From Leptolyngbya iicbica LK (lineage in GTDB: Bacteria; Cyanobacteriota; Cyanobacteriia; Phormidesmidales; Phormidesmidaceae), in the NCBI RefSeq assembly GCF_004212215.1, contig NZ_QVFV01000004.1:62001-126000 (forward strand): a stretch of DNA of 64,000 nucleotides, read 5' to 3'. Below the pieces are notes generated by a model. It had not been told where the DNA came from. It worked only from the letters and a program-made list of their open reading frames with translations, and did not search any database. Positions 1 through 64,000 of this stretch are shown one piece after another; the stretch's first letter is position 1, and every line of letters begins with the position of its first letter. Both the position numbers and the translations under genes were made by a program.

Positions 1-2
1 CG

Positions 3-743
3 TTTTATCTCGCCCCATTTTTGCAAATCCCGATCGCCCACTATGTCAGCATGGGGTCGTTGACCGACGCGATGGACGCGGTGATTGCGCAAGTAACAAC
101 CCAGTTTCCGGGCACGGTGGGGGTGTGTACTCAGGCACAAGCGGCGACGTTGCCCCACGCTGAGACCTATCGGCCCATTGGCAGCGCGGTGGATTTGGCT
201 CTGTACGATTTTTGTGCGGAGCCAGGAGCAGCTCTGGGCTGGATGGGGCGTATTTCTCCTGAAAAAGGGTTGGAAGATGCGATCGCCGCCGCGCAGGCGA
301 CCCAAACGCCGCTCAAAATTCTCGGAAAGTTAGAAGATCAGGCTTATTGGGAGCATTTGCAAAAAAACTATCCTGAGGCTCCCATCCAGTATTTAGGCTT
401 TTTGGATACGCACGGGCTGCAGGCCGCCATTCGCGACTGCCGCGCCCTCTTGATGACACCTAAATGGGTCGAGGCGTTTGGCAATGTGGCGATCGAGGCG
501 ATGGCTTGCGGGGTGCCGGTGATTGCTTATCGACGCGGGGGGCCGACCGAAATCGTGCGTCCAGGCAAAACTGGATGGTTGGTTGAACCCGATAGCGTCG
601 TGGGATTGGTGGACGCGATCGCCCAAATTGCTCAACTGGATCGGTCTGCCTGTCGTCAACAGGCCGAGGCTGAATATTCCCTTGATGCTCTCGCCCAGAG
701 ATACGAGCACTGGTTTCACGATATCTTGACCCGCTATGCCTAA
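3..743 (+). CDS. Glycosyltransferase family 4 (GT-B), 5' end outside the window
   Basis: This is the C-terminal half of a retaining GT-B glycosyltransferase, which would move a sugar from an activated nucleotide sugar to an unknown acceptor, probably for a cell-envelope or exported polysaccharide. The frame is open to the left edge, so the true start lies upstream. The visible part is the nucleotide-sugar-binding Rossmann domain: a GRISPEKG motif, then the EX7E motif in EAFGNVAIE and the following ACGVPVIAY loop, as in glycogen-synthase-like GT4 enzymes. The stop is at 741-743. The donor and acceptor cannot be told. The next gene is convergent, so nothing downstream helps. Confidence 0.88.
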   Translation, partial: FYLAPFLQIPIAHYVSMGSLTDAMDAVIAQVTTQFPGTVGVCTQAQAATLPHAETYRPIGSAVDLALYDFCAEPGAALGWMGRISPEKGLEDAIAAAQATQTPLKILGKLEDQAYWEHLQKNYPEAPIQYLGFLDTHGLQAAIRDCRALLMTPKWVEAFGNVAIEAMACGVPVIAYRRGGPTEIVRPGKTGWLVEPDSVVGLVDAIAQIAQLDRSACRQQAEAEYSLDALAQRYEHWFHDILTRYA

Positions 744-870
744 CAGTTGGGTCAACGGTGCGATGCGTGGATATTGGGTCAGAGCGGTAGTATGAGTCTT
801 TTGAGGGCCGACAGCCAGCAGTTTTTGCCGATGTGATGCCGATTTGGACTTCCAGTCTGTGGACGGCAGT

Positions 871-2136
871 TCAGTTGGCGAGCGGAGCCAGCACCGTTAA
901 GGCTTTGGGCAAACACTCAAACTCGGTTGCTTCGGCGGTCACAATTTCGCCATCAATCACCACTTTTTGCGGCGGCTCGGTGGTAATTTTGACGCGCTCG
1001 GTGCGCAGGCGAATGATGTCTTCTCGCTGGGTCGGCGTATTTACCAGGGCCGACGCAAATAGACTGGTCAGGGTATTGAGACCTTGCAAGCGGGTCTGTG
1101 GTGTGGCGATCGTGACATCTAACAAGCCGTCATCCACAATGACTTGACCAAAGCCTTGGGCTAGCACTGAAGTCGCTGGGGCGGCGTTCGCTACGGTAAT
1201 GGTGCCGGTTTGCACCTCGGTTTTTTCGCCATCCAGATCGATAATCGCTTTGAAGGCGGTTTGTTCTTGAAATTGCTGGACTCCCGCCAACAGGTAGGCT
1301 AAGACCCCTAGGCGATTTTTGAGTTCGCGGTTGGCGCGATCGACCATTTCGGCCTCAAAGCCAATACCCGCTAAGAGCACATAGGGCTGACCATTACAGC
1401 GAGCGACGTCGACGACTCGGGTCGTGCCGGCCAAAATCGTGTCGCAGGCGCCCCGAATGCCGTTAGCAATGCCGAGTGCCCCGGCAAACGCATTGGCGGT
1501 GCCGCGGGGAATGATGCCGAGGGGAATGTCGGTGTTGACTAAGCTGCTGGCGACTGCGGAAACGGTACCGTCGCCCCCCGAGGCGAGCACGATGTCGGCT
1601 CCGGCGGCGATCGCCTGTTGGGCTTGCTCTGCCGGGTTCGCCTCAGCGCTGGTAAACACGACCTTGAGGTGGATTTGGGGTTCTAACAAGCTGCGAATGA
1701 GCGCCAGATCTTGATCGGGATTGCTCTGTCCCGACACTGGGTTAAAGATGAGATGAGCAACCTGTGATTTTTGCAGCGTGGCTAACACCGCATCTGCGGT
1801 TGCCAAGTTGGTAGCAAGGGGCACGTTGTAAACTTCGCAGACTCGGAGTAATGCCCGAATATCAGGTTCATGGGGTTGCGCATAGAGCGGATCGACTAAA
1901 AAAATCACCGCTACAACATTGCCGGCCACGACCTGGGCCGCAATTTGGGTGTCGCCCCCCAGGGGGCCTGAGGCCATGCGTTCAACGGTCAGTTCGGTCG
2001 CTTGGTTGATGCGCTGTCCGGTGGTGCCAGTGGCCAGCAAATGATATTTGGCGAGCACTGCACGATGCTGGGCGACAAACGTCACCATGTCATCTTTTTT
2101 ACTGTCGTGGGCGATGAGCGCAATGCAATTTGGCAT
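871..2136 (-). CDS. Methylglyoxal synthase / diacylglycerol kinase-like fusion protein
   Basis: The 421-residue protein has two domains. Residues 1-122 are a methylglyoxal synthase (dihydroxyacetone phosphate to methylglyoxal plus phosphate): HD at 10-11 and K14, ATGTTG near 36-40, SGPLGGD at 57-62 and DP...H..D at 82-92 match the family's phosphate-binding and catalytic residues. Residues 127-421 are a lipid/diacylglycerol-kinase catalytic domain with SGGDGT near 186-191 and PRGTANAFA near 210-218. I chose the ATG at 2136 because the MgsA fold begins there; in-frame codons reach 2199. Methylglyoxal synthase alone is about 150 residues in E. coli, so the fusion is notable. The lipid substrate of the kinase half is unknown. 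Confidence 0.88.
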   Translation of the reverse strand: MPNCIALIAHDSKKDDMVTFVAQHRAVLAKYHLLATGTTGQRINQATELTVERMASGPLGGDTQIAAQVVAGNVVAVIFLVDPLYAQPHEPDIRALLRVCEVYNVPLATNLATADAVLATLQKSQVAHLIFNPVSGQSNPDQDLALIRSLLEPQIHLKVVFTSAEANPAEQAQQAIAAGADIVLASGGDGTVSAVASSLVNTDIPLGIIPRGTANAFAGALGIANGIRGACDTILAGTTRVVDVARCNGQPYVLLAGIGFEAEMVDRANRELKNRLGVLAYLLAGVQQFQEQTAFKAIIDLDGEKTEVQTGTITVANAAPATSVLAQGFGQVIVDDGLLDVTIATPQTRLQGLNTLTSLFASALVNTPTQREDIIRLRTERVKITTEPPQKVVIDGEIVTAEATEFECLPKALTVLAPLAN

Positions 2137-2358
2137 CTGGTAAACCCCGATCAACATCGGCCAGTTGGATCGGCAATTTACCCCCAATGGCTTCACCAAA
2201 TCATAGCTCTAGAGCCATGCATAGCTGACTCTGGACACGGGAAATCACAGTTTCCGGAATACTGTCGGTTGGGAAGAAATTCTTATAGAACGGTCGTCTC
2301 TGCCTGGCAAATGACTACCATGCAGGCAGCGATCGCTACGCTGAAAAGGAACCTGACT

Positions 2359-2709
2359 ATGAACGACCGACCTCCCCTAGCTCGCTCTAGCCGCATGCTG
2401 TTGACGACCCTGGAAAGCGTGCCCGGCCATAAAACGGTCAAGCATTTGGGACTTGTGCAAGGCAGTACCGTGCGGGCCAAAAATGTCGGGCGTGATATCG
2501 CTGCTGGGCTCAAAAATATTGTCGGTGGAGAACTGAAAGGTTATACCGAGTTGCTGCAAGAAGCGCGTCAAGAAGCGACCCAGCGCATGATGCAAGAGGC
2601 CAGCAAAATGGGGGCAAATGCAGTGGTCAACATACGCTTTGCGACTTCATCGCTGACTCAGGGAGCGGCGGAATTGTTCGTCTACGGCACCGCCGTACAG
2701 ATTGACTAA
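2359..2709 (+). CDS. YbjQ (UPF0145)-like protein, first of a tandem pair
   Basis: This small 116-residue protein belongs to the YbjQ/UPF0145 heavy-metal-binding-like family. It shows the VQGSTVRAKNVGRDI segment and the paired 'ALQEAR.EA...M...A...GANAVVNIRF' type helix and strand, ending in FVYGTAVQI. The biochemical function of the family is not established, and metal binding is only inferred from the fold. The start at ATG 2359 is preceded by AAAGGA about 9 nt upstream; upstream in-frame codons are not YbjQ-like. The gene is followed almost at once (4 nt gap to the next ATG) by a second YbjQ-domain gene, so the two are probably co-transcribed. Confidence 0.82.
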   Translation: MNDRPPLARSSRMLLTTLESVPGHKTVKHLGLVQGSTVRAKNVGRDIAAGLKNIVGGELKGYTELLQEARQEATQRMMQEASKMGANAVVNIRFATSSLTQGAAELFVYGTAVQID

Positions 2710-2713
2710 AGCT

Positions 2714-3154
2714 ATGGATGTTTTAGGGGTTTTTCTCATCCTGTTGGCAGTCGGGTTCTTTGCCGGGTCTTATACCGAGAAGAAACATCTGCAAGATTTG
2801 CACGATCGCGAGTATCGCACTCGGCAAATTAAATTGGTCAACATTGGCGCCAAAACGCGATTGAAAGAAGTCGATCGCTCCAAGCTCTTTGTGGGGAGCG
2901 TGGTGATTTCGTCCGATTATTTTAAAACTTTTGTAGCGGGGTGGATGAATTTTTTCGGTGGCCGCATCAGTGTCTTTGAGTCGTTAGTTGAACGGGGTCG
3001 CCGCGAAGCCATTCTCCGGATGAAGGAAGACGCGATGCAATGGGGAGCCCGTCAGGTTGTCAATGTGCGCTTGGAAACGGCGGAACTCGGCGGCAACAAT
3101 GGCAACGGTGTCGTCTCGATTGAAGTGATTGCCTACGGGACTGGTGTGCAGTAG
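2714..3154 (+). CDS. Membrane-anchored YbjQ-like protein, second of the pair
   Basis: The 146-residue protein starts with one hydrophobic segment (VLGVFLILLAVGFFAGSY), probably a membrane anchor or uncleaved signal. A YbjQ-like domain follows, with the GSVVISSDYFK strand and the helix containing ERGRREAILRMKEDA, and the usual ARQVVNVRLET strand. It ends with IEVIAYGTGVQ, which parallels the end of the preceding gene. ATG 2714 lies 4 nt after the stop of that gene, although an in-frame TTG overlaps it at 2702. One member is soluble and one is membrane-bound, which suggests a paired assembly at the membrane; that is inference. Function unknown. Confidence 0.78.
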   Translation: MDVLGVFLILLAVGFFAGSYTEKKHLQDLHDREYRTRQIKLVNIGAKTRLKEVDRSKLFVGSVVISSDYFKTFVAGWMNFFGGRISVFESLVERGRREAILRMKEDAMQWGARQVVNVRLETAELGGNNGNGVVSIEVIAYGTGVQ

Positions 3155-3532
3155 CCATAGGTGTCAATTTGACCAATCGGGACAAAAGTCAATCAGCTCG
3201 GGACTGTCTTTGTTAATCTGGGCTGTTAATGTTGGGTTGAGTGCCAGGAGCAAACCTCACAAACGGCGGGGTAATCCTGACTTTTGGCGGTTTGTGACGT
3301 CGGCTGTCCACACTTCGATTGCCCCGGGATAGCCGAGACAGCTGTCCACACTTCGATTCAATCTCCATGCTTTAAACTTTTGGTCTCTCGGCACCTGACT
3401 ACGGATTGCGATAGCTTGGTCGCTAGCCTACGCAGCTCGACAGGTTGTGGAGGGCAGCTGCGGGGGCGCGATCGTCGCTCAAGGCTCAACACATCCCCGC
3501 CCGCGATCGCGACTGCCCCCATGACGATAGGG
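3155..3532. other. Intergenic stretch with a short direct repeat, no gene seen
   Basis: These 378 bases separate the second YbjQ gene from the convergent peptidoglycan-binding gene. No protein-like reading frame was found. The 18-mer GCTGTCCACACTTCGATT occurs twice, at 3303-3320 and 3341-3358. Several HIP1-type GCGATCGC motifs lie near 3470-3515. Confidence 0.6.
3303..3358. repeat. Direct repeat, 18 bp twice
   Basis: GCTGTCCACACTTCGATT at 3303-3320 is repeated exactly at 3341-3358, with 20 bp between. It has no obvious function and may be a remnant of a duplication. Confidence 0.7.
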
Positions 3533-4174
3533 CTATTGAAAGAGGGCTTGCCATGTCGCAGGGCCGACAATGCCATCCTCCGCGAGTTGCGCACTGCTTT
3601 GAAAGTTCATGACTGCGGCTTCTGTGCCGGGGCCAAAAATACCGTCGATCGCCCCTTCATAAAATCCCCGCATCTGTAAGTTTTCTTGCACACGGGCGAC
3701 CGCTGGCCCGACCATGCCCTCTCGCAAGATGGGTAAGGCGACAGGGGCATTATCTTCTGTTTCGGAGGGCGGATCGCTGGCGGCGGGGGGCGTTGCAGGC
3801 ACAGCAGGCGGCGTAAACTCCGTCGATGGATTGGGTAACAGCTTGGCCCAGGTCGCTGGCCCGACAATGCCGTCGTCGGTTAAGCCCGCATCAACTTGGA
3901 AGGCTTTGACAGCGGCTTCGGTGGTGAGCTCGTAACGACCGTCAATCGGCGCTTCGAAATAGCCGAGCAGGGTCAACATGCCTTGCAGTTCAGTGACGGT
4001 GTTGCCGCTGCTGCCCAGTCGTAAGGTCGGGCGACTGCTAGAGGTTTGAGCCAGTTCTACGGTGGCTGGGGCGATCGCGATCGTCGCAGTCGGCATCATG
4101 ACTACGGTCGTCGCGGCCAAACCCAGCAATAATCCAGAGCTAACTAAACGAGGGCGGAGACGAGCGCAATTCAT
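3533..4174 (-). CDS. Secreted protein with two peptidoglycan-binding domains
   Basis: The precursor of 213 residues begins with a Sec-type signal peptide (basic MNCARLRPR, hydrophobic SSGLLLGLAATTVV, Ala-rich end). Two PG_binding_1 domains follow, each with the family's pattern of LRLGSSG..V..LQ..L..LGY, AVKAFQ and DGIVGPATWAKL. A Pro/Ala/Thr-rich linker joins them. No catalytic domain is present, so it should anchor to or sense peptidoglycan in the periplasm rather than cut it. I chose ATG 4174 because the signal peptide starts there; the frame continues to 4255 without a better start. It is divergent from the next gene. Confidence 0.88.
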   Translation of the reverse strand: MNCARLRPRLVSSGLLLGLAATTVVMMPTATIAIAPATVELAQTSSSRPTLRLGSSGNTVTELQGMLTLLGYFEAPIDGRYELTTEAAVKAFQVDAGLTDDGIVGPATWAKLLPNPSTEFTPPAVPATPPAASDPPSETEDNAPVALPILREGMVGPAVARVQENLQMRGFYEGAIDGIFGPGTEAAVMNFQSSAQLAEDGIVGPATWQALFQ

Positions 4175-4316
4175 AGATTTCACGAGCGGGGTAAATAAAG
4201 TCAACAACAGAGTCCTCGAGGCCGTTGTGGGGGCCGCTATCGGCCAGTTAGGCATAAACTATACCCACAAATTTCCCATAGGGTACCGTAGAGTGCTAGA
4301 CGGTCAACGGATTCCT

Positions 4317-5138
4317 ATGGTTTCTTTTCGCAATAGCCAGTTTCAGGCAATTTTGGTCGGCATGGTGATGGCCGATGCCATCAGTCAGGGGCAGTTGCCT
4401 TGGGGCACTGTTGGAGAGGGGGCGGGGGCAGCGGCCCAGCGCTGGTCAGAGGGTGCGATCGCCCAGGCTGATTGGTGCCACGCGATCGCCGCTACCCTCA
4501 CGCGGTCAACCCCTTCTCCAATATCCGAGGCTGGAGCGATCGGGGCTGAGCCTGAGACTGTGGTGGACTTGCTGGCCGACCTCCCGCGATTGCTCAGCAT
4601 GCTTGACCGTCCGCCATCTCGGACTGCTTGCGGAGACGCTTCTCAGACAACTCTCTCAGCCCTTTTTTACGATTGTTTGCAAGCCAGCCTTCGACAAGAT
4701 GTGGTCGCCCTGGGTGCCTTAAGGCAGCAGATATCGCCCGACAGCTTGGGGGCAAAGCCGTCGCCACCGATGGCAGCACTCAGGGGGGCATTGGAATTGC
4801 TATTAACAGCCCAAGGTGACTTTCAGCTCGCCGTGGGACAGGGTTTGCAGTCACCCACGGCTCCCTCTGGCAGTGTGCTGTTGACGGCGATTCTCAGTGC
4901 GGGGTGGGGTGATTTGCCGAGCCTGCCGATCCGCCATCGACACTGGCTTCAACAACCGAGTCCGTTTCTACAAAACTGGCTGCAACAACGCTGGCAGATT
5001 GCCACCGCCACGCAACTGGCGCTATGGGCTGAAACCCTATGGCAACGTTGGTCTGGACAATATGGTGAGAGGTCAGTGCGATCGCCCCTGGTTGCAATTC
5101 AACCTCTGGTTCCGGCGGCTCACAGCGCCTATCGGTAA
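4317..5138 (+). CDS. Divergent ADP-ribosylglycohydrolase-like protein, uncertain
   Basis: The 273-residue protein is alanine- and leucine-rich and all-helical in appearance. The opening FQAILVGMVMADAIS resembles the start of ADP-ribosylglycohydrolases ('..AI.G...GDA.G'), and the region WLQQPSPFLQNWLQQRW recalls a later helix of that fold. I do not see the acidic metal-binding motifs required for hydrolase activity. If the homology is real it is probably a non-catalytic relative. ATG 4317 fits the start of the conserved part. The gene is divergent from the peptidoglycan-binding gene, with 142 bp of shared upstream DNA. Function unknown. Confidence 0.6.
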   Translation: MVSFRNSQFQAILVGMVMADAISQGQLPWGTVGEGAGAAAQRWSEGAIAQADWCHAIAATLTRSTPSPISEAGAIGAEPETVVDLLADLPRLLSMLDRPPSRTACGDASQTTLSALFYDCLQASLRQDVVALGALRQQISPDSLGAKPSPPMAALRGALELLLTAQGDFQLAVGQGLQSPTAPSGSVLLTAILSAGWGDLPSLPIRHRHWLQQPSPFLQNWLQQRWQIATATQLALWAETLWQRWSGQYGERSVRSPLVAIQPLVPAAHSAYR

Positions 5139-5497
5139 CCCAACTTTATGGCGTCTATAATGTCGAAATAGTGACTCATAAGAGCATGATGAAACGACTA
5201 GGCGTTTGAGTACTGGTTGGCTGTGGCCCCAGCGATGACATCTACCCACTAACGACTGCGTGGCCCTGAGCACTGCTGTCATATCCTCCGCGTTCGATCA
5301 GGTTCCGAACTCTTTAAAGTGAAAGAACGATCAATGAAAGAACGGCCGACTTGCAAAGTGCCCTGTGGTTATACGACTTTTGACTGGTGTGAACAAGCTT
5401 TCAACCGAGGCATAGAGGCATACGTTAATGGTTAAAAAGATGTGTCAGCGCTGCTGCTTATCGATACTTTTACACGGATCGGTCACCCCTAATTGAG
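5139..5497. other. Intergenic region upstream of the PgpH gene
   Basis: These 359 bases hold no credible reading frame. TGAAAGAACG occurs at 5320-5329 and again at 5335-5344, a 15-bp-period direct repeat about 155 bp before the next start, and could be a protein-binding site. No clear promoter hexamers were recognised. Confidence 0.5.
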
Positions 5498-8071
5498 ATG
5501 ACCATGAACAAAATTTGGCGATGGTTGCAGCAGACACCGCTCGGGTCAACCCCTAAGGCACATGCCTCAGGAGAAGATTCGGTGGGTGAAGCTGCCGATC
5601 ACCGTTCGCCCACCCCACGCTCCTTATCTCTACGGGGACCGGCACGACGCTTCTGGTCCCGACGCCGGGTCGAAGGGTTGCTGATTCCGACGCTGCCGCC
5701 CCCGCCGAGTGTGCCCCGATCGCGCCCTTGCGATCGCCGCCGCACTCATCGGGTGCGTCCGGCGATCGCGCTGAGTCTCTCGGTGCTGGCGCTCACTGCC
5801 GCCATGGGACAGCGCTACTATCGCCAACCGGAACTCCAAGTCGGCACGCTATCGCCCAAAACGGTGATTGCGCCTGATAGTGCCTCGGTCGTTGACGAAG
5901 AAACCACAGAAGCCCAAAGAACCGCCGCCCGTAATGGTGCAGTGCCGGTTTTGGTGCCTAACCTGGAAGCCAATCAAAGCATTAAAAATTCCCTTGATAA
6001 TCTGCTGAAGCAGGCGGAAATCGTGCGAGAGCAGGCAGGCGACTTTCCCTTAATTGACGGACGTCAATTGCCGACAGCTACCCAAACTTACATTCGCGAA
6101 GCCCCCACGGCTGAGTGGGAGCCGGTTTGGTCTGTCGTCATCGCGGTGGCGAGTGATTTGCAAGGCACTGACAACACCACGCCGCCGCTCACGCTCCTCA
6201 TCCAACAGCCAGAATATGCTGACTTAACGGCCACCCAACAAAAAGTTGCTCGCGACTTGGTCCGTTACCAACAGCGGTCTGCGGCGTTAGACCTGGAAGC
6301 CTTGCAACTGATTTTTGAAACATCCCGCAACAATTTTCGTCGGGCTAAAGAGGGGCTGACTCGCCTAGCCGAAGTTGATCGCGCGATTCCCCAGATGCCG
6401 GTGTTATTACGCCTGTCCGATGCTGAATGGCGCACCGTCCGTCAGCAGGTCCGGCGGACGCTAGATTTGATGTTGCTACAGGGGATTCCAGAAGGCGTCC
6501 AGTCAGATCAGCTGGCGATCGCCGTTAACGAACACTTGCAGAGCCAAATTCCCTCATCAGCCCAAGATTTAGGCCAAGCGTTGATCATGACGGTCTTGGG
6601 GCCAAACTTAATCCAAGATCCTGAAAAAACCCGAGCCCAAGCCGAAGCTGCTGCTGAAAAGGTTGAACCCGTGACGGTCAGAGTGCAAGCGGGTGACATT
6701 ATCGTGCGTCAAGGGCAGGAGATTGATCAGCCGACGTTCGTGCTGTTGGATTATTTTGCCCTCAGTCAGCGGCGGTTGAATGTAACGGGACTGTTAGGCT
6801 TTGGCGTTTTGATGGCCGGTGGGGTCGCCATCTTTCTCGTGGTGGAACGCACCCGTCGCCCTGGCCTCCGAGGCCCCGATTATGTCTTAGTGCTGTGTAT
6901 GATTTTGGGGGTTTCCGGCCTGAGTATCTTGGGCTTTGCCGTCTACAGTTTGCCGGCTGTGGGCTTATTGGCGAGCAGTTTTTATGGCACGGCCCTCGGA
7001 GCGACGTTGGTCGGGCTCACAGCGCTGTTGTTGCCAGTGGGTACCCGAGTGAGCCCGGTGCCGTTGCTGGCCAGTGCGGCTGGCGGTTTAGTCTGTAGCC
7101 TCATTGCGCCCCGTCTGCGATCGCGAGAAGAGCTGGCGCTGCTCGGTGGGGTCGTCGGCATCATTCAAGGGGCGGTCTATCTGGTGCTTACGTGGATGAT
7201 TAGTCCTGTCGCGTTGACCACCTGGTATTTGCCGCTGACCGGGGCCATTCTGCAAGGGATTTACGGCGTCGTTTCGAGTGTCGTTGCCCTGGGGCTCAGC
7301 CCTTATTTAGAGCATGTGTTTGACCTGGTGACGCCGATTCGCCTGGCGGAGCTATCGAGTCCTAACCGACCGATGTTACAACGTCTGGCTTCCGAAGCGC
7401 CGGGCACCTTTCAGCACACGCTATTTGTGGCCTCGTTAGCAGAAGCCGCCGCGCGATCGCTCCGCTGCAACGTTGAACTCGTGCGGGCTGGCACCTTGTA
7501 CCACGACATCGGCAAGATGCATGACCCGGAAGGGTTCATTGAAAATCAGATGGGTGGCCCTAACAAACACGACGAAATTGACGACCCCTGGGTGAGTGCC
7601 GACATTATCAAAAAGCATGTGAGTCAAGGTTTAGTGATGGCGCGTCGCTGTCGCTTGCCCCGGGCTGTGCGGGCCTTTATTCCTGAGCACCAGGGCACGA
7701 TGCTGATCAGTTATTTTCACCATCGGGCGATGGAGTTGGCGAAGGACGATCCCAACATCACTGTTGAAGAATTGAATTTCCGCTATGACGGCCCGATTCC
7801 GCAATCACCCGAAACGGGCATTGTGATGCTGGCCGACTCTTGTGAAGCGGCCCTGCGATCGCTCAAAGATGCCACGCCTTCGGAAGCGTTGGCCATGGTC
7901 AACCGCATTCTCAAAGCCCGCTGGCGCGATGGGCAACTGGTTGACTCGGGCTTAACGCGAGAGCACATGAGCATCATCGCCCAAGTGTTTGTGCAGGTTT
8001 GGCAGCAATATAACCACAAGCGCATTGCCTATCCTAAGAGTGTGCTGAATCCGGTGGCGGGTCGCTCTTAG
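5498..8071 (+). CDS. pgpH: 7TMR-HD family phosphohydrolase, PgpH-type cyclic-di-AMP phosphodiesterase
   Basis: The 857-residue protein has the full PgpH order. A basic cytoplasmic N-terminus with one membrane helix is followed by an extracellular 7TMR-HDED domain (roughly residues 115-400). About seven membrane helices follow (430-620), then a cytoplasmic HD domain with SEAPGTFQHTL, YHDIGKMHDPE near residue 669, and later PEHQGTMLISYF. In Listeria and other bacteria this family hydrolyses cyclic di-AMP, so here it most likely lowers that messenger and thus affects potassium and osmotic control. The start at ATG 5498 has a second in-frame ATG two codons later. ComFB, a reported cyclic-dinucleotide receptor, lies 3.7 kb downstream. 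Confidence 0.9.
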   Translation: MTMNKIWRWLQQTPLGSTPKAHASGEDSVGEAADHRSPTPRSLSLRGPARRFWSRRRVEGLLIPTLPPPPSVPRSRPCDRRRTHRVRPAIALSLSVLALTAAMGQRYYRQPELQVGTLSPKTVIAPDSASVVDEETTEAQRTAARNGAVPVLVPNLEANQSIKNSLDNLLKQAEIVREQAGDFPLIDGRQLPTATQTYIREAPTAEWEPVWSVVIAVASDLQGTDNTTPPLTLLIQQPEYADLTATQQKVARDLVRYQQRSAALDLEALQLIFETSRNNFRRAKEGLTRLAEVDRAIPQMPVLLRLSDAEWRTVRQQVRRTLDLMLLQGIPEGVQSDQLAIAVNEHLQSQIPSSAQDLGQALIMTVLGPNLIQDPEKTRAQAEAAAEKVEPVTVRVQAGDIIVRQGQEIDQPTFVLLDYFALSQRRLNVTGLLGFGVLMAGGVAIFLVVERTRRPGLRGPDYVLVLCMILGVSGLSILGFAVYSLPAVGLLASSFYGTALGATLVGLTALLLPVGTRVSPVPLLASAAGGLVCSLIAPRLRSREELALLGGVVGIIQGAVYLVLTWMISPVALTTWYLPLTGAILQGIYGVVSSVVALGLSPYLEHVFDLVTPIRLAELSSPNRPMLQRLASEAPGTFQHTLFVASLAEAAARSLRCNVELVRAGTLYHDIGKMHDPEGFIENQMGGPNKHDEIDDPWVSADIIKKHVSQGLVMARRCRLPRAVRAFIPEHQGTMLISYFHHRAMELAKDDPNITVEELNFRYDGPIPQSPETGIVMLADSCEAALRSLKDATPSEALAMVNRILKARWRDGQLVDSGLTREHMSIIAQVFVQVWQQYNHKRIAYPKSVLNPVAGRS

Positions 8072-8215
8072 CTAACGCGATCGCCCTGAAATCCTGTGAC
8101 GGAACATCCTCGCGCTGGTAAAAGGTTAAGTCCTTGCAATCTTGCGGATCGGTTTCTGAAAATCTGATCCACACTGGGTGTGGCGATCTACCCCGGTCAA
8201 AAGGAGACGTTGAAG

Positions 8216-9091
8216 ATGCCGAAGGCTAAAGCGCTGGGAAATACCTTTTTGAAGGCAGAGCCGATTCCCTCTAGTGACTTAAGCGATAAAGAAAAAATCT
8301 ATGTTCCCGAAGGGCATGAATTTTTCATTTATCGCTATGCGCCAGACCGCAACCAGCACGTATTTATGGAGCTCGCGTCCCCGTTTCCGACCTTAGATCG
8401 CGAGACTAAGCTCCAAAAGGTTTACGCCTACGATCCTCACATTGAGATTGAGGGGGAAAAAGATAACGTCCCCGATAGTAAGCTGCCCCTAGACACGACG
8501 AAGCTAATCAAGCTCCAGGTGCCTTACTTTCAGCAAAACGACAACGACTCACGGGTCTTTGGGGCGGGTTGGCGACAGTGCAACACCACCAGTAACTGTA
8601 TGTTGGCCGATTATCTCTTGCAGGGCGCGCTGACCAAAGCCGCCAAGCAGAAGGGCTATCCGGAACCAGAGTCGGTATTTATGCGGATTGTGTCGAAGTA
8701 TGGGGACACGATCGATCATCCGGCCCAAACGAAGGCGCTGCAGGAAATCGGCATCAATTCCTATTTCAGTCGTTCGATTTCTTCTAAAGATGTCATGCTG
8801 TCCCTCAGCTATGGCATTCCGATGGTGGTGGGGTTTGCGTATAAAAGCAGTGGCCATATCTGCGTGATTGTGGGCCATGACCCTGTCAATCGTAAGTTTT
8901 TGGTACACGATCCCTACGGCATTCGCTACGGTGCCAGCGACTCTTACGACATCAATGCTTGGGCGGCGTTTGACCCCTACTCCTACGATGTGATGCAACG
9001 CATCTTTTGGGATATGGGTAACGAGGCGGGTTGGGGCCGCGTGGTCACTAGCGTTAATGGCAAACCCACCGGTTTACCAACTGGACTATAA
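8216..9091 (+). CDS. C39-like papain-fold peptidase family protein
   Basis: The 291-residue protein has a C-terminal C39_2-type papain-fold domain: candidate nucleophile C122 in WRQCNTTSNC, histidine H214 in SSGHICVIVGHD, and aspartate D232 in VHDPYG. The N-terminal 95 residues are an uncharacterised beta-rich part. There is no clear signal peptide, so it is probably cytoplasmic or exported by another route. ATG 8216 was chosen over an upstream GTG at 8180 because AAGGAG sits at 8201-8206 at good spacing. The substrate is unknown. It stands alone between the PgpH gene and enolase. Confidence 0.8.
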   Translation: MPKAKALGNTFLKAEPIPSSDLSDKEKIYVPEGHEFFIYRYAPDRNQHVFMELASPFPTLDRETKLQKVYAYDPHIEIEGEKDNVPDSKLPLDTTKLIKLQVPYFQQNDNDSRVFGAGWRQCNTTSNCMLADYLLQGALTKAAKQKGYPEPESVFMRIVSKYGDTIDHPAQTKALQEIGINSYFSRSISSKDVMLSLSYGIPMVVGFAYKSSGHICVIVGHDPVNRKFLVHDPYGIRYGASDSYDINAWAAFDPYSYDVMQRIFWDMGNEAGWGRVVTSVNGKPTGLPTGL

Positions 9092-9179
9092 CTGCGGCAG
9101 GCAGGCCTCGACAGATGTCAACGAGCTTTGACAAAAGCTGTGATGTGTCCGGGATTCATCCTCCAATTTGGAAAAAATT

Positions 9180-9203
9180 ACGCCGTCGGTGTTGAGACGG
9201 CGT
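9180..9203. other. Hairpin between C39-like gene and enolase
   Basis: ACGCCGTC at 9180-9187 and GACGGCGT at 9196-9203 form a perfect 8-bp stem with an 8-nt loop. No T-run follows. It may be a weak terminator for the C39-like gene or a leader structure of enolase. A smaller hairpin, AGGGTT/AACCCT, lies near 9256-9271. Confidence 0.45.
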
Positions 9204-9312
9204 GAGAACAGCGTATGCTTACTGCTCGGGAGTGGTACGTGCTGGGGCGAGCACCAGGGTTCGCCAACCCTAGCGACGCGATCGCTCAGGCGCTGTCGCG
9301 GTCAGCGAGTAG

Positions 9313-10647
<1,335 letters not shown>

Positions 10648-10673
10648 CGCGCAAACTGGACTAAGCGCGATCG

Positions 10674-10725
10674 CTCCCACAGACCAACCCACTATGCTGG
10701 AAACATCCCGGTTGGTCTGTGGGAG
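10674..10725. promoter_or_regulatory. Perfect 16-bp inverted repeat that includes a ribosome binding site
   Basis: CTCCCACAGACCAACC at 10674-10689 pairs exactly with GGTTGGTCTGTGGGAG at 10710-10725, leaving a 20-nt loop. The last bases of the right arm (GGGAG) lie 8 nt before ATG 10734 of the next gene and are its evident Shine-Dalgarno sequence. In RNA form the stem would hide this site. There is no U-run, so it is not a textbook terminator, although it begins only 26 nt after the enolase stop. Confidence 0.75.
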
Positions 10726-10733
10726 ATTTCATC

Positions 10734-11237
10734 ATGTTTCAACAATGGCGATCCCCGTGCTGGGGGCGATCGTGTGCAGGGGCACTGCTAGCGATGAGCA
10801 CCGCTTGGCTTACTACAGGGGCGACTCTACCCACTGCAACACCCATACCGGCGCGATCGCTGCACCTGGCTGACATCACGATTCAGGTGCCCGTGGTGAT
10901 TCCTGGTTATCCCGTGATTGTGGTGCCCCGGCGCGAGGTCGAACCATCGGTGACAGTACGCTTTGTGGCTGAGGGCGATGACTGGGCCAGCATTTACCTA
11001 GATGGTCGGCTGTTGTTTCGAGCGAATAATACTCGCCGCGATCATATCGTTCAGCTGGATCCTGGTGCATATTATTTAGAAGTTACTGGGGTGACGAGCT
11101 TTGATCGCTGGGCTGCTGGTTATCTGGATGTCGGACGCAATGATGCCAACGTTGTGGTCATTCGCTATGGCAAAGACTCTGGTGTGCGCGTCGCTGGTGA
11201 TCCCTATGTCTGGCTGCCCGACGAAGTTGACGATTGA
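10734..11237 (+). CDS. Secreted beta-rich protein with PEGA-like segment
   Basis: The precursor of 167 residues has a signal peptide (MFQQWRSPCWGR, then CAGALLAMSTAWLTTGATLP). The mature part is beta-rich: two hydrophobic strands (ITIQVPVVIPGYPVIVVP), then a segment with ASIYLDGRLLFRA and VQLDPGAYYLEVTG. That second segment resembles the 'extra turn, then PGxYxLxVxG' pattern of PEGA-type surface domains. The acidic tail is WLPDEVDD. Probably periplasmic or outer-membrane-associated; function unknown. ATG 10734 has GGGAG 8 nt upstream, inside the right arm of a large hairpin. A GTG at 10719 is in frame but would disrupt the signal. Confidence 0.7.
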   Translation: MFQQWRSPCWGRSCAGALLAMSTAWLTTGATLPTATPIPARSLHLADITIQVPVVIPGYPVIVVPRREVEPSVTVRFVAEGDDWASIYLDGRLLFRANNTRRDHIVQLDPGAYYLEVTGVTSFDRWAAGYLDVGRNDANVVVIRYGKDSGVRVAGDPYVWLPDEVDD

Positions 11238-11741
11238 GCCACGCCGGGCCGGTTTTCGTGGGTTGATTATGGCGGCGATATGGGCTGACTGAGCGATCGC
11301 GGCCCAGGTCATAACGGTCGTGATCTCCATATACTTGCGAGTGCTATCTGACAATATGCGCCGTTAACAGTCAGGTGCTAGCAACTTCATTTGATCGATC
11401 GAGCTGTTTAGCCAATGGGTCTGCCAAGACTATTAGCCCATCGGCTCGTCCGCACTCTGAGTAATATCAAGCACGTTTAAAGATAGACCCTGCTCTCTCC
11501 TGGCTTTAGTCATTGCGAGTGATCGAAAACACTGATCAATCGTGTTTCAGATCACATTGCCTAAAAACTCTGGTCGCGATTTTCTGATGTGCTGGCCGCA
11601 ATTTTAAGATTGCGTGTTTTCTTTTATGCAAGGCTTTCTACGAGAATATACTGATATTAAGGGCTCGCTCTAGTTCAGGATTAATCCAAAAGCTGGGATG
11701 CCCGTTCTTTATTGCTTTTCATATTGTTAATCGGTGCAATT
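11238..11741. other. Intergenic region upstream of comFB
   Basis: The 504 bases hold no credible gene. A CRP-like half-site GATCACATT lies at 11550-11558, near the comFB start. The stretch is AT-richer than its surroundings, as expected for a control region. Confidence 0.5.
11538..11559 (+). promoter_or_regulatory. Candidate SyCRP1-type cAMP-receptor site
   Basis: The sequence from 11538 to 11559 resembles the cyanobacterial CRP consensus TGTGA-N6-TCACA: the right half GATCACATT is a good match, and the left half reads CGTGT in place of TGTGA. It lies about 180 bp upstream of the comFB start. In Synechocystis, SyCRP1 controls genes for pili and motility, so a role here would make sense. This is a by-eye match only. 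Confidence 0.35.
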
Positions 11742-12359
11742 ATGGTCAGCCAGCTGCAACTCACTCCATCCACCACCCACTTCAACGTGATGGAATTATT
11801 GGTCGCCGACGAAGTCGATCGCCAACTGCAAGACTTACCGCCACGCTTAGCCAAATATCTGAAACGGAGCGAAATCGAGACTTTTGCGCTCAATCGTTTG
11901 CCCGCGCTGTATGCCGCGAGTGAGCGGGGCTTGGAGTATCAGCAAGCTAAGGCGCAACAAGAGCTACAGGGGCAAATCACTCGAGCAGTGCGCCAGGCTT
12001 TGGCGGCTGTGCAAGGAGATCCGTTGCGGGCGGCTCAGCCCCTGCAAATTGAAGCCCCACAGCAACAAGCTGAAGTTGCTCTGGCGATGTTGCAGCAGTG
12101 GTTAAAAGCGCCTGACTTGACTTGGGACAAAGCCCTTACGGTGCTAGCTCAATATCAGCGTTCTCAAGCCTATCCGGCCCAAAGTGTGGCTCAGGCATTG
12201 GCTGCGGCAGTCCCACATCCTCCGACTCGCCAGGCTGACGCCCATGGCTATGCGAAAGATGCTAGTGAACTCAAAAGTACTGCGCTACGTCCGGGCGTTT
12301 ACGGTTGCCGCACCGCGTGGATTCCGAAACAGCGCCAAGCAAAGTCATGGCAGCGTTAG
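11742..12359 (+). CDS. comFB: ComFB family protein, probable cyclic-dinucleotide receptor
   Basis: Residues about 10-75 match ComFB: FNVMELLVADEVDRQL, then LPPRLAKYLKR, then FALNRLPALYAASERGL. ComFB was first named as a late competence protein in Bacillus; recent work on cyanobacteria describes it as a receptor for cyclic di-GMP and cyclic di-AMP involved in competence and motility. The remaining 130 residues are a Gln/Ala-rich helical region not typical of the short family members, and the last 30 residues have a different, basic composition. ATG 11742 was chosen because the conserved part starts 14 residues later; the frame opens earlier at 11712. Regulation may involve the CRP-like site upstream. 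Confidence 0.82.
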   Translation: MVSQLQLTPSTTHFNVMELLVADEVDRQLQDLPPRLAKYLKRSEIETFALNRLPALYAASERGLEYQQAKAQQELQGQITRAVRQALAAVQGDPLRAAQPLQIEAPQQQAEVALAMLQQWLKAPDLTWDKALTVLAQYQRSQAYPAQSVAQALAAAVPHPPTRQADAHGYAKDASELKSTALRPGVYGCRTAWIPKQRQAKSWQR

Positions 12360-12745
12360 CCTGGCATCAAGGTTGCCTGAGTGGGGTGGCGAGTCAGGCC
12401 ATCCAAGCGAGTCTCGCACTCCAGCTTGACTGAGGCGAAATCAGTGTGCGATCGCACTGGCTCGCGTTGGTGGCTGATCAATGACGGCGATCAGAGGACG
12501 GCTGAGTGCTTTGACAACCTTGAAAAGGGGCGAAACTTGCCGCTTGGGTGAAGTGAAGGACGCCCCCCGTGAGCCGTTGCAACCGTGGGTGTGGTCATTG
12601 TGTCACCACGCTACAGGGCTTCAATTGAGGCTTGACGTTGTACTGGTCTATCAGCTCAAAGCGCTCAGGGAGCGTTGCAGGGTGATTGCGAGGCTCCGGG
12701 TCGCAACCGTTGCGACCCGGAGTGGGGGATATTTGGCTGCTAGCC
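12360..12745. other. Intergenic stretch with a strong hairpin
   Basis: These 386 bases hold no credible coding frame on either strand. A perfect 13-bp stem-loop lies at 12694-12722 and is described separately. Confidence 0.5.
12694..12722 (-). terminator. 13-bp perfect hairpin, likely end of the small gene on the minus strand
   Basis: CTCCGGGTCGCAA at 12694-12706 pairs exactly with TTGCGACCCGGAG at 12710-12722 across a 3-nt loop. It starts 23 nt beyond the stop codon of the minus-strand small gene at 12746-12886. There is no U-run on either strand, so termination is inferred from position and stability only. Confidence 0.5.
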
Positions 12746-12886
12746 CTAACCATGCCGACGCATGGCAGCAATTTGCATCGCGATGTAGTCACGTTCTCGA
12801 TAGTCGTTGGCGTAGCGCAACTGATGACGCAATTCATCGATTTTTTGCTGCTTTAGCCGCTTTTGTTCGCGATCGTTATATCTCAT
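12746..12886 (-). CDS. Small charged helical protein, 46 residues
   Basis: This reading frame was found by translating the gap by hand. It runs from ATG (reverse of CAT at 12884-12886) to TAG, giving 46 residues. The product is rich in Arg, Lys, Gln and Glu with regular leucines (EQKRLKQQKIDELRHQL), as in a short coiled coil, and ends AMQIAAMRRHG. Codon choice looks coding. No strong Shine-Dalgarno site is seen. A perfect hairpin follows the stop at the right distance to act as a terminator. I recognise no family; it could be a small regulatory or adaptor protein. Confidence 0.5.
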   Translation of the reverse strand: MRYNDREQKRLKQQKIDELRHQLRYANDYRERDYIAMQIAAMRRHG

Positions 12887-13170
12887 TTTAAAAACTCAAC
12901 TTTGGCCTGTGCCCTAACTACTTCATCGCTTGCAGAACCCTGATCGCGAGATCGCTAACCGTTCAATCAGCTTTCAAGAACCAGCAAGGGATATTTAAAG
13001 GCTGCCGCCAAAACTGTAGCATTCGATACTGTTTTAATAAATCTCAACAATAAAAAGTGTGGCGGTAAGCGGGTGGCTGGGGGTCAAGAGTGGCAGGGCG
13101 TGTCTCATGATGGCCGCTTGGTCGGGTGAGACCTATCGGGACTTGGTTGAGTCAGTTGCTGCAATGGTGA
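12887..13170. other. Intergenic region, no clear gene
   Basis: Upstream region of the small minus-strand gene and of the possible broken frame at 13171. A frame from 13110 reads MAAWSGETYRDLVESVAAMV and ends at a stop near 13203; it may be the 5' part of the same broken gene. Confidence 0.4.
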
Positions 13171-13407
13171 CCACAGTCGGCATCGCTCTGCCGCGATCGC
13201 GGTGAATTCGCTGCACCACGATGGTCGGCACAAGGACAGGTCGTCCTCGTCTGGTCATTAGAGGCAGGACTGAGGGGACTCCGGTTCACTGCTGACGTCA
13301 GGCGATTGAGCGAATCACAGCATGGCATTGTTTGGCGAGCCAACATTTTGCCGACGTCGGTTTCTGTTTCTTGTAGGCTTATTGAGGAGCTACGGCAGAA
13401 GGCGTGA
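13171..13407 (+). pseudogene. Possible 3' fragment of a gene broken upstream of the LpxB-like gene
   Basis: This frame is open for 78 codons and ends in TGA that overlaps the ATG of the next gene (TGATG), which is how coupled genes usually join. The product looks protein-like (GQVVLVWSLEAGLRGLRF, then HGIVWRANILP). It has no ATG or GTG start. The overlapping frame just upstream has a start and reads MAAWSGETYRDLVESVAAMV before stopping. A single frameshift would join the two. It could equally be non-coding chance; no family is recognised. Confidence 0.3.
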
Positions 13408-14645
13408 TGGCCCAGCGGGTACTTTTTTTAAGCAACGGACATGGCGAAGATCTGAACGCTAGCCTGGTGCTCAAAGCTTTGGGAGCGATCGCGCCAGAGC
13501 TGGAAGTCGCGGCCATGCCGATTGTGGGCGAGGGTAGTGCTTACCGCAAATTGGGCGTCGAGATTATTGGGCCAACCCAGCAGCTCCCGTCGGGCGGGTT
13601 TAACTACATCAATTTTGCGCGGTTCTTGAATCCGGTGAACTGGTGGCGCGATACCAACCCCGTTAGTTTAGTCAAAGATGTCTTGTCGGGACTGATTGGG
13701 TTGACGATCGGACAGCTGCGGGCCGTTCAACGCTACAGTCCAGCGTGTGATTTGCTGTTTGCCTGCGGCGACATTGTGCCGATTTTGTTTGCAAGGCTGA
13801 CGGGGCGTCCCTTTTTCGTCTTTTTAGTCAGCACCTCTAGCTATTACGAGGGCAAGGTCAAGCTGCCGTGGCTGGCTCAATGGGGAATGCGATCGCCCCA
13901 GTGTTTGGCGATTTTGACCCGCGATCGCTACACTGCTCAAGACCTTCTTGGGCGTGGATTTGCTCAGACGCAGTTTCTCGGCTACCCCATCATGGATGTG
14001 TTAGTCCCCAGTGGGCAGGCGCTCAATGAACCCCACATGCCCCTGATCGCCTTATTGCCAGGGAGTCGCCTGCCAGAAGCACAAATCAACTTGGGGCTCA
14101 TGCTGGAACTGTGTGCCGCGATCGCTCAGCTACGCCCGGCTCAGTTTCGAGCCGCCTTGGTGTCCAGCTTTACGCAAGACTATCTCGCCACGTTAGCCCG
14201 CGACCACGGCTGGACACTGCATCCCGGCTACTTGCAGAAAGCGGCAGTCACGGTGCATTATCACTACGACGCATTCGCCGACATTTTGCACCAGTGTGAT
14301 TTGGTCGTGGGCATGGCCGGGACGGCTGTCGAGCAAGCCGTCGGGCTCGGCAAACCCGTCATCCAAATTCCGGGGCCGGGGCCGCAATTTACCTATCTGT
14401 TTGCCGAAGCGCAGATGCGCCTGCTGGGGGCATCGATTACCACGATTGGCACGCGACCCGCGACCACCAAAACCCTGGTCGAAGCCGCTGCCAAAATCGA
14501 TGCCATGCTCAAAGATGAGCCATATCTCGAGCGGTGTCGAAGGAATGGCCAAGAGCGGGTAGGTGGCCCCGGTGGCTCTGACGCGATCGCCCACAAAATT
14601 GTGGAAACGCTGAAGCACCTCCCCCAAGAAACCTCAATGGTTTGA
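13407..14645 (+). CDS. Lipid-A-disaccharide synthase-related glycosyltransferase
   Basis: The 412-residue GT-B protein belongs to the cyanobacterial group related to LpxB. It starts MAQRVLFLSNGHGEDLNA, where the SNGHGED motif is characteristic. It then has CDLLFACGDIVPI, STSSYYEGK, ALLPGSRLPEAQINL in place of the LpxB 'LPGSR' loop, and VGMAGTAVEQAVGLGKPVIQIPGPGPQFT near the C-terminus. Its acceptor is unknown; true LpxB joins two glucosamine lipids in lipid A, and this family is only a relative. ATG 13407 fits the conserved start. It may be coupled to an upstream fragment, and the ABC1 kinase gene follows 44 bp later. Confidence 0.88.
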   Translation: MAQRVLFLSNGHGEDLNASLVLKALGAIAPELEVAAMPIVGEGSAYRKLGVEIIGPTQQLPSGGFNYINFARFLNPVNWWRDTNPVSLVKDVLSGLIGLTIGQLRAVQRYSPACDLLFACGDIVPILFARLTGRPFFVFLVSTSSYYEGKVKLPWLAQWGMRSPQCLAILTRDRYTAQDLLGRGFAQTQFLGYPIMDVLVPSGQALNEPHMPLIALLPGSRLPEAQINLGLMLELCAAIAQLRPAQFRAALVSSFTQDYLATLARDHGWTLHPGYLQKAAVTVHYHYDAFADILHQCDLVVGMAGTAVEQAVGLGKPVIQIPGPGPQFTYLFAEAQMRLLGASITTIGTRPATTKTLVEAAAKIDAMLKDEPYLERCRRNGQERVGGPGGSDAIAHKIVETLKHLPQETSMV

Positions 14646-14689
14646 TACAAACTTCGTTAGCATCAAAATACCCCCCCTTTGGAGGCTCA

Positions 14690-16333
14690 ATGCTTGCATC
14701 GTCGCGAATGTCCCGTCAGGGCGAAATTGTTGAAGTCGTTTTCCGCAATGGTTGGGATTATATGCGGCGATTGCTCAGCGGTGGCAAAGCCGATGAGCCC
14801 GACATTCCCACGCCGGAAGTCTTGCGCAACATTTTGACCGAGTTGGGGCCGGTATATGTGAAATTTGGGCAGCTGCTCAGCACGCGCCCTGATCTCTTAC
14901 CTGCCCGCTATATCGAAGCCCTCAGTAGCCTGCAATCGACGGTCAAGCCGGTGCCAGCCAGCCAGATGGAGCCGTTTATCCGGCAAAATTTACCTGGTCC
15001 GGTGGAGAACTATTTTCAAAGTATTGAATATTCGGCGATCGCGGCAGGCTCGATCGGTCAAACGCACCGCGCCATTCTCAAAGATGGTCGCCAGGTTGCC
15101 ATCAAAGTCCAGCGCCCCGGCATTGAAAAGCTCGTTGAGCACGACATGGCCCTGATCCGCGATGTCGCCCGCCTGGTCTCGGCCAGCCAGTTTGGCCAGC
15201 GTTACAACGTAGTGGACTTGGCGTACGAATTTAGTGAAGCGATACGCTCCGAACTCGATTTCACCACTGAGGCGGAATATACCGACCTGCTGCGTCGCAA
15301 CCTGCAAGACAGTCCCTGGTACGACCCCAAGCAACTGGTGGTGCCAGAAATCTTTTGGGACCTGACCAATTCCAAACTCATGGTGATGGAATGGTTAGAC
15401 GGTGCGCCCATTCTCACAACCCCTGTCGCAAAGGATGACAACGAGAAAGCGGCTCGCAAGCGTGAACAAATTACGACGCTGCTATTTCGCGCGTTCTTCA
15501 AACAATACTTTGTGGATGGCTTCTTCCATGCGGATCCCCATCCTGGCAATATCTTTTTTCTTAAAGATGGACGGGTCGCCCTGTTGGATTGCGGCATGAT
15601 GGGACGTCTGGACCCCCGCACCCGCGCCACCATGACCGAAATGGTGCTCGCGATCGCCAGCTCCGACGCCCAACGCTGCACCCAAATTGCGTTAAAACTC
15701 ACAGAACCCCTACAACCCACCGACATCGCCAAACTCGAAAGCGACTTTGCGCGATTGATGGGGCGCTACTATGGCCTCAGCCTGGAAAAGGTCAACACGG
15801 CAGAAGTCTTTGGCGAAATTTTGGAAGCGGGCACGCAAAATGACTTGCGCTGGCCTGCCAATGTGGGGCTGTTCACTAAATCTCTGGCGAATCTGGAGGG
15901 GGCGGCACGGCAGTTCAATCCCCACGTCAATCTGCTGTCAGAAGTGCGGCCCCTCATGGCCGATCTGTTTCGCTATCAACTGGCAGGCGAAGATTTGGTG
16001 CAAACGCTGCTCCGCACTGGCTTGGAGTTTCGTAACCTCTCGCTGGAATCGCCTCGGCAGTTCGCCTTTTTGCTCGATCGCCTCAGCGCCGAAACCCTGC
16101 GCTGGAACGTCCGACTGAGCGGACTAGAGGGGATGCGCCGCAGCATTGACGACGCTGCCAACCGTCGCGCCTACAGCACCGTCGTCGCGGCATTGATCAT
16201 CGGGGCGGCGATCGTCTCCACTAATCAGCAAAGTTCGCAAGGCATTATTCTCAGTAATATCTTGTTCGCAGCGGCCACTTTCTTAGGATTGTGGCTAGTG
16301 GTCAGTATTTTACGTTCCGGGCGACTCCGATAA
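14690..16333 (+). CDS. ABC1/AarF/UbiB family atypical kinase
   Basis: The 547-residue protein has the ABC1 kinase-like fold: the KxGQ-type helix in VKFGQLLSTRPDLLP, an Ala-rich loop AAGSIGQTHRA replacing the usual glycine loop, VAIKVQRPGIEK with the nucleotide-binding lysine, the catalytic-type FHADPHPGN, and LLDCGMMGRL. Two membrane helices close the protein (VVAALIIGAAIVST and ILFAAATFLGLWLVVSIL). In cyanobacteria and plastids this family supports quinone and tocopherol metabolism; the exact target is not known here. ATG 14690 was chosen because GGAGG lies at 14681-14685, although the spacing is short. The LpxB-like gene ends 44 bp upstream. Confidence 0.92.
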   Translation: MLASSRMSRQGEIVEVVFRNGWDYMRRLLSGGKADEPDIPTPEVLRNILTELGPVYVKFGQLLSTRPDLLPARYIEALSSLQSTVKPVPASQMEPFIRQNLPGPVENYFQSIEYSAIAAGSIGQTHRAILKDGRQVAIKVQRPGIEKLVEHDMALIRDVARLVSASQFGQRYNVVDLAYEFSEAIRSELDFTTEAEYTDLLRRNLQDSPWYDPKQLVVPEIFWDLTNSKLMVMEWLDGAPILTTPVAKDDNEKAARKREQITTLLFRAFFKQYFVDGFFHADPHPGNIFFLKDGRVALLDCGMMGRLDPRTRATMTEMVLAIASSDAQRCTQIALKLTEPLQPTDIAKLESDFARLMGRYYGLSLEKVNTAEVFGEILEAGTQNDLRWPANVGLFTKSLANLEGAARQFNPHVNLLSEVRPLMADLFRYQLAGEDLVQTLLRTGLEFRNLSLESPRQFAFLLDRLSAETLRWNVRLSGLEGMRRSIDDAANRRAYSTVVAALIIGAAIVSTNQQSSQGIILSNILFAAATFLGLWLVVSILRSGRLR

Positions 16334-16372
16334 GCCCCCTCCACCCCGAAGGTTTGAATCAGGAGCCATCTA

Positions 16373-16744
16373 GTGATCAACGGCATTCAAGATGTGTACG
16401 TCAATGTTGCAGATATGCAGCGGGCGATCGCGTTTTATACCGACCTCTTGGGCTGCTCTGTGCTGTATCAAGACGAGCATTGGTGTTCGCTCGATGCCCA
16501 TGGCCTCAAAATCGGCCTGCACTGGACTGGGGGTGATGCGGTGCCCGCCGTCCCCTTTGATGAACACGGCCCCCATGCGGGAGCGACGATCACCTTTCGG
16601 TCTGATGACGTGGCTACCGATAAGGCGATGCTCCAAAATCAGGGTGTTGAAATCGTTGGCGAGATTGATGAAAGCTTCGGCCACTTAGTCATCTTTCGCG
16701 ATCCCGATGGCAATTTTCTCAAGCTGATGCGGCAAAAGTATTAG
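16373..16744 (+). CDS. VOC (glyoxalase/bleomycin-resistance fold) protein
   Basis: The 123-residue protein shows the VOC fold in two halves. The first half has VYVNVADMQRAIAFYTDLLGC and LDAHGLKIGLH. The second has GATITFRSDDV and GHLVIFRDPDGNFLKL, with the metal-ligand-type glutamate lost and replaced in some positions. The family includes glyoxalase I, dioxygenases and antibiotic-binding proteins; which one this is cannot be told. The GTG start at 16373 has AGGAG at 16361-16365. It follows the ABC1 kinase by 39 bp in the same direction. A methylglyoxal synthase lies far upstream, but a link is speculation. Confidence 0.8.
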   Translation: MINGIQDVYVNVADMQRAIAFYTDLLGCSVLYQDEHWCSLDAHGLKIGLHWTGGDAVPAVPFDEHGPHAGATITFRSDDVATDKAMLQNQGVEIVGEIDESFGHLVIFRDPDGNFLKLMRQKY

Positions 16745-16857
16745 CCTGGCATCGACATACCAGCTTCCTTGTAACGGGTTGTGCGATCGCCTTGCGCAAT
16801 CTAGGTAATTTATGGAAAATGAATATAGTTTATTTGTACTATTTTGAGGTTGAGCCG

Positions 16858-17100
16858 ATGATACCTCCTGCCGCTACGTTTCAAATTAACGTCGTCGATG
16901 GTTTTCGCCTGGGCTGTTTGCAAGTGCCTTTAGCTCAAGTTGCTGATTGGCTGAACTTTTTGGTGACGCCTCACTATCGCGTTGACATCATCTCGTCTGA
17001 GCAAGTGGGCGATCGCTTACACATCCATTTCGAGGCCAGCGAAGGACTCTACGCCTACCTGGAAAACCGCCTGATGGACACTCTAGAATTCGCCGCCTAA
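16858..17100 (+). CDS. Small conserved cyanobacterial-type protein, function unknown
   Basis: The 80-residue product begins MIPPAATFQINVVDGFRLG and has alternating hydrophobic strands and one helix (DWLNFLVTPHYRV). The C-terminal part is LYAYLENRLMDTLEFAA. No family recognised. The frame opens earlier (16792, or ATG 16819) but the upstream residues look unlike the rest. It reads in the same direction as the VOC gene, 113 bp later. Confidence 0.6.
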   Translation: MIPPAATFQINVVDGFRLGCLQVPLAQVADWLNFLVTPHYRVDIISSEQVGDRLHIHFEASEGLYAYLENRLMDTLEFAA

Positions 17101-17147
17101 ACCTGTGAGGTCACGACAATTCTGGCGATGATCGTGGCTGAGTGGAT

Positions 17148-17163
17148 TGCAGTTCTAACTGCA
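17148..17163. other. Small hairpin after the conserved protein gene
   Basis: TGCAGTT at 17148-17154 and AACTGCA at 17157-17163 form a perfect 7-bp stem with a 2-nt loop, 47 nt after the upstream stop. There is no T-run. Confidence 0.4.
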
Positions 17164-17228
17164 GGAGACTGCGATGTTAAGCGATCGCTAAAACTATTAC
17201 GGGCCGCCACCCTGCTATCCAGCTACCC

Positions 17229-17376
17229 TCATACCAATTTCCTTTTGAAATGTCCCACATAGCTTCTGTCAGGGATTCACCGGACTCGGAGGCTGCGATG
17301 GAACCCGTTGAACTTGCTGAACTTTGGATATGGGACATTTCAAATCTAAAACTGTATCAAAACTAAATTCGTATGA
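17229..17376. mobile_element. MITE-like repeat with nested inverted ends
   Basis: The outer ends are TCATACCAATTT (17229-17240) and AAATTCGTATGA (17365-17376), inverted with 11 of 12 matches. Inside them TTTGAAATGTCCCA (17244-17257) and TGGGACATTTCAAA (17331-17344) are exact inverse copies. The 148-bp interval has no reading frame. This is the shape of a miniature inverted-repeat element. Its right end abuts the stop codon of the pentapeptide gene. No transposase is present nearby. Confidence 0.5.
17328..17359 (+). repeat. Left copy of 32-bp direct repeat around the pentapeptide gene
   Basis: This 32-bp segment, starting ATATGGGACATTT and ending TGTATCA, is repeated at 18531-18562 with 28 of 32 identical bases in the same orientation. 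The two copies flank the pentapeptide-repeat gene on both sides. Confidence 0.7.
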
Positions 17377-17379
17377 CAG

Positions 17380-18471
17380 TTAGAGATTAAACCAATTGTC
17401 CCGATTGAAGATTACTTGGCCATTGGCCAGCTTTCTGAGTACATAAAAGGTCTTCCCTTCTACGCTTGGTACAAGGAGTATATTGCCGCTTTCTTCAGGA
17501 TTGATACTCATCTCTTTGCAGTTACGGTTTCGCAGACGTAGATCAACTCCTTCAGGCAGAAAAGTACAGCAGAGTTTCGCCTGGGCTAGCTGTTTCTCTG
17601 TAAAGTCAACAGCACCTTCCAAATTGGCGGAACAAAGGAAGGTGCCCTCCAAGATGGTTTGCGATAGGCTGGCACCTTCCAGGTTAGCGGAACAAAGTAA
17701 AGCACTTTCCAAAATCGTTTGCGATAGGTTGGCTCCTTCCAGGCGTGCTTCTTGAAGGTCAGCTCCTTGTAAGTAGGCTCCCTGAAGAATAGCCCCTTGT
17801 AGGTGAGCGTACCTAAATCTGGTCCCTTCCAGGCGAGCGTAGCTAAGTGTGGCATTTTCCAAGTTAACCCATTCCAGATCAGCTCCTTCCAGGCGTGCTT
17901 TTCGAAGTTCAGCCCCTTTTAAGTAGGCTCCACTCAAGACCAAGGGGTGGCTATCAAATGTAGTTTCGCGTCGTCCAATAACGGTTAATGCGCTCTGAAC
18001 CTCTTGCCTTGGTTTATTGGGCTTTCCATATTCGCCAGATTGTGTTTTCTTCCTTATAAATGCTGTCAGCACCTCCATCACGACTGGATGATCCTTCCTC
18101 GAATCTCTGGCGATGCGCTCAAGTGAATAGACCCCTCCAAGTCTGACCTCTAACTTCTCATCGGCCAGCATCTCTACAGCTTTGGCAAAGCGGTCTGTGA
18201 CATTCTTATCTTCAGTCAAGCGAATATTTTTTAGCGTCAATCCAGCTGTCACTAGAAAGAACAGGCCACCTAGAGCCTGAATCGCTGTCTTTCGATACTC
18301 ATTCTCTAGAGCGGCTTTGTCTTTACCACTTATCTGCGTCTGCGACACTTGCCAATTAGGGAGCCAGCCTACAGTAACGACAGCCAGTAGGACAACACCC
18401 AGGCTACCTAGCCAGAACTTGGCCTTAGAAAGGCGTTGTAGCGGCTTGACATTGGCTTGACGTTTTTTCAT
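17380..18471 (-). CDS. Membrane-anchored pentapeptide-repeat protein
   Basis: The 363-residue protein has two N-terminal membrane helices (FWLGSLGVVLLAVVTVGWL and AIQALGGLFFLVTAGLTL). A conserved helical region follows (RFAKAVEMLADEKLEVRLGGVYSLERIARDS), then about 120 residues of A(D/N)LxX pentapeptide repeats (from near residue 182 to 300), which form a right-handed beta helix. The protein is likely a membrane-attached scaffold; the family's role in cyanobacteria is unclear. The gene holds no GCGATCGC (HIP1) site, unlike most neighbours, and lies between 32-bp direct repeats. It is convergent with the upstream plus-strand genes. Confidence 0.88.
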   Translation of the reverse strand: MKKRQANVKPLQRLSKAKFWLGSLGVVLLAVVTVGWLPNWQVSQTQISGKDKAALENEYRKTAIQALGGLFFLVTAGLTLKNIRLTEDKNVTDRFAKAVEMLADEKLEVRLGGVYSLERIARDSRKDHPVVMEVLTAFIRKKTQSGEYGKPNKPRQEVQSALTVIGRRETTFDSHPLVLSGAYLKGAELRKARLEGADLEWVNLENATLSYARLEGTRFRYAHLQGAILQGAYLQGADLQEARLEGANLSQTILESALLCSANLEGASLSQTILEGTFLCSANLEGAVDFTEKQLAQAKLCCTFLPEGVDLRLRNRNCKEMSINPEESGNILLVPSVEGKTFYVLRKLANGQVIFNRDNWFNL

Positions 18472-18530
18472 GACCTCAGTCTAGGGCCTTGAAGCTTGTT
18501 AGGCTATGCACTGCCACTAGCTGAATGTGT

Positions 18531-18562
18531 ATATGGGACATTTTAAAGCTGAAAATGTATCA
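18531..18562 (+). repeat. Right copy of 32-bp direct repeat
   Basis: Matches 17328-17359 at 28 of 32 positions. Its last three bases are the reverse of the rsmB stop codon, so that gene ends exactly inside the repeat. Confidence 0.7.
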
Positions 18563-19927
18563 CATCCTGCGTCCCAACCGCACCATAAAGAATCCATCCA
18601 TGTTGGCTTGATGCGGCCAGACCTTGACCCAGCCTTCCGGCGTGGCAAATGCAGCGGTGGGTTCCCCAGTTTGCGGCGGCAAAATTTGCCAATCGGGGTG
18701 AGTGGATAGGAACTGCTCAATGACCGCTTCGTTTTCCATCGGGTGCAGGGTGCAAGTGGCGTAAACCAAAGTGCCTGTGGGTTTTACCCAAGTGGCCGCA
18801 CGGTTGAGCAGGCGCAACTGTAGAGCGGCTAATTCTTGGACTGATGCCGGTGTCTGTCGCCAGCGAGCATCGGCATGACGGTGCAGGGTGCCCAATCCTG
18901 AACACGGGGCATCTACCAGCACGCGATCGCCCTCACCTTCAAATTTGGTGATCTCAGTGCTATCGCCCTGGCAGGTTTGGATGCAGTTTAGCTGTAAGCG
19001 GCGGACGTTTTGCGAAATCTTTTTCAGGCGGGATGGGGTGCGATCGCAGGCCCAGATCAGTCCTTGATCGCCCATTAATTCGGCTAAATGGGTGGTTTTG
19101 CCGCCGGGGGCAGCGCAGGCATCAACTACCAAGTTTCCCGGTTGCGGGGCAACGAGAGTACTGACGAGTTGCGCACTAGCATCTTGCACGGTCCAGTGAC
19201 CCTCGGCGTAGCCTGGCAGCGCCTGAATCGCCCCCGCAGAGGGCGGCAGCCGGAGTGCTTGGGACAAATGCGGCAACGCTGTCACCGTAATACCTGCCGC
19301 CGCCAAGCTTTGTTGCACCGCCTCACGGGACTGTTGCAGCACATTTACCCGGAGGTCAATGGCAGGTGGCTGGTTAAACCAGTCACACAAGGCAATGGCG
19401 TCGGTCTCACCGAGTTGCTCCAGCCATAGCTCCACCATCCAATCGGGGAAGCTGTGCTGAATGCCCAAAGCCGTCACGCGATCGCTGGGCAACGTGAGGG
19501 GATCCACTCCTGTTTGGCGACGGCGAATGTACTGGCGCAAAATGCCGTTCACCACTCCCGAGAGCTTGCCTTTGCCCAGCGCTTTGGTTAGCTCCACACT
19601 GGTATTGACCGCTGCCGACTCCGGTACTTGGGTCAAAAATCGCAGTTGATAAAAGCCCAAATGCAAAATTACGCGCAGTTCCGGTAATTGCTGGTGGGCG
19701 GGCTTTTTGCCGAGTTGGTCAATCAGAGCGTCCAGGGTGCGCTGCCGTCGCACTGTGCCGTAGACTAACTCGGTCGCAAAGGCGCGATCGACCGCACTGA
19801 GTTTGACCTTGGCAAGTAACCGATGCAGCACGACATCGGCATAGCCGCCGCGATAAATTTCCTTTAAAGCGTCAAACGCCAACCTTCGGGCTGGCGATTG
19901 CGCGTTAGATGATGATGGAGTGGTCAC
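18560..19927 (-). CDS. rsmB: 16S rRNA m5C967 methyltransferase RsmB
   Basis: The 455-residue enzyme transfers a methyl group from S-adenosylmethionine to C967 of 16S rRNA. Residues 10-150 form the NusB-like RNA-binding domain (DRAFATELVYGTVRRQRTLD). The Rossmann domain has VDACAAPGGKTTHLAELM, the catalytic-cysteine motif VDAPCSGLGTLHR, and the second catalytic cysteine in YATCTLHPMENE. Length is normal for the family. The stop codon falls inside a 32-bp repeat at 18531-18562. A small membrane protein gene lies 24 bp upstream in the same orientation, so these may be co-transcribed. Confidence 0.95.
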   Translation of the reverse strand: MTTPSSSNAQSPARRLAFDALKEIYRGGYADVVLHRLLAKVKLSAVDRAFATELVYGTVRRQRTLDALIDQLGKKPAHQQLPELRVILHLGFYQLRFLTQVPESAAVNTSVELTKALGKGKLSGVVNGILRQYIRRRQTGVDPLTLPSDRVTALGIQHSFPDWMVELWLEQLGETDAIALCDWFNQPPAIDLRVNVLQQSREAVQQSLAAAGITVTALPHLSQALRLPPSAGAIQALPGYAEGHWTVQDASAQLVSTLVAPQPGNLVVDACAAPGGKTTHLAELMGDQGLIWACDRTPSRLKKISQNVRRLQLNCIQTCQGDSTEITKFEGEGDRVLVDAPCSGLGTLHRHADARWRQTPASVQELAALQLRLLNRAATWVKPTGTLVYATCTLHPMENEAVIEQFLSTHPDWQILPPQTGEPTAAFATPEGWVKVWPHQANMDGFFMVRLGRRM

Positions 19928-19951
19928 AAATTCAGTTGGCCCGCAGGCTAC

Positions 19952-20140
19952 CTACTTCTTCTTTTTCCGTTGGGTCTTTTTGATGGTGGGGGCCGTGGCT
20001 TCTTGATCACGCTTGCGGCGACGGCGATCGCGCCACTCAGCAGCAGTTAAATACACCACCCCCCCAGTCACGACGACCATTAGCGCGGCAGCGAGCACCG
20101 CCAAAATGACAAAAGTCTGGTTGTTAAGCGCGGTCTCCAT
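19952..20140 (-). CDS. Small single-pass membrane protein
   Basis: The 62-residue product has one hydrophobic helix (FVILAVLAAALMVVVTGGVVYL) and a very basic tail with RRRRKRDQ and the terminal KKTQRKKKK, which would face the cytoplasm. I chose ATG 20140; a GTG lies just before it. It sits between petN and rsmB, all on the minus strand. No function recognised; its location next to petN is not enough to call a photosynthetic role. Confidence 0.62.
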   Translation of the reverse strand: METALNNQTFVILAVLAAALMVVVTGGVVYLTAAEWRDRRRRKRDQEATAPTIKKTQRKKKK

Positions 20141-20205
20141 CACACAGCATTAGTTACAAATACACATTGAGCAGGTTGCTTAGGAATTGGAATTAAATTA
20201 AGTGT

Positions 20206-20275
20206 GAACAGCCGTCTCGGCTGTTCAAGAGCAGGCAAGATGCCTGCCCGACAAAACTTGGATTTTATAAAATCC
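20206..20275. repeat. Three adjacent palindromes after petN
   Basis: In 70 bases lie three separate inverted repeats: GAACAGCC/GGCTGTTC (20206-20226, 5-nt loop), GCAGGCA/TGCCTGC (20231-20247, 3-nt loop) and the perfect 16-bp palindrome GGATTTTATAAAATCC (20260-20275). They follow petN on the minus strand and probably end its transcript or stabilise its 3' end. Dispersed palindromic repeats are common in cyanobacteria. Confidence 0.7.
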
Positions 20276-20282
20276 TGATTCC

Positions 20283-20372
20283 TTAGAAGCCATTGCGGCC
20301 CCAAACCACCATCGACAAAGAAAAGGTGAAGACCACCAGCAGCGAAACCCAACCCAGCGTCAAAATATCCAT
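20283..20372 (-). CDS. petN: Cytochrome b6f complex subunit PetN
   Basis: This 29-residue gene was found by hand. The product starts [12 protein letters not shown] and ends [10 protein letters not shown], which matches the highly conserved PetN (subunit VIII) of cyanobacteria and chloroplasts almost residue for residue. It is a single membrane helix needed for assembly and stability of the cytochrome b6f complex, which passes electrons from plastoquinol to plastocyanin in thylakoids. Start is ATG at 20370-20372 (minus), stop TAA at 20283-20285. The upstream gene is divergent; three palindromes follow the stop. Confidence 0.95.
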
Positions 20373-20450
20373 AGTCGTCTTAAAGCAAGAATTCACAGTG
20401 CATAAACCATCATAGGACAAAGCCCCGACGGAATTATCGCAATTTGAACA

Positions 20451-20915
20451 ATGCAACATCCTTCGCCATTTACCCCTGCCGAGCGTATCGAGTCTGCCAA
20501 AGTCGCGATTGCCGGTGGTTTCATTGCTGGCTTCATTGGCCTCGCTTGGCTGTTGTTTAGCCGTTATGTACAGGGAGAGATGATCTGGGCGGGACTCCTG
20601 AGCGGGTGGAACTTAGCGAACCTGACATTGCTGGTGAATGGCGCGATCTCTGCCCTTTCCGGCAGCCTATTTGCCTTAACCTACCGCTATGCCATTCGCC
20701 AAGACGATAATCCGCAGCTTCGCGGCGGAGTCGTGCTCGCCTTCACCCTGGTGCGCGGTCTGGCGGAAGTCGACGCCAGTTCGGCCATTGCCCAAAATTT
20801 TTGGCCATTCCTCACGGCCTGTGGCGAGAGTTTCATCTTGTTTGGCGGCTGTGCGATCGCCCTCAACCTGGCCTTTGCCCAGCAATGGTTGAAACCTTTT
20901 GGCCCAGACTCCTGA
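20451..20915 (+). CDS. Conserved membrane protein, function unknown
   Basis: The 154-residue protein has about four membrane helices: [42 protein letters not shown], a Gly/Val-rich third ([17 protein letters not shown]) and [15 protein letters not shown]. No catalytic motif is visible. It looks like a typical uncharacterised cyanobacterial integral membrane protein. It is divergent from petN, sharing 78 bp of upstream DNA. Confidence 0.75.
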
Positions 20916-20926
20916 AGGAAGGGGGA

Positions 20927-20981
20927 TTGGGTGGCTGGGTGGCTGAGTAGTTAGGTGGCTGGGTGATTGGGTGGCTGGGTA
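20927..20981. repeat. Short tandem repeats based on GGGTGGCT
   Basis: From 20927 to 20981 the octamer GGGTGGCT recurs with small changes (GGCTGAGTAG, TTAGGTGGCT, GGGTGATT), about six times. This is a short tandemly repeated repetitive sequence of the type common in filamentous cyanobacteria. It lies between the membrane protein and uvrA, which are convergent. Confidence 0.75.
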
Positions 20982-21093
20982 GTCACACTCAGAAACTAGC
21001 CTCTAAGCAGAATATCTGCCCCCCTGCGCCCTCGCTCCCCTGCGCCCTTAGCCCCACGCTCCTTACAGACAGCAGAAACCATCCCAAAAACAC

Positions 21094-24000
21094 CTACTTG
21101 GCATGTTGTTCCAGCACTCTTGCCAAATACTTACCCGTGTAGGAATTGGGATTTTGAGCCACCTGCTCGGGGGTGCCGGTCGCGATGACTTCGCCGCCGC
21201 GATCGCCCCCCTCTGGCCCCAAGTCAATAATCCAATCCGAGCAGCGAATTACGTCTAAATTATGCTCAATCATCAGCACCGAGTTGCCCTTATCTACCAA
21301 CCGCTGCACCACATCCAGCAGCTTGTGGACATCATAAAAAGACAGGCCCGTCGTCGGCTCGTCAATCAGATATAGGGTTTTGCCCGTTGCCCGTCGGGCC
21401 AGCTCCGACGCGAGTTTCATTCGCTGCGCTTCACCCCCTGACAGGGTGGGCGCGGTTTGGCCCAAGCGCACGTAACCCAAGCCCACGTCTACCATGGTTT
21501 GCAAGCGCGTCGCCGCCTTGGGAATGTTTTCAAAGAACGCTAGGGCTTCCTCAGCCGTCATGCCTAATACGTCGGCGATGGTTTTGCCTTTGTACTTCAC
21601 CTGCAAGGTTTCGCGGTTATAGCGAGCCCCTTTACACACCTCGCACTGCACGTACACATCAGGCAAAAAGTTCATCTCAATGACATTGACGCCCTGCCCG
21701 CCGCAGGCCTCACAGCGGCCCCCCTTCACATTGAAGGAGAATTGTCCCGCTTTGTAGCCCCGTGCTTTGGCTTCGACGGTGGTGGCGAACAGATCGCGAA
21801 TCACGTCAAAGACGCCCGTATAAGTGGCTGGATTCGATCGCGGCGTGCGACCAATGGGCGACTGATCAATCACGATCGCCTTATCGATGGATTTCAGTCC
21901 GGCAATTTTCTCCAACTGATTGGGGAAGGGAATTTTGCTGCCGAAGTTGTGCATCAGGGCTTTGTGCAGCAGGTCATTCACCAAGGTGGATTTGCCTGAT
22001 CCCGACACACCCGTGACACACACCAGCTTGCCGAGGGGAATCTCGACGTCAATATTTTTCAGGTTGTTGCGGTGGGCGTTGATGAGTTTAAGCGATCGCT
22101 TATTGCCCTTGCGCCGTTCTTTGGGCGTTTCAATGGTGCGTCGCCCCGACAAATAAGCTCCAGTGAGGGAGTCTTCCGCCGCTAACAGCGCCGCTAAGTC
22201 ACCCTCGGCCACAATGTTGCCGCCGTGGACGCCTGCTCCTGGGCCAATATCCACTAAGTGATCGGCAGCGCGGATGGTGTCTTCATCATGCTCGACGACA
22301 ATGAGCGTATTGCCGATGTCGCGCAGGTGGCGCAGGGTATTGAGCAGGCGGTCATTATCGCGCTGGTGGAGGCCAATGCTCGGCTCGTCCAACACATACA
22401 GCACCCCCGTCAGGCCCGAGCCGATTTGCGTTGCGAGACGAATACGCTGAGCCTCGCCCCCCGAGAGGGTCATAGCGGTGCGGTGCAGCGTCAAGTAGTC
22501 CAACCCCACATCCAGCATGAACTGGAGGCGCGCGCGAATTTCTTTCAGCACCAACTCGCCAATTTGCCGCTGCCGGGACGATAACAGCGGCGTGCCGTCG
22601 GCTTCGCCCACCAATTGCTTAATGCGCTCCAAACACTCGCGGACCGAAACATCAGTCAGGTCGTCGATGCCGTACGGCCCCATGCGCACCGCTAAAGACT
22701 CGGGCTTCAGCCGCGCCCCGTGGCACACTTCACAGGGCTGATCAATCAAGTATTTTTCGAGCTTTTGTTTGTAGGTTTCGGACGACGCTTCCCGATATTG
22801 CCGCTCCAGCATGGGCAGCACGCCTTCATAGGCGCGGTGATAGCCTTTCTTGTCGCGATAGCGCGAGTCCGTTTCGATGTAAATCTTCTCTTGAGAACCG
22901 TGCAAAATGATGTCTTGCTGTTCGGGGGTCAGGGTTTCCCAGCGGTCTTGAATTTCAAACCCAAACGCCTGCCCGACGCTGTAGAGCAGCGAAAAGTAAT
23001 AGGTGTTATCTTTTTCTGACCAGGGAGCGATCGCGGCGTAGACCGGCAAGGTCGGATCGGGCACCACCAGTTCTGCCGTGAAGGTGCGCAAGCTGCCCAG
23101 GCCGTGACAGTGGGGACAGGCGCCGTAGGGCGAGTTGAAGGAAAACAGGCGGGGCGACAACTCTTCCATGACGGCCCCGTGTTCGGGACAGGCAAAGTTT
23201 TCGGAAAAGACGAGTTCTCTCGGGGGGGCGGCTGGCTCCTGCTGTTGAACGCCGTAGCTGCCGCCTTTTTCTGCCGCTGTGGGCAAACGATCGGACAAAT
23301 TCTTTGCTGCCCCAATGGGCACGACTTTGTTCTCAGCATCGGCTTTGCGATCGGGCAGCACATCGATTACGGCAATGCCACCAGATCGCTTCAGACAAGT
23401 CGTGAGCGAATCGGCTAAACGCTCTTGCAGTCCCGCTTTCATGACCAAGCGATCGACCACCACTTCGATGGTGTGGGCGTGGTTTTTGTTCAGTTCAATA
23501 TTGTCGTTCAGGTCACGAATGTCGCCGTCGATGCGTACCCGCACAAAACCTTCCGCTGCTAAAGCTGACAGCAGCTTTTGGTGGGTGCCTTTTTTGCCCC
23601 GCACCACCGGAGCGAGAATTTGAAAGCGGGTACGCTCCGGCAACTCCATCACCAAATCCAGCATTTGGTCGAGGGTCTGGGGCGAAATAGAGCGATCGCA
23701 ATGGGGACAGTGGGGTTCCCCCGCCCGTCCGAAGAGTAATCGCAGATAGTCGTAAATCTCGGTAACTGTGCCCACCGTGGAGCGCGGGTTGTGGGAAGTG
23801 GATTTTTGGTCGATGGAAATGGCGGGACTGAGGCCCTCGATCGCATCCACATCGGGCTTATCCACCTGGCCGAGGAACTGGCGGGCATAGGCACTCAGCG
23901 ACTCCACGTAGCGCCGCTGGCCTTCAGCGAAGATGGTATCAAAGGCCAGGGAAGATTTCCCAGAACCCGAAACCCCGGTAAACACAATCAGTTGATTGCG

Positions 24001-24153
24001 CGGCAGTTCGAGATCAATGTCTTTGAGGTTGTGCTGGCGAGCACCTCGCACGCGAATTCGGTCATCGTCGATTGCCGCATCTGCGTGATGGCCATTTTGG
24101 CTATTCACATCTGCTTGAGAATCAGCTTCAGTGGAGGAGGAAGACCGAGGCAT
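21094..24153 (-). CDS. uvrA: Excinuclease ABC subunit A
   Basis: UvrA is the damage-sensing ATPase of nucleotide excision repair and acts as a dimer with UvrB. Two ABC cassettes are present, with Walker [15 protein letters not shown] (about 60-73) and [13 protein letters not shown], and signatures [12 protein letters not shown] and [12 protein letters not shown]. Zinc-binding cysteine pairs are seen in CPHCDR, CPHCHG, CEVCHG and CEACGG/CEVCKG. At 1019 residues it is longer than usual (about 940-970): the N-terminus has a 30-residue acidic tail, and residues 265-313 are a Pro/Ala-rich insertion. A 17-bp palindrome lies 25 bp upstream. Confidence 0.96.
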
Positions 24154-24177
24154 AGTGAAAAACCCAGCACGTCAAAC

Positions 24178-24194
24178 ACTGTTGTAGCAACAGT
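24178..24194 (-). promoter_or_regulatory. 17-bp palindrome upstream of uvrA
   Basis: ACTGTTGTAGCAACAGT is a perfect palindrome apart from its 3-nt centre and starts 25 bp upstream of the uvrA ATG. It could be an operator; it does not match the cyanobacterial LexA motif I know of (AGTAC-N4-GTWC type), so its regulator, if any, is unknown. Confidence 0.4.
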
Positions 24195-24317
24195 TCTTAA
24201 CACTATAACCCGCAGCCTTTCGTCCTGTGGTGCAGGTGAGCGGAATGTCTATGCGCAGGATTGAGTGATGGTTCGCATTGCTCCTGCTAGCGGTCAGTTT
24301 GCCGCTGCTCATGAGAT

Positions 24318-25277
24318 TTAGCGGACCACTAATACCGATTTGATCGGTCGTTCTATGGGCGCTCCCTCGGCGTCAAGTTTGCCGAAGTCGGTGTGGCCGT
24401 CAAAATACAGAGCGGTGGAACTGCCGCCATCCAGATTCAGCGCTTTTGTTACCCCCAGGCTGGCTAAAAACTCGGCCATCTGGGCCAGTGTCAGTCCGGT
24501 GGCCCTGTCAGCGTCTCGCAGTTGGGTGGCGATCGCCAACACCACCGTGCCATCCGCCTTGAGGCCCACGGCAGAGCGAGCATTAGGCCACTGACTCCCT
24601 AAGGCATCCCGCACCCTTTCCCCAGCATTGTTGTCGGCCATGAAGCCCTCTTCGTAACCCGTCAGAGCGGGCAGCAGTTGTGGTCCGGCCCCGACTACAT
24701 CGACCAGTGTGCAGGGGGCTGGGATGGGCGCACCGTGAGTGGCGATGTCGTACTCCACACCGTCAGCACAGTTGTAGATCCGAAATTCTGAGCGATTGAG
24801 GATCGCGGGCAATATGGTTTGCAGGTCGGGATTCTCAATCAATCGAGGATTTTGTCTCGGATCGGCCATGATCGCCCCGTCCACAATCACGAATGAAGTC
24901 GTCAGTCCATTTTGCGGGTCAAAAAAGCCCGCGTTAATGGCGGCGATCGCCCCGGCCGCCTGGGCTTGCTGCGATAGGGTGGCCAAATCGACTGACCAGA
25001 CCACCGCCAGGGTATGGTCGCTCTGCGGCGGCACCGTCACTACCTGCACCACGCTATTCGGCAGCTCGTAGGTGCGATGTTCCACCGCTGCTGCAGCCGG
25101 CACTGCCGCCTCGATCACCGCAGCGGATGATGTGCCATCGGTCACCGAGGGTGACGACAGCGGTGTTGACGGTGCTCCTTCAACACAGGCTGTGAGCCCC
25201 ACCGTGCCCGCCACCAGGCAAGTGAGCTGACTCGCGACGAATAGCCGCCGCGATCGCCCACCCGGAAACCAGTTCAT
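24318..25277 (-). CDS. Phosphodiester glycosidase family lipoprotein
   Basis: The 319-residue precursor has a lipoprotein signal: a basic start, a hydrophobic run and the lipobox LTAC. The mature part matches the phosphodiester glycosidase (NAGPA, DUF2233) fold: AAINAGFFDP, FVIVDGAIM, RSAVGLKADGTVVLAIA, and the active-site block ALNLDGGSSTALYF. This family removes GlcNAc caps or cleaves phosphodiester-linked sugars on envelope polymers; the substrate here is unknown. ATG 25277 has AGG close upstream; a TTG at 25292 is also in frame. It follows the alr0857-like gene by 16 bp and is likely co-transcribed. Confidence 0.87.
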   Translation of the reverse strand: MNWFPGGRSRRLFVASQLTCLVAGTVGLTACVEGAPSTPLSSPSVTDGTSSAAVIEAAVPAAAAVEHRTYELPNSVVQVVTVPPQSDHTLAVVWSVDLATLSQQAQAAGAIAAINAGFFDPQNGLTTSFVIVDGAIMADPRQNPRLIENPDLQTILPAILNRSEFRIYNCADGVEYDIATHGAPIPAPCTLVDVVGAGPQLLPALTGYEEGFMADNNAGERVRDALGSQWPNARSAVGLKADGTVVLAIATQLRDADRATGLTLAQMAEFLASLGVTKALNLDGGSSTALYFDGHTDFGKLDAEGAPIERPIKSVLVVR

Positions 25278-25293
25278 CCTGCCATTGTTCAAA

Positions 25294-25668
25294 TTAGACC
25301 CTCAGCTTTTGCGCCTGACATTGATGCGACCATTGCCAGAGACTCAGCAATCGCTGCTCCAGCCGCAGATCGAGCTCGGTAACAAAGATACCGTGCTCGG
25401 CCTCCGGTTCTTCGGTGAGCCAGAGGCCCGATAAGGTCACCTCAAACCAGTCGCGATCGCAACGGGTCAGCTCAAAGTCTTGCAGCTGTGTCCACGCTAG
25501 CGCCTGTATCAGGACCGCCGACAGGGGAATGTTGGCCGTGATCGGCTGCATGGTCATCGGTCGCTGCGCCCGCGCATAGGTATACACCCGATCACTTAGC
25601 ACTTGGCTTAACGGTTCAGGACTATATTCCAAATGCAATCCAGTTTCGGTGTAAGTCACTTTCAACAT
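25294..25668 (-). CDS. Conserved cyanobacterial protein, alr0857-like
   Basis: The 124-residue protein starts MLKVTYTETGLHLEY and contains LTRCDRDWFEVTLSGLWL and GIFVTELDLRLEQRLLSLW. From memory these match the uncharacterised alr0857 family of Anabaena and relatives; I cannot confirm this. It appears as a mixed alpha/beta soluble protein without catalytic motifs. ATG 25668 was chosen because the family start is there; the frame opens earlier at 25725. It is 16 bp upstream of the glycosidase-like gene. Confidence 0.68.
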   Translation of the reverse strand: MLKVTYTETGLHLEYSPEPLSQVLSDRVYTYARAQRPMTMQPITANIPLSAVLIQALAWTQLQDFELTRCDRDWFEVTLSGLWLTEEPEAEHGIFVTELDLRLEQRLLSLWQWSHQCQAQKLRV

Positions 25669-25725
25669 GGAGACACCCAAATCATAAAGAAACAAAAATC
25701 GACGAAATCTTTTAGGCCAACCCAA

Positions 25726-26751
25726 TCCGGTGTGACTCGCGTCCAGCCTATGCCCACTCTCAGCCTCGATGCTGAGCGCGCAATGGCCATGACCACGGTC
25801 TTTCCCAAGACGGGAAAAACGGCTGGTGGCGATCGCGCTGAGCCTGACGCATGGTCAGAACCCCAGGCTGCGATCGCCCATTGCCATATACCGTGCGACT
25901 GATAGCTAACGTTCTCCGTTGCTGTGAGAACGGCAGCTTCAGCAGCCGCTGATTGGAATAAGAGGAGTTATCCTTGCAACCAAAGCTCACCAGTTCGTGG
26001 CAAGTCACTCGTTTGGAGTCGCAATAATCGACCTCGATGACCCAGCAGCCATGCCCTCTCGCTCGTATGGCGATACTGGGGCAGCCGCTGGAGCGTCAGA
26101 TATCGATTCATTGGCCGCAGGGTAAGCCCAAAGAAGCCGTCTACCACATCAATCAGCCCATCAATCAGGCATCCGAAGGCGGCATGGCCAACGTTGCGAA
26201 TTTGGATGCAAATCTGAATGAACTGATTAAGCATGGCATCAGTCTCCCTATGAAGCATTCTCAAGGGAATGCACTTACACAGTTGCGTATCTGGGTCAAT
26301 ACTACACGTGTAATACACCCCTGTCCAGAAAAATATAATTTTGTCATCCCGGTTGGTGGGTTGGTGGCCAAATCAAGCCGTGCAGGATGATAACGCCACT
26401 TGTTGTGTTGAGCCTTGAAGGCGAAACTGGGATGCTCATGCTTCTATGTGGCTAGGCTGTTGCTCCCCATTGTGGTTAGTCTCTGAAGACTGGCGATCGT
26501 GGACCGGGGTGAGGCACGCGACGCTGCTTCACAGCATGATGGATGTTGCAATCCGGGCGCTCTCGTCATCGCTAAGACCAGATTTGCAGCCGGGTAGAGT
26601 TTGCATTTTGTATGAATGCTCGATTGGCGACTGCAATCCCGCCCAGGGTGTTTAATACTGTTGAGGTGACGGTTTAGCGCTGTTTTCCCAGTCAGGCGTT
26701 AGACTGAGCATCGTCTTTACCGTTTGACCGTGTTTATTCTGTGTATCCGCC
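25726..26751. other. Gene-poor kilobase with overlapping frames of unclear status
   Basis: No recognised gene in about 1 kb. Two frames overlap head to head: 26037-26390 (plus, 117 codons) and 25968-26318 (minus, 116 codons). Neither has a recognisable motif, and opposite frames in the same stretch suggest at most one is real. From 26391 to 26751 I see nothing. Composition is close to its neighbours. Confidence 0.5.
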
Positions 26752-27582
26752 GTGGCCCAGCGATTTTCCAACCAGTCAATGCTTGCACCCGTGAAGCCTT
26801 GGAGCCGCCAGCTCAGTGCGTTGCCCATCGCTCTCTATCAACAAAATAGTGCAACGGTGAATCGCTATGGCCGTTGGTTCTTGGTGGCTTGGTTGGGAGC
26901 CATGGCCGACAGCAAGATTTTTTTGGCGATCGCCACCAGCACGCTCACCTATCAGTTCCTAGCATCCGGAGATCGCCTGCCCTGGGAAACGGTGGAGCCG
27001 CTGTATCAGCAATGTTGCACCCGATTATCTCGACTGGGACAAACGCCTCTGCTGGCGAGCACCTTGGCCTTTGCCACGACGTACGGATTTGCTGCCGCGT
27101 GGTCACAACTTGGGGGCAGTTGGGCGGCGATGACGCTGCTGGGTTTGGGAGCGGGTAATCTGCTCTTTTTTCTCAAAGAGGTGAATGCTCAGTCTACGGT
27201 AGGGTCTGAGACGGCAATGCCAGGGTCAACTGCAGAAAGCTTTGGGCCTACTTGGGACGAGCTGTCGGCGGCTGACCCGCTGAAGCGTCTGCGGGCGGTG
27301 CGATCGCTGCTCCACTGGTGTTTGAGTTCGGACGCAGGCACGAAAACGTATTTGCCGGGCACAGACGTCACTGTGCGATCGCATCTGGTGGATTGCTTTC
27401 GCGTCATGCTGACCCACGAGTCAGAACCGATTGTGCGGGCTGCCCTGGTAGAAGGGTTGAAGGCGCTGCAACCCAAACCTCAGTTACCTGCTGGGCAACC
27501 GGCGATCGCGCCTCTGAAGTCCAAACCGCAAACCGTTCAAACTCCGGTACGGCAGCGATCGGTTGAATACGTCGAGCCTTAA
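26752..27582 (+). CDS. Conserved helical protein, armadillo-type fold-like, membrane-associated
   Basis: The 276-residue protein has hydrophobic helices (RWFLVAWLGAMADSKIFLAIA; ASTLAFATTYGFAAAW; MTLLGLGAGNLLFFL) in the first half and a second half with helices that recall HEAT/armadillo pairs (LKRLRAVRSLLHWCL; SHLVDCFRVMLTHESEPIVRAALVEGLKAL). It resembles cyanobacterial proteins annotated as armadillo-type fold, and no catalytic motif is present. The start is GTG 26752; ATG 26779 is an alternative. It reads towards thyX with 118 bp between. Role unknown. Confidence 0.65.
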   Translation: MAQRFSNQSMLAPVKPWSRQLSALPIALYQQNSATVNRYGRWFLVAWLGAMADSKIFLAIATSTLTYQFLASGDRLPWETVEPLYQQCCTRLSRLGQTPLLASTLAFATTYGFAAAWSQLGGSWAAMTLLGLGAGNLLFFLKEVNAQSTVGSETAMPGSTAESFGPTWDELSAADPLKRLRAVRSLLHWCLSSDAGTKTYLPGTDVTVRSHLVDCFRVMLTHESEPIVRAALVEGLKALQPKPQLPAGQPAIAPLKSKPQTVQTPVRQRSVEYVEP

Positions 27583-27700
27583 AAGAACCTGGAAACGATC
27601 CCAAAATGAACCGGATCGGGGTAGCCTAGCGAGGCATTTAGAACTGACTGCGATCGCGGTCGGTTCTTTCGACGCTGTTGTTCACCTTCCCCAGAGCCCC

Positions 27701-28423
27701 ATGGATCGTTTTACCGTTGAGGTCATTTCGCAAACCCCCAATCCTCAGCAAACCATCTACGCTGCCATGCACCAGGACTACGCCGAGGGCTTTGTGGCCC
27801 ACGAGCGCGACACCTGGCCCAGCGAAGAAAAAGCGGGAGAAGTGGTGATCAAAAATTTACTGAAAGGGGGCCGTGGCCACTATGGGCCGCTGGAACATCC
27901 GCAAATTGTGTTGAATGTTGGCTGGTTTCCCCACAGTACGATGCAACAGATTCGCACTCACCGGGTCGGCGTTAGCTTCGATGTGCAGAGCTTTCGCTAT
28001 ACGGGCAGCCGCATTTTAGATGTGGTGAGTGGCAAGCGCGAGGTCGAAGAGGTGTTTTATCTCCGCCCAGTGGGCATGTATAGCGATCGCCAGGGCAAAA
28101 AATATGAGTACACCGCTGAAGAGCGTCAGCAAGATATCGAATGGTGCCTCGAAGCTTGCCATCGCTATCAGGCCAAAATTGAGGCTGGATTTGCGGAAGA
28201 ACACGCGCGGGGCTTGATTCCCTTTGATGTGCGGCAGCATTGGGTGATGTCGGCCAACCCGCGATCGCTGATGCACCTACTCGATCTGCGTTGGAAAGCA
28301 GATGCCCAGCTTGAAGCGCAGAAAATGTGCGAGGAAATCTGGCCTCACTTCCAAGCTTGGGTACCCGCGATCGCTGCCTGGTACGAAGAAAACCGCCTCA
28401 AAAAAGCCCGCCTCGCTCCTTAA
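27701..28423 (+). CDS. thyX: Flavin-dependent thymidylate synthase
   Basis: ThyX makes dTMP from dUMP using FAD and methylene-tetrahydrofolate. The 240-residue protein has the ThyX signature region RTHRVGVSFDVQSFRY (85-100), a variant of the RHR-X7-S motif, which is usual for cyanobacteria. Other family blocks are GHYGPLEHPQ and RGLIPFDVRQHWV, with LMHLLDLRWKADAQ near the C-terminus. ATG 27701 fits the conserved start (MDRFTVEVIS); the frame runs 46 codons further upstream without homology. Replaces ThyA, which is not seen in this window. Confidence 0.95.
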   Translation: MDRFTVEVISQTPNPQQTIYAAMHQDYAEGFVAHERDTWPSEEKAGEVVIKNLLKGGRGHYGPLEHPQIVLNVGWFPHSTMQQIRTHRVGVSFDVQSFRYTGSRILDVVSGKREVEEVFYLRPVGMYSDRQGKKYEYTAEERQQDIEWCLEACHRYQAKIEAGFAEEHARGLIPFDVRQHWVMSANPRSLMHLLDLRWKADAQLEAQKMCEEIWPHFQAWVPAIAAWYEENRLKKARLAP

Positions 28424-28458
28424 ATTTGACGAACTCTCACCACATACAATATTTAAGT

Positions 28459-29469
28459 ATGGAGATTAAAGATTTAGCTGGTATCAGTGAACCACTAACA
28501 CGACTGATTGAGGTGATCTCTCAAGGTGTCGGAGCTGTATCAAGCTCTTATTTAATTCGTCGAAATGCTGATGCCAGAGCTTATGAAATACGAGTTATAT
28601 CAGCTGCTCTCCAGGAAGCGTCTGAACAGAATAATCTTCCAGTTGCTTACAAGCACGGAGAAATTAAAGTATGGCAAAAACCTGATGATAGCAACCTAAT
28701 TCTTAATTCTGGTTCAATTGATGAACGTTCGAACCTTCGCCTCGATTATCAAGAGCGTAAGCGACAAACTAATCTCGAAAATGTGACATCTGTCGCAGCT
28801 GCAGAACTTGCCGGTGAGAAGTTCATACCTGAGGAAAAACCAAGTGAAGACTGGGTTGCAAGATTTTTTGGATCAGCCCAGGATGTCTCATCTGAACAGA
28901 TGCAAAGTTTGTGGGGACGCATTCTTGCAGGAGAAATCCGTAAACCAGGCAGTTACTCGCTTCGAACACTTGAACTTGTTAGAAACCTAAGTCAAAAAGA
29001 AGCAGAAAAGTTCATTCTTATAGGCAATATGGCGATACAAATTGGTGAGAGTTTTGTTGTTGTCACTCACAACAAGGAATGGTTAGATGAAAATCGAAAT
29101 ATTACTTTTGGGCTCTTTGTGGAATTGAGTGAAATAGGTTTTTTATATCCATCAGAACTCGCCAAGCCGGTATTTGATGAGCCCCAGCCAGAAGAATTGC
29201 CATTTATCTATCAAGATAAATTATTGCTTGTGAAGCGCCATGAGATTGAAAAAGAGATCCGTCTTCCGATTTGGAAGTTCACAGCTATTGGCCAGGAGCT
29301 ACTCTCACTTTTGCAGGCGAATGTTGATTATGAATATCTCAATAAAGTTGGCGAATTTTTCATGCAGTACGGAGGAAAAGCCTTTGTAGGTCAGGTGACC
29401 AGCATAGAGGCAGGCGTGATACGTTATGAAAGTTTGCGAGAGATTGCAGCTAAAACCTCCAAGTTGTGA
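28459..29469 (+). CDS. DUF2806 family protein, probably acquired
   Basis: The 336-residue protein matches DUF2806: the block EDWVARFFGSAQDVSSEQMQ, then LWGRILAGEIRKPGSYS and LRTLELVRNLSQKEAEKF, is the family's hallmark. It is soluble, helical, charged. The function of the family is not established. Codon use is much more AT-rich than the neighbours, with many AAA, ATT and GAA codons, and the gene has no GCGATCGC site. ATG 28459 starts the conserved N-terminus (MEIKDLAGISEPL). It sits alone between thyX and rimO, and may be an insertion into that gap. Confidence 0.8.
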   Translation: MEIKDLAGISEPLTRLIEVISQGVGAVSSSYLIRRNADARAYEIRVISAALQEASEQNNLPVAYKHGEIKVWQKPDDSNLILNSGSIDERSNLRLDYQERKRQTNLENVTSVAAAELAGEKFIPEEKPSEDWVARFFGSAQDVSSEQMQSLWGRILAGEIRKPGSYSLRTLELVRNLSQKEAEKFILIGNMAIQIGESFVVVTHNKEWLDENRNITFGLFVELSEIGFLYPSELAKPVFDEPQPEELPFIYQDKLLLVKRHEIEKEIRLPIWKFTAIGQELLSLLQANVDYEYLNKVGEFFMQYGGKAFVGQVTSIEAGVIRYESLREIAAKTSKL

Positions 29470-29493
29470 TTTGTCTACAAGTCTCAGAGAAAG

Positions 29494-30816
29494 CTAGCAA
29501 ACATGGCCAAATAAATCATAGAAATCGGCGGCGTCAATATGGACTTTAGCGAGTTGTCCGAGGGCGGCTGTTCCTTTGACGTAAACGAGGCCATCGACAT
29601 CGGGGGCATATCGGAGCGATCGCCCGATCATCTCGCCAGTGCCCGGATTGACCTGCTCAATGAGCACGTCAACTACTTTGCCGACTTCGGCTTCGTTCCG
29701 CTTGAGAGAGATGGGTTGCTGGACTTGCATCAGGCGATCGCGACGGGCATCCATCACCGCCTGGGGAATTTGGTTCGGCATCGTCGCGCCCGGAGTGCCT
29801 TCCTCAGCGGAATAGGTAAAGACGCCGACGTGATCAAATTCGTGGCGCTGCACAAATTCCACCAAATGTTCAAAATGCTCTTCCGTTTCACCGGGGAAGC
29901 CCACGATAAAGGTGGTGCGCATCACAGCTTCTGGTAGTGCGTCTTTAATTTGATGAATAATGTCATCGTTGACGCGCCCTTGCCAGGGACGATTCATCGC
30001 CCGCAGCACCTCAGGATGAGAATGCTGGAGCGGCAAATCTAAATACGGCAACACATTCGGCACATCTTTGATAGCCTGAATCACTTTTGGCGTCAGTCCC
30101 GTGGGATAGGCGTAATGCATCCGAATCCAGGGAATATCCACCTCGCCTAAGGCATAGAGCAGTTCCGCGAGTTGAGGCTGACCGTAAAGATCCACACCGT
30201 AGTTAGTCGTGATTTGAGAAATCAGTACCAGCTCTTGCACACCTTCTGCCGCGAGTTGCTGGGCCTCCGCCACGATGGACTCGATGGAGCGCGATCGCTG
30301 ATCACCCCGCAGGTGAGGAATAATGCAGAACGCGCAGCGATAGTTGCAGCCTTCGGCCACTCGCAAATAGGCGGTGCCCTCCGCCGTCGTGCGGTAACGG
30401 GGGACGGTTTCATCCGCAATATAGGTGGGCTCTGCCGAGACTTCCTTCACCCGCTCGCCGGCTTCTGCCCGCTGAATGACATCCACGATTTTGTTGTAGT
30501 CGCCCGTGCCCACCAGCGCGACGGCTTCCGGAATTTCTTCCAGCAACTCATCTTTGAAATGCTGCGCTAGACATCCGGTAATGACGATTTTTTTCTTAGC
30601 TTCGGCCAGTTCTACCAGCGTCCGCACCGATTCCGCCCGTGCCTCTTCGATAAAGCTACAGGTGTTGACGATGACGTAATCCGCCAATTCTTCATTGGCA
30701 TCAACCCCATATCCAGCCTGCACCAGCAAGCCCAACATGTGCTCGGTATCGACCCGATTTTTTTCACAGCCCAAATGGGTAACGGCGATCGTGGGTTGGG
30801 TAGCAGCGGCAGTCAT
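29494..30816 (-). CDS. rimO: Ribosomal protein S12 methylthiotransferase RimO
   Basis: RimO adds a methylthio group to the conserved Asp of ribosomal protein S12, using S-adenosylmethionine and two iron-sulfur clusters. The N-terminal cluster-binding cysteines are C17, C53 and C82. The radical-SAM motif is CNYRCAFC (C157, C161, C164), followed by IPHLRG. A C-terminal TRAM domain closes the 440-residue protein. The start ([16 protein letters not shown]) fits. It is the paralogue of the miaB gene at 59947. It is convergent with the DUF2806 gene. Confidence 0.95.
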
Positions 30817-31107
30817 AAGGCGGTGATAACACTCGTGTATACGACGTAGATTTGGCGTCAGGCTATCTTCGCTGCAGCTCAGTTCTCGGGGCAGCGAACG
30901 GATGACGTTGATCTATGCAAACCTTCATCATAAGACCTGAATCAGACTTTAGGAAAATCTCTAACGTTAAAGTCAGAACACAGCCAAATTGCTCACTCAA
31001 GAATGAGAGCGCTTAGGGTAAATTGGGGAAGGCACAAGGTGTAAGGTGGTGGTTGTGCCATCTTGGCTGTTTAGCGACTTTGTTTTCGCATTCGAGATCA
31101 ACTTCAC
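30817..31107. other. Region between rimO and btpA
   Basis: Divergent promoter region of 291 bases with no gene. GGCACAA (31031-31037) and TTGTGCC (31053-31059) form a 7-bp inverted repeat with a 15-nt loop, about 50 bp upstream of btpA. Confidence 0.5.
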
Positions 31108-31956
31108 GTGAGCTTAACGACAATTTTTAAGACCGCAACGCCAGTCATTGGGGTTGTCCATTTACTGCCCTTACCCACGTCTCCTCAGTGGGGAGGCGAT
31201 TTGCAACAAGTCATGGCGCGGGCTGAGCAAGAGGCCACTGCGTTAGCCTCCGGCGGGGTGAGTGGCATCATTGTGGAAAACTTTTTTGATGCCCCGTTTA
31301 CGAAAGGTCAAGTTGATCCGGCGGTGGTCAGTGCCATGAGCCTGATTGTGCAGCGCTTGCAGCAGTTGGTGGCGGTTCCTGTCGGTATCAATGTTTTGCG
31401 TAATGACGCTCGCAGCGCGTTAGCGATCGCCACCTGTGTGAATGCCCAATTTATTCGAGTCAATGTGCTGACGGGCGTCATGGCCACCGATCAGGGACTG
31501 ATCGAAGGGTGTGCGTATGAACTGCTGCGCTATCGCCGTGAACTGGGTAGTGAAGTCAAGATTTTGGCCGACGTGTTAGTCAAACATGCGCGTCCGCTGG
31601 GGTCCCCAAATCTCACCACGGCAGTGCAAGAGACGATCGATCGTGGTTTGGCTGACGGCATCATTCTCTCGGGCTGGGCGACGGGCAGCCCCCCGAGTTT
31701 GGAAGATTTGGAATTGGCGAAAGCGGCTGCCAGGGAAATTCCCGTCTTCATCGGCAGTGGCGCGAGTTGGGAAAACATTGGCAAGCTGATGCAATCGGCT
31801 GACGGCGTCATTGTTGCCAGTTCTTTGAAACGCAAGGGTGATATTCAGCAGCCGATTGATCCGATTCGGGTGCGGCACTTTGTGGAAGCCCTCGAGGCCG
31901 GAATGGCAACGCAGCAGATAGCCCCAGATTATTCATCGATCGTCTCGGCAAAATAG
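31108..31956 (+). CDS. btpA: Photosystem I biogenesis protein BtpA
   Basis: BtpA is a thylakoid-peripheral TIM-barrel-like protein needed for stable accumulation of photosystem I reaction-centre proteins in cyanobacteria. The sequence has the family's blocks: GVVHLLPLPTSPQWGG, GGVSGIIVENFFDAPF, INVLRNDARSALAIA, RVNVLTGVMATDQG, and GSGASWENIGKLM. Length 282 residues is normal. The start is GTG 31108; the region before it has no other start. The gene is divergent from rimO and convergent with murA, with a bidirectional hairpin between them. Confidence 0.93.
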   Translation: MSLTTIFKTATPVIGVVHLLPLPTSPQWGGDLQQVMARAEQEATALASGGVSGIIVENFFDAPFTKGQVDPAVVSAMSLIVQRLQQLVAVPVGINVLRNDARSALAIATCVNAQFIRVNVLTGVMATDQGLIEGCAYELLRYRRELGSEVKILADVLVKHARPLGSPNLTTAVQETIDRGLADGIILSGWATGSPPSLEDLELAKAAAREIPVFIGSGASWENIGKLMQSADGVIVASSLKRKGDIQQPIDPIRVRHFVEALEAGMATQQIAPDYSSIVSAK

Positions 31957-32042
31957 CTGGATGAAACAGTGACGCGATCGCTGAAAAACTTCCCTCGACG
32001 GCTCATAGCCCGTTGCTGGGCACAGGAAATTTGCCTATCTAG

Positions 32043-32083
32043 CAAGAACCCAGTTCAGTCATGGTCGCTGAACTGGGTTCTTG
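32043..32083. terminator. Bidirectional 16-bp hairpin between btpA and murA
   Basis: CAAGAACCCAGTTCAG (32043-32058) pairs exactly with CTGAACTGGGTTCTTG (32068-32083) across a 9-nt loop. It lies between the convergent btpA (stop 31956) and murA (stop 32108), so it probably ends both transcripts. U-runs are short, so the efficiency is uncertain. Confidence 0.75.
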
Positions 32084-32107
32084 AATCTGAGTACGCTTCG
32101 TTGTGGC

Positions 32108-33457
32108 TTACAGTGACGAACGAGAGGTTGAGAGCTCTGCGCTGTCGGCGATGACTTCACCAGTCGTACCGTCGATGCGAGTGATTTTGGCGCCCAATTT
32201 TGTCAGCTTACGTTCTAGCTGCTCGTAGCCCCGATCTAAGTGTTGCAGACCACTCATGACGGTTTTGCCTTGGGCACCCAGTCCAGCCAACACCAACGCA
32301 GCGGATGCTCGCAGGTCGGTTGCCATGACGGGGGCACCAGAGAGCATCGGCACCCCTTGAATGATGGCGCAGTTGCCATTCACTCGAATATTGGCCCCCA
32401 TGCGACTGAACTCAGCCACGTGGCGTAAGCGATTTTCAAAGACCGTTTCAGTCACCATGCTGTTGCCGTTGCTCAGGGTCATGAGCGCCATAAACTGGGC
32501 CTGCATATCGGTGGGAAAGCCGGGATAGGGCAGGGTTTGGATATCCGTGGCCAGAATTTCATCCCCTGGAATGAGAGAAATGCGGTTGGGTGATTCCACA
32601 ACGACTTGCGAGCCGGCTTCTTGCAGCTTGGCAATGACCGCCCCTAACTGCTCGGGCACGATGGGCGAGAGGCTAATGGGCGATCGCGTGATGGCGCCCG
32701 CAATCAAAAAGGTGCCTGCCTCAATGCGATCGGGCACGATCGCGTAATCAGTACTGTGGAGACTGGGAACTCCAGAAATCGTCAAAGTCTTTGTCCCAAC
32801 GCCGCGAATGCGAGCCCCCATGGCCCGACAAAAGTTTGCCAGGTCAGCGACTTCCGGCTCTTGGGCGGCATTGTCGATAACGGTGTCACCTTCCGCTAGC
32901 GTGGCGGCCATCATCAGCGTTTCGGTGGCCCCCACACTGGGGTAATCCAGATAAATATTGGCCCCTTGTAGCCGCTTGCGTATGCCAGGAATGCAGGCGT
33001 GAACGGTGCCATGCTCAATCTGTACATTTGCCCCCATCGCCTGCAAGCCACGAACGTGCAGCTCGACGGGGCGGGCCCCGATCGCACAGCCCCCTGGTAG
33101 AGGAATGCGAGCCACGCCCATGCGGGCCAGCAGCGGCCCAATCACAAAGAAGCTGGCGCGCAGCTTGCTGACGATTTCGTACGGTGCCCGGGTGTGGCTG
33201 ATGTCACTGGGATCCAGTTCCCAAAAGTCATCTTCTCGTTTGATTTTGACGCCGAGAGCCGTCAACACAGCCGCCATGCGATCAACATCAACAAGGTTGG
33301 GAATGTTGCGCAGTCGGCAGGGCTGAGAACATAGCAGGATACCGGCCATAACGACGAGTGCGGAGTTTTTCGCCCCGCTGATAGAAACATGACCCGACAG
33401 CGGGTGCTGACCGTAGATTTCTAAAACCGAATTGTCTGCTTCAGGGGAATTGGACAT
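32108..33457 (-). CDS. murA: UDP-N-acetylglucosamine 1-carboxyvinyltransferase
   Basis: MurA transfers enolpyruvate from PEP to UDP-GlcNAc in the first committed step of peptidoglycan synthesis. In the 449-residue product, SGAKNSAL (K30, N31) and [10 protein letters not shown] with catalytic C124 match the active site; later blocks are [15 protein letters not shown] and [14 protein letters not shown]124 is the residue that reacts with fosfomycin in known MurA enzymes. ATG 33457 is the best start ([10 protein letters not shown]), though the frame is open to 33499. Convergent with btpA. Confidence 0.95.
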
Positions 33458-33727
33458 CTGTTTTATACCAGTGGCTGTAACGATGGGCTTATCCTCCAAA
33501 ACCTGAGCGGAACAACTCAGATGTAAATTTTCGTCTAAATTCTACTTGATTCAACCATTTTTCTGAAATTTTTGCGCTCCTGAAATTGATAATCCTTACG
33601 GTAGGTATGGGGCGAAGAAGATTGATCTTTGGCGAGGGGAGTTGACGAAAAGACGCTTTTTAGGGCACTGTATAAGACTGCGGTAGAAAAAGGGCTGATA
33701 AAGTCTCGAAATACTGCATTCCAGTTA

Positions 33728-33811
33728 GCGGAACTGGCGGAATTGGTAGACGCGCTAGATTCAGGTTCTAGTGTTCGCAAGAACTTCCGGGTTCAAGTCC
33801 CGGGTTCCGCA
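33728..33811 (+). tRNA. tRNA-Leu (CAG)
   Basis: The 84-nt gene folds as a class II tRNA: acceptor stem GCGGAAC/GTTCCGC with discriminator A, D-arm GGCGGAATTGGTAGACGC, anticodon stem CTAGA/TCTAG with loop TTCAGGT (anticodon CAG), a variable arm with GTGTTCGCAAGAACTT, and T-arm CCGGGTTCAAGTCCCGG. The CCA end is not encoded. It lies in the gap between murA and the SpoU gene, on the plus strand. Confidence 0.96.
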
Positions 33812-33967
33812 TATTTCAACTCAAAATGTAACTCACGACCTGATTGGGATAGTGTGTCAGACTGTCTGTGGTTTTATCGTGATGACCATAAATTTGTAAT
33901 ATTTGATGAATGCCTGGCGGAGTGATTAGTTTTCTGTAAGCCATGGCCAATTGCCGAGGGAGCTGCC

Positions 33968-34753
33968 GTGCTGACGAGTCTGAAAAATCCCTGGATCAAA
34001 ACTCTGCGTAAGCTGCATCTAGCGAAGTATCGGCGGCAACAGCAGCAGTTTTTGTTAGAAGGCACGCATTTGGTACAAGTGGCGATCGCAACACAATATC
34101 CGCTGCAGGCAGCGTGTGCGACGGAGGCGTGGCAGGTTCGACATCCAGCCTTATGGCAGCAGTTGAGTCAGTGCACGGCGCGGCAAGAGACGGTGAGTCC
34201 AGAGGTGCTGGGGGCGATCGCCACGACGGAGACGCCGGATGGAGTGGTCGCGATCGCCCCCAGTGACACCATAACCACGACCGTTGATGCCCCCACCTTG
34301 GGGCTGGCGCTAGAAGACATTCAAGATCCTGGCAACGTGGGGACGCTCATGCGGACGGCTGCAGCCGCTGGCAGTGATGGCATCTGGCTGAGTCAGAATA
34401 GCGTGGATTTGACCCACCCTAAAGTTTTGCGAGCTTCAGCAGGGCAGTGGTTTCGGCTGCCCAAGCAAGTGGGTGATAATCTGTTGGCACAAATGTCGAC
34501 GTGGCGCGACCAGGGCTGCCAGATTTTGGCGACGGCGGCCACTGGGGCGGTGCCTTACTGGCAGCTCGACTTGACGCACCCGATGGTGTTAGTGGTCGGT
34601 AATGAAGGGGCGGGATTGTCTGCGAGCGCGATCGCTGCTGCTGACCACACGGTCGCGATTCCCATGATGAATGATGTCGAATCTTTGAATGTGGGCGTCG
34701 CCGCTGCGGTCATTTTGTTTGAGGCATTGCGCCAGCGTCAGGCAGCGGGATGA
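33968..34753 (+). CDS. SpoU-family RNA 2'-O-methyltransferase
   Basis: The 261-residue SPOUT enzyme methylates a ribose 2'-OH in rRNA or tRNA with S-adenosylmethionine. The three trefoil-knot motifs are clear: EDIQDPGNVGTLMRTA (motif 1), LVVGNEGAGLS (motif 2) and IPMMNDVESLNVGVAAAVILFE (motif 3). The N-terminal substrate-binding part has LKNPWIKTLRKL and EGTHLVQVA. GTG 33968 begins the family's N-terminus. It may be TrmH/RlmB-like; the modified position cannot be told. Confidence 0.9.
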   Translation: MLTSLKNPWIKTLRKLHLAKYRRQQQQFLLEGTHLVQVAIATQYPLQAACATEAWQVRHPALWQQLSQCTARQETVSPEVLGAIATTETPDGVVAIAPSDTITTTVDAPTLGLALEDIQDPGNVGTLMRTAAAAGSDGIWLSQNSVDLTHPKVLRASAGQWFRLPKQVGDNLLAQMSTWRDQGCQILATAATGAVPYWQLDLTHPMVLVVGNEGAGLSASAIAAADHTVAIPMMNDVESLNVGVAAAVILFEALRQRQAAG

Positions 34754-34785
34754 CGTTCTTGTGGTGATCTCGTGGCTGCCGTTAT

Positions 34786-35091
34786 TCAGGCATCATCCTG
34801 TACGGGGTCTACCTCGGCCATGAAGTGTTCGATATCCTGCACAGCCTCGTCAAGCAGTTGATCGAAGTCCTCAGTGTTGTGGGCTGCCATCTCAGACTCT
34901 GACGGAGCTGACGGCTGATCACCTTTGGTAGCCTCATGAGCGCCCGATTCTCGAGATTTGGAGTTCAGCACGGTCTCTAGTTCATCTAGGGCGGTCACGA
35001 ACTTGCGCGCGGCCTGATGACGTCTGTTTTGTGGCTGATGATTCATGGCTGTAGGCCCCAGCTGGAAGTCAAACAATGCGGGTTCAGTCAT
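34786..35091 (-). CDS. Acidic conserved protein, function unknown
   Basis: The 101-residue product is acidic and probably partly disordered (STA/DE-rich). The conserved-looking parts are MTEPALFDFQLGP at the start, AARKFVTALDELETVL in a helix, and the acidic end DEAVQDIEHFMAEVD. ATG 35091 is preferred; ATG 35046 is an alternative. Convergent with the SpoU gene and divergent from lpd. No family recognised. Confidence 0.5.
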   Translation of the reverse strand: MTEPALFDFQLGPTAMNHQPQNRRHQAARKFVTALDELETVLNSKSRESGAHEATKGDQPSAPSESEMAAHNTEDFDQLLDEAVQDIEHFMAEVDPVQDDA

Positions 35092-35170
35092 CGATGGCAA
35101 GGCGATGCTACCGCTACTGACATCTGACTGTGTCTACACAAACTTGGCGCAGCGCGATCGCACTTGTACC

Positions 35171-35220
35171 CATGAGCCGCAATGGGTTGATGTCATGCAT
35201 CAAGCTCGCATTGCGGCATG
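35171..35220. other. Long imperfect hairpin upstream of lpd
   Basis: The 50-nt segment folds on itself: CATG...CCGCAATG...TTGATG on the left and CATCAA...CATTGCGG...CATG on the right, with small internal bulges and a 5-nt loop. It lies about 165 bp before the lpd start. It could be a leader structure or the terminator of some transcript. Confidence 0.5.
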
Positions 35221-35384
35221 AAACTGTTTTTAGGTTACCCAGATGTGGAAAATTCTGAGAACTTGTCTTAACTCCCCTCCTTCGTCAAGATAGGTAAGGG
35301 CAGTTTCGCGCGATGGCGAAATCTCGCATAGAGAGCCTGCAAAACGATACTTTAGAGTTCGCTACGATTGCTGAGGAGAAAGCT

Positions 35385-36818
35385 GTGAGTCAAGCCTTTG
35401 ACTACGATTTGGTGATTATTGGTGCCGGTGTTGGGGGCCATGGGGCGGCCATTCATGCGGTGCGTCGGGGGCTCAAAACCGCCATTATTGAGGCTGCCGA
35501 CATGGGCGGCACCTGTGTCAATCGCGGCTGCATTCCCTCCAAAGCTTTGCTCGCAGCGTCCGGTCGCGTCCGTGAGATACAAGATACTCATCATTTAGAA
35601 TCCCTCGGCATTCAAGTCGGTGGCGTTTCCTTTGATCGAGAAGCGATCGCGGGGCATGCCAATAACCTTGTCAGCAAAATCCAAGGTGACCTGACCAACA
35701 GCCTGACGCGCTTGGGCGTCGACACGATTCGCGGTTGGGGGCGTGTCGCGGGCGAACAAAAAGTCGTCGTCACCACCGCAGCGGGCGACCAAACAATTAC
35801 GGCTAAAGACATCATGCTATCTCCCGGTTCTGTGCCCTTTGTGCCGCCGGGCATTGAAATCGATAACAAAACCGTGTTTACCAGCGACGCTGCCGTCAAG
35901 TTGGAATGGCTCCCCGAATGGATTGCCATCATCGGTAGTGGTTACATTGGCTTAGAGTTTTGCGATGTTTACACCGCTTTGGGCTCTGAGGTCACTATTA
36001 TCGAAGCGCTCGATAAAATCATGCCGACCTTTGATCCTGACATTGCCAAAATCGCCGAGCGCGTCCTGATCAAGCCACGTCCGGTGGAAACACGGGCTGG
36101 GGTGCTGGCCATGAAGGTGACTCCTGGATCCCCCGTTGTCATTGAACTGGCGGATCGCGAAACTAAAGAAGTGGTTGACGTTTTGGAAGTGGATGCTTGT
36201 CTCGTGGCAACGGGTCGTATTCCTGCCACTAAGGATTTAGGGCTAGAGCGTGTGGGCGTCGAGCCTGATCGTCGCGGCTTCATTACTGTCGATGACGAGC
36301 TGCGGGTGGTACGCGATGGTGAGCCTGTGCCTCATCTGTGGGCAATTGGTGACGCTACAGGCAAGATGATGCTCGCCCATGCGGCTTCGGCCCAGGGCGT
36401 TGTCGCCGTTGATAACATCTGCGGCGAGTCACGCACCGTTAACTATCGCAGCATCCCGGCGGCCGCATTTACTCACCCTGAGGTGAGCTTTGTCGGCATG
36501 ACTGAGCCCCAAGCCAAAGCGTATGCCGATGAACAAGGCTTTGCCATTGCGACAGTTAAAACCTATTTCAAAGGCAATTCCAAAGCGCTGGCCGAGGGCG
36601 AATCTGACGGTTTGGCCAAAGTAATTTATCGCAAAGATACGGGTGAAATTTTGGGCGCTCACATCATCGGTCTGCACGCTTCCGACCTGATTCAAGAAGC
36701 GGCTAATGCGATCGCTCAAGGGCAAACTGTCACAGCTTTGTCCTATTGTGTTCATACTCATCCCACACTTTCAGAGGTGATGGATGAGGCCTTTAAGCGT
36801 GCTGTCGTTAGTGCATAA
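35385..36818 (+). CDS. lpdA: Dihydrolipoyl dehydrogenase (E3)
   Basis: The flavoprotein reoxidises dihydrolipoamide, as part of pyruvate dehydrogenase and, in some organisms, of the glycine cleavage system. The 477-residue protein has FAD-binding [10 protein letters not shown], the redox disulfide [19 protein letters not shown]-binding [25 protein letters not shown] and the C-terminal His-Glu block [16 protein letters not shown] 35385 fits the conserved start ([13 protein letters not shown]) and has GAGGAG at 35373-35378; the frame is open from ATG 35313. trpC begins 10 bp after the stop, so the two are likely an operon. Confidence 0.95.
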
Positions 36819-36828
36819 GACTGGTTCT

Positions 36829-37710
36829 ATGGAAATTCGCCGCCGCTCTCCGTATCCTGAGGTATCTGTGCAAAGTCTGACTTACCGAATCAAGGCACCG
36901 GGTGCCGAACCCCAAAACATTCTGGAAAAAATTGTTTGGCAGAAGGAAAAGGAAGTCACTCGGCTGCGGCAGCAAGTTCCCCTCGCTGATTTGCAACGTG
37001 AAGTCCTGAGTGCCCCGCCAGCCCGTGATTTTTTGGCGGCTCTCCAGGAGAGCGATCGCCAGCCCGCTTTGATTGCTGAGGTCAAAAAAGCCTCTCCCAG
37101 TCGGGGCGTGATTCGCGAAGACTTTGATCCGGTCGCGATCGCCCAAGCGTATCAAGCGGCTGGCGCTGCTTGTCTCTCGGTGTTGACCGACGAAACCTTT
37201 TTTCAGGGCAGCTTTGACTACCTCAAAGCGATCCGGACGGCGACGGAACTGCCGATTCTCTGCAAAGAGTTCATCGTTTACCCCTATCAAATGTATCTGG
37301 CGCGAGTCCAAGGGGCCGACGCGGTATTGCTCATTGCGGCTATTTTGAGTGATGAAGATTTGCGCTATTTCACCAAAATTGCTCAAGCGTTGGGAATGCG
37401 TGCCTTGGTAGAGGTGCACACCTTAGAAGAATTGGATCGCGTCTTGGCGATTGAGCCGATTCATCTGGTCGGCATTAACAACCGCAACTTGGAAACATTT
37501 GTCACCTCCTTAGATACCACCGCTCAGCTCTTAGCCCAGCGGCGCGAACAAATTCAGGCAAAGCAGTTGTTCATCATTAGCGAATCTGGCATTCAAAAGC
37601 CAGCGGATATCGCAGCGGTACAAAGTGCTGGAGCCCAGGGCATTTTGGTCGGTGAGTCGCTGATGCGACAAGCTGACGTCACACAGGCGATCGCCGCCCT
37701 ATACGCTTAA
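36829..37710 (+). CDS. trpC: Indole-3-glycerol-phosphate synthase
   Basis: TrpC cyclises the anthranilate-derived ribulotide to indole-3-glycerol phosphate in tryptophan synthesis. In the 293-residue TIM-barrel protein the active-site blocks are [58 protein letters not shown] and IISESGI. ATG 36829 is the best start; the long N-terminal arm of about 55 residues before the barrel is typical for cyanobacteria. It follows lpd by 10 bp; a DUF5340-like gene begins 49 bp after its stop. Confidence 0.94.
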
Positions 37711-37759
37711 TCGGCTGATTATTTGTCTCCTTTCACAAGGCCACAGCCTTTTCATCTCA

Positions 37760-38005
37760 ATGACAGAGCCGCTTCCCTTACCGTCTCACGTTCACTACGA
37801 GCTGCTGCTGCAACTGCTAGAGCAGCAAACTTTTTTCGCGGCTTATGAGCATCCCAGTCTCAAGGGTGATGTCAATGAGCTCATCATTACGCTGCGCAAA
37901 GCCCTTTCGCAACAGCGCCAGCTCGAAGAAAATTGCCATCGTTTGGGTCTAAAGGTTGACTACCGTTGGTCACTCAATGGTGCACCAGAACACCCCAGCT
38001 CCTGA
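37760..38005 (+). CDS. Small DUF5340-like cyanobacterial protein
   Basis: The 81-residue protein begins MTEPLPLPSHVHYELLLQL and has a second helix VNELIITLRKALSQQRQLEE, both amphipathic, ending VDYRWSL. From memory it matches the DUF5340 family of cyanobacteria, with unknown function. ATG 37760 is the natural start. It is 49 bp after trpC and may be on the same transcript. Confidence 0.7.
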   Translation: MTEPLPLPSHVHYELLLQLLEQQTFFAAYEHPSLKGDVNELIITLRKALSQQRQLEENCHRLGLKVDYRWSLNGAPEHPSS

Positions 38006-38413
38006 GCGACTCCATCTTGACGGAGCCGCTGCTTTACGTTGTGGGCCATTTGCTTGCTGTGGCCAAATTCTTTACTCGCTGCGGCCAAATTCTGAGTGGT
38101 GGCTCACGCGATACAGCGACTTTGCAATGTCGCCTAGTCCGGTTAGTAGCTTCGGATTTTGAGTGCAGCTAAAATACTCTGATGAGAAGAATATGCTTCA
38201 CTGCAGTGGCTTCTTTTCAGTGTGTGAATAAATGCCCACGAGTATCTTTGAATTTGCCACGATACAAGTGTTGAGATTGGTTTTCAACCATTTTTTGTGG
38301 ATCCCTGCTGAATTTCAAATGGTGTCTTTCCTTGGCGTCAAGATTTTCCAGCAAGAAAATATCAAAAATCAACTTTAAAGAAATGTAAGAAAACACATTT
38401 TGAGGCCACCACC
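38006..38413. other. Intergenic region with a short direct repeat
   Basis: 408 bases, no gene. GCTGTGGCCAAATTCT at 38056-38071 is followed by GCTGCGGCCAAATTCT at 38078-38093 (15 of 16 identical, 22-bp period). The last 120 bp are AT-rich and probably hold the promoter of the pentapeptide gene. Confidence 0.5.
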
Positions 38414-38923
38414 ATGAACGTTCGAGAGTTTTTGCGCGAATACAGTCGAGGCGATCGCAATTTTGCTGGGGTGATCCTGCATGGCACTGATCTCAGCCAT
38501 TGCCAATTGAGTGACATTGATTTGAGGCAGGCAGACCTGAGTGGCGCTAATTTGAGAGGGGCTGATCTTAGTCAGGCCAATCTCCGTTATGCCAATCTTG
38601 CCAAGGCCGATTTGACCCAGGCCGTACTCAGCGGCGCTCAATTAGAGGAAGTGAATTTGGCGGGGGCCGTTTTGACCGGGGCCAAGCTCGATGGCACAAG
38701 TCTCATACGGGCCGATCTGCAATTAGCCGACTTTACGCAAGCGGACCTGCAAGGGGCAAACTTGTCGGATGCCAACCTATACCGGGCCAATCTGCACCAG
38801 GCAAACCTGGACGGTACCTGCATCGAAGGAGTTAACGTCGCTGGTTTTGATGTGAGTACAGCGGCGATCGCCTCTAAGGGGTCTCATGTAGTTGCTGCAG
38901 CGATGAGTCGTGCCCGAGTTTAA
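38414..38923 (+). CDS. Pentapeptide-repeat protein, soluble
   Basis: The 169-residue product starts with a short helical cap (MNVREFLREYSRGDRNFAGV) and then has about 20 A(D/N)LxX repeats (residues 25-130), such as ADLSGANLRGADLSQANL. These build a right-handed quadrilateral beta helix. The short tail lacks a membrane helix. It shares its N-terminal cap style with the larger gene at 43327 (NANYLFELYESGYRDFAGI), so the two are related. Function unknown. It ends upstream of a strong terminator. Confidence 0.9.
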   Translation: MNVREFLREYSRGDRNFAGVILHGTDLSHCQLSDIDLRQADLSGANLRGADLSQANLRYANLAKADLTQAVLSGAQLEEVNLAGAVLTGAKLDGTSLIRADLQLADFTQADLQGANLSDANLYRANLHQANLDGTCIEGVNVAGFDVSTAAIASKGSHVVAAAMSRARV

Positions 38924-38966
38924 GCACACTGCCCGTTGAGGCATGGCAGTGACAACGCCTTTAAGG

Positions 38967-39007
38967 GCCGCTGAGGCTAGGGACTTTAGTTAGCCTCAGC
39001 GGCTTTT
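38967..39007 (+). terminator. Rho-independent terminator of the pentapeptide gene
   Basis: GCCGCTGAGGCTA (38967-38979) pairs exactly with TAGCCTCAGCGGC (38991-39003) over an 11-nt loop, followed by TTTT. It lies 43 bp after the stop of the pentapeptide gene. Confidence 0.85.
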
Positions 39008-39106
39008 GGGCAGACTGCATGGAAACTAGCGGAGTTATAAGCTGGGCGATCGCGTGTCAACCCTGGTAACCGAGTTAATTAACTCTCGCAGCAGGAAAAG
39101 GCGCAC

Positions 39107-39445
39107 ATGCGATCGCTTTACTGGTTTCTGGGTGTCGGACTCATGGGGGTGGGCACGTATCTGCTTAGCCGCAATATTCTGCTCACCACCCATCCGTATT
39201 CCTGGTGGCGGGGCATGGCGGCTGATTTGTCAGGGGTGTGCCTCTGTGTCGGTCTGTTTATGGCAATTTGGTTCCGAGGCGAGGCTCGCGTTGCTGGCGG
39301 CATTGCGATCGGCTTTGGCATAGTGTTTATCTTTTTCAACAGTCGCATCGTATTGAGCCCCACCAGCTTGTGGCAATTTTGTCTGGCCTTCGGCTCCATG
39401 AGCCTGGGTTACAAGTTGCTGACAACTCAGCACCATTCTATTTAG
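39107..39445 (+). CDS. Small integral membrane protein
   Basis: The 112-residue protein has about four hydrophobic helices: SLYWFLGVGLMGVGTYLL, LSGVCLCVGLFMAIWF, VAGGIAIGFGIVFIFF and LWQFCLAFGSMSLGYKLL. There is no recognisable catalytic residue. ATG 39107 is the likely start. It stands alone between a terminator and the ArsA-like gene. Function unknown. Confidence 0.62.
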   Translation: MRSLYWFLGVGLMGVGTYLLSRNILLTTHPYSWWRGMAADLSGVCLCVGLFMAIWFRGEARVAGGIAIGFGIVFIFFNSRIVLSPTSLWQFCLAFGSMSLGYKLLTTQHHSI

Positions 39446-39630
39446 TCAGCACCATCCTATTTAGGCAGAGGTTGCCCGCGATCGCGGCTTGGAATGTCAC
39501 GGTCTGACGAGGGCCATCAGAGCTCACGCTGGCAACGGTGAAATGTGGCCCGCAGCGGCGAAAAGCCGTTAAAACCGATACAGTATAAAAAACCGTTACA
39601 TTTTTTGACTAAGGCAGAGGCGACGAGATT

Positions 39631-40812
39631 ATGCGCGTAATTTTAATGACCGGTAAAGGCGGAGTCGGTAAGACCTCTGTTGCTGCGGCGACCGGTTTGC
39701 GTTGCGCCGAACTGGGTTACAAAACGCTGGTCCTCAGCACTGACCCGGCTCATTCCCTGGCTGATAGCTTTGATATGGAGCTAGAGCACAATCCCAAGCC
39801 GGTGCGCCCCAACTTGTGGGGGGCGGAACTCGATGCCCTGTTAGAACTAGAAGGTAACTGGGGAGCGGTCAAGCGCTACATCACTGAGGTGTTACAAGCC
39901 CGTGGTTTAGAAGGCGTTGAAGCAGAAGAACTGGCCATTTTGCCGGGCATGGACGAGATTTTTAGCCTGGTCCGCATGAAGCGTCATTATGACGAGGGCG
40001 AGTATGACGTTCTGATTATCGACTCCGCGCCGACTGGGACGGCGTTGCGACTACTCAGTTTGCCCGAGGTCGCTGGCTGGTACATGCGCCGTTTTTACAA
40101 GCCGTTTGAGGCAGTTTCCGCCGCCCTGCGTCCCCTGGTAGAGCCACTGTTTCGTCCAGTTGCCGGCTTTTCCTTGCCGACGAAAGAGGTGATGGACGCG
40201 CCCTACGAGTTTTATGAGCAACTGGTCGAGTTGGAGAAAGTGCTAACTGACACGGCTACTACCTCAGTTCGCCTCGTCACGAATCCAGAAAAGATGGTAA
40301 TTAAGGAGTCTTTGCGGGCTCATGCCTATCTGAGCCTTTACAACGTGGGGACAGATTTGGTGATTGCTAATCGCATTATTCCTGACTCTGTGCAGGATCC
40401 ATTTTTCCAGCGTTGGAAGGATCAGCAGCAACAATATCGCCATGAAATTCATGAAAATTTTCGCCCGTTGCCCGTTCGCGAAATCCCCTTATATTCCGAA
40501 GAAATGTGCGGCATTGCCGCGTTAGAGCGGTTAAAGGAAACCCTCTACGGAGATGATGATCCAGCTCAGGTGTTTTACAAAGAAAATACGCTGCGGGTGA
40601 TTCAGCAGGGCAACGACTACAGCCTTGAGGTCTACCTCCCCGGCATTCCCAAAAGTCAGGTCGAACTGAGCAAATCGGCCGATGAGCTCAATATTCGCAT
40701 CGGCAATCATCGCCGTAACCTGGTATTGCCGCAGGCGTTAGCCGCGCTGAATCCGGCTGGAGCCAAGATGGAGGAAGATTATCTAAAGATCCGGTTTGCG
40801 TCAGCATCGTAG
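39631..40812 (+). CDS. ArsA/Get3 family ATPase with HSP20-like C-terminus
   Basis: The 393-residue protein has the P-loop GKGGVGKTS (residues 8-16), the switch region [13 protein letters not shown], the [12 protein letters not shown] block and the A-loop-type region [15 protein letters not shown]. The last 80 residues (from [16 protein letters not shown]) are an ArsA-HSP20-like beta domain. In bacteria such proteins are linked to arsenite efflux or to membrane-protein targeting; the presence of an added beta domain is typical of the cyanobacterial form. No arsB partner is seen nearby. Start ATG 39631. Confidence 0.88.
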
Positions 40813-40901
40813 GCGATCGCAACCCGCAGGTACAACTGCGCCAAACCATCAGTTCTCAGGGTAGAGTGGAGCTGTGTGAATAACTGTAAAGCTGGCACTA
40901 T

Positions 40902-41729
40902 ATGGACGCTGACGCCTCGATCAAAATTCGTCGATCTGCCCCCGTTAACTTTTTGAAAGCGCTTGTGGATGATAGCCTGACAGTCTTTTGGGGCGATTGG
41001 CTAGATCTGCGGGTGCGAATTCCGCAGGTGGCAGCTTCTGGTTTGGTGTCACCGCTGATCTATATTTTGGCGTTTGGTTTAGGGCTCGGCAGCTCTCTCG
41101 ATCGCGTCACGCAACCCACCGTTGGCGAGACCTATCTGGAATTCATTTTGCCGGGAATGGTAGCGCTGTCTTCGATGGTCATTAGCTTTGGGGGAACGAC
41201 TTTCTCCATTTGTGGTGATCGCTTGTTCACCAAAACCTTTGAAGAGATGCTGCTGTATCCAGTGCATCCCCTGGCGCTGCACCTTGGCAAGATGATGGCC
41301 GGAATTGTGCGGGGCATGATGACGGCGGCGTCGGTAATTTTGGTGGCAGTGCTGTTTACTGGCAAGCTGTGGAGTTTCATCAACCCGCTGTTTCTGGGTC
41401 TCTTGGTACTCAACTGCGCCGTGTTTGCTGGGCTCGGCGTGATTGTGGGCCTAAATGTCAAATCGTTAGAAAGCGTCGGCCTATTTAATAACTTTTTGAT
41501 TGTGCCGATGTCGTTTTTAGGGGGCACATTTTTTGATCCCGCCACCTTGCCCCCCGTGTTGAAAGGAATTGTTTATCTACTGCCGCTGACCTACACCACG
41601 ATCGGTTTGCGAGCAGCGGCTTACCAGCCCTTGTCAGAGTTTCCCTGGTATAGTTTTCCGATTCTCCTTGCGGTGGCGATCGCACTGGCCTATGTCGGGG
41701 CTTATCAATTTTCCCATCAACAAGATTGA
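40902..41729 (+). CDS. ABC-2 type transporter permease
   Basis: The 275-residue protein has the six-helix ABC-2 arrangement: a cytoplasmic start, a short elbow (AASGLVSPLIYILAFGLGLG), FILPGMVALSSMVISFGGTT, MAGIVRGMMTAASVILVAVLF, PLFLGLLVLNCAVFAGLGVIV, FLIVPMSFLGGTFF and FPILLAVAIALAYVGAY. The central 'PGM...' and 'FL.GTFF' loops are typical. It needs an ATPase partner, but none is adjacent. The substrate is unknown. It follows the ArsA-like gene by 89 bp, in the same direction. Confidence 0.87.
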   Translation: MDADASIKIRRSAPVNFLKALVDDSLTVFWGDWLDLRVRIPQVAASGLVSPLIYILAFGLGLGSSLDRVTQPTVGETYLEFILPGMVALSSMVISFGGTTFSICGDRLFTKTFEEMLLYPVHPLALHLGKMMAGIVRGMMTAASVILVAVLFTGKLWSFINPLFLGLLVLNCAVFAGLGVIVGLNVKSLESVGLFNNFLIVPMSFLGGTFFDPATLPPVLKGIVYLLPLTYTTIGLRAAAYQPLSEFPWYSFPILLAVAIALAYVGAYQFSHQQD

Positions 41730-41830
41730 GCCAGGCCAATCAGCGGTCGCGATGTCCGCTGTTCCGTTTCATTGGTTCACGTTTGTTTGCTTTGGGATCG
41801 CCGAAGAGTGAATGCCTTGGAGCCATAGCT

Positions 41831-41865
41831 GTCACGACCCCACAACGTCGTCGCGGGGTCGTGAC
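41831..41865. other. 11-bp perfect hairpin
   Basis: GTCACGACCCC (41831-41841) and GGGGTCGTGAC (41855-41865) pair exactly over a 13-nt loop, 100 bp after the permease stop and 88 bp before the next start. There is no T-run. It may be a terminator or leader structure. Confidence 0.5.
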
Positions 41866-41952
41866 GAGCTGCGCTGTTATTAGCAGATTATGGAGATCCC
41901 CGTAAATAGAGCTAAACTGTTTTTTACTTCGTATAGTGTGTGCCTACCAGCT

Positions 41953-42846
41953 ATGCAAACTGCTCAAACTAATTCAGCCGTGAACGATATTTTGGGCCAA
42001 GCGCGCCAAGGCAGCGTTGCCGCGATCATTCAGATATTGAATGAGCGGCTGGCCGATGTGCAAATTAGGACGCGGGCAATCTTAGCCGACGGCATTTTAC
42101 AGCTGTTATGCGAAGCGCCCAAACCTGAGCAGTTAGAGCAAAATACTGTAGTCGATCGCGTCCGCAGCATTCTCGAAGATTTGTCACCTCGCGGCATTCG
42201 CAAAGTCAACATCAATAGTCGGATCGTTCGCGAGCAGCAACTCCTCTGGTTTGAAGAGATTACTCGCGATCCCGAAAATCAACTCCTCTGGTCGGAACTG
42301 ATTAAGCTGAAGCAGCCGAATCCAGTGACGCGGTTTTGGCGCGATCGTCAAGTCCCTAAAGGTCGCCAGGAGATCGTCGTATCCAACACTAAAAATCAGC
42401 AACTCAGCCAGAAGTATTTTGTGCGTGGCCTTGTCGGGGGCGCTAGTCTATGTCTATTGCTGGTACTGCTGGGCTGGGTGCTTAAGCATCGTCTAGGCAT
42501 TTCTTGGGCCCAGATCGACAGTACGTCTACTCCTGTGGCGGAAGAGACTGCTACATCAGATGCGGCAGCACCGGCCCAGGCGTCGTTTGCCCAGGCCGTG
42601 CGATTAGCGCAACAAGCTGTTGACGATGGTCAAGCGGCGGAAACCTCGGCAGAGTGGCTGGACCTGGCGGCGCGTTGGCAGCGGGCAGCGGACCTCATGG
42701 CGGAAGTGCCGCCCGAAAATGAAAATTACACGATCGCCCAAGATCGCGTGATGAGCTATCAGCAAAATAGCGATCAGGCGCTTGCCAAAGCAGAGCAGGT
42801 GCAAGCGACCGAAGATGCTGAAGCTGATTTGGACACTGGAAATTAA
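41953..42846 (+). CDS. Membrane-anchored protein, cyanobacterial, function unknown
   Basis: The 297-residue protein has a soluble N-terminal helical region (AVNDILGQARQGSVAAIIQILNERL), a segment with VVDRVRSILEDLSPRGIRKVNINSRI, then one membrane helix (LVGGASLCLLLVLLGWVL), and an Ala/Gln-rich helical C-terminus. No catalytic motif is seen. Start ATG 41953 (MQTAQTNSA) was chosen for the conserved-looking part; an upstream in-frame ATG at 41890 is possible. It ends 40 bp from convergent cutA. Confidence 0.6.
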   Translation: MQTAQTNSAVNDILGQARQGSVAAIIQILNERLADVQIRTRAILADGILQLLCEAPKPEQLEQNTVVDRVRSILEDLSPRGIRKVNINSRIVREQQLLWFEEITRDPENQLLWSELIKLKQPNPVTRFWRDRQVPKGRQEIVVSNTKNQQLSQKYFVRGLVGGASLCLLLVLLGWVLKHRLGISWAQIDSTSTPVAEETATSDAAAPAQASFAQAVRLAQQAVDDGQAAETSAEWLDLAARWQRAADLMAEVPPENENYTIAQDRVMSYQQNSDQALAKAEQVQATEDAEADLDTGN

Positions 42847-42885
42847 GGGGATCGGAGCGATCGCGAGCAAAACTTTGAATCTCGC

Positions 42886-43209
42886 CTAGCCAGACGATTG
42901 GGTATTGTGAGCCAGCCAAGCCATATAGGGTTCACTGCCTTGGTGAATGGGGATCGCCAAAATCTCAGGCACATCGTATGGATGCAACATGCCCAGTGCT
43001 GTCTCAATTTTGGGAAATAAAGCGAGATCGGTCTTGATGATCAGTTGCCATTCGGCCGCTTGTTCGACTTTTCCTTCCCAGGTGTAGACCGAGTGAATGG
43101 GATAAAGATTGACGCAAGCTGCCAGGCGATCGCCCACGAGCGCTTGGGCAATTTCCTGGGCTGATTCTTGGGTATCTACTGTAACTAAAACAATGCCGTA
43201 TGTTGCCAA
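42886..43209 (-). CDS. cutA: Divalent-cation tolerance protein CutA
   Basis: The 107-residue trimeric protein of the CutA1 fold is named for copper tolerance; its exact role is unclear. The family blocks are VLVTVDTQESAQEIAQALV, LAACVNLYPIHSVYTWEGKVE, WQLIIKTDLALFPKIE, and HPYDVPEILAIPI. Cys and Glu residues for metal contact are in AACVNL and WEGKVE. Length is normal. Convergent with the preceding gene. Confidence 0.94.
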   Translation of the reverse strand: MATYGIVLVTVDTQESAQEIAQALVGDRLAACVNLYPIHSVYTWEGKVEQAAEWQLIIKTDLALFPKIETALGMLHPYDVPEILAIPIHQGSEPYMAWLAHNTQSSG

Positions 43210-43326
43210 GATTGCAGCCCTCCTTCAATGAGTTGACATGTGCAAGACTAGGGCGAGATAGATCGTCTGAGGGACGATCTTCAATAGCCGGATAGTAAGT
43301 GCCCGAACGTTCAAGGTAGGCGGTAT

Positions 43327-44247
43327 TTATTCCACAAATTGTGATGCACTTAAGGTTTCTCGAGTGGACCGATGGCTCCAGCGAGTATCGCCGCAGGCTT
43401 TATTAAGCAGGTCGGCTTGAGAGCCTCGCGGTAAAATCGCATCGGTAAATTCGGTGCCTTCGATCGAACAGGCATCCAATTTGGCTCCAGCTAAGTTGGC
43501 CCAAGAGAGATCGGCCCGATCAAGGTTGACGCCGAGCATTTTGGCTCGCCACAAAATACTGCCAGTCATATTAGCGCCGGTGAGATTTACCTGATTGAGA
43601 CTGGCTTCTCTGAGGGTCGCGAAACTGAGGTTGGCGGCGGTGAGGTTGGCGTAATCCAATTGCGCGCCATTCAGTTTGGCCTCTTGTAAATTGAGTCCAC
43701 TCAGGTTCATGCCAGTCAGGTTTAGCCCATTGAGGTAAGCGCCTTCTAAGTTGACATCGTCGAGGAAGGTGCGTCCTAAGGCGGCACCGCTCAGCCGCAC
43801 GCCGCTTAAGTTAGCCCATGCGAGGTTGGCATGGCGCAGATCGGCCCCGCGTAAATTGGCGCCACAAAGATTAGCGCCGCAGAGGTTGGCGCCTCTGAGG
43901 CTGGCGCCGCGCAGATTGGCCCCACTCAGATTGGCCCCACTCAGTTGGGTATCGGATAAGTCCGACTTCACCATGAAGGTGCCCCTGAGGTCAGCTTTCT
44001 TGAGTTGTGCACGCTGCAGGTTGACTTCACTCAGCTTGGCAAAACTGGCGTTGACTCGGTACAGGTTGGTATTGGCGAGATTCGCTTTAGTTAAGAAGGC
44101 CCGACTGAGGTTAGCCTGCACTAAACTCGCATGTTGGAGGTTAATGTCGATAAGAATTCGCTGTCTGAGATCGACACCACTGAGGTGAATGCCCGCAAAG
44201 TCGCGGTACCCCGATTCATACAGTTCAAACAAATAATTGGCATTCAT
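43327..44247 (-). CDS. Large pentapeptide-repeat protein
   Basis: The 306-residue protein starts MNANYLFELYESGYRDFAGI and then has about 45 A(D/N)LxX-type repeats (residues 20-280) such as ANLSGANLRGASLRGANL. A short charged tail follows (ACGDTRWSHRSTRETL). Soluble beta-helix, probably cytoplasmic; no membrane helix. ATG 44247 is chosen because the family's N-terminal cap starts there; the frame is open to 44283. It is related in style to the gene at 38414. Function unknown. Confidence 0.9.
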   Translation of the reverse strand: MNANYLFELYESGYRDFAGIHLSGVDLRQRILIDINLQHASLVQANLSRAFLTKANLANTNLYRVNASFAKLSEVNLQRAQLKKADLRGTFMVKSDLSDTQLSGANLSGANLRGASLRGANLCGANLCGANLRGADLRHANLAWANLSGVRLSGAALGRTFLDDVNLEGAYLNGLNLTGMNLSGLNLQEAKLNGAQLDYANLTAANLSFATLREASLNQVNLTGANMTGSILWRAKMLGVNLDRADLSWANLAGAKLDACSIEGTEFTDAILPRGSQADLLNKACGDTRWSHRSTRETLSASQFVE

Positions 44248-44620
44248 GATGAATTGCCCCTTTGCCAGTGTTCGGCTGTGCAATCTAAAAAGTTGAGCGA
44301 CACATCCGACTCCTGTTGAGGAATGGCAGGTATTGGTAACTAAAAGTAGGTACTAAAGGTGGGCATAAATAAGGGGTTTTATGGGCGACGCGGATGTCTG
44401 TGTGGTAGTACAGTGAGCCGTTGCAGAGAGCAACGAATGACGACCAGGCGAGCAATGACCAAATGTTGTGTCAGTTGGGGTAATTGCGATCGCCTGACTA
44501 AGAGCGCAAAGATCAAGTGCTCATCTTCACGGTAAGAGGCCAACGCCTAAATTGGAAGATTTTGTTAATTTGATTGATAATTCAGAGAAAAACTTAGTAG
44601 TCGCGAAGGGATGGTTGAAA
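44248..44620. other. Divergent control region
   Basis: 373 bases between two divergent genes hold no credible gene. A GCGATCGC lies near 44487. No clear promoter hexamers were assigned. Confidence 0.5.
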
Positions 44621-45259
44621 ATGCTGCGTCGGTCTTTGTTGGCAACCCTTTGGGTGGCATTTGTGGTCTATGCCTTTGGCTTTGCGCCACCTGATCAGGT
44701 TGACACGGGCGAATTAATCCTGCATCTGTCGACCGGTCAGTGGGACGAGATCAACCCTGCGATCGTGGCATTGTTTAACCTGATGGGCATCTGGCCGATG
44801 GCGTATGCCTGTCTAGCGTTGATTGATGGCCAGGGACAGTCGGTGCCAGCGTGGCCGTTTGTGGCAGGTAGTTTTGGTCTAGGGGCGTTTCTGCTTTTGC
44901 CTTATCTAGTGCTGCGGCAGCCGAATCCCACTTTTGATGGACCGAAGTCGCGCATGATCGCGCTGGCGGATTCTCGTTGGTTAGGACTCAGTTTACTGGT
45001 CGCTTCGGTCGTCCTGATGGGGTATGCCGCCTATGCCGGGGACTGGGCCGATTTCATCGCTCAGTGGCAGACCAGTCGGTTTATTCACGTAATGAGTCTC
45101 GATTTTTGTCTGCTCTGGCTGCTGGTGCCCAGCTTGCTGGGCGACGATATGGCCCGTCGCGGCTTCAAGAATAATCTCGTTTTTGGGCTGGTGAGTGCTG
45201 TGCCACTGGTGGGTCTGACGGCTTATTTAACGTTTCGTCCAGCTCTGGATGAGGCTTGA
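44621..45259 (+). CDS. Conserved membrane protein, DUF2834-like
   Basis: The 212-residue protein has about six membrane helices, for example LLATLWVAFVVYAFGFA, GIWPMAYACLALIDG, FVAGSFGLGAFLLLPYLVL and LVFGLVSAVPLVGLTAYL. From memory it resembles the DUF2834 group of cyanobacteria and plastids. ATG 44621 (MLRRSLLATL) has AAGGGA about 9 nt upstream; a longer frame starts at 44552. It lies 92 bp before the multicopper oxidase gene, in the same direction. Confidence 0.68.
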   Translation: MLRRSLLATLWVAFVVYAFGFAPPDQVDTGELILHLSTGQWDEINPAIVALFNLMGIWPMAYACLALIDGQGQSVPAWPFVAGSFGLGAFLLLPYLVLRQPNPTFDGPKSRMIALADSRWLGLSLLVASVVLMGYAAYAGDWADFIAQWQTSRFIHVMSLDFCLLWLLVPSLLGDDMARRGFKNNLVFGLVSAVPLVGLTAYLTFRPALDEA

Positions 45260-45351
45260 GTAAAGCCTATTAAGTTGTCTCTCCAGCAGACTGGAGCTTA
45301 TACGGTAAAACTAGATCTTACTCACGTGGGCTGATTTCCCTTCGGCACAGT

Positions 45352-46806
45352 ATGGAACGTCGTCAATTTTTACAATATGCGGGCAGTTCGATCGCCGCGA
45401 TCGCCCTGGTGCAATGCACGAGAGCGGCTAAGCATCAGCGCCCGAGTCCGCCCTTGGTGAGTGTGGATGGTGCTTTGACCGTTGACCTGACGGCGACCGA
45501 GCAAACGGTGACATTGGCGGGCCGTTCCGCGCAGCTGCTTACCTATAACGGTCAAATGCCTGGGCCGCTGTGGGAAGTGCAGGCGGGGGATACGCTGGCG
45601 GTTAACTTTACCAATGGCCTCACTCAGCCAACGAATCTCCATTTTCATGGGTTGCACATTCCACCGACGGACAGGGCCGATAATGTGTTTGTGTCGGTGC
45701 CGTCAGGAGAGCAATTTCGGTATGAATTTGCGATCGCTCCCACGCATCCTGGTGGCTTGTTTTGGTATCATCCCCACCACCATGGCTTGGTTGCGGCGCA
45801 ACTGGCAGGCGGTTTGGCCGGGCCGTTAATTGTGCGTGGTGCCGTGGATGCCATTCCAGAAATTCAGGCGGCATCGGAAGAAATCTTGGTACTGCAAGAC
45901 TTTGATCTGACGTGGCGGGGTCAGCGGCGAGAGCCAACACCGATCTTTCGCCGGTGGGGCCGTCAAGGCGACTTAATTACGGTTAACGGCGATCGCGCGC
46001 CAGGGCTCACAATCCCTCAACGAGGCTTGCTGCGACTGCGATTGTTGAACGCCTCACCCTCTCGCATCTATCGTTTGCGACTGGAAAATCATCCCTGGCA
46101 CTTAATCGGCATGGATGGCAGCACTCTGGCCGCTCCGCTTGCGTTAGACGACCTCATCCTGGCTCCCGGCAATCGGGCGGATGTATTGGTGGCGGGCGAT
46201 CGCGAACCCGGAGCCTATACCCTCATGAGCCTGCCCTACGATCGCGGCATTAGCGACATGATGGCGGCCATGGAAGATGACGCTGCGCCGAGTGTTGATG
46301 CTGCCACCGGAGCGATCGCGCAATTGCAGTATGGCGATGCGACGACCGAAGTACCCTTGCCCCAAACCTTACTGACCTCGCCCGAACTGCCTACCCCAAG
46401 CCGTCGCCGTGAATTTGTGCTGGATCACGGGATTGATGGTGACCAGGCATTTTTGATCAATGGGCGCGGGTTTGCCCACGATCGCGTTGATACGACAGTG
46501 CAACTCGGCACCGTCGAAGAATGGCATATCGTTAACAAGGCCGGTATGGATCATCCCTTTCATCTGCATACCAACGCTTTTCAGATCGTGCGCCGCAATG
46601 GCCAGCCTGTACCAACCCCTATGTGGCAAGACGTGGTGAATATTCCCGCTTATGAGTCCGTCGATTTATTGGTACCGTTTAACGACTTTGCGGGCAAAAC
46701 CGTCTACCACTGCCATATTTTGGACCACGAAGATCAAGGCATGATGGGCATTATTGAGATGCAAGCCGCGTCAACGCATCGAGCCACTCAACAGTCCATG
46801 ATTTAA
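45352..46806 (+). CDS. Multicopper oxidase, Tat-exported
   Basis: The 484-residue enzyme oxidises a substrate (metal ion or phenol) and reduces oxygen to water. The N-terminus MERRQFLQYAGSSIAAIALVQC has a twin-arginine motif and a lipobox-like Cys, so it is exported folded. Copper motifs are HFHGLH (about 97-102), HPHHHG (about 140-145), HPFHLH (about 401-406), and HCHILDHEDQGMMG, with the type-1 His-Cys-His and methionine ligands. This is a CueO/laccase-type layout of three cupredoxin domains. The substrate is unknown. The next gene is convergent. Confidence 0.93.
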   Translation: MERRQFLQYAGSSIAAIALVQCTRAAKHQRPSPPLVSVDGALTVDLTATEQTVTLAGRSAQLLTYNGQMPGPLWEVQAGDTLAVNFTNGLTQPTNLHFHGLHIPPTDRADNVFVSVPSGEQFRYEFAIAPTHPGGLFWYHPHHHGLVAAQLAGGLAGPLIVRGAVDAIPEIQAASEEILVLQDFDLTWRGQRREPTPIFRRWGRQGDLITVNGDRAPGLTIPQRGLLRLRLLNASPSRIYRLRLENHPWHLIGMDGSTLAAPLALDDLILAPGNRADVLVAGDREPGAYTLMSLPYDRGISDMMAAMEDDAAPSVDAATGAIAQLQYGDATTEVPLPQTLLTSPELPTPSRRREFVLDHGIDGDQAFLINGRGFAHDRVDTTVQLGTVEEWHIVNKAGMDHPFHLHTNAFQIVRRNGQPVPTPMWQDVVNIPAYESVDLLVPFNDFAGKTVYHCHILDHEDQGMMGIIEMQAASTHRATQQSMI

Positions 46807-46853
46807 GAGGCGTGGAGAAGGTATTCCAAGGTTTGGGGGTAGTGGACCTGCTC

Positions 46854-47636
46854 TTAGGCAAACCAATCGGCGATCGCTCCAATGCCTGTCAACTCACCAT
46901 CTGGTGTAATGCCCATTTTGCTGGCGAGATGAGGGCGATACTTGCCCGTTTGCACAACGACTGCCTTCATGCCCATGGCCTGGGCACCTTGCACATCGGC
47001 TTCCAGATCATCCCCGATCATCACGACCTCGGCGGGGGGCAGGCCCAAGTTTGCCAACGCAATCTTATAGAAGAAAGGATCGGGCTTGCCGCTGACGATC
47101 GCCTTTTGGTCCGTCGCATATTCCAAGCCAGCAACAAATGCACCAATATCTAATTGCAGTCCTGCTTCCCACTGCCAGTACTTGCCGCGATGTAACGCGA
47201 TCAGCTGGGCACCCTTCATCAACAGGCGAAATACTCGATTCATGATGCGATAGTTCCAGTCGTCGCCGATATCACCGACCACAATGACATCGGCATCCAT
47301 GTCCGACCAAGTGAACTCGGCAAACTCTTGCTGAGCATCCGCCGCTACGAGGGGATAAATCTTGGGATTGCCCATTTGCCGCAACTGCAAGACGGCTGCA
47401 CTAGCGGTCGTGATGATCTCGGTTGGCGCGATCGCTAATCCCATGGTCGCCAAACTCTGGCTCATCGACTGGGTGCACTGGGTCGTGTTGTTCGTCACAA
47501 ATCGGTACGGTAACCCACTTTTTTGCAACGCCGCGATCGCCGCCTGGGCTCCGGGCAGCACTCGGCTGCCCACATAAAATACGCCATTCAGGTCGAGCAG
47601 CAATCCTTTAGCCGACTTCAGGTAATCCGGTAGCAT
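46854..47636 (-). CDS. HAD-superfamily class IIA hydrolase (LHPP-like)
   Basis: The 260-residue phosphatase has HAD motif I as LLLDLNGVFYVG, motif II in VTNNTT, the lysine in IVSGKPDPFF and motif IV in MIGDDLEADV. The usual second aspartate of motif I is Asn here (DLNG in place of DxDG), as in the LHPP-like subgroup that has Ser at this place. Acts on phosphate esters, perhaps phospholysine/phosphohistidine-type; the substrate is not known. Start ATG 47636. Divergent from the aminotransferase. Confidence 0.88.
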   Translation of the reverse strand: MLPDYLKSAKGLLLDLNGVFYVGSRVLPGAQAAIAALQKSGLPYRFVTNNTTQCTQSMSQSLATMGLAIAPTEIITTASAAVLQLRQMGNPKIYPLVAADAQQEFAEFTWSDMDADVIVVGDIGDDWNYRIMNRVFRLLMKGAQLIALHRGKYWQWEAGLQLDIGAFVAGLEYATDQKAIVSGKPDPFFYKIALANLGLPPAEVVMIGDDLEADVQGAQAMGMKAVVVQTGKYRPHLASKMGITPDGELTGIGAIADWFA

Positions 47637-47782
47637 AATATCTGCTCCCTAAGTTGATGAGTGCAAGCAGTCACTGCTCGGCAGCGTAACGAATGAGCCA
47701 GTAGAAAAGCGGTGCCGTATTTACCGTTCTGCCATCATAGCCGTCAATTTAATGAGGAATCGCAGGCCAGAAATAGGTGTTA

Positions 47783-48628
47783 ATGATGTCAAGGCCGTCT
47801 GCCCAGCCCGCCCAATCTTGCTACTGGTATGCTGGGCAACTCCTGACAGGCGATAGGCTGTCGTTGCCGCTGCATGAGCCAGGGCTGTTGTTTGGGGCCA
47901 CGGTGTTCACCACCCTGCGAGTTTATGAGCAAGCTCTCGACCATCCCTGGACAGCTTGGTCGCGCCACTGCCAGCGAATTGCTCGATCGCTGCAGACATT
48001 TCATTGGCCAGAACCCGACTGGTCACGCATCCGACAAGGTGCAGAAAAGCTTGCGCCCACATTCCCGGTGCTGCGGGTGACAATTTTTCCCGATGGTCGA
48101 GAACTGATTTTGGGGCGATCGCTCCCTTCTCATCTACATACCTGGCAGACTCAAGGGATAACCGCTTGGGTGGCAGAAGGTTCAGACTTTCAGCGATCGC
48201 TACCGGGCCACAAAACCGGCAACTACCTGGGTTGTTGGCTCGCCCTGCAGGCTGCCCAACGGGCTCAGGCGCAAGAAGCCATTCTGTTGACTGGGCAAGG
48301 CGATTGGCTAGAAACCAGTACGGGTAATCTCTGGGGCTGGGCAAATGGGCAATGGTTCACCCCGCCGCTGGACGAGGGGATTTTGCCAGGGATTATGCGA
48401 TCGCTAGTCATGCAAGGATTCCAGGCGCAGCATCAAACCGTGCAAACAGCTCCCTGGCTTCCGACCCAGGTCAGTCAATTTACCTACCTGGCTTACACCA
48501 ATAGCGTCATGCCTGTCGTCCCCATCCATACCGTCCTGCAAGGCACTGCGTCTGTGAACTACAATCCTGATCAGGATCAAACCCAGCAGCTCATGAACGC
48601 TTGGCAGGCTGGGACCCATGAAACCTGA
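47783..48628 (+). CDS. Class IV aminotransferase (aminodeoxychorismate lyase-like)
   Basis: The 281-residue protein has the fold-type IV PLP pattern: LHEPGLLFGATVFTTLRVY near residue 35, the PLP lysine in PGHKTGNYLGCWLA near residue 143, and the phosphate-binding blocks ETSTGNLWGWANGQWFTPPL and GILPGIMRSLV. This would fit 4-amino-4-deoxychorismate lyase (folate branch), or a branched-chain or D-amino-acid aminotransferase. ATG 47783 or 47786 are both possible; a GTG at 47777 is in frame. The divergent partner is the HAD gene. Confidence 0.86.
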   Translation: MMSRPSAQPAQSCYWYAGQLLTGDRLSLPLHEPGLLFGATVFTTLRVYEQALDHPWTAWSRHCQRIARSLQTFHWPEPDWSRIRQGAEKLAPTFPVLRVTIFPDGRELILGRSLPSHLHTWQTQGITAWVAEGSDFQRSLPGHKTGNYLGCWLALQAAQRAQAQEAILLTGQGDWLETSTGNLWGWANGQWFTPPLDEGILPGIMRSLVMQGFQAQHQTVQTAPWLPTQVSQFTYLAYTNSVMPVVPIHTVLQGTASVNYNPDQDQTQQLMNAWQAGTHET

Positions 48629-48763
48629 AGATGCGTTAACATAAGTTAATAATCGAAACAATCATAAGGATTATTTGTTTATCTCGAAGTGACGACAGCC
48701 CAACAAGGGCAAGACTTTCAATAAGAAGATTCACCTTTCTGAAGTGTTTGGAGGCATGACCCC

Positions 48764-50605
48764 GTGAATAAACGGTGGAGAAACGCAGGACTATATGCAC
48801 TACTGGTCGTAGTCGTAATTGCCCTGGCAACTGCAATTTTCGATAACTCGGGTCAAGAATCGCAGACTTGGCGCTACAGCCAATTTTTGGATGCGGTTGA
48901 AAATAACCAAGTTGAGCGCGTCAGTATCAGTGCTGATCGCAGTCAGGCTCGCTTTACTGATCCCGCTGGTGGCGGTCAGATTACGGTCAACTTGCCCAAT
49001 GACCCCGAGTTAATCAGCACTCTGGAAACCAATAACGTTGACATCGCTGTGTTTCCTCAAAATGATGACAGCGTCATCGTTCGGCTCTTCAGCACCCTTT
49101 TGATTCCGGTGCTGTTGCTAGTTGTCCTGTTCTTTGTGCTGCGGCGAGCTCAGAGTGGCCCCGGCAACCAGGCGATGAACTTTGGCAAGTCAAAAGCCCG
49201 CGTACAAATGGAGCCTCAAACTCAGGTGACGTTTGGCGATGTGGCTGGCATTGAGCAAGCCAAATTGGAACTGACCGAAGTCGTGGACTTCCTCAAGAAC
49301 GCCGATCGCTTTACTGCGGTTGGTGCCAAGATTCCCAAAGGCGTTTTGCTAGTAGGCCCTCCCGGTACTGGTAAGACTCTGTTGGCAAAAGCCGTCGCGG
49401 GCGAAGCTGGCGTGCCCTTCTTCTCCATCTCCGGCTCTGAGTTTGTGGAAATGTTTGTGGGTGTGGGTGCGTCTCGTGTCCGCGACCTGTTCGAACAAGC
49501 CAAGAACAATGCTCCTTGTATCGTCTTTATTGACGAGATTGACGCCGTGGGGCGTCAGCGGGGAGCTGGGCTCGGCGGCGGTAACGATGAGCGTGAGCAA
49601 ACGCTGAACCAGTTGCTGACCGAAATGGACGGTTTCGAGGGCAACACTGGCATTATCATCATTGCGGCTACGAACCGTCCTGATGTGCTAGATTCCGCTC
49701 TACTTCGCCCCGGTCGTTTTGACCGTCAGGTAGTGGTTGATCGCCCCGACTTTGCGGGTCGTTCGGAAATTCTGCAAGTTCACGCCCGCGGCAAAACCTT
49801 TGCCAAAGACGTTGACCTCGACAAAATCGCTCGTCGGACGCCTGGCTTTACGGGTGCTGACCTGTCCAACCTGTTGAACGAAGCTGCCATTCTCGCGGCC
49901 CGTCGTAATCTCACCGAGATTTCAATGGACGAGGTGAACGACGCCATTGACCGGGTGCTGGCGGGTCCTGAGAAGAAGGATCGCGTCATGAGCGAGCGCC
50001 GCAAAGAGCTAGTGGCTTACCACGAAGCGGGTCACGCGCTAGTGGGTGCCTTGATGCCTGACTACGACCCGGTGCAGAAAATTAGCATCATTCCTCGTGG
50101 TCGTGCCGGTGGTTTGACCTGGTTTACTCCCAGCGAAGAGCGTCTGGAATCGGGGCTGTATTCCCGTGCTTACTTGCAAAACCAGATGGCAGTAGCACTG
50201 GGTGGCCGCATTGCGGAAGAAATCGTCTACGGCAACGAAGAAGTCACGACGGGTGCTTCCAATGACTTGCAGCAGGTGGCTCGCGTGGCCCGCCAAATGA
50301 TTACGCGCTTCGGTATGAGCGGTGAGCTGGGTCCGGTGGCATTAGGTCGCCAACAAGGCAACATGTTTCTCGGTCGTGATATTACCGCTGAGCGTGATTT
50401 CTCGGAAGAAACGGCAGCCATCATTGATGCTGAAGTGCGCTCTTTGGTAGACCAAGCTTACGATCGCGCCAAGCAAGTGCTGGTTGAGAATCGCGCGATT
50501 CTCGATAAGCTCGCTGGCATGTTGGTGGAGAAAGAGACTGTGGATTCTGAAGAATTGCAGGAACTGCTCACCACAAACCCCGTGAGAATGGCCCCGCTGG
50601 TTTAG
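48764..50605 (+). CDS. ftsH: ATP-dependent zinc metalloprotease FtsH (FtsH3-type)
   Basis: FtsH is a hexameric membrane AAA protease. The N-terminus matches cyanobacterial FtsH3 closely ([14 protein letters not shown]), with two membrane helices around the periplasmic part. The AAA module has Walker A GPPGTGKT, Walker [10 protein letters not shown] and pore-loop [12 protein letters not shown]. The zinc motif HEAGH is near residue 420. In Synechocystis FtsH3 pairs with FtsH2 in photosystem II repair and with FtsH1 in plasma-membrane control of iron-regulator turnover. The start is GTG 48764. A strong terminator follows, 27 bp after the stop. Confidence 0.96.
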
Positions 50606-50632
50606 TCTCTGATTGCTTGAAATAACTTGGAA

Positions 50633-50658
50633 AGAGGTCCATATGGGCCTCTTTTTTT
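50633..50658 (+). terminator. Rho-independent terminator of ftsH
   Basis: AGAGGTCC (50633-50640) and GGGCCTCT (50645-50652) form an 8-bp stem with one G-U pair and a 4-nt loop, followed by seven T. It lies between convergent ftsH and the CPBP gene. Confidence 0.88.
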
Positions 50659-50676
50659 ATGACTGGATGCCTGCGG

Positions 50677-51240
50677 TTACGAAGCGTGAAGTTGTCCATA
50701 GCCGCCAAAGACTAACAGCCAGGCCGCTACGATCACCCAGTGAATGATGGTCGGCACCCACCATGACCCCGATCGCCAATAAGACACCATGCACATGAGT
50801 CCCAGGAGCGTCGTTAAAGACAGAAAAAACGGATTGGTAAACGTGCTTTCTGCATCGGTGTAAAGGGTCAGGCCATTCAGGGGATGCATTGCCACGAATA
50901 GTATCAGGCTGGGCAGGCCGATGAGCCAACGGCGGCGATCGCTGACTCGTTCCGTCTTGTGAGGCAGTAATAGCACCCGCCAAAAACCCTCTTCAATCAA
51001 CGCAGGAAACAAGAATACCCGGAGCATAATGAGTCCCTGCTGCTGCCAGGTTAACTGGGCTAATTCCAGCGTCGTTAAGTCGCTCAGCAACGCCACTGGC
51101 GTGGACACCAATGCGTAGAGTCCCAATAGCTGGATTATCAAAATGCCGTCTTGGCGGCTGGGCCAGGTCGTCGCCGCGAGCCAAAACCGGCGACGGATCA
51201 GCTTGAGCACAGATATCAAGCGGTGCTGAAATAATGGCAC
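50677..51240 (-). CDS. CPBP-family intramembrane metalloprotease
   Basis: The 187-residue membrane protein has the CPBP (Abi) motifs: EE at 83-84 followed by R88 (PALIEEGFWRVLLL), a histidine at 119 (FVAMHPLNG), and the final WVPTIIHWVIV block. Several hydrophobic helices surround them. Family members are type II CAAX-like proteases; the natural substrate is not known. It is convergent with ftsH, ending just past its terminator. Confidence 0.87.
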   Translation of the reverse strand: MPLFQHRLISVLKLIRRRFWLAATTWPSRQDGILIIQLLGLYALVSTPVALLSDLTTLELAQLTWQQQGLIMLRVFLFPALIEEGFWRVLLLPHKTERVSDRRRWLIGLPSLILFVAMHPLNGLTLYTDAESTFTNPFFLSLTTLLGLMCMVSYWRSGSWWVPTIIHWVIVAAWLLVFGGYGQLHAS

Positions 51241-51456
51241 AGTGGGCAGAACTCATCACTCTGTAGAGTTCAGCATCCAGGGCGCTGCTGTCGTAAGTCA
51301 ACTGCGATTAGATGTCCGCAGCCATTGCAAAGAGGCTCTCGGTTGAATGGGGGAAGGTCGCAGCGGCGATTTTTTCTGGGGAACTCCTCGCGATCGCTCC
51401 CAATGACCAACCTCACCCCCTAAAATAAAAGACTGTCGTTTTTACCCACGGATTTC

Positions 51457-52908
51457 ATGACTGTCCGCGTTCGCATCGCGCCCAGCCCCACGGGCAACCT
51501 ACACATTGGCACCGCCCGCACCGCTGTTTTTAACTGGCTGTTTGCTCGTCATCACGGCGGTCAATTTATTCTGCGGGTGGAAGATACCGATACCGAGCGA
51601 TCGCGCCCCGAATTTACCCAAAACATCACCGCAGGCTTGCAGTGGCTAGGGCTCAACTGGGATGAAGGCCCCTTCTTTCAGTCCGAACGGCTCGATTTGT
51701 ATCGCCAAGCCATTCAAACTTTATTGGACAAAGGGTTAGCCTATCGGGCTTACGATACGCCCGAAGAACTAGACGCCATGCGGACGGCGCAAAAAGCCAA
51801 GAATCAAGCGCCCCGCTACGACAATCGCCATCGCGACCTGACCGAAGCGCAGCAGCGAGCCTTTGAAGCGGAAGGTCGGCAAGCGGTGATTCGTTTCAAA
51901 ATTGATGACGATCGCACCATCCAATGGCAGGATTTGGTGCGCGGCACCATGACCTGGCAGGGTAGTGACCTGGGTGGCGACATGGTGATCGCTCGCGCCT
52001 CATCGGTCGATAGCATTGGCCAGCCGCTGTATAACTTGGCCGTGGTGGTAGACGATATGGATATGCAAATCACCCACGTCATTCGCGGTGAAGACCACAT
52101 TGCGAATACTGCCAAGCAAATTTTGCTGTACGAAGCGCTAGGCGGTCAGGTGCCCGAGTTTGCCCATACGCCCCTGATTCTGAATGAAAAGGGCGCTAAG
52201 CTCTCGAAGCGGGATGGCGTCACCTCGATTTCGGACTTTCAAAAGCTAGGCTTTACGGCTGAGGCGTTGGCGAACTATATGACTCTCTTAGGCTGGTCAG
52301 CTCCCGATGGGGAAGAGGTGTTTACGCTACCTGTGGCCGCTGAGAAATTTAGCTTCGATCGCGTCAACAAAGCGGGCGCGAAGTTTGACTGGGACAAACT
52401 GGATTGGCTCAACAGTCAATATCTTCACCAGATCCCAGCGGCGGAACTCGTGGACAAGCTTATCCCCTACTGGCAAGCCGCCGGATATCCCATAGAGCCC
52501 ACCACCGATAAAGACTGGTTAACGACCTTGGCCGGATTGCTTGGTCCCGGGCTGACGCGCTTGCCCGAGGCGGTTGATCAGGGGCGCTTCTTTTTCTCCG
52601 AGCTGATGGATTATTCGGAAGCGGCCATTAAGCAACTGCATCAGGATGGAGTCGCGGCACTGCTGGCGGCCACTGTAGACCAACTTCAGTCTGGGGCCGC
52701 GCTCGACAGTTTGGACAGCGGCAAGGCGTTGGTGAATGACATCGTCAAAGCCCAAGGCATTAAAAAAGGCTTGATGATGAAATCGCTGCGGGCGGCGCTG
52801 ATGGGCGATATGCAAGGGCCAGACTTGATGGAATCATGGCTGATTTTGCATCAGCGCGGCTTTGATCTGCCGCGCCTCAAAGCCGCGCTGGAACTGGCGC
52901 AAAGTTAA
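51457..52908 (+). CDS. gltX: Glutamyl-tRNA synthetase
   Basis: Class I synthetase charging tRNA-Glu, which in cyanobacteria also feeds tetrapyrrole (chlorophyll) synthesis. The HIGH motif is in [10 protein letters not shown] (residues 16-19) and the KLSKR motif in GAKLSKRDG near residue 248. In the 483-residue protein the Glu-specific block [12 protein letters not shown] is clear. Length is normal. Start ATG 51457. AAAATAAAA precedes it at about 30 bp. Confidence 0.96.
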
Positions 52909-52954
52909 TCCCGTCTAAGGACGCAGATTCCACCAAGAGTTACGGGGTAACGCG

Positions 52955-53437
52955 ATGAAGGCGATGCAAATGTCGTGGCGCTTGGCATCCATAGCGATGC
53001 TAACCGGAGCGCTAGTGGGACTGGGGGAAGGCTGGCAGAGTCAAGCCGCGATCGCTCAGTCACTCACGTTGGGAGCCAATTTTCGGCCGAATCCCACCAC
53101 GGTGGCAGGGACTGGCGGTGGCGATCGCCCCGCCGCCGATGTGGTCGAGACCGCCAATAGTCCTACCGGGCCGTGCTTAGGCTACATTTCAACCACGCCC
53201 CACGAAGAGGTGGTGTTAGAGACCAATTTCTCGAATCTGGAAATGCGGGTGGAATCGGACCTCGACACTACGCTGGTGATTTCAGGGCCAGGGGGCGTGT
53301 GGTGCAACGACGACAGCGGTAGCAAAAATCCGGCGATCGCAGGGGCCTGGCTCCCCGGTACCTATCGGATTTGGGTCGGCGCTTATCGGGCTGAGCAAGT
53401 GCCAGATTACCGGCTGTTGATTCAAGATCGCTCTTAA
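52955..53437 (+). CDS. Secreted protein with PPC-like beta domain
   Basis: The 160-residue precursor has a signal peptide (MKAMQMSWRLASIAMLTGALVGL, cut near AIAQS). The mature part contains CLGYISTTPHEEVVLETNF, DTTLVISGPGGVWCNDDSG and GAWLPGTYRIWVGAYR, which resembles pre-peptidase C-terminal beta-sandwich domains found on secreted cyanobacterial proteins. Two cysteines may form a disulfide. No catalytic residues. ATG 52955 is preferred. It follows gltX by 46 bp. Confidence 0.75.
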   Translation: MKAMQMSWRLASIAMLTGALVGLGEGWQSQAAIAQSLTLGANFRPNPTTVAGTGGGDRPAADVVETANSPTGPCLGYISTTPHEEVVLETNFSNLEMRVESDLDTTLVISGPGGVWCNDDSGSKNPAIAGAWLPGTYRIWVGAYRAEQVPDYRLLIQDRS

Positions 53438-53554
53438 AAAATGGGGGATCCTGACCAGAGCTGTACCGCAAGATACAACGTTGATGGTGCGCTGGTTGAA
53501 GGATGGACAGTAGTTGTCACCTGAGAATAGCGATCGCGCCCTAGGCTCTCCGCT

Positions 53555-54667
53555 GTGCTAGATTCTGCCCGTTTATTATTCGACTTACAGCATGTCAACC
53601 AGATTGTGCAATCAATTTCTGGCTGTCTAGAACCTCGCAAAATTGCTCACCATTTAACCGATGCGTTGGTCACACAGTTTGACTGCGTCTTTGCTCGCTT
53701 GTGGATTGTCGAACCGGATCAGCGAACGTTACGCCTGATCGCTTCTTCCGGATTACACACTCACACAGATGGCTCCTTTGCCCGGGTGCCCATGGGGGCT
53801 TACAAAGTTGGCAAAATTGCTCAAAATCGCATTCCGTTTCTCAGCAATCAGTTAGCGGCGGAGACTTGGGTCAAAGACCGAGACTGGGCGATCGCTAATC
53901 ACATTCAAGGCTTTGCCGGTTATCCCCTCGTGGCGAATGATCGGGTGATTGGGGTCTTGGCGGCGTTTAGCACGCAACCCATGGCTCCTGAGTTTCTCGA
54001 AGTATTGCAGGTGCTCTGCATGACCGCCACCATCGCGCTGGATGCCGCCTTACAGATGGCTCAGTTGCCAGTGGCCACCCCTAACAATTCCGCGCCGTCA
54101 CTGCCACTGTCCGACCAATTAGCAACGGTTTTGCAGTCCACTAGATTAATGCTGGTGGGTACCGAGCAGCCCACCGCCATCACCGTGGTCCATGCGTTTT
54201 TGCAAGCGGCAGAGCAGTTAAATCAACATGACTGTAATTACTGTCGCCTCAGTTATGAGCCTACGGTGATTGGCCTGGATGCCGTTTTGGCCTTACCGCC
54301 AGCCGCTGGGGACGCCGGAGAAGCCTTGTTGCGATCGCAGTTCGCCTCCCTGCGCACCATTACCACCTGGCTACGAGGCACCCTGGATTTGCAGCTAATG
54401 AGCGATCGTCGCACGGTTCAATGGCGATTAGAATTGCCCGCCTTGCCACCCCAGGGTGAGATTGCGAGACCCGCATCTCTACTATCCGACCGCGAAATCG
54501 AAGTGATGACCCTGCTGGCGCAGGGCTTGCGCGATCGCGACATCGCCCAAAAGCTTTACATCAGCGAGAGCACCGTCAAATTTCACATCAACAACAGCTT
54601 GACTAAGCTGCAAGCCAAAAACCGCTATCAAGGGGTTTATCAAGCCGCCATTCAAGGCTGCATTTGA
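53555..54667 (+). CDS. GAF-domain LuxR-type transcription regulator
   Basis: The 370-residue regulator has a GAF domain (about 25-170, including FARLWIVEPDQRTLRLIASSG and IQGFAGYPLVANDRVIGVL) that could bind a small ligand or chromophore; a cysteine suitable for bilin attachment is not obvious. The C-terminal 65 residues are a LuxR-type helix-turn-helix (LSDREIEVMTLLAQGLRDRD, then YISESTVKFHINNSL). Start is GTG 53555. No partner kinase is adjacent. Convergent with the deacetylase gene. Confidence 0.88.
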   Translation: MLDSARLLFDLQHVNQIVQSISGCLEPRKIAHHLTDALVTQFDCVFARLWIVEPDQRTLRLIASSGLHTHTDGSFARVPMGAYKVGKIAQNRIPFLSNQLAAETWVKDRDWAIANHIQGFAGYPLVANDRVIGVLAAFSTQPMAPEFLEVLQVLCMTATIALDAALQMAQLPVATPNNSAPSLPLSDQLATVLQSTRLMLVGTEQPTAITVVHAFLQAAEQLNQHDCNYCRLSYEPTVIGLDAVLALPPAAGDAGEALLRSQFASLRTITTWLRGTLDLQLMSDRRTVQWRLELPALPPQGEIARPASLLSDREIEVMTLLAQGLRDRDIAQKLYISESTVKFHINNSLTKLQAKNRYQGVYQAAIQGCI

Positions 54668-54718
54668 GCCGTGCTGAACGCGCTCGTTTGTCTGCAAAGG
54701 GGATGGTTGGCGGCACAA

Positions 54719-55669
54719 TTAGGGGCTCACGCCAGACAATTGCGGATCAAGGCAAGCTTCGATCGTCGCAAGGATGGATGCCGCCAGGGCGTCGTAGTCG
54801 TATCCCCCCTCTAACCCGAACAGCAGATGGGGTTGAATTTCCAAACAGTAACGGGTCAACACCGCATAGTCTGAGGGTTGCAACGCCATGCCTGCCAGGG
54901 GGTCGGCCTGATTGGCATCGTATCCGGCGCTAATAATCAATAAGTCCGGCTGAAAGTCTTTGAGAAACGGGACCACAGCACTCTCAAACTGGGATTGGTA
55001 ATCGGTCAACGTGTTACCAGGAGCCATGGGAATATTCAGCACATTATGGTGAAAGCCGGTTTCAGTGGCCCGCCCTGTCCCCGGATAAGCGGGCCACTGA
55101 TGCAGCGAACAGTAGGCAATCTGCGGATTGTTTTCCACCAGTGCTTGGGTGCCGTTGCCGTGATGCACATCCCAGTCGAGAATGGCGACCCGATTGACTC
55201 CCGGCTGCTGCAAGGCGTAGGTGGCCGCGATCGCGGCATTCCCCAACAGACAAAACCCCATCCCGCGATCGCTCACCGCATGATGGCCCGGCGGGCGCGA
55301 CAGCACAAAGGCCGACTGCTGCTGTTGCAGGACACAATCCACGCCGTCTAACCAGGCATTCACCGCCAGCAGCGCAATGTCATAACTCTTTGGTGACAGC
55401 GCCGTATCGGGATCGAGGCGTCCCCCGCCCACTTCGGCCAAATGCTCTAAATCGTTGAGATAGTGCAAATTGTGCAAGCGCCGAATCATGGGGAGGGGAT
55501 CGCGATCGCTCACCGCCGTGGGTAACTGCCAGTGCAGTTGATGTGCCCACGAAGTGGTTTTGAGCGCCTGAGTCACTGCCTCGAGCCGCCCGGAATTTTC
55601 GGGATGCAAGCGACCCGTATCATGCTCTAAAAATGCATCGGAGTACAAGACAGTGAGCTGAGAAGCCAT
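54719..55669 (-). CDS. Histone-deacetylase-fold enzyme (arginase-like)
   Basis: The 316-residue zinc hydrolase has the class II HDAC-like motifs RPPGHHA, ILDWDVHHGNGTQ, SAGYDANQADPL and LEGGYDY. In bacteria these enzymes are acetylpolyamine, acetoin-related or protein deacetylases. Zinc ligands are Asp, His and Asp in DWDVHHG and SAGYDA. The substrate cannot be told. Start ATG 55669. Convergent with the GAF-LuxR gene and divergent from gyrA. Confidence 0.92.
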   Translation of the reverse strand: MASQLTVLYSDAFLEHDTGRLHPENSGRLEAVTQALKTTSWAHQLHWQLPTAVSDRDPLPMIRRLHNLHYLNDLEHLAEVGGGRLDPDTALSPKSYDIALLAVNAWLDGVDCVLQQQQSAFVLSRPPGHHAVSDRGMGFCLLGNAAIAATYALQQPGVNRVAILDWDVHHGNGTQALVENNPQIAYCSLHQWPAYPGTGRATETGFHHNVLNIPMAPGNTLTDYQSQFESAVVPFLKDFQPDLLIISAGYDANQADPLAGMALQPSDYAVLTRYCLEIQPHLLFGLEGGYDYDALAASILATIEACLDPQLSGVSP

Positions 55670-55864
55670 AGGCTGAAAAACTTCGCTGTAGCGGTTTTGA
55701 ACGTCTGTTCTCCCAGCATACCGTTCTCTCCAGGAACCTTGGAAAGCATGGTAAAATAATGAGTACTTTCGCGTACTTTTCGACCGATTTGACCCCCGTG
55801 ATAAGTTAGCGACTCAATTCGTTTTACTCGGTCAAATTTTGGCGATTTTGGAGCTTTTTATCCC

Positions 55865-58498
55865 ATGACGATCATCCCCACCGACCTACGGAACGAAATG
55901 TCCCGGTCTTATTTGGAATACGCCATGAGCGTAATCGTGGGGAGAGCACTACCGGACGCGAGAGATGGACTAAAGCCAGTGCATCGGCGCATTCTCTACG
56001 CGATGCACGAACTCGGTTTAACCTTCGACCGCCCTTTCCGTAAATGTGCCCGTGTTGTCGGGGAAGTCTTGGGTAAATATCATCCCCACGGCGATACAGC
56101 AGTCTATGACGCCTTGGTGCGCATGGCCCAAGACTTTTCCATGCGGGCACCGCTGATCAACGGCCACGGCAACTTTGGGTCGATTGACAATGATCCACCG
56201 GCGGCTATGCGATACACCGAATGTCGCTTGCAAGCCCTCACGGGGGCGTCGTTGTTGCAGGATATCGAAGCCGATACGGTCGATTTTGCTGATAACTTTG
56301 ACGGCTCCCAACAGGAGCCAATCGTCTTGCCCTCACGGGTGCCACAACTGTTGTTGAATGGCTCTTCGGGGATTGCCGTGGGCATGGCGACCAACATTCC
56401 GCCCCACAATCTGAGCGAGCTGCTCGATGGGGTCGTTGCGCTCATCCGCAATCCTGAGATCACGCTCGACGAACTGATGGAGTTGATTCCGGGACCAGAT
56501 TTTCCCACGGGTGCCCAAATCCTGGGAGCCCGTGGCATTCGCGACGCTTACACCACTGGGCGGGGCTCCATCACCATGCGCGGGGTCGCCACGATTGAAA
56601 CGATTGAACAGCGGGGTCGACCGGACCGCGACGCCATCATCATCACCGAGCTGCCTTATCAAACCAACAAGGCCGCGATGATCGAGCGCATTGCCGAAAT
56701 GGTGAATGAGCGGCGATTGGACGGCATTTCGGATATTCGAGATGAGAGCGATCGCGACGGCATGCGCATTGTGATTGAACTGAAGCGCGACGCCTATGCC
56801 CGGGTTGTGCTGAACAATCTCTACAAACAGACGCCGCTACAAAACAACTTTGGCGTCAACATGCTGGCCCTGGTCAATGGTGAACCGCAGCTCTTGGGTC
56901 TGAAGCAAATGCTGGAAGTCTTTGTCGACTTCCGAGTAGAGACTATTACCCGCCGCACTCAGTATTTGCTGCGCAAGGCAGAAGAGCGCGACCATGTGCT
57001 GCAGGGCTACCTGATCGCCATGGACAACATGGATGCGATCATTACCCTGATTCGCCATGCAGCCGATACGCCGACGGCCAAGCAAGGCTTGATAGAAGGG
57101 TATGGTCTGACGGAAGTTCAGGCGGATGCCATTTTGCAAATGCAGTTGCGGCGCTTAACGGCCCTGGAAACTGACAAAATTCAGCAGGAGCATGAAGACC
57201 TGCAAACCAAAATTACCGATTTTCAGGATATTTTGGCGCGGCGTGAGCGCATTCTCGACATCATCATCACGGAAGTGGAAGAACTGCGCGATCGCTTTGG
57301 CGACGATCGCCGCACCGTCATCGAACCCGACACCAGCGATCTCTCCGACATTTCCCTCATTGCGAATGAGCAAGTGGTCATCTTGGTGACCGAGTATGGC
57401 TACATCAAGCGCATGCCTGTCGATACCTTTGAGGCGCAAAGTCGGGCCACACGCGGTAAAGCCGGAGCCCGCATCAAAGAAGATGATGGCATCCAGCACT
57501 TCATTACCTGCGGTTGTCATGACCACATTGTGTTCTTTAGCGATCGCGGCGTCGCCTATTCCCTGCGGGCCTATCAAGTGCCCGAGGGCTCGCGCACCTC
57601 TCAGGGTGTGCCCATTGTGCAGATGTTGCCGATTCCCAAAGAAGAGAAAATTACTTCCGTCATCTCGGTCGAAGAGTTCACCGACGATGAGTACTTGGTC
57701 ATGTTGACCCAAAACGGGTATGTCAAGAAAACTGCCCTCTCGGCCTTCAGCAACATTCGCGCTAATGGTTTGATCGCGATTTCGTTAGAAGAAGGTGATC
57801 AGCTGCGCTGGGTGCGTCTGGCTCGTACCAGCGACAGTATTTTGATCGGGTCTCATCAGGGCATGACGATTCACTTTAAGGCCAATGATGATCAGCTGCG
57901 CCCCTTAGGCCGACCGACCCGTGGCGTCAAAGCCATGAATCTGCGCGACGGTGACGAACTGATCAGCATGGATATTTTGCCCGCGCAAGTGACTCATGCT
58001 GTGGAAGAAGCCGAAGCCGCTGGCGCGACGGAAGATTCTGATGAGGCGGCGGTCAACAGCCAAGGGCCTTGGGTCTTGTTAATCACGGCGGGAGGCATGG
58101 GTAAGCGGGTGCCCGTATCGCTCTTCCGTTTGCAAAATCGGGCAGGCATGGGCCTCAGGGCGCTCAAATTCCGCCTTGACGAAGACTCTCTCGTCGCAGT
58201 GCTGGTGGTCAATGAAGACGAAGAACTCATGCTCGTGACCAATCGCGGCATTATTATTCGCCAGCGGGTGAACGATATTTCTATTCAATCTCGCTCGGCC
58301 CAGGGCGTGCGGTTGCAGCGGTTAGATGAGGATGATGCGATCGCAGCGGTGGCGGTGGTGCCCTCCGAACTGACCGAGGAAGCTGACGACGGCGAATCGG
58401 AAGCGATCGAAGTCGATCAGGTAGTCGCTCCTGACGGCGATGTCACATCCGTTGAGGTGCAAGCTGATTCAACGGATGAACCCGAAAGCGACGCTTAA
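55865..58498 (+). CDS. gyrA: DNA gyrase subunit A
   Basis: GyrA forms the DNA-cleaving core with GyrB and introduces negative supercoils. The 877-residue protein has the catalytic tyrosine Y117 in [10 protein letters not shown], the [12 protein letters not shown] start block, and [22 protein letters not shown]. The C-terminal beta-pinwheel has six blade-like repeats (for example [39 protein letters not shown]). The GyrA-box position reads [10 protein letters not shown] in place of QRRGGKG, as I recall for cyanobacteria. An acidic tail follows. Start ATG 55865. Confidence 0.95.
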
Positions 58499-58706
58499 GG
58501 ATAGGCTTTCGGGGGCAATGTCCTGAGCCTTGCCCATGATCATCTCGTTTGAGTCCATAAGGGCTCGTTTCCTCGATACGTGCAACTCCATGCCCTTTGA
58601 CGGTTTGGAGTCGCGCGTCAGCGTTATAGGCTATTTGGAGATATCCAGCAATCGCTATGGGATTGCCTGCAAGCTTCCCATGCTGAGGATGTGTAGCTCT
58701 CCTGCC

Positions 58707-59399
58707 TTAGTCTTCGGCAGTCAGTTCATCCAGTTTAGTCCGCACTGCTTGAATGTCTTGCCACATAAGCCATTTGGGGGAGCCTTTTTCCCGCGACTGG
58801 TTCCGTAAAAGATACGCTGGATGAAAGATGGGCATACACAAACGGCCTTCCCACTCGATCCATTGGCCTCGCACCTTCGTGATGCCGCGCTTTTCTCCCG
58901 TGAGTCCCTTCATCGCAGTGGCGCCTGTCATCAAAATGATTTTGGGGTCAACTAAGCGAATTTGCTCGAGCAGATAACCCTTACAGGCACTCGATTCATC
59001 TGCTGTCGGGGTGCGGTTGCCCGGAGGGCGGCATTTGACGACATTGCAGATATAAACGTCTTTTTCAGTGTCTAGGCGAACGGCGGCCAGAATCTTTTCC
59101 AGTAGTTGCCCTGATTTACCGACGAAGGGCAAACCCTGCTCGTCCTCTTGCTGACCGGGGCCTTCGCCCACAATCATGATGTGTGCCTTAGGATTCCCTC
59201 GGCTAACGACCACATTGGTGCGCCCCGCCGCCAACCCACAGCGCTGACAATTCTTACAATGCCGGGCCAAAGTATCTAAGTCATCGTAAATGCCTGCCGG
59301 AATTGCTACAGAGGCGCTGGTCGGGATAGCTTCCAGATCAAAACTATCTGGTACAGCATCAGCATTCGGCTCGGTAAACAGATCAATTTGGTCAGTCAT
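58707..59399 (-). CDS. Uracil-DNA glycosylase, family 4
   Basis: This enzyme removes uracil from DNA. Family 4 has an iron-sulfur cluster: cysteines at 51 and 54 (CQRC), 123 (VKCRPPG) and 139 (SACKG) fit. Catalytic blocks are VGEGPGQQEDEQGLPFVGKSGQLL and IFHPAYLLRN. Length 230 residues from ATG 59399 (MTDQIDLFTE), with an in-frame upstream start at 59429. It is convergent with gyrA. It follows a strong hairpin at 59424-59468. Confidence 0.93.
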   Translation of the reverse strand: MTDQIDLFTEPNADAVPDSFDLEAIPTSASVAIPAGIYDDLDTLARHCKNCQRCGLAAGRTNVVVSRGNPKAHIMIVGEGPGQQEDEQGLPFVGKSGQLLEKILAAVRLDTEKDVYICNVVKCRPPGNRTPTADESSACKGYLLEQIRLVDPKIILMTGATAMKGLTGEKRGITKVRGQWIEWEGRLCMPIFHPAYLLRNQSREKGSPKWLMWQDIQAVRTKLDELTAED

Positions 59400-59423
59400 A
59401 GGGACGGTTAGACGCAGGCTTGT

Positions 59424-59468
59424 AAACAAAGTAGCCGTAGCTTTTTCATAACTACGGCTACTTTGTTT
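59424..59468. terminator. 17-bp perfect hairpin, terminator of the small gene upstream
   Basis: AAACAAAGTAGCCGTAG (59424-59440) and CTACGGCTACTTTGTTT (59452-59468) pair exactly over an 11-nt loop. It lies 15 nt beyond the stop of the minus-strand gene at 59484-59723, which it should terminate; T-rich arms give the U-tail in that direction. It overlaps the leader of the uracil glycosylase gene. Confidence 0.82.
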
Positions 59469-59483
59469 AGTGTAAATGGGTCT

Positions 59484-59723
59484 CTATTTTTTAGGAATGG
59501 CACTACTGGCCCCAAAAACAATTGATTTGTAATAAAACCATGCCCCTGACTGTCGGAGGCTGGATTCTACTAACTGATTGAGTTCGTGGCGTTCCGCAGG
59601 TGTTTGAATCTTGGAAGCGACTAAGCCCATCAAATTGAGAGCAGTTTCTTTCTTACCGTGGTCGTAGGTGCGAGCCGCAAGCCGCATGGTTTCTGCGAGC
59701 TTTGTGATTTTCTGAGAGGTCAT
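59484..59723 (-). CDS. Small conserved protein, function unknown
   Basis: The 79-residue protein has a helix-rich middle (LAETMRLAARTYDHGKKETALNLMGLVASKI) and a second one with RHELNQLVESSLRQSGAWFYYKS. It is soluble. No family was recognised with confidence. It ends just before a strong hairpin terminator and reads in the same direction as the uracil glycosylase gene. Start ATG 59723. Confidence 0.62.
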   Translation of the reverse strand: MTSQKITKLAETMRLAARTYDHGKKETALNLMGLVASKIQTPAERHELNQLVESSLRQSGAWFYYKSIVFGASSAIPKK

Positions 59724-59946
59724 AGTTCAGAGGGGTGAGGAGAAAAGAGGTTAATCAGCCCTCGGTCTGACATTACGGGGTTTTCTCTTCGTCTCGCGTC
59801 CGCTGATTTGCGGAATGTTCTGACGAACTGATGGATTGAAGACTCTGACCTCAGCAGAATCACCATGCGGTGGGTTATCAACTACGTCGCTTCACGTCAG
59901 GGCGGCGGGCAATTCCGGAACTGATGAGTAGATGATGCCGGATGCT

Positions 59947-61302
59947 CTAAGCAACGACTGGAATGAGCTGTTCGCCAGTGAGGCTAAAGGCACGGATTTC
60001 GGTGATTTGAACTTTAACGAGTTGGCCTTTGAGCTGGTTGATATCGCCAGCAAAGAAGGTGAGGCGGTTCCCACGAGTGCGGCCCATAACCTGAGTGGGA
60101 TCTTTGGGATTCACGTCTTCGACCAGAACTTCTTCAATGCGATCGCGATACCGCTGAGATCGCTCGGCGGCTTTCACATTCACCAGATGGTTGAGTCGTT
60201 GGAGGCGATCGCTCTTCACCTCTTCACTGAGCTGATTTTCCCACACTGCTGCTGGGGTATTGGGGCGAGGAGAATATGCCGCCGTGTTGAGCATGTCAAA
60301 GCCGATATCCTCAGTCAACTGCATCGTTTTTTGAAACTGTTCCTCGGTCTCGCCGGGGAAGCCCACGATCGCGTCGGCGCTGATTGACGCATCGGGCATG
60401 TATTCGCGAATGGTGTCGATAATGCGGCGATATTTTTCGTGGGTATAGCCTCGGGCCATCGCCTTCAGCACATCGTTATCGCCGGACTGAAAGGGAATGT
60501 GGAAATGCTCGCACACCTTGGGGAGTTCAGCGCAAGCCTTGATCAGCCGCTCAGTAAAGTAGCGGGGATGGCTGGTCGCAAAGCGAATGCGCTCGATGCC
60601 GGGGACATCATGAACGTAGTAGAGCAAATCGGTGAGGGTATTTTGCCGTCGTCCCTCAGCGGTCACGCCAGGCAAATCGCGACCATAGGCATCGATGTTT
60701 TGCCCGAGTAGGGTGATTTCTTTATAGCCCTGTTGCCCCAACGCTTCCATTTCAGCGCGAATGGCTTCCGGGGTGCGAGATTGCTCGACGCCGCGCACCC
60801 CAGGCACGACGCAATAGGTGCAGCGCTCGTTGCAGCCATAAATGACATTTACCCAAGCGGTGACCTGACTATCGCGGCGGGGTTTGGTAATGTCTTCCAT
60901 AATGTGGATGGGTTCGGTCGCCACGACCTGGTTGCCGTCCATCACCTGTTCCAACAAATCTTGCAGACGGTTGGCGTGTTGTGGCCCCATGACTAAATCG
61001 AGTTCGGGCACGCGACGCAGCAGAGCTTCGCCTTCTTGCTGGGCGACACAGCCCGCCACAATCAGCGTCAGGTCGGGTTTCTCTTGCTTGCGCTTAGCCT
61101 GCCGTCCTAAGTAGGAGTAGACCTTTTGCTCCGCGTTGTCGCGAATGGTGCAGGTGTTATACAGAACGACGTCGGCTTGATAAGGATCGGCTTCCCACTG
61201 CAAGCCCATATCGTCCAAAATTCCGGCCATCCGTTCGGAGTCGGCTTTGTTCATCTGACAGCCGAAGGTGGTGACGTGATAGCGACGAGGAGCAGTAGTC
61301 AT
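59947..61302 (-). CDS. miaB: tRNA-2-methylthio-N6-dimethylallyladenosine synthase
   Basis: MiaB adds the methylthio group to i6A37 of tRNAs. The 451-residue protein has N-terminal cluster cysteines C15, C51 and C85, the radical-SAM motif CNERCTYC (C157, C161, C164) followed by VVPGVRG, and a C-terminal TRAM domain ([21 protein letters not shown]). The start [25 protein letters not shown] fits the family. It is a paralogue of rimO at 29494. Divergent from the next gene. Confidence 0.96.
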
Positions 61303-61484
61303 GGCAAACCGATGAGTTGAGCAAGCGCAGCAGCAATCTTAAATGTTACCGCGTGTGACTCTCACCTGGGAAGCGGGGCAAAAGTTTTGGCGCTGTGATG
61401 TGCAACCGATTTGGCCCAGCTGGGCATCTTGGACACAGGCAAACGCATGTAGTGATTAACGCCAAGGATGCGGGAGAAGGCATC

Positions 61485-62849
61485 GTGACAGGATTTGTTG
61501 TGCTGATGGTATTGGCGGTGGTGGTGCCCGTGGCGGTGGGGATCTTCTGTCGTCGCTGGGCGCAAAATCATCGGGCGGATCAGTCGGCCCGCGTCAAAAC
61601 CGTGGGGCAGGCGTTGGGCTTATCCGATCGCATCTCCAAATCATCGCTGTCACGGATGTTGCGGGAGATTCCCCTGTTCAGTTTAGGGCGATCGCACACT
61701 ATTCTCTATGCCCTGGAAGGGGAGCGTCATGGAGTCGCCATCACCGTGTTTGAACTCCAGAGCAATCCCGGTACTGGCCATACCCGGTCGAACAGTGGGG
61801 TGTATGTGTTGATGCGATCGCCCGCTCTCCAGAGTCCCGCCTTTGCCCTCGAACCGACCGATATGCATGTCGGCGCATCCCCGATCCAGTTCGACAGTTA
61901 TCCAGCTTTTGCGAATCGCTTTTGGCTGCAAGGGCATAACCAGAATGACGAGGCTGTTCGGGCCTGGTTTACTCCGACTTTGTTGGGCTATCTGCTGGGC
62001 CAGTCCCAACGCCTGCGGCTGTGGGGCAGCGACTCATATCTACTCTATGGTGGCGGCATCAACACCTTTGCTCAAGTGACTCGCTCCGATAAGTTGCAAG
62101 CGTTCATCGACGCCGGATTAGGGATTTTTGAACAGGTTGTGCCGACGGTTGACCCGCCAACTGAGGGGCCGCCGTCGAGTCGTCCGGACTCTGCACCGCC
62201 AGCGGCTCAGCCCCCCGCGCCCAGCACGAGCGATTGGCAACAGGCCGCCGCCGCGCAACGCGATCAAAAAGTCAGCCAATGGAATCCGTCAAAAATTGTC
62301 AACCTCGGCCAAAAGAAGCAGAAAAAGCGCATTGCCAAGCTCATTGTTGATTTGGTGGTGGAGGGCGGTACCTATAAACCCAGCACTCATGGGATGGGGG
62401 CGAGAGCCTACGATGGTCGCCAAGGCAAAATCGTCTACACCGCGCCGAGTGAAGACCCCCGTGAAGCCAGAATGCGAGGTCAAGAAGCGGGGCAAAGTCA
62501 GAGGGAGATGAGCCGCGAAGGGCTAGAGGGGATTATTGAAGCAAGTGCGGAGAGCTTTTTTCCCGTATTGAATCCGGCGGACGGCGATCGCATTGATCAG
62601 GCAATGGCGGAACAACTGCTCACTGAAATTGAAAGTCGGGGAGGCTGCAACCTCACTGATGACGCCTATAAAATCAGCATTCAACCGATCAACGGTCGGT
62701 TTATCTATCAGTGCGATGTGCCCCAGGGGCGATACCAGTTTGCGCAAGTGCGGCGATCGCTCAACCGTGATGACGCTATGGCCTGGCTGATGGAGCATGA
62801 CCGCAACGTTTTTGCTGACTGGTTAGCGACCACACCCGAGCCCTCATGA
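61485..62849 (+). CDS. Membrane-anchored protein, function unknown
   Basis: The 454-residue protein starts with a single membrane helix (FVVLMVLAVVVPVAVGIF). The middle part (residues 40-220) is a soluble domain without recognised motif (SRMLREIPLFSLGRSHTILYALEG). A Pro/Ala-rich linker follows, then a lysine-rich stretch (KKQKKRIAKLIVDLVV) and a C-terminal domain (ANPADGDRID-like region). GTG 61485 was chosen because the helix follows and GGGAG lies 7 nt before; the frame is open to 61395. It ends 4 bp into the next gene (ATGATG overlap). Confidence 0.6.
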   Translation: MTGFVVLMVLAVVVPVAVGIFCRRWAQNHRADQSARVKTVGQALGLSDRISKSSLSRMLREIPLFSLGRSHTILYALEGERHGVAITVFELQSNPGTGHTRSNSGVYVLMRSPALQSPAFALEPTDMHVGASPIQFDSYPAFANRFWLQGHNQNDEAVRAWFTPTLLGYLLGQSQRLRLWGSDSYLLYGGGINTFAQVTRSDKLQAFIDAGLGIFEQVVPTVDPPTEGPPSSRPDSAPPAAQPPAPSTSDWQQAAAAQRDQKVSQWNPSKIVNLGQKKQKKRIAKLIVDLVVEGGTYKPSTHGMGARAYDGRQGKIVYTAPSEDPREARMRGQEAGQSQREMSREGLEGIIEASAESFFPVLNPADGDRIDQAMAEQLLTEIESRGGCNLTDDAYKISIQPINGRFIYQCDVPQGRYQFAQVRRSLNRDDAMAWLMEHDRNVFADWLATTPEPS

Positions 62850-63469
62850 TGCGGCTGAGTGGCTTGATTGCGTTATTGGGACTTGACCTGTACTGCTTGG
62901 TGTTGCTGTGGTGCGGTGTGTGGCCGGGACGCTTGGGCGAGGCTATGTTCTGGACCATCATTCTGGGGATGTTGGCATTAGCGGTGGCGGTGTTCTTCAG
63001 CGTAGTGGGCGTGATTGTTTGGGGGTGGCGCGCTGTCACTCGATCGCGCCGTCGAGCGCGGACGATAGTTCCCAAACCTCGTGCCTATCCGCTGAAACGG
63101 GTGGCGATCGCCACGGCAATTTTCGTTGTCTTTACCTACGTCGCCCTCTCTCACCACTGGCCCATGCGAGTCGCTTTTGGGTTGTCAAAACCGGCGTTCA
63201 CTGCCCGTCTAGCTGATGCCCCCGTGACGGATCAAAATTTCAGTGAGTTTCCGCTCAATGAGCGTCTGGGGGTGTACTACGTGACTTACTATGCGGCGGA
63301 TAGTGGCGGTAGCGTCTATTTTCAGACGGGATTTCACGGTTTTTGGGCGGCCCCCCATGGTTTTGCCTATCAGCCCAACGATCAGGGCAGTCCCTTTGGT
63401 CATACGGGTCATTTCTTTGCCCCTGTGGCCAAAGACTGGTATTTGTTTCGCGCTAGCCATGACTGGTAG
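62846..63469 (+). CDS. Membrane protein with extracytoplasmic domain, function unknown
   Basis: The 207-residue protein has two to three hydrophobic helices in the first half (LIALLGLDLYCLVLLWCGV; TIILGMLALAVAVFFSVVGVIVW; VAIATAIFVVFTYVAL) and a soluble C-terminal part with aromatic residues (YYVTYYAADSGGSVYFQTGFHGFW). ATG 62846 overlaps the previous stop, so the two are translationally coupled. No family recognised. Confidence 0.6.
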   Translation: MMRLSGLIALLGLDLYCLVLLWCGVWPGRLGEAMFWTIILGMLALAVAVFFSVVGVIVWGWRAVTRSRRRARTIVPKPRAYPLKRVAIATAIFVVFTYVALSHHWPMRVAFGLSKPAFTARLADAPVTDQNFSEFPLNERLGVYYVTYYAADSGGSVYFQTGFHGFWAAPHGFAYQPNDQGSPFGHTGHFFAPVAKDWYLFRASHDW

Positions 63470-63549
63470 CACTGAGTTGTGGAGAAAGACAGTTACCGAA
63501 GCCAACCAGGTTTTAGGATAGGGGGGATCGCCGTGGAGAGGTTCCCACC

Positions 63550-64000
63550 ATGGGAAAACAAGCCCCCAAACTCGTGCTCGTCGCGCTCATCGTCGCGATT
63601 CTCGTGATTCTGGCTTGGCAGAATTCGACGCCATTGCTGGCTCTCAGCTTCTTAGGATTCCGCTCAGTGACGTTGCCGTTGGGCGTGTGGCTGGTGGCCG
63701 CGATCGCCCTGGGCGCTCTCACCGCGATCGCGATCCTTTACCTGACCAACCTGGGCACTGCCGCCCCACCGCGATCGCGCCGTCGGCAGTGGACTGTGCA
63801 GCCCGATATGCCGCCCCATCCCGATGCTGGACGTTCGTATGATGGCACGTCACAGCAGCGTAACCGACGGTGGAATGTGCGATCGCCCCAGGATTTCTTT
63901 CGACGTGACGAGGCCCAGCGCCCCCGTCAAAATCCCCGTAATGAACCGCCTCAGGAGCCTCGTCAAGAGTCGCGATCGCGTCCCAGTGGCCCGCCACCGA
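63550..64000 (+). CDS. LapA-like membrane protein, 3' end outside the window
   Basis: The frame runs open from ATG 63550 to the edge (150 codons seen). Two membrane helices (LVLVALIVAILVILAWQNSTPLLALSF; VTLPLGVWLVAAIALGALTAIAILYL) resemble the LapA/DUF1049 family. A basic, Arg/Pro-rich tail follows (PRSRRRQWTVQPD; DFFRRDEAQRPRQ), which is unusual for the family and may be disordered. The gene follows the previous one by 80 bp. The role is unknown; family members in E. coli act in lipopolysaccharide assembly. Confidence 0.62.
   Translation, partial: MGKQAPKLVLVALIVAILVILAWQNSTPLLALSFLGFRSVTLPLGVWLVAAIALGALTAIAILYLTNLGTAAPPRSRRRQWTVQPDMPPHPDAGRSYDGTSQQRNRRWNVRSPQDFFRRDEAQRPRQNPRNEPPQEPRQESRSRPSGPPP

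Follow-up and report, generated by a model that had tools for sequence, protein, structure and literature searches.

How did a pentapeptide-repeat gene come to lie between direct repeats next to rsmB in Leptolyngbya iicbica LK? In the 64,000-nucleotide stretch of DNA that was analysed (the window), this gene occupies positions 17380–18471 on the minus strand and encodes a 363-residue pentapeptide-repeat protein (PF00805, E = 9.1e-33). The initial annotation had described a 32-bp direct repeat on each side of it, with 28 matches in 32, and this is borne out to the base, as 17328–17359 and 18531–18562 are identical at 28 of 32 positions and differ at the other four. A longer version of the pair matches at 30 of 35 nucleotides; the best of 200 mononucleotide shuffles of the 2 kb after the repeat reached 22 of 35. 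Next to the gene lies a 148-bp block (17229–17376) with inverted arms (17231–17260 and 17328–17357, 77% complementary), which stops 3 bp short of the gene's stop codon (17380–17382).

The flanks of this arrangement are neighbours in related strains. On one side lies the intact rsmB gene (18560–19927, minus strand; 16S rRNA methyltransferase RsmB/F family, PF01189, E = 2.4e-63), which is 89% identical in the congener G004. On the other side is a small conserved ORF (16822–17100, plus strand) that adjoins rsmB in G004, G005 and G003, with identities of 82%, 72% and 66%, respectively. The gap between the flanking protein matches is 1465 bp here, compared with 259 bp in G004, 197 bp in G005 and 55 bp in G003, and the gaps in G005 and G003 are too short for the unit. 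Junction alignment covered G004 and G005, and only G004 resolves the junction: its left 24 bp match at 22 positions and its right 45 bp at 38, with a single TCA between them (1000 mononucleotide shuffles reached 15 of 24 for the left flank), while the G005 junction does not align (15 of 24 and 30 of 45). In our strain TCA is present twice, at 17229–17231 and at 18560–18562, the second copy being the rsmB stop codon TGA, as is evident from its own translation and from the same stop in G004. Relative to G004, 17229–18562 amounts to a single net insertion that duplicated 3 bp, and rsmB was kept intact because the duplicated TCA is its stop codon. The earlier proposal that the gene moved as a repeat-bounded cassette beside rsmB is thus supported, since a comparison of the rsmB locus for an empty site finds it uninterrupted in G004, preserved to the base. 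It had also been proposed to look for the opposite picture, with gene and repeats at the same place in all relatives and no other copies of the block; this was checked and did not occur.

The 148-bp MITE-like block reported at the gene's stop is real, but it is composite, being made of a MITE and a 17-bp remnant of another end. The complete MITE (17229–17359, plus strand) measures 125 bp from TAC to GTA and 131 bp with its flanking TCAs, has arms that are 77–80% complementary and contains no ORF of at least 80 residues; it has an 87% identical copy on contig C2 and related copies in G005. Its left terminal inverted repeat (LE, 17232–17260, plus strand) also serves as the outer left end of the cassette and scores 41.7 of 49.8 in an end profile that includes LE itself. 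Its right terminal inverted repeat (RE1, 17328–17356, minus strand), recognized from the inverted arms and the end profile, is the inner copy of the direct repeat. Beyond the gene, a right-end remnant (RE-B, 18516–18559, minus strand) forms the outer right end of the cassette; it is 83% identical to element positions 84–131, and its profile score of 31.3 is the lowest of the 32 profile ends. The direct repeats are right-hand transposon ends of one element family, which corrects the initial annotation. Between the MITE and the gene, the remaining 17 bp (17360–17376, minus strand) are the tail of a second, older right end, matching the end variant TCATACGAATTTAGTTT at 17 of 17 positions, with two known ends as the runner-up matches in the window (15 of 17). 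A right end contains CATTTCAAAACTAAA, and exactly AAACTAAA comes after the right-hand TCA of the MITE. Read in the simplest way, this means that the MITE inserted at a TCA within an older right end beside the gene, that is, in a nested fashion.

The block is one of a small family of cyanobacterial miniature elements, whose members mostly span 125 or about 115 bp between their outer ends, with ends near TACGGTTTTAGTTTTGAAATGTCCCATAT or like TACGGTTTTAGTTTTGAAATGTCCCA. The search for the 148-bp element elsewhere in the genome, which had been suggested earlier, found the MITE in full once more (C2:1222372–1222502, 87% over 131 bp), along with two short partial matches that include the right end at 18516–18562. 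The elements are dispersed: this genome has two full copies as well as additional ends, and more occur in G005 (several MITE relatives), G004 and G012. A search of 10 chosen genomes at up to 3 mismatches gave 39 ends in total, of which 9 lie in this genome and 18 in G005, and none for the reversed control; 32 of the 39 were used to build the end profile. At up to 2 mismatches, ends occur in 8 of 388 genomes of the class. The exact end pattern was found at three places in genome_contigs, all in Leptolyngbya sp. SIOISBB, and gave no match in viral_contigs. The bare 14-base core of the end is present in 10 of 59 genomes; the core-only cases G053, G056, G018, G026 and G037 were not counted, since the rest of the end is absent there (16–21 of 29).

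The offsets between left and right ends are mostly 96 or 85–86 bp, with one of 104 bp, and the outermost two bases are TA in most ends. TNA stands outside 38 of the 40 ends examined, a count that leaves aside those at G041:C47, G003:C99, G001:C143, G012:C3:721631, G005:6627767 and G241:C424, whose flanks were not fetched, as well as ends scoring below 20 in the end profile. Both flanking trinucleotides agree in 5 of 13 paired elements, namely in all 4 from this genome (two of which share an end) and in 1 of 9 from relatives, so that the TCA duplication rests mainly on the empty site. Solo left ends also occur in this genome (G000), at L106:102–130 on contig C7, upstream of a sulfotransferase-like gene, and at L107:4049–4077 on contig C1, upstream of a TPR gene; no right end was found near them, so that they represent either eroded cassettes or isolated remnants. 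Ends that have diverged further, such as TACGGTTTCAGTTTTGAAACGTCATAGAT (L006:2896–3010, L007:937–965 and L113:1012–1126), point to a sister subfamily of these elements that is older.

As to the passenger, the 363-residue protein has two hydrophobic N-terminal stretches, with hydropathy peaks near residues 19 and 62. The GC content of its gene is 47.8%, compared with 54.4% for the window, which places it in the lowest 3% of windows of that size. Among the matches listed for G001–G005 (34 candidates scored per genome, the list holding no row for G004), none is full-length; the best E-values range from 6.6e-14 to 7.2e-18, and the congener matches listed cover the repeat half only, starting at residue 145 or later. 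The best relative, in G023 of another genus in the same family, is 46% identical over residues 10–325 and has one internal stop. As far as we have seen, the passenger gene is foreign to the genus. The 19 homologue loci that were fetched have no convincing end (15–20 of 29), so that they point to no donor. The 1334-bp unit has no DNA similarity to the phage and plasmid records searched, and all plasmid protein matches of the gene are below 60% identity, with none covering 80%. A Qnr-like function was rejected (27.6 bits against a family cut-off of 240), as was a link to defence (no PADLOC match). The absence of HIP1 sites from 17380–18471, pointed out in the initial annotation, is confirmed and extends to the whole unit. 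As support for a foreign origin it is too weak: with 123 HIP1 sites in the window (1.92 per kb), 2.1 are expected in the gene and the Poisson chance of none is 0.12, and 52 of 1254 windows of 1334 bp are also free of HIP1.

The pentapeptide gene is not the only gene enclosed by these ends. Among the places listed, the only convergent end pairs more than 240 bp apart are this genome's two cassettes, the second being a pair of the same ends at G000:C1:1357007–1357754 (748 bp), with TCA on both sides (G000:C1:1357004–1357757; L105:3005–3758). Its passenger differs from the pentapeptide gene; it is a 146-residue ORF with strong hydrophobic stretches (membrane-like) that has no Pfam, PADLOC or NCBIfam match. 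Of 95 genomes searched, only this one and G021 contain a match to the ORF, and the other 93 have none. G021 represents another genus, with an rsmB that is 65% identical, and it carries the ORF in two pieces: one of 160 bp (93.1%), which starts 8 bp ahead of the ORF's start codon, and one of 363 bp (91.7%), which continues past the end of the gene into the right end but lacks the final 4 bp of that end. No left end turned up in G021, where the copy is split over two contigs. This DNA-level match of gene and right end makes it most likely, judging from sequence, that the two moved together between genera. At the break, the two G021 contigs (L138:1–80 and L139:1640–1717) share CCTAACGAT, a pattern suggestive of an IS that inserted with duplication of its target. 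In G004, the genes that flank the second-cassette site are about 25 kb apart and the stretch between them does not align; a degenerate right-end-like stretch (GAAAACTCAGCCGTATCA) lies near mtnP in G004 (L116), close to the position of the second cassette here.

Neither cassette carries a transposase, and candidates for the mover were sought elsewhere. Judged by end pairs, no autonomous element was found among the places listed, either in the 10 genomes (up to 3 mismatches) or in the 388 class genomes (up to 2 mismatches), and the end-pair lists hold no intact transposase copy with these ends. We have examined 15 PF13586 transposase loci in four genomes; a search for long inverted repeats gave none like these ends, and 7 of the 15 had no pair at all. 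A direct scan found a 21/29 end, flanked by TCA, in one of them (L129, G004:C107), beside an IS630 fragment; in the other 14, the best stretch agrees at only 15–18 of 29 positions. The G004 fragment (L129:1271–1491) shows DDE_3 homology (PF13358, E = 3.3e-9), with the end directly behind its 3′ end, and resembles the sequence immediately interior to the G005 end at 7453158 (82.6% over 23 residues). When a full IS630 transposase from a Chroococcidiopsis plasmid was used as a tblastn query against the loci retrieved and the window, the only matches besides the reference plasmids were in G005:C1 near 7453158 (E = 3e-15) and in G004:C107 (E = 7e-8). They lie just inside a 26/29 and a 21/29 end, respectively, and both ends stand directly behind the 3′ end of the gene. 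The G005 fragment (L103:4736–5186) is 44% identical to the IS630 transposase, and its gene is broken by stops and frame changes. A DDE_3-type transposase is thus present beside ends of this family, both copies being remnants; the three IS630 copies on the reference plasmids are without these ends (at most 17 of 29).

Since decayed IS630 genes directly precede such ends in G005 and G004, an IS630-family transposase is most likely what moved the ends. IS630 elements are associated with TA target duplications. The outermost two bases of most ends are TA. The empty site in G004 supports a duplication of TCA, with no TA at the junction, and the duplicated unit looks like TCA at both the rsmB site and the nested site.

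Genes that travel without a transposase are known from other bacteria. A mobile insertion cassette consists of two inverted repeats with no transposase nearby and usually a target duplication, and mic-qnrD carries qnrD, a pentapeptide-repeat gene, as described in PMC3913671. As in MIC231 of Bacillus cereus and mic-qnrD of Proteeae (PMC3913671), the gene here lies between transposon inverted repeats with a target duplication: the outer inverted repeats are at 17232 and 18559, there is no transposase inside, and TCA is duplicated. Unlike in these two, the ends are different, the duplication is the 3-bp TCA, the location is a cyanobacterial chromosome and one border consists of an entire MITE plus a nested end; moreover, unlike the mic-qnrD product, the protein here is far below the Qnr cut-offs. 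MITE-bounded composites that bracket and move DNA have also been described (PMC13367494, PMC3934969, PMC10969869), and the TIME-COMPs and the MITE-flanked integron of Acinetobacter johnsonii resemble our unit in having MITE copies around the moved DNA. TIMEs derive from Tn3-family transposons, whereas the ends here go with an IS630 transposase. Only the left element is a complete MITE here, the right one being the last 44–47 bp. The unit works like a mobile insertion cassette or a MITE-bounded composite, a known kind that is new in this lineage. The collection of papers searched contained none on pentapeptide repeats with miniature inverted-repeat elements in cyanobacteria, nor any on Leptolyngbya MITEs.

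Taken together, 17229–18562 is probably a non-autonomous, transposase-less cassette that was moved as a unit by a trans-acting transposase after a MITE had become nested in it. We infer the following order. First, the MITE would have entered the right end of an older element copy beside the gene, in a donor; then an enzyme acting in trans, most likely an IS630-family transposase, would have recognized LE (17232) and RE-B (18559) and carried the 1328-bp unit to the TCA serving as the rsmB stop codon, where duplication of these 3 bp would have restored the stop. Several points speak against this reading: its two outer ends derive from different copies that have diverged, the places listed include no intact autonomous copy, the empty site shows TCA where IS630 elements are associated with TA, the flanking trinucleotides agree in only 1 of 9 pairs from relatives, and the homologue loci fetched point to no donor. 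The link to IS630 answers part of the main objection.

The same layout of direct repeats and the same outer TCA pair would also arise if a single MITE had entered the rsmB stop first and the gene had been added later by recombination at the right end. We regard this course as unlikely. RE1 differs from the intact C2 copy at 2 positions in 32 bp and RE-B at 5, and in the outer 15 bp the two differ from it at 2 and 4 positions, respectively, so that RE-B looks like a separate copy and not like the MITE's own displaced end; the recombination would have had to take place within about 30–47 bp, and the 17-bp nested tail would be left unexplained. A variant of the preferred explanation, in which a cassette of LE, gene and RE-B arrived first and the MITE came later at, or in place of, its left end, has a somewhat better, though still small, chance of being correct. 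The 748-bp unit on C1 shows that simple cassettes exist in this genome, and at 17360 an insertion nested in an end can be seen; on the other hand, the old end beside the gene has the orientation of a right end, not of a left one, and the left end of the MITE touches the original chromosomal flank directly. That the unit is ancestral and was removed in G003, G004 and G005 seems highly improbable. Some transposon families do excise precisely, but this account has to accommodate three congeners without the unit at the site and no full-length gene match listed among five congeners. The cassette moved as a whole after MITE nesting accordingly stays our preferred explanation.

The locus offers a base-resolved case in which ordinary genes of a cyanobacterium move on the ends of miniature elements, with an empty site, a target duplication and a second cassette that reaches across genera, while most of the precedents compared concern resistance genes. 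It is also conceivable, as a tentative and rather doubtful generalization, that this lineage harbours a system of transposase-less cassettes, in which one IS630-type end pair would carry unrelated single genes, genes together with their ends would pass between genera, landing at TNA on TGA or TAA stops would be made harmless by a duplication that rebuilds the stop, and new genes would be captured via nested MITEs. If true, this would imply an IS630-type machinery that duplicates 3 bp of the form TNA, which would be unusual in its own right. The rsmB site shows how an insertion can spare a conserved neighbour gene by duplicating its stop codon, and the cassettes indicate that genes can move without a transposase of their own, on ends that are now tied to a testable transposase family.
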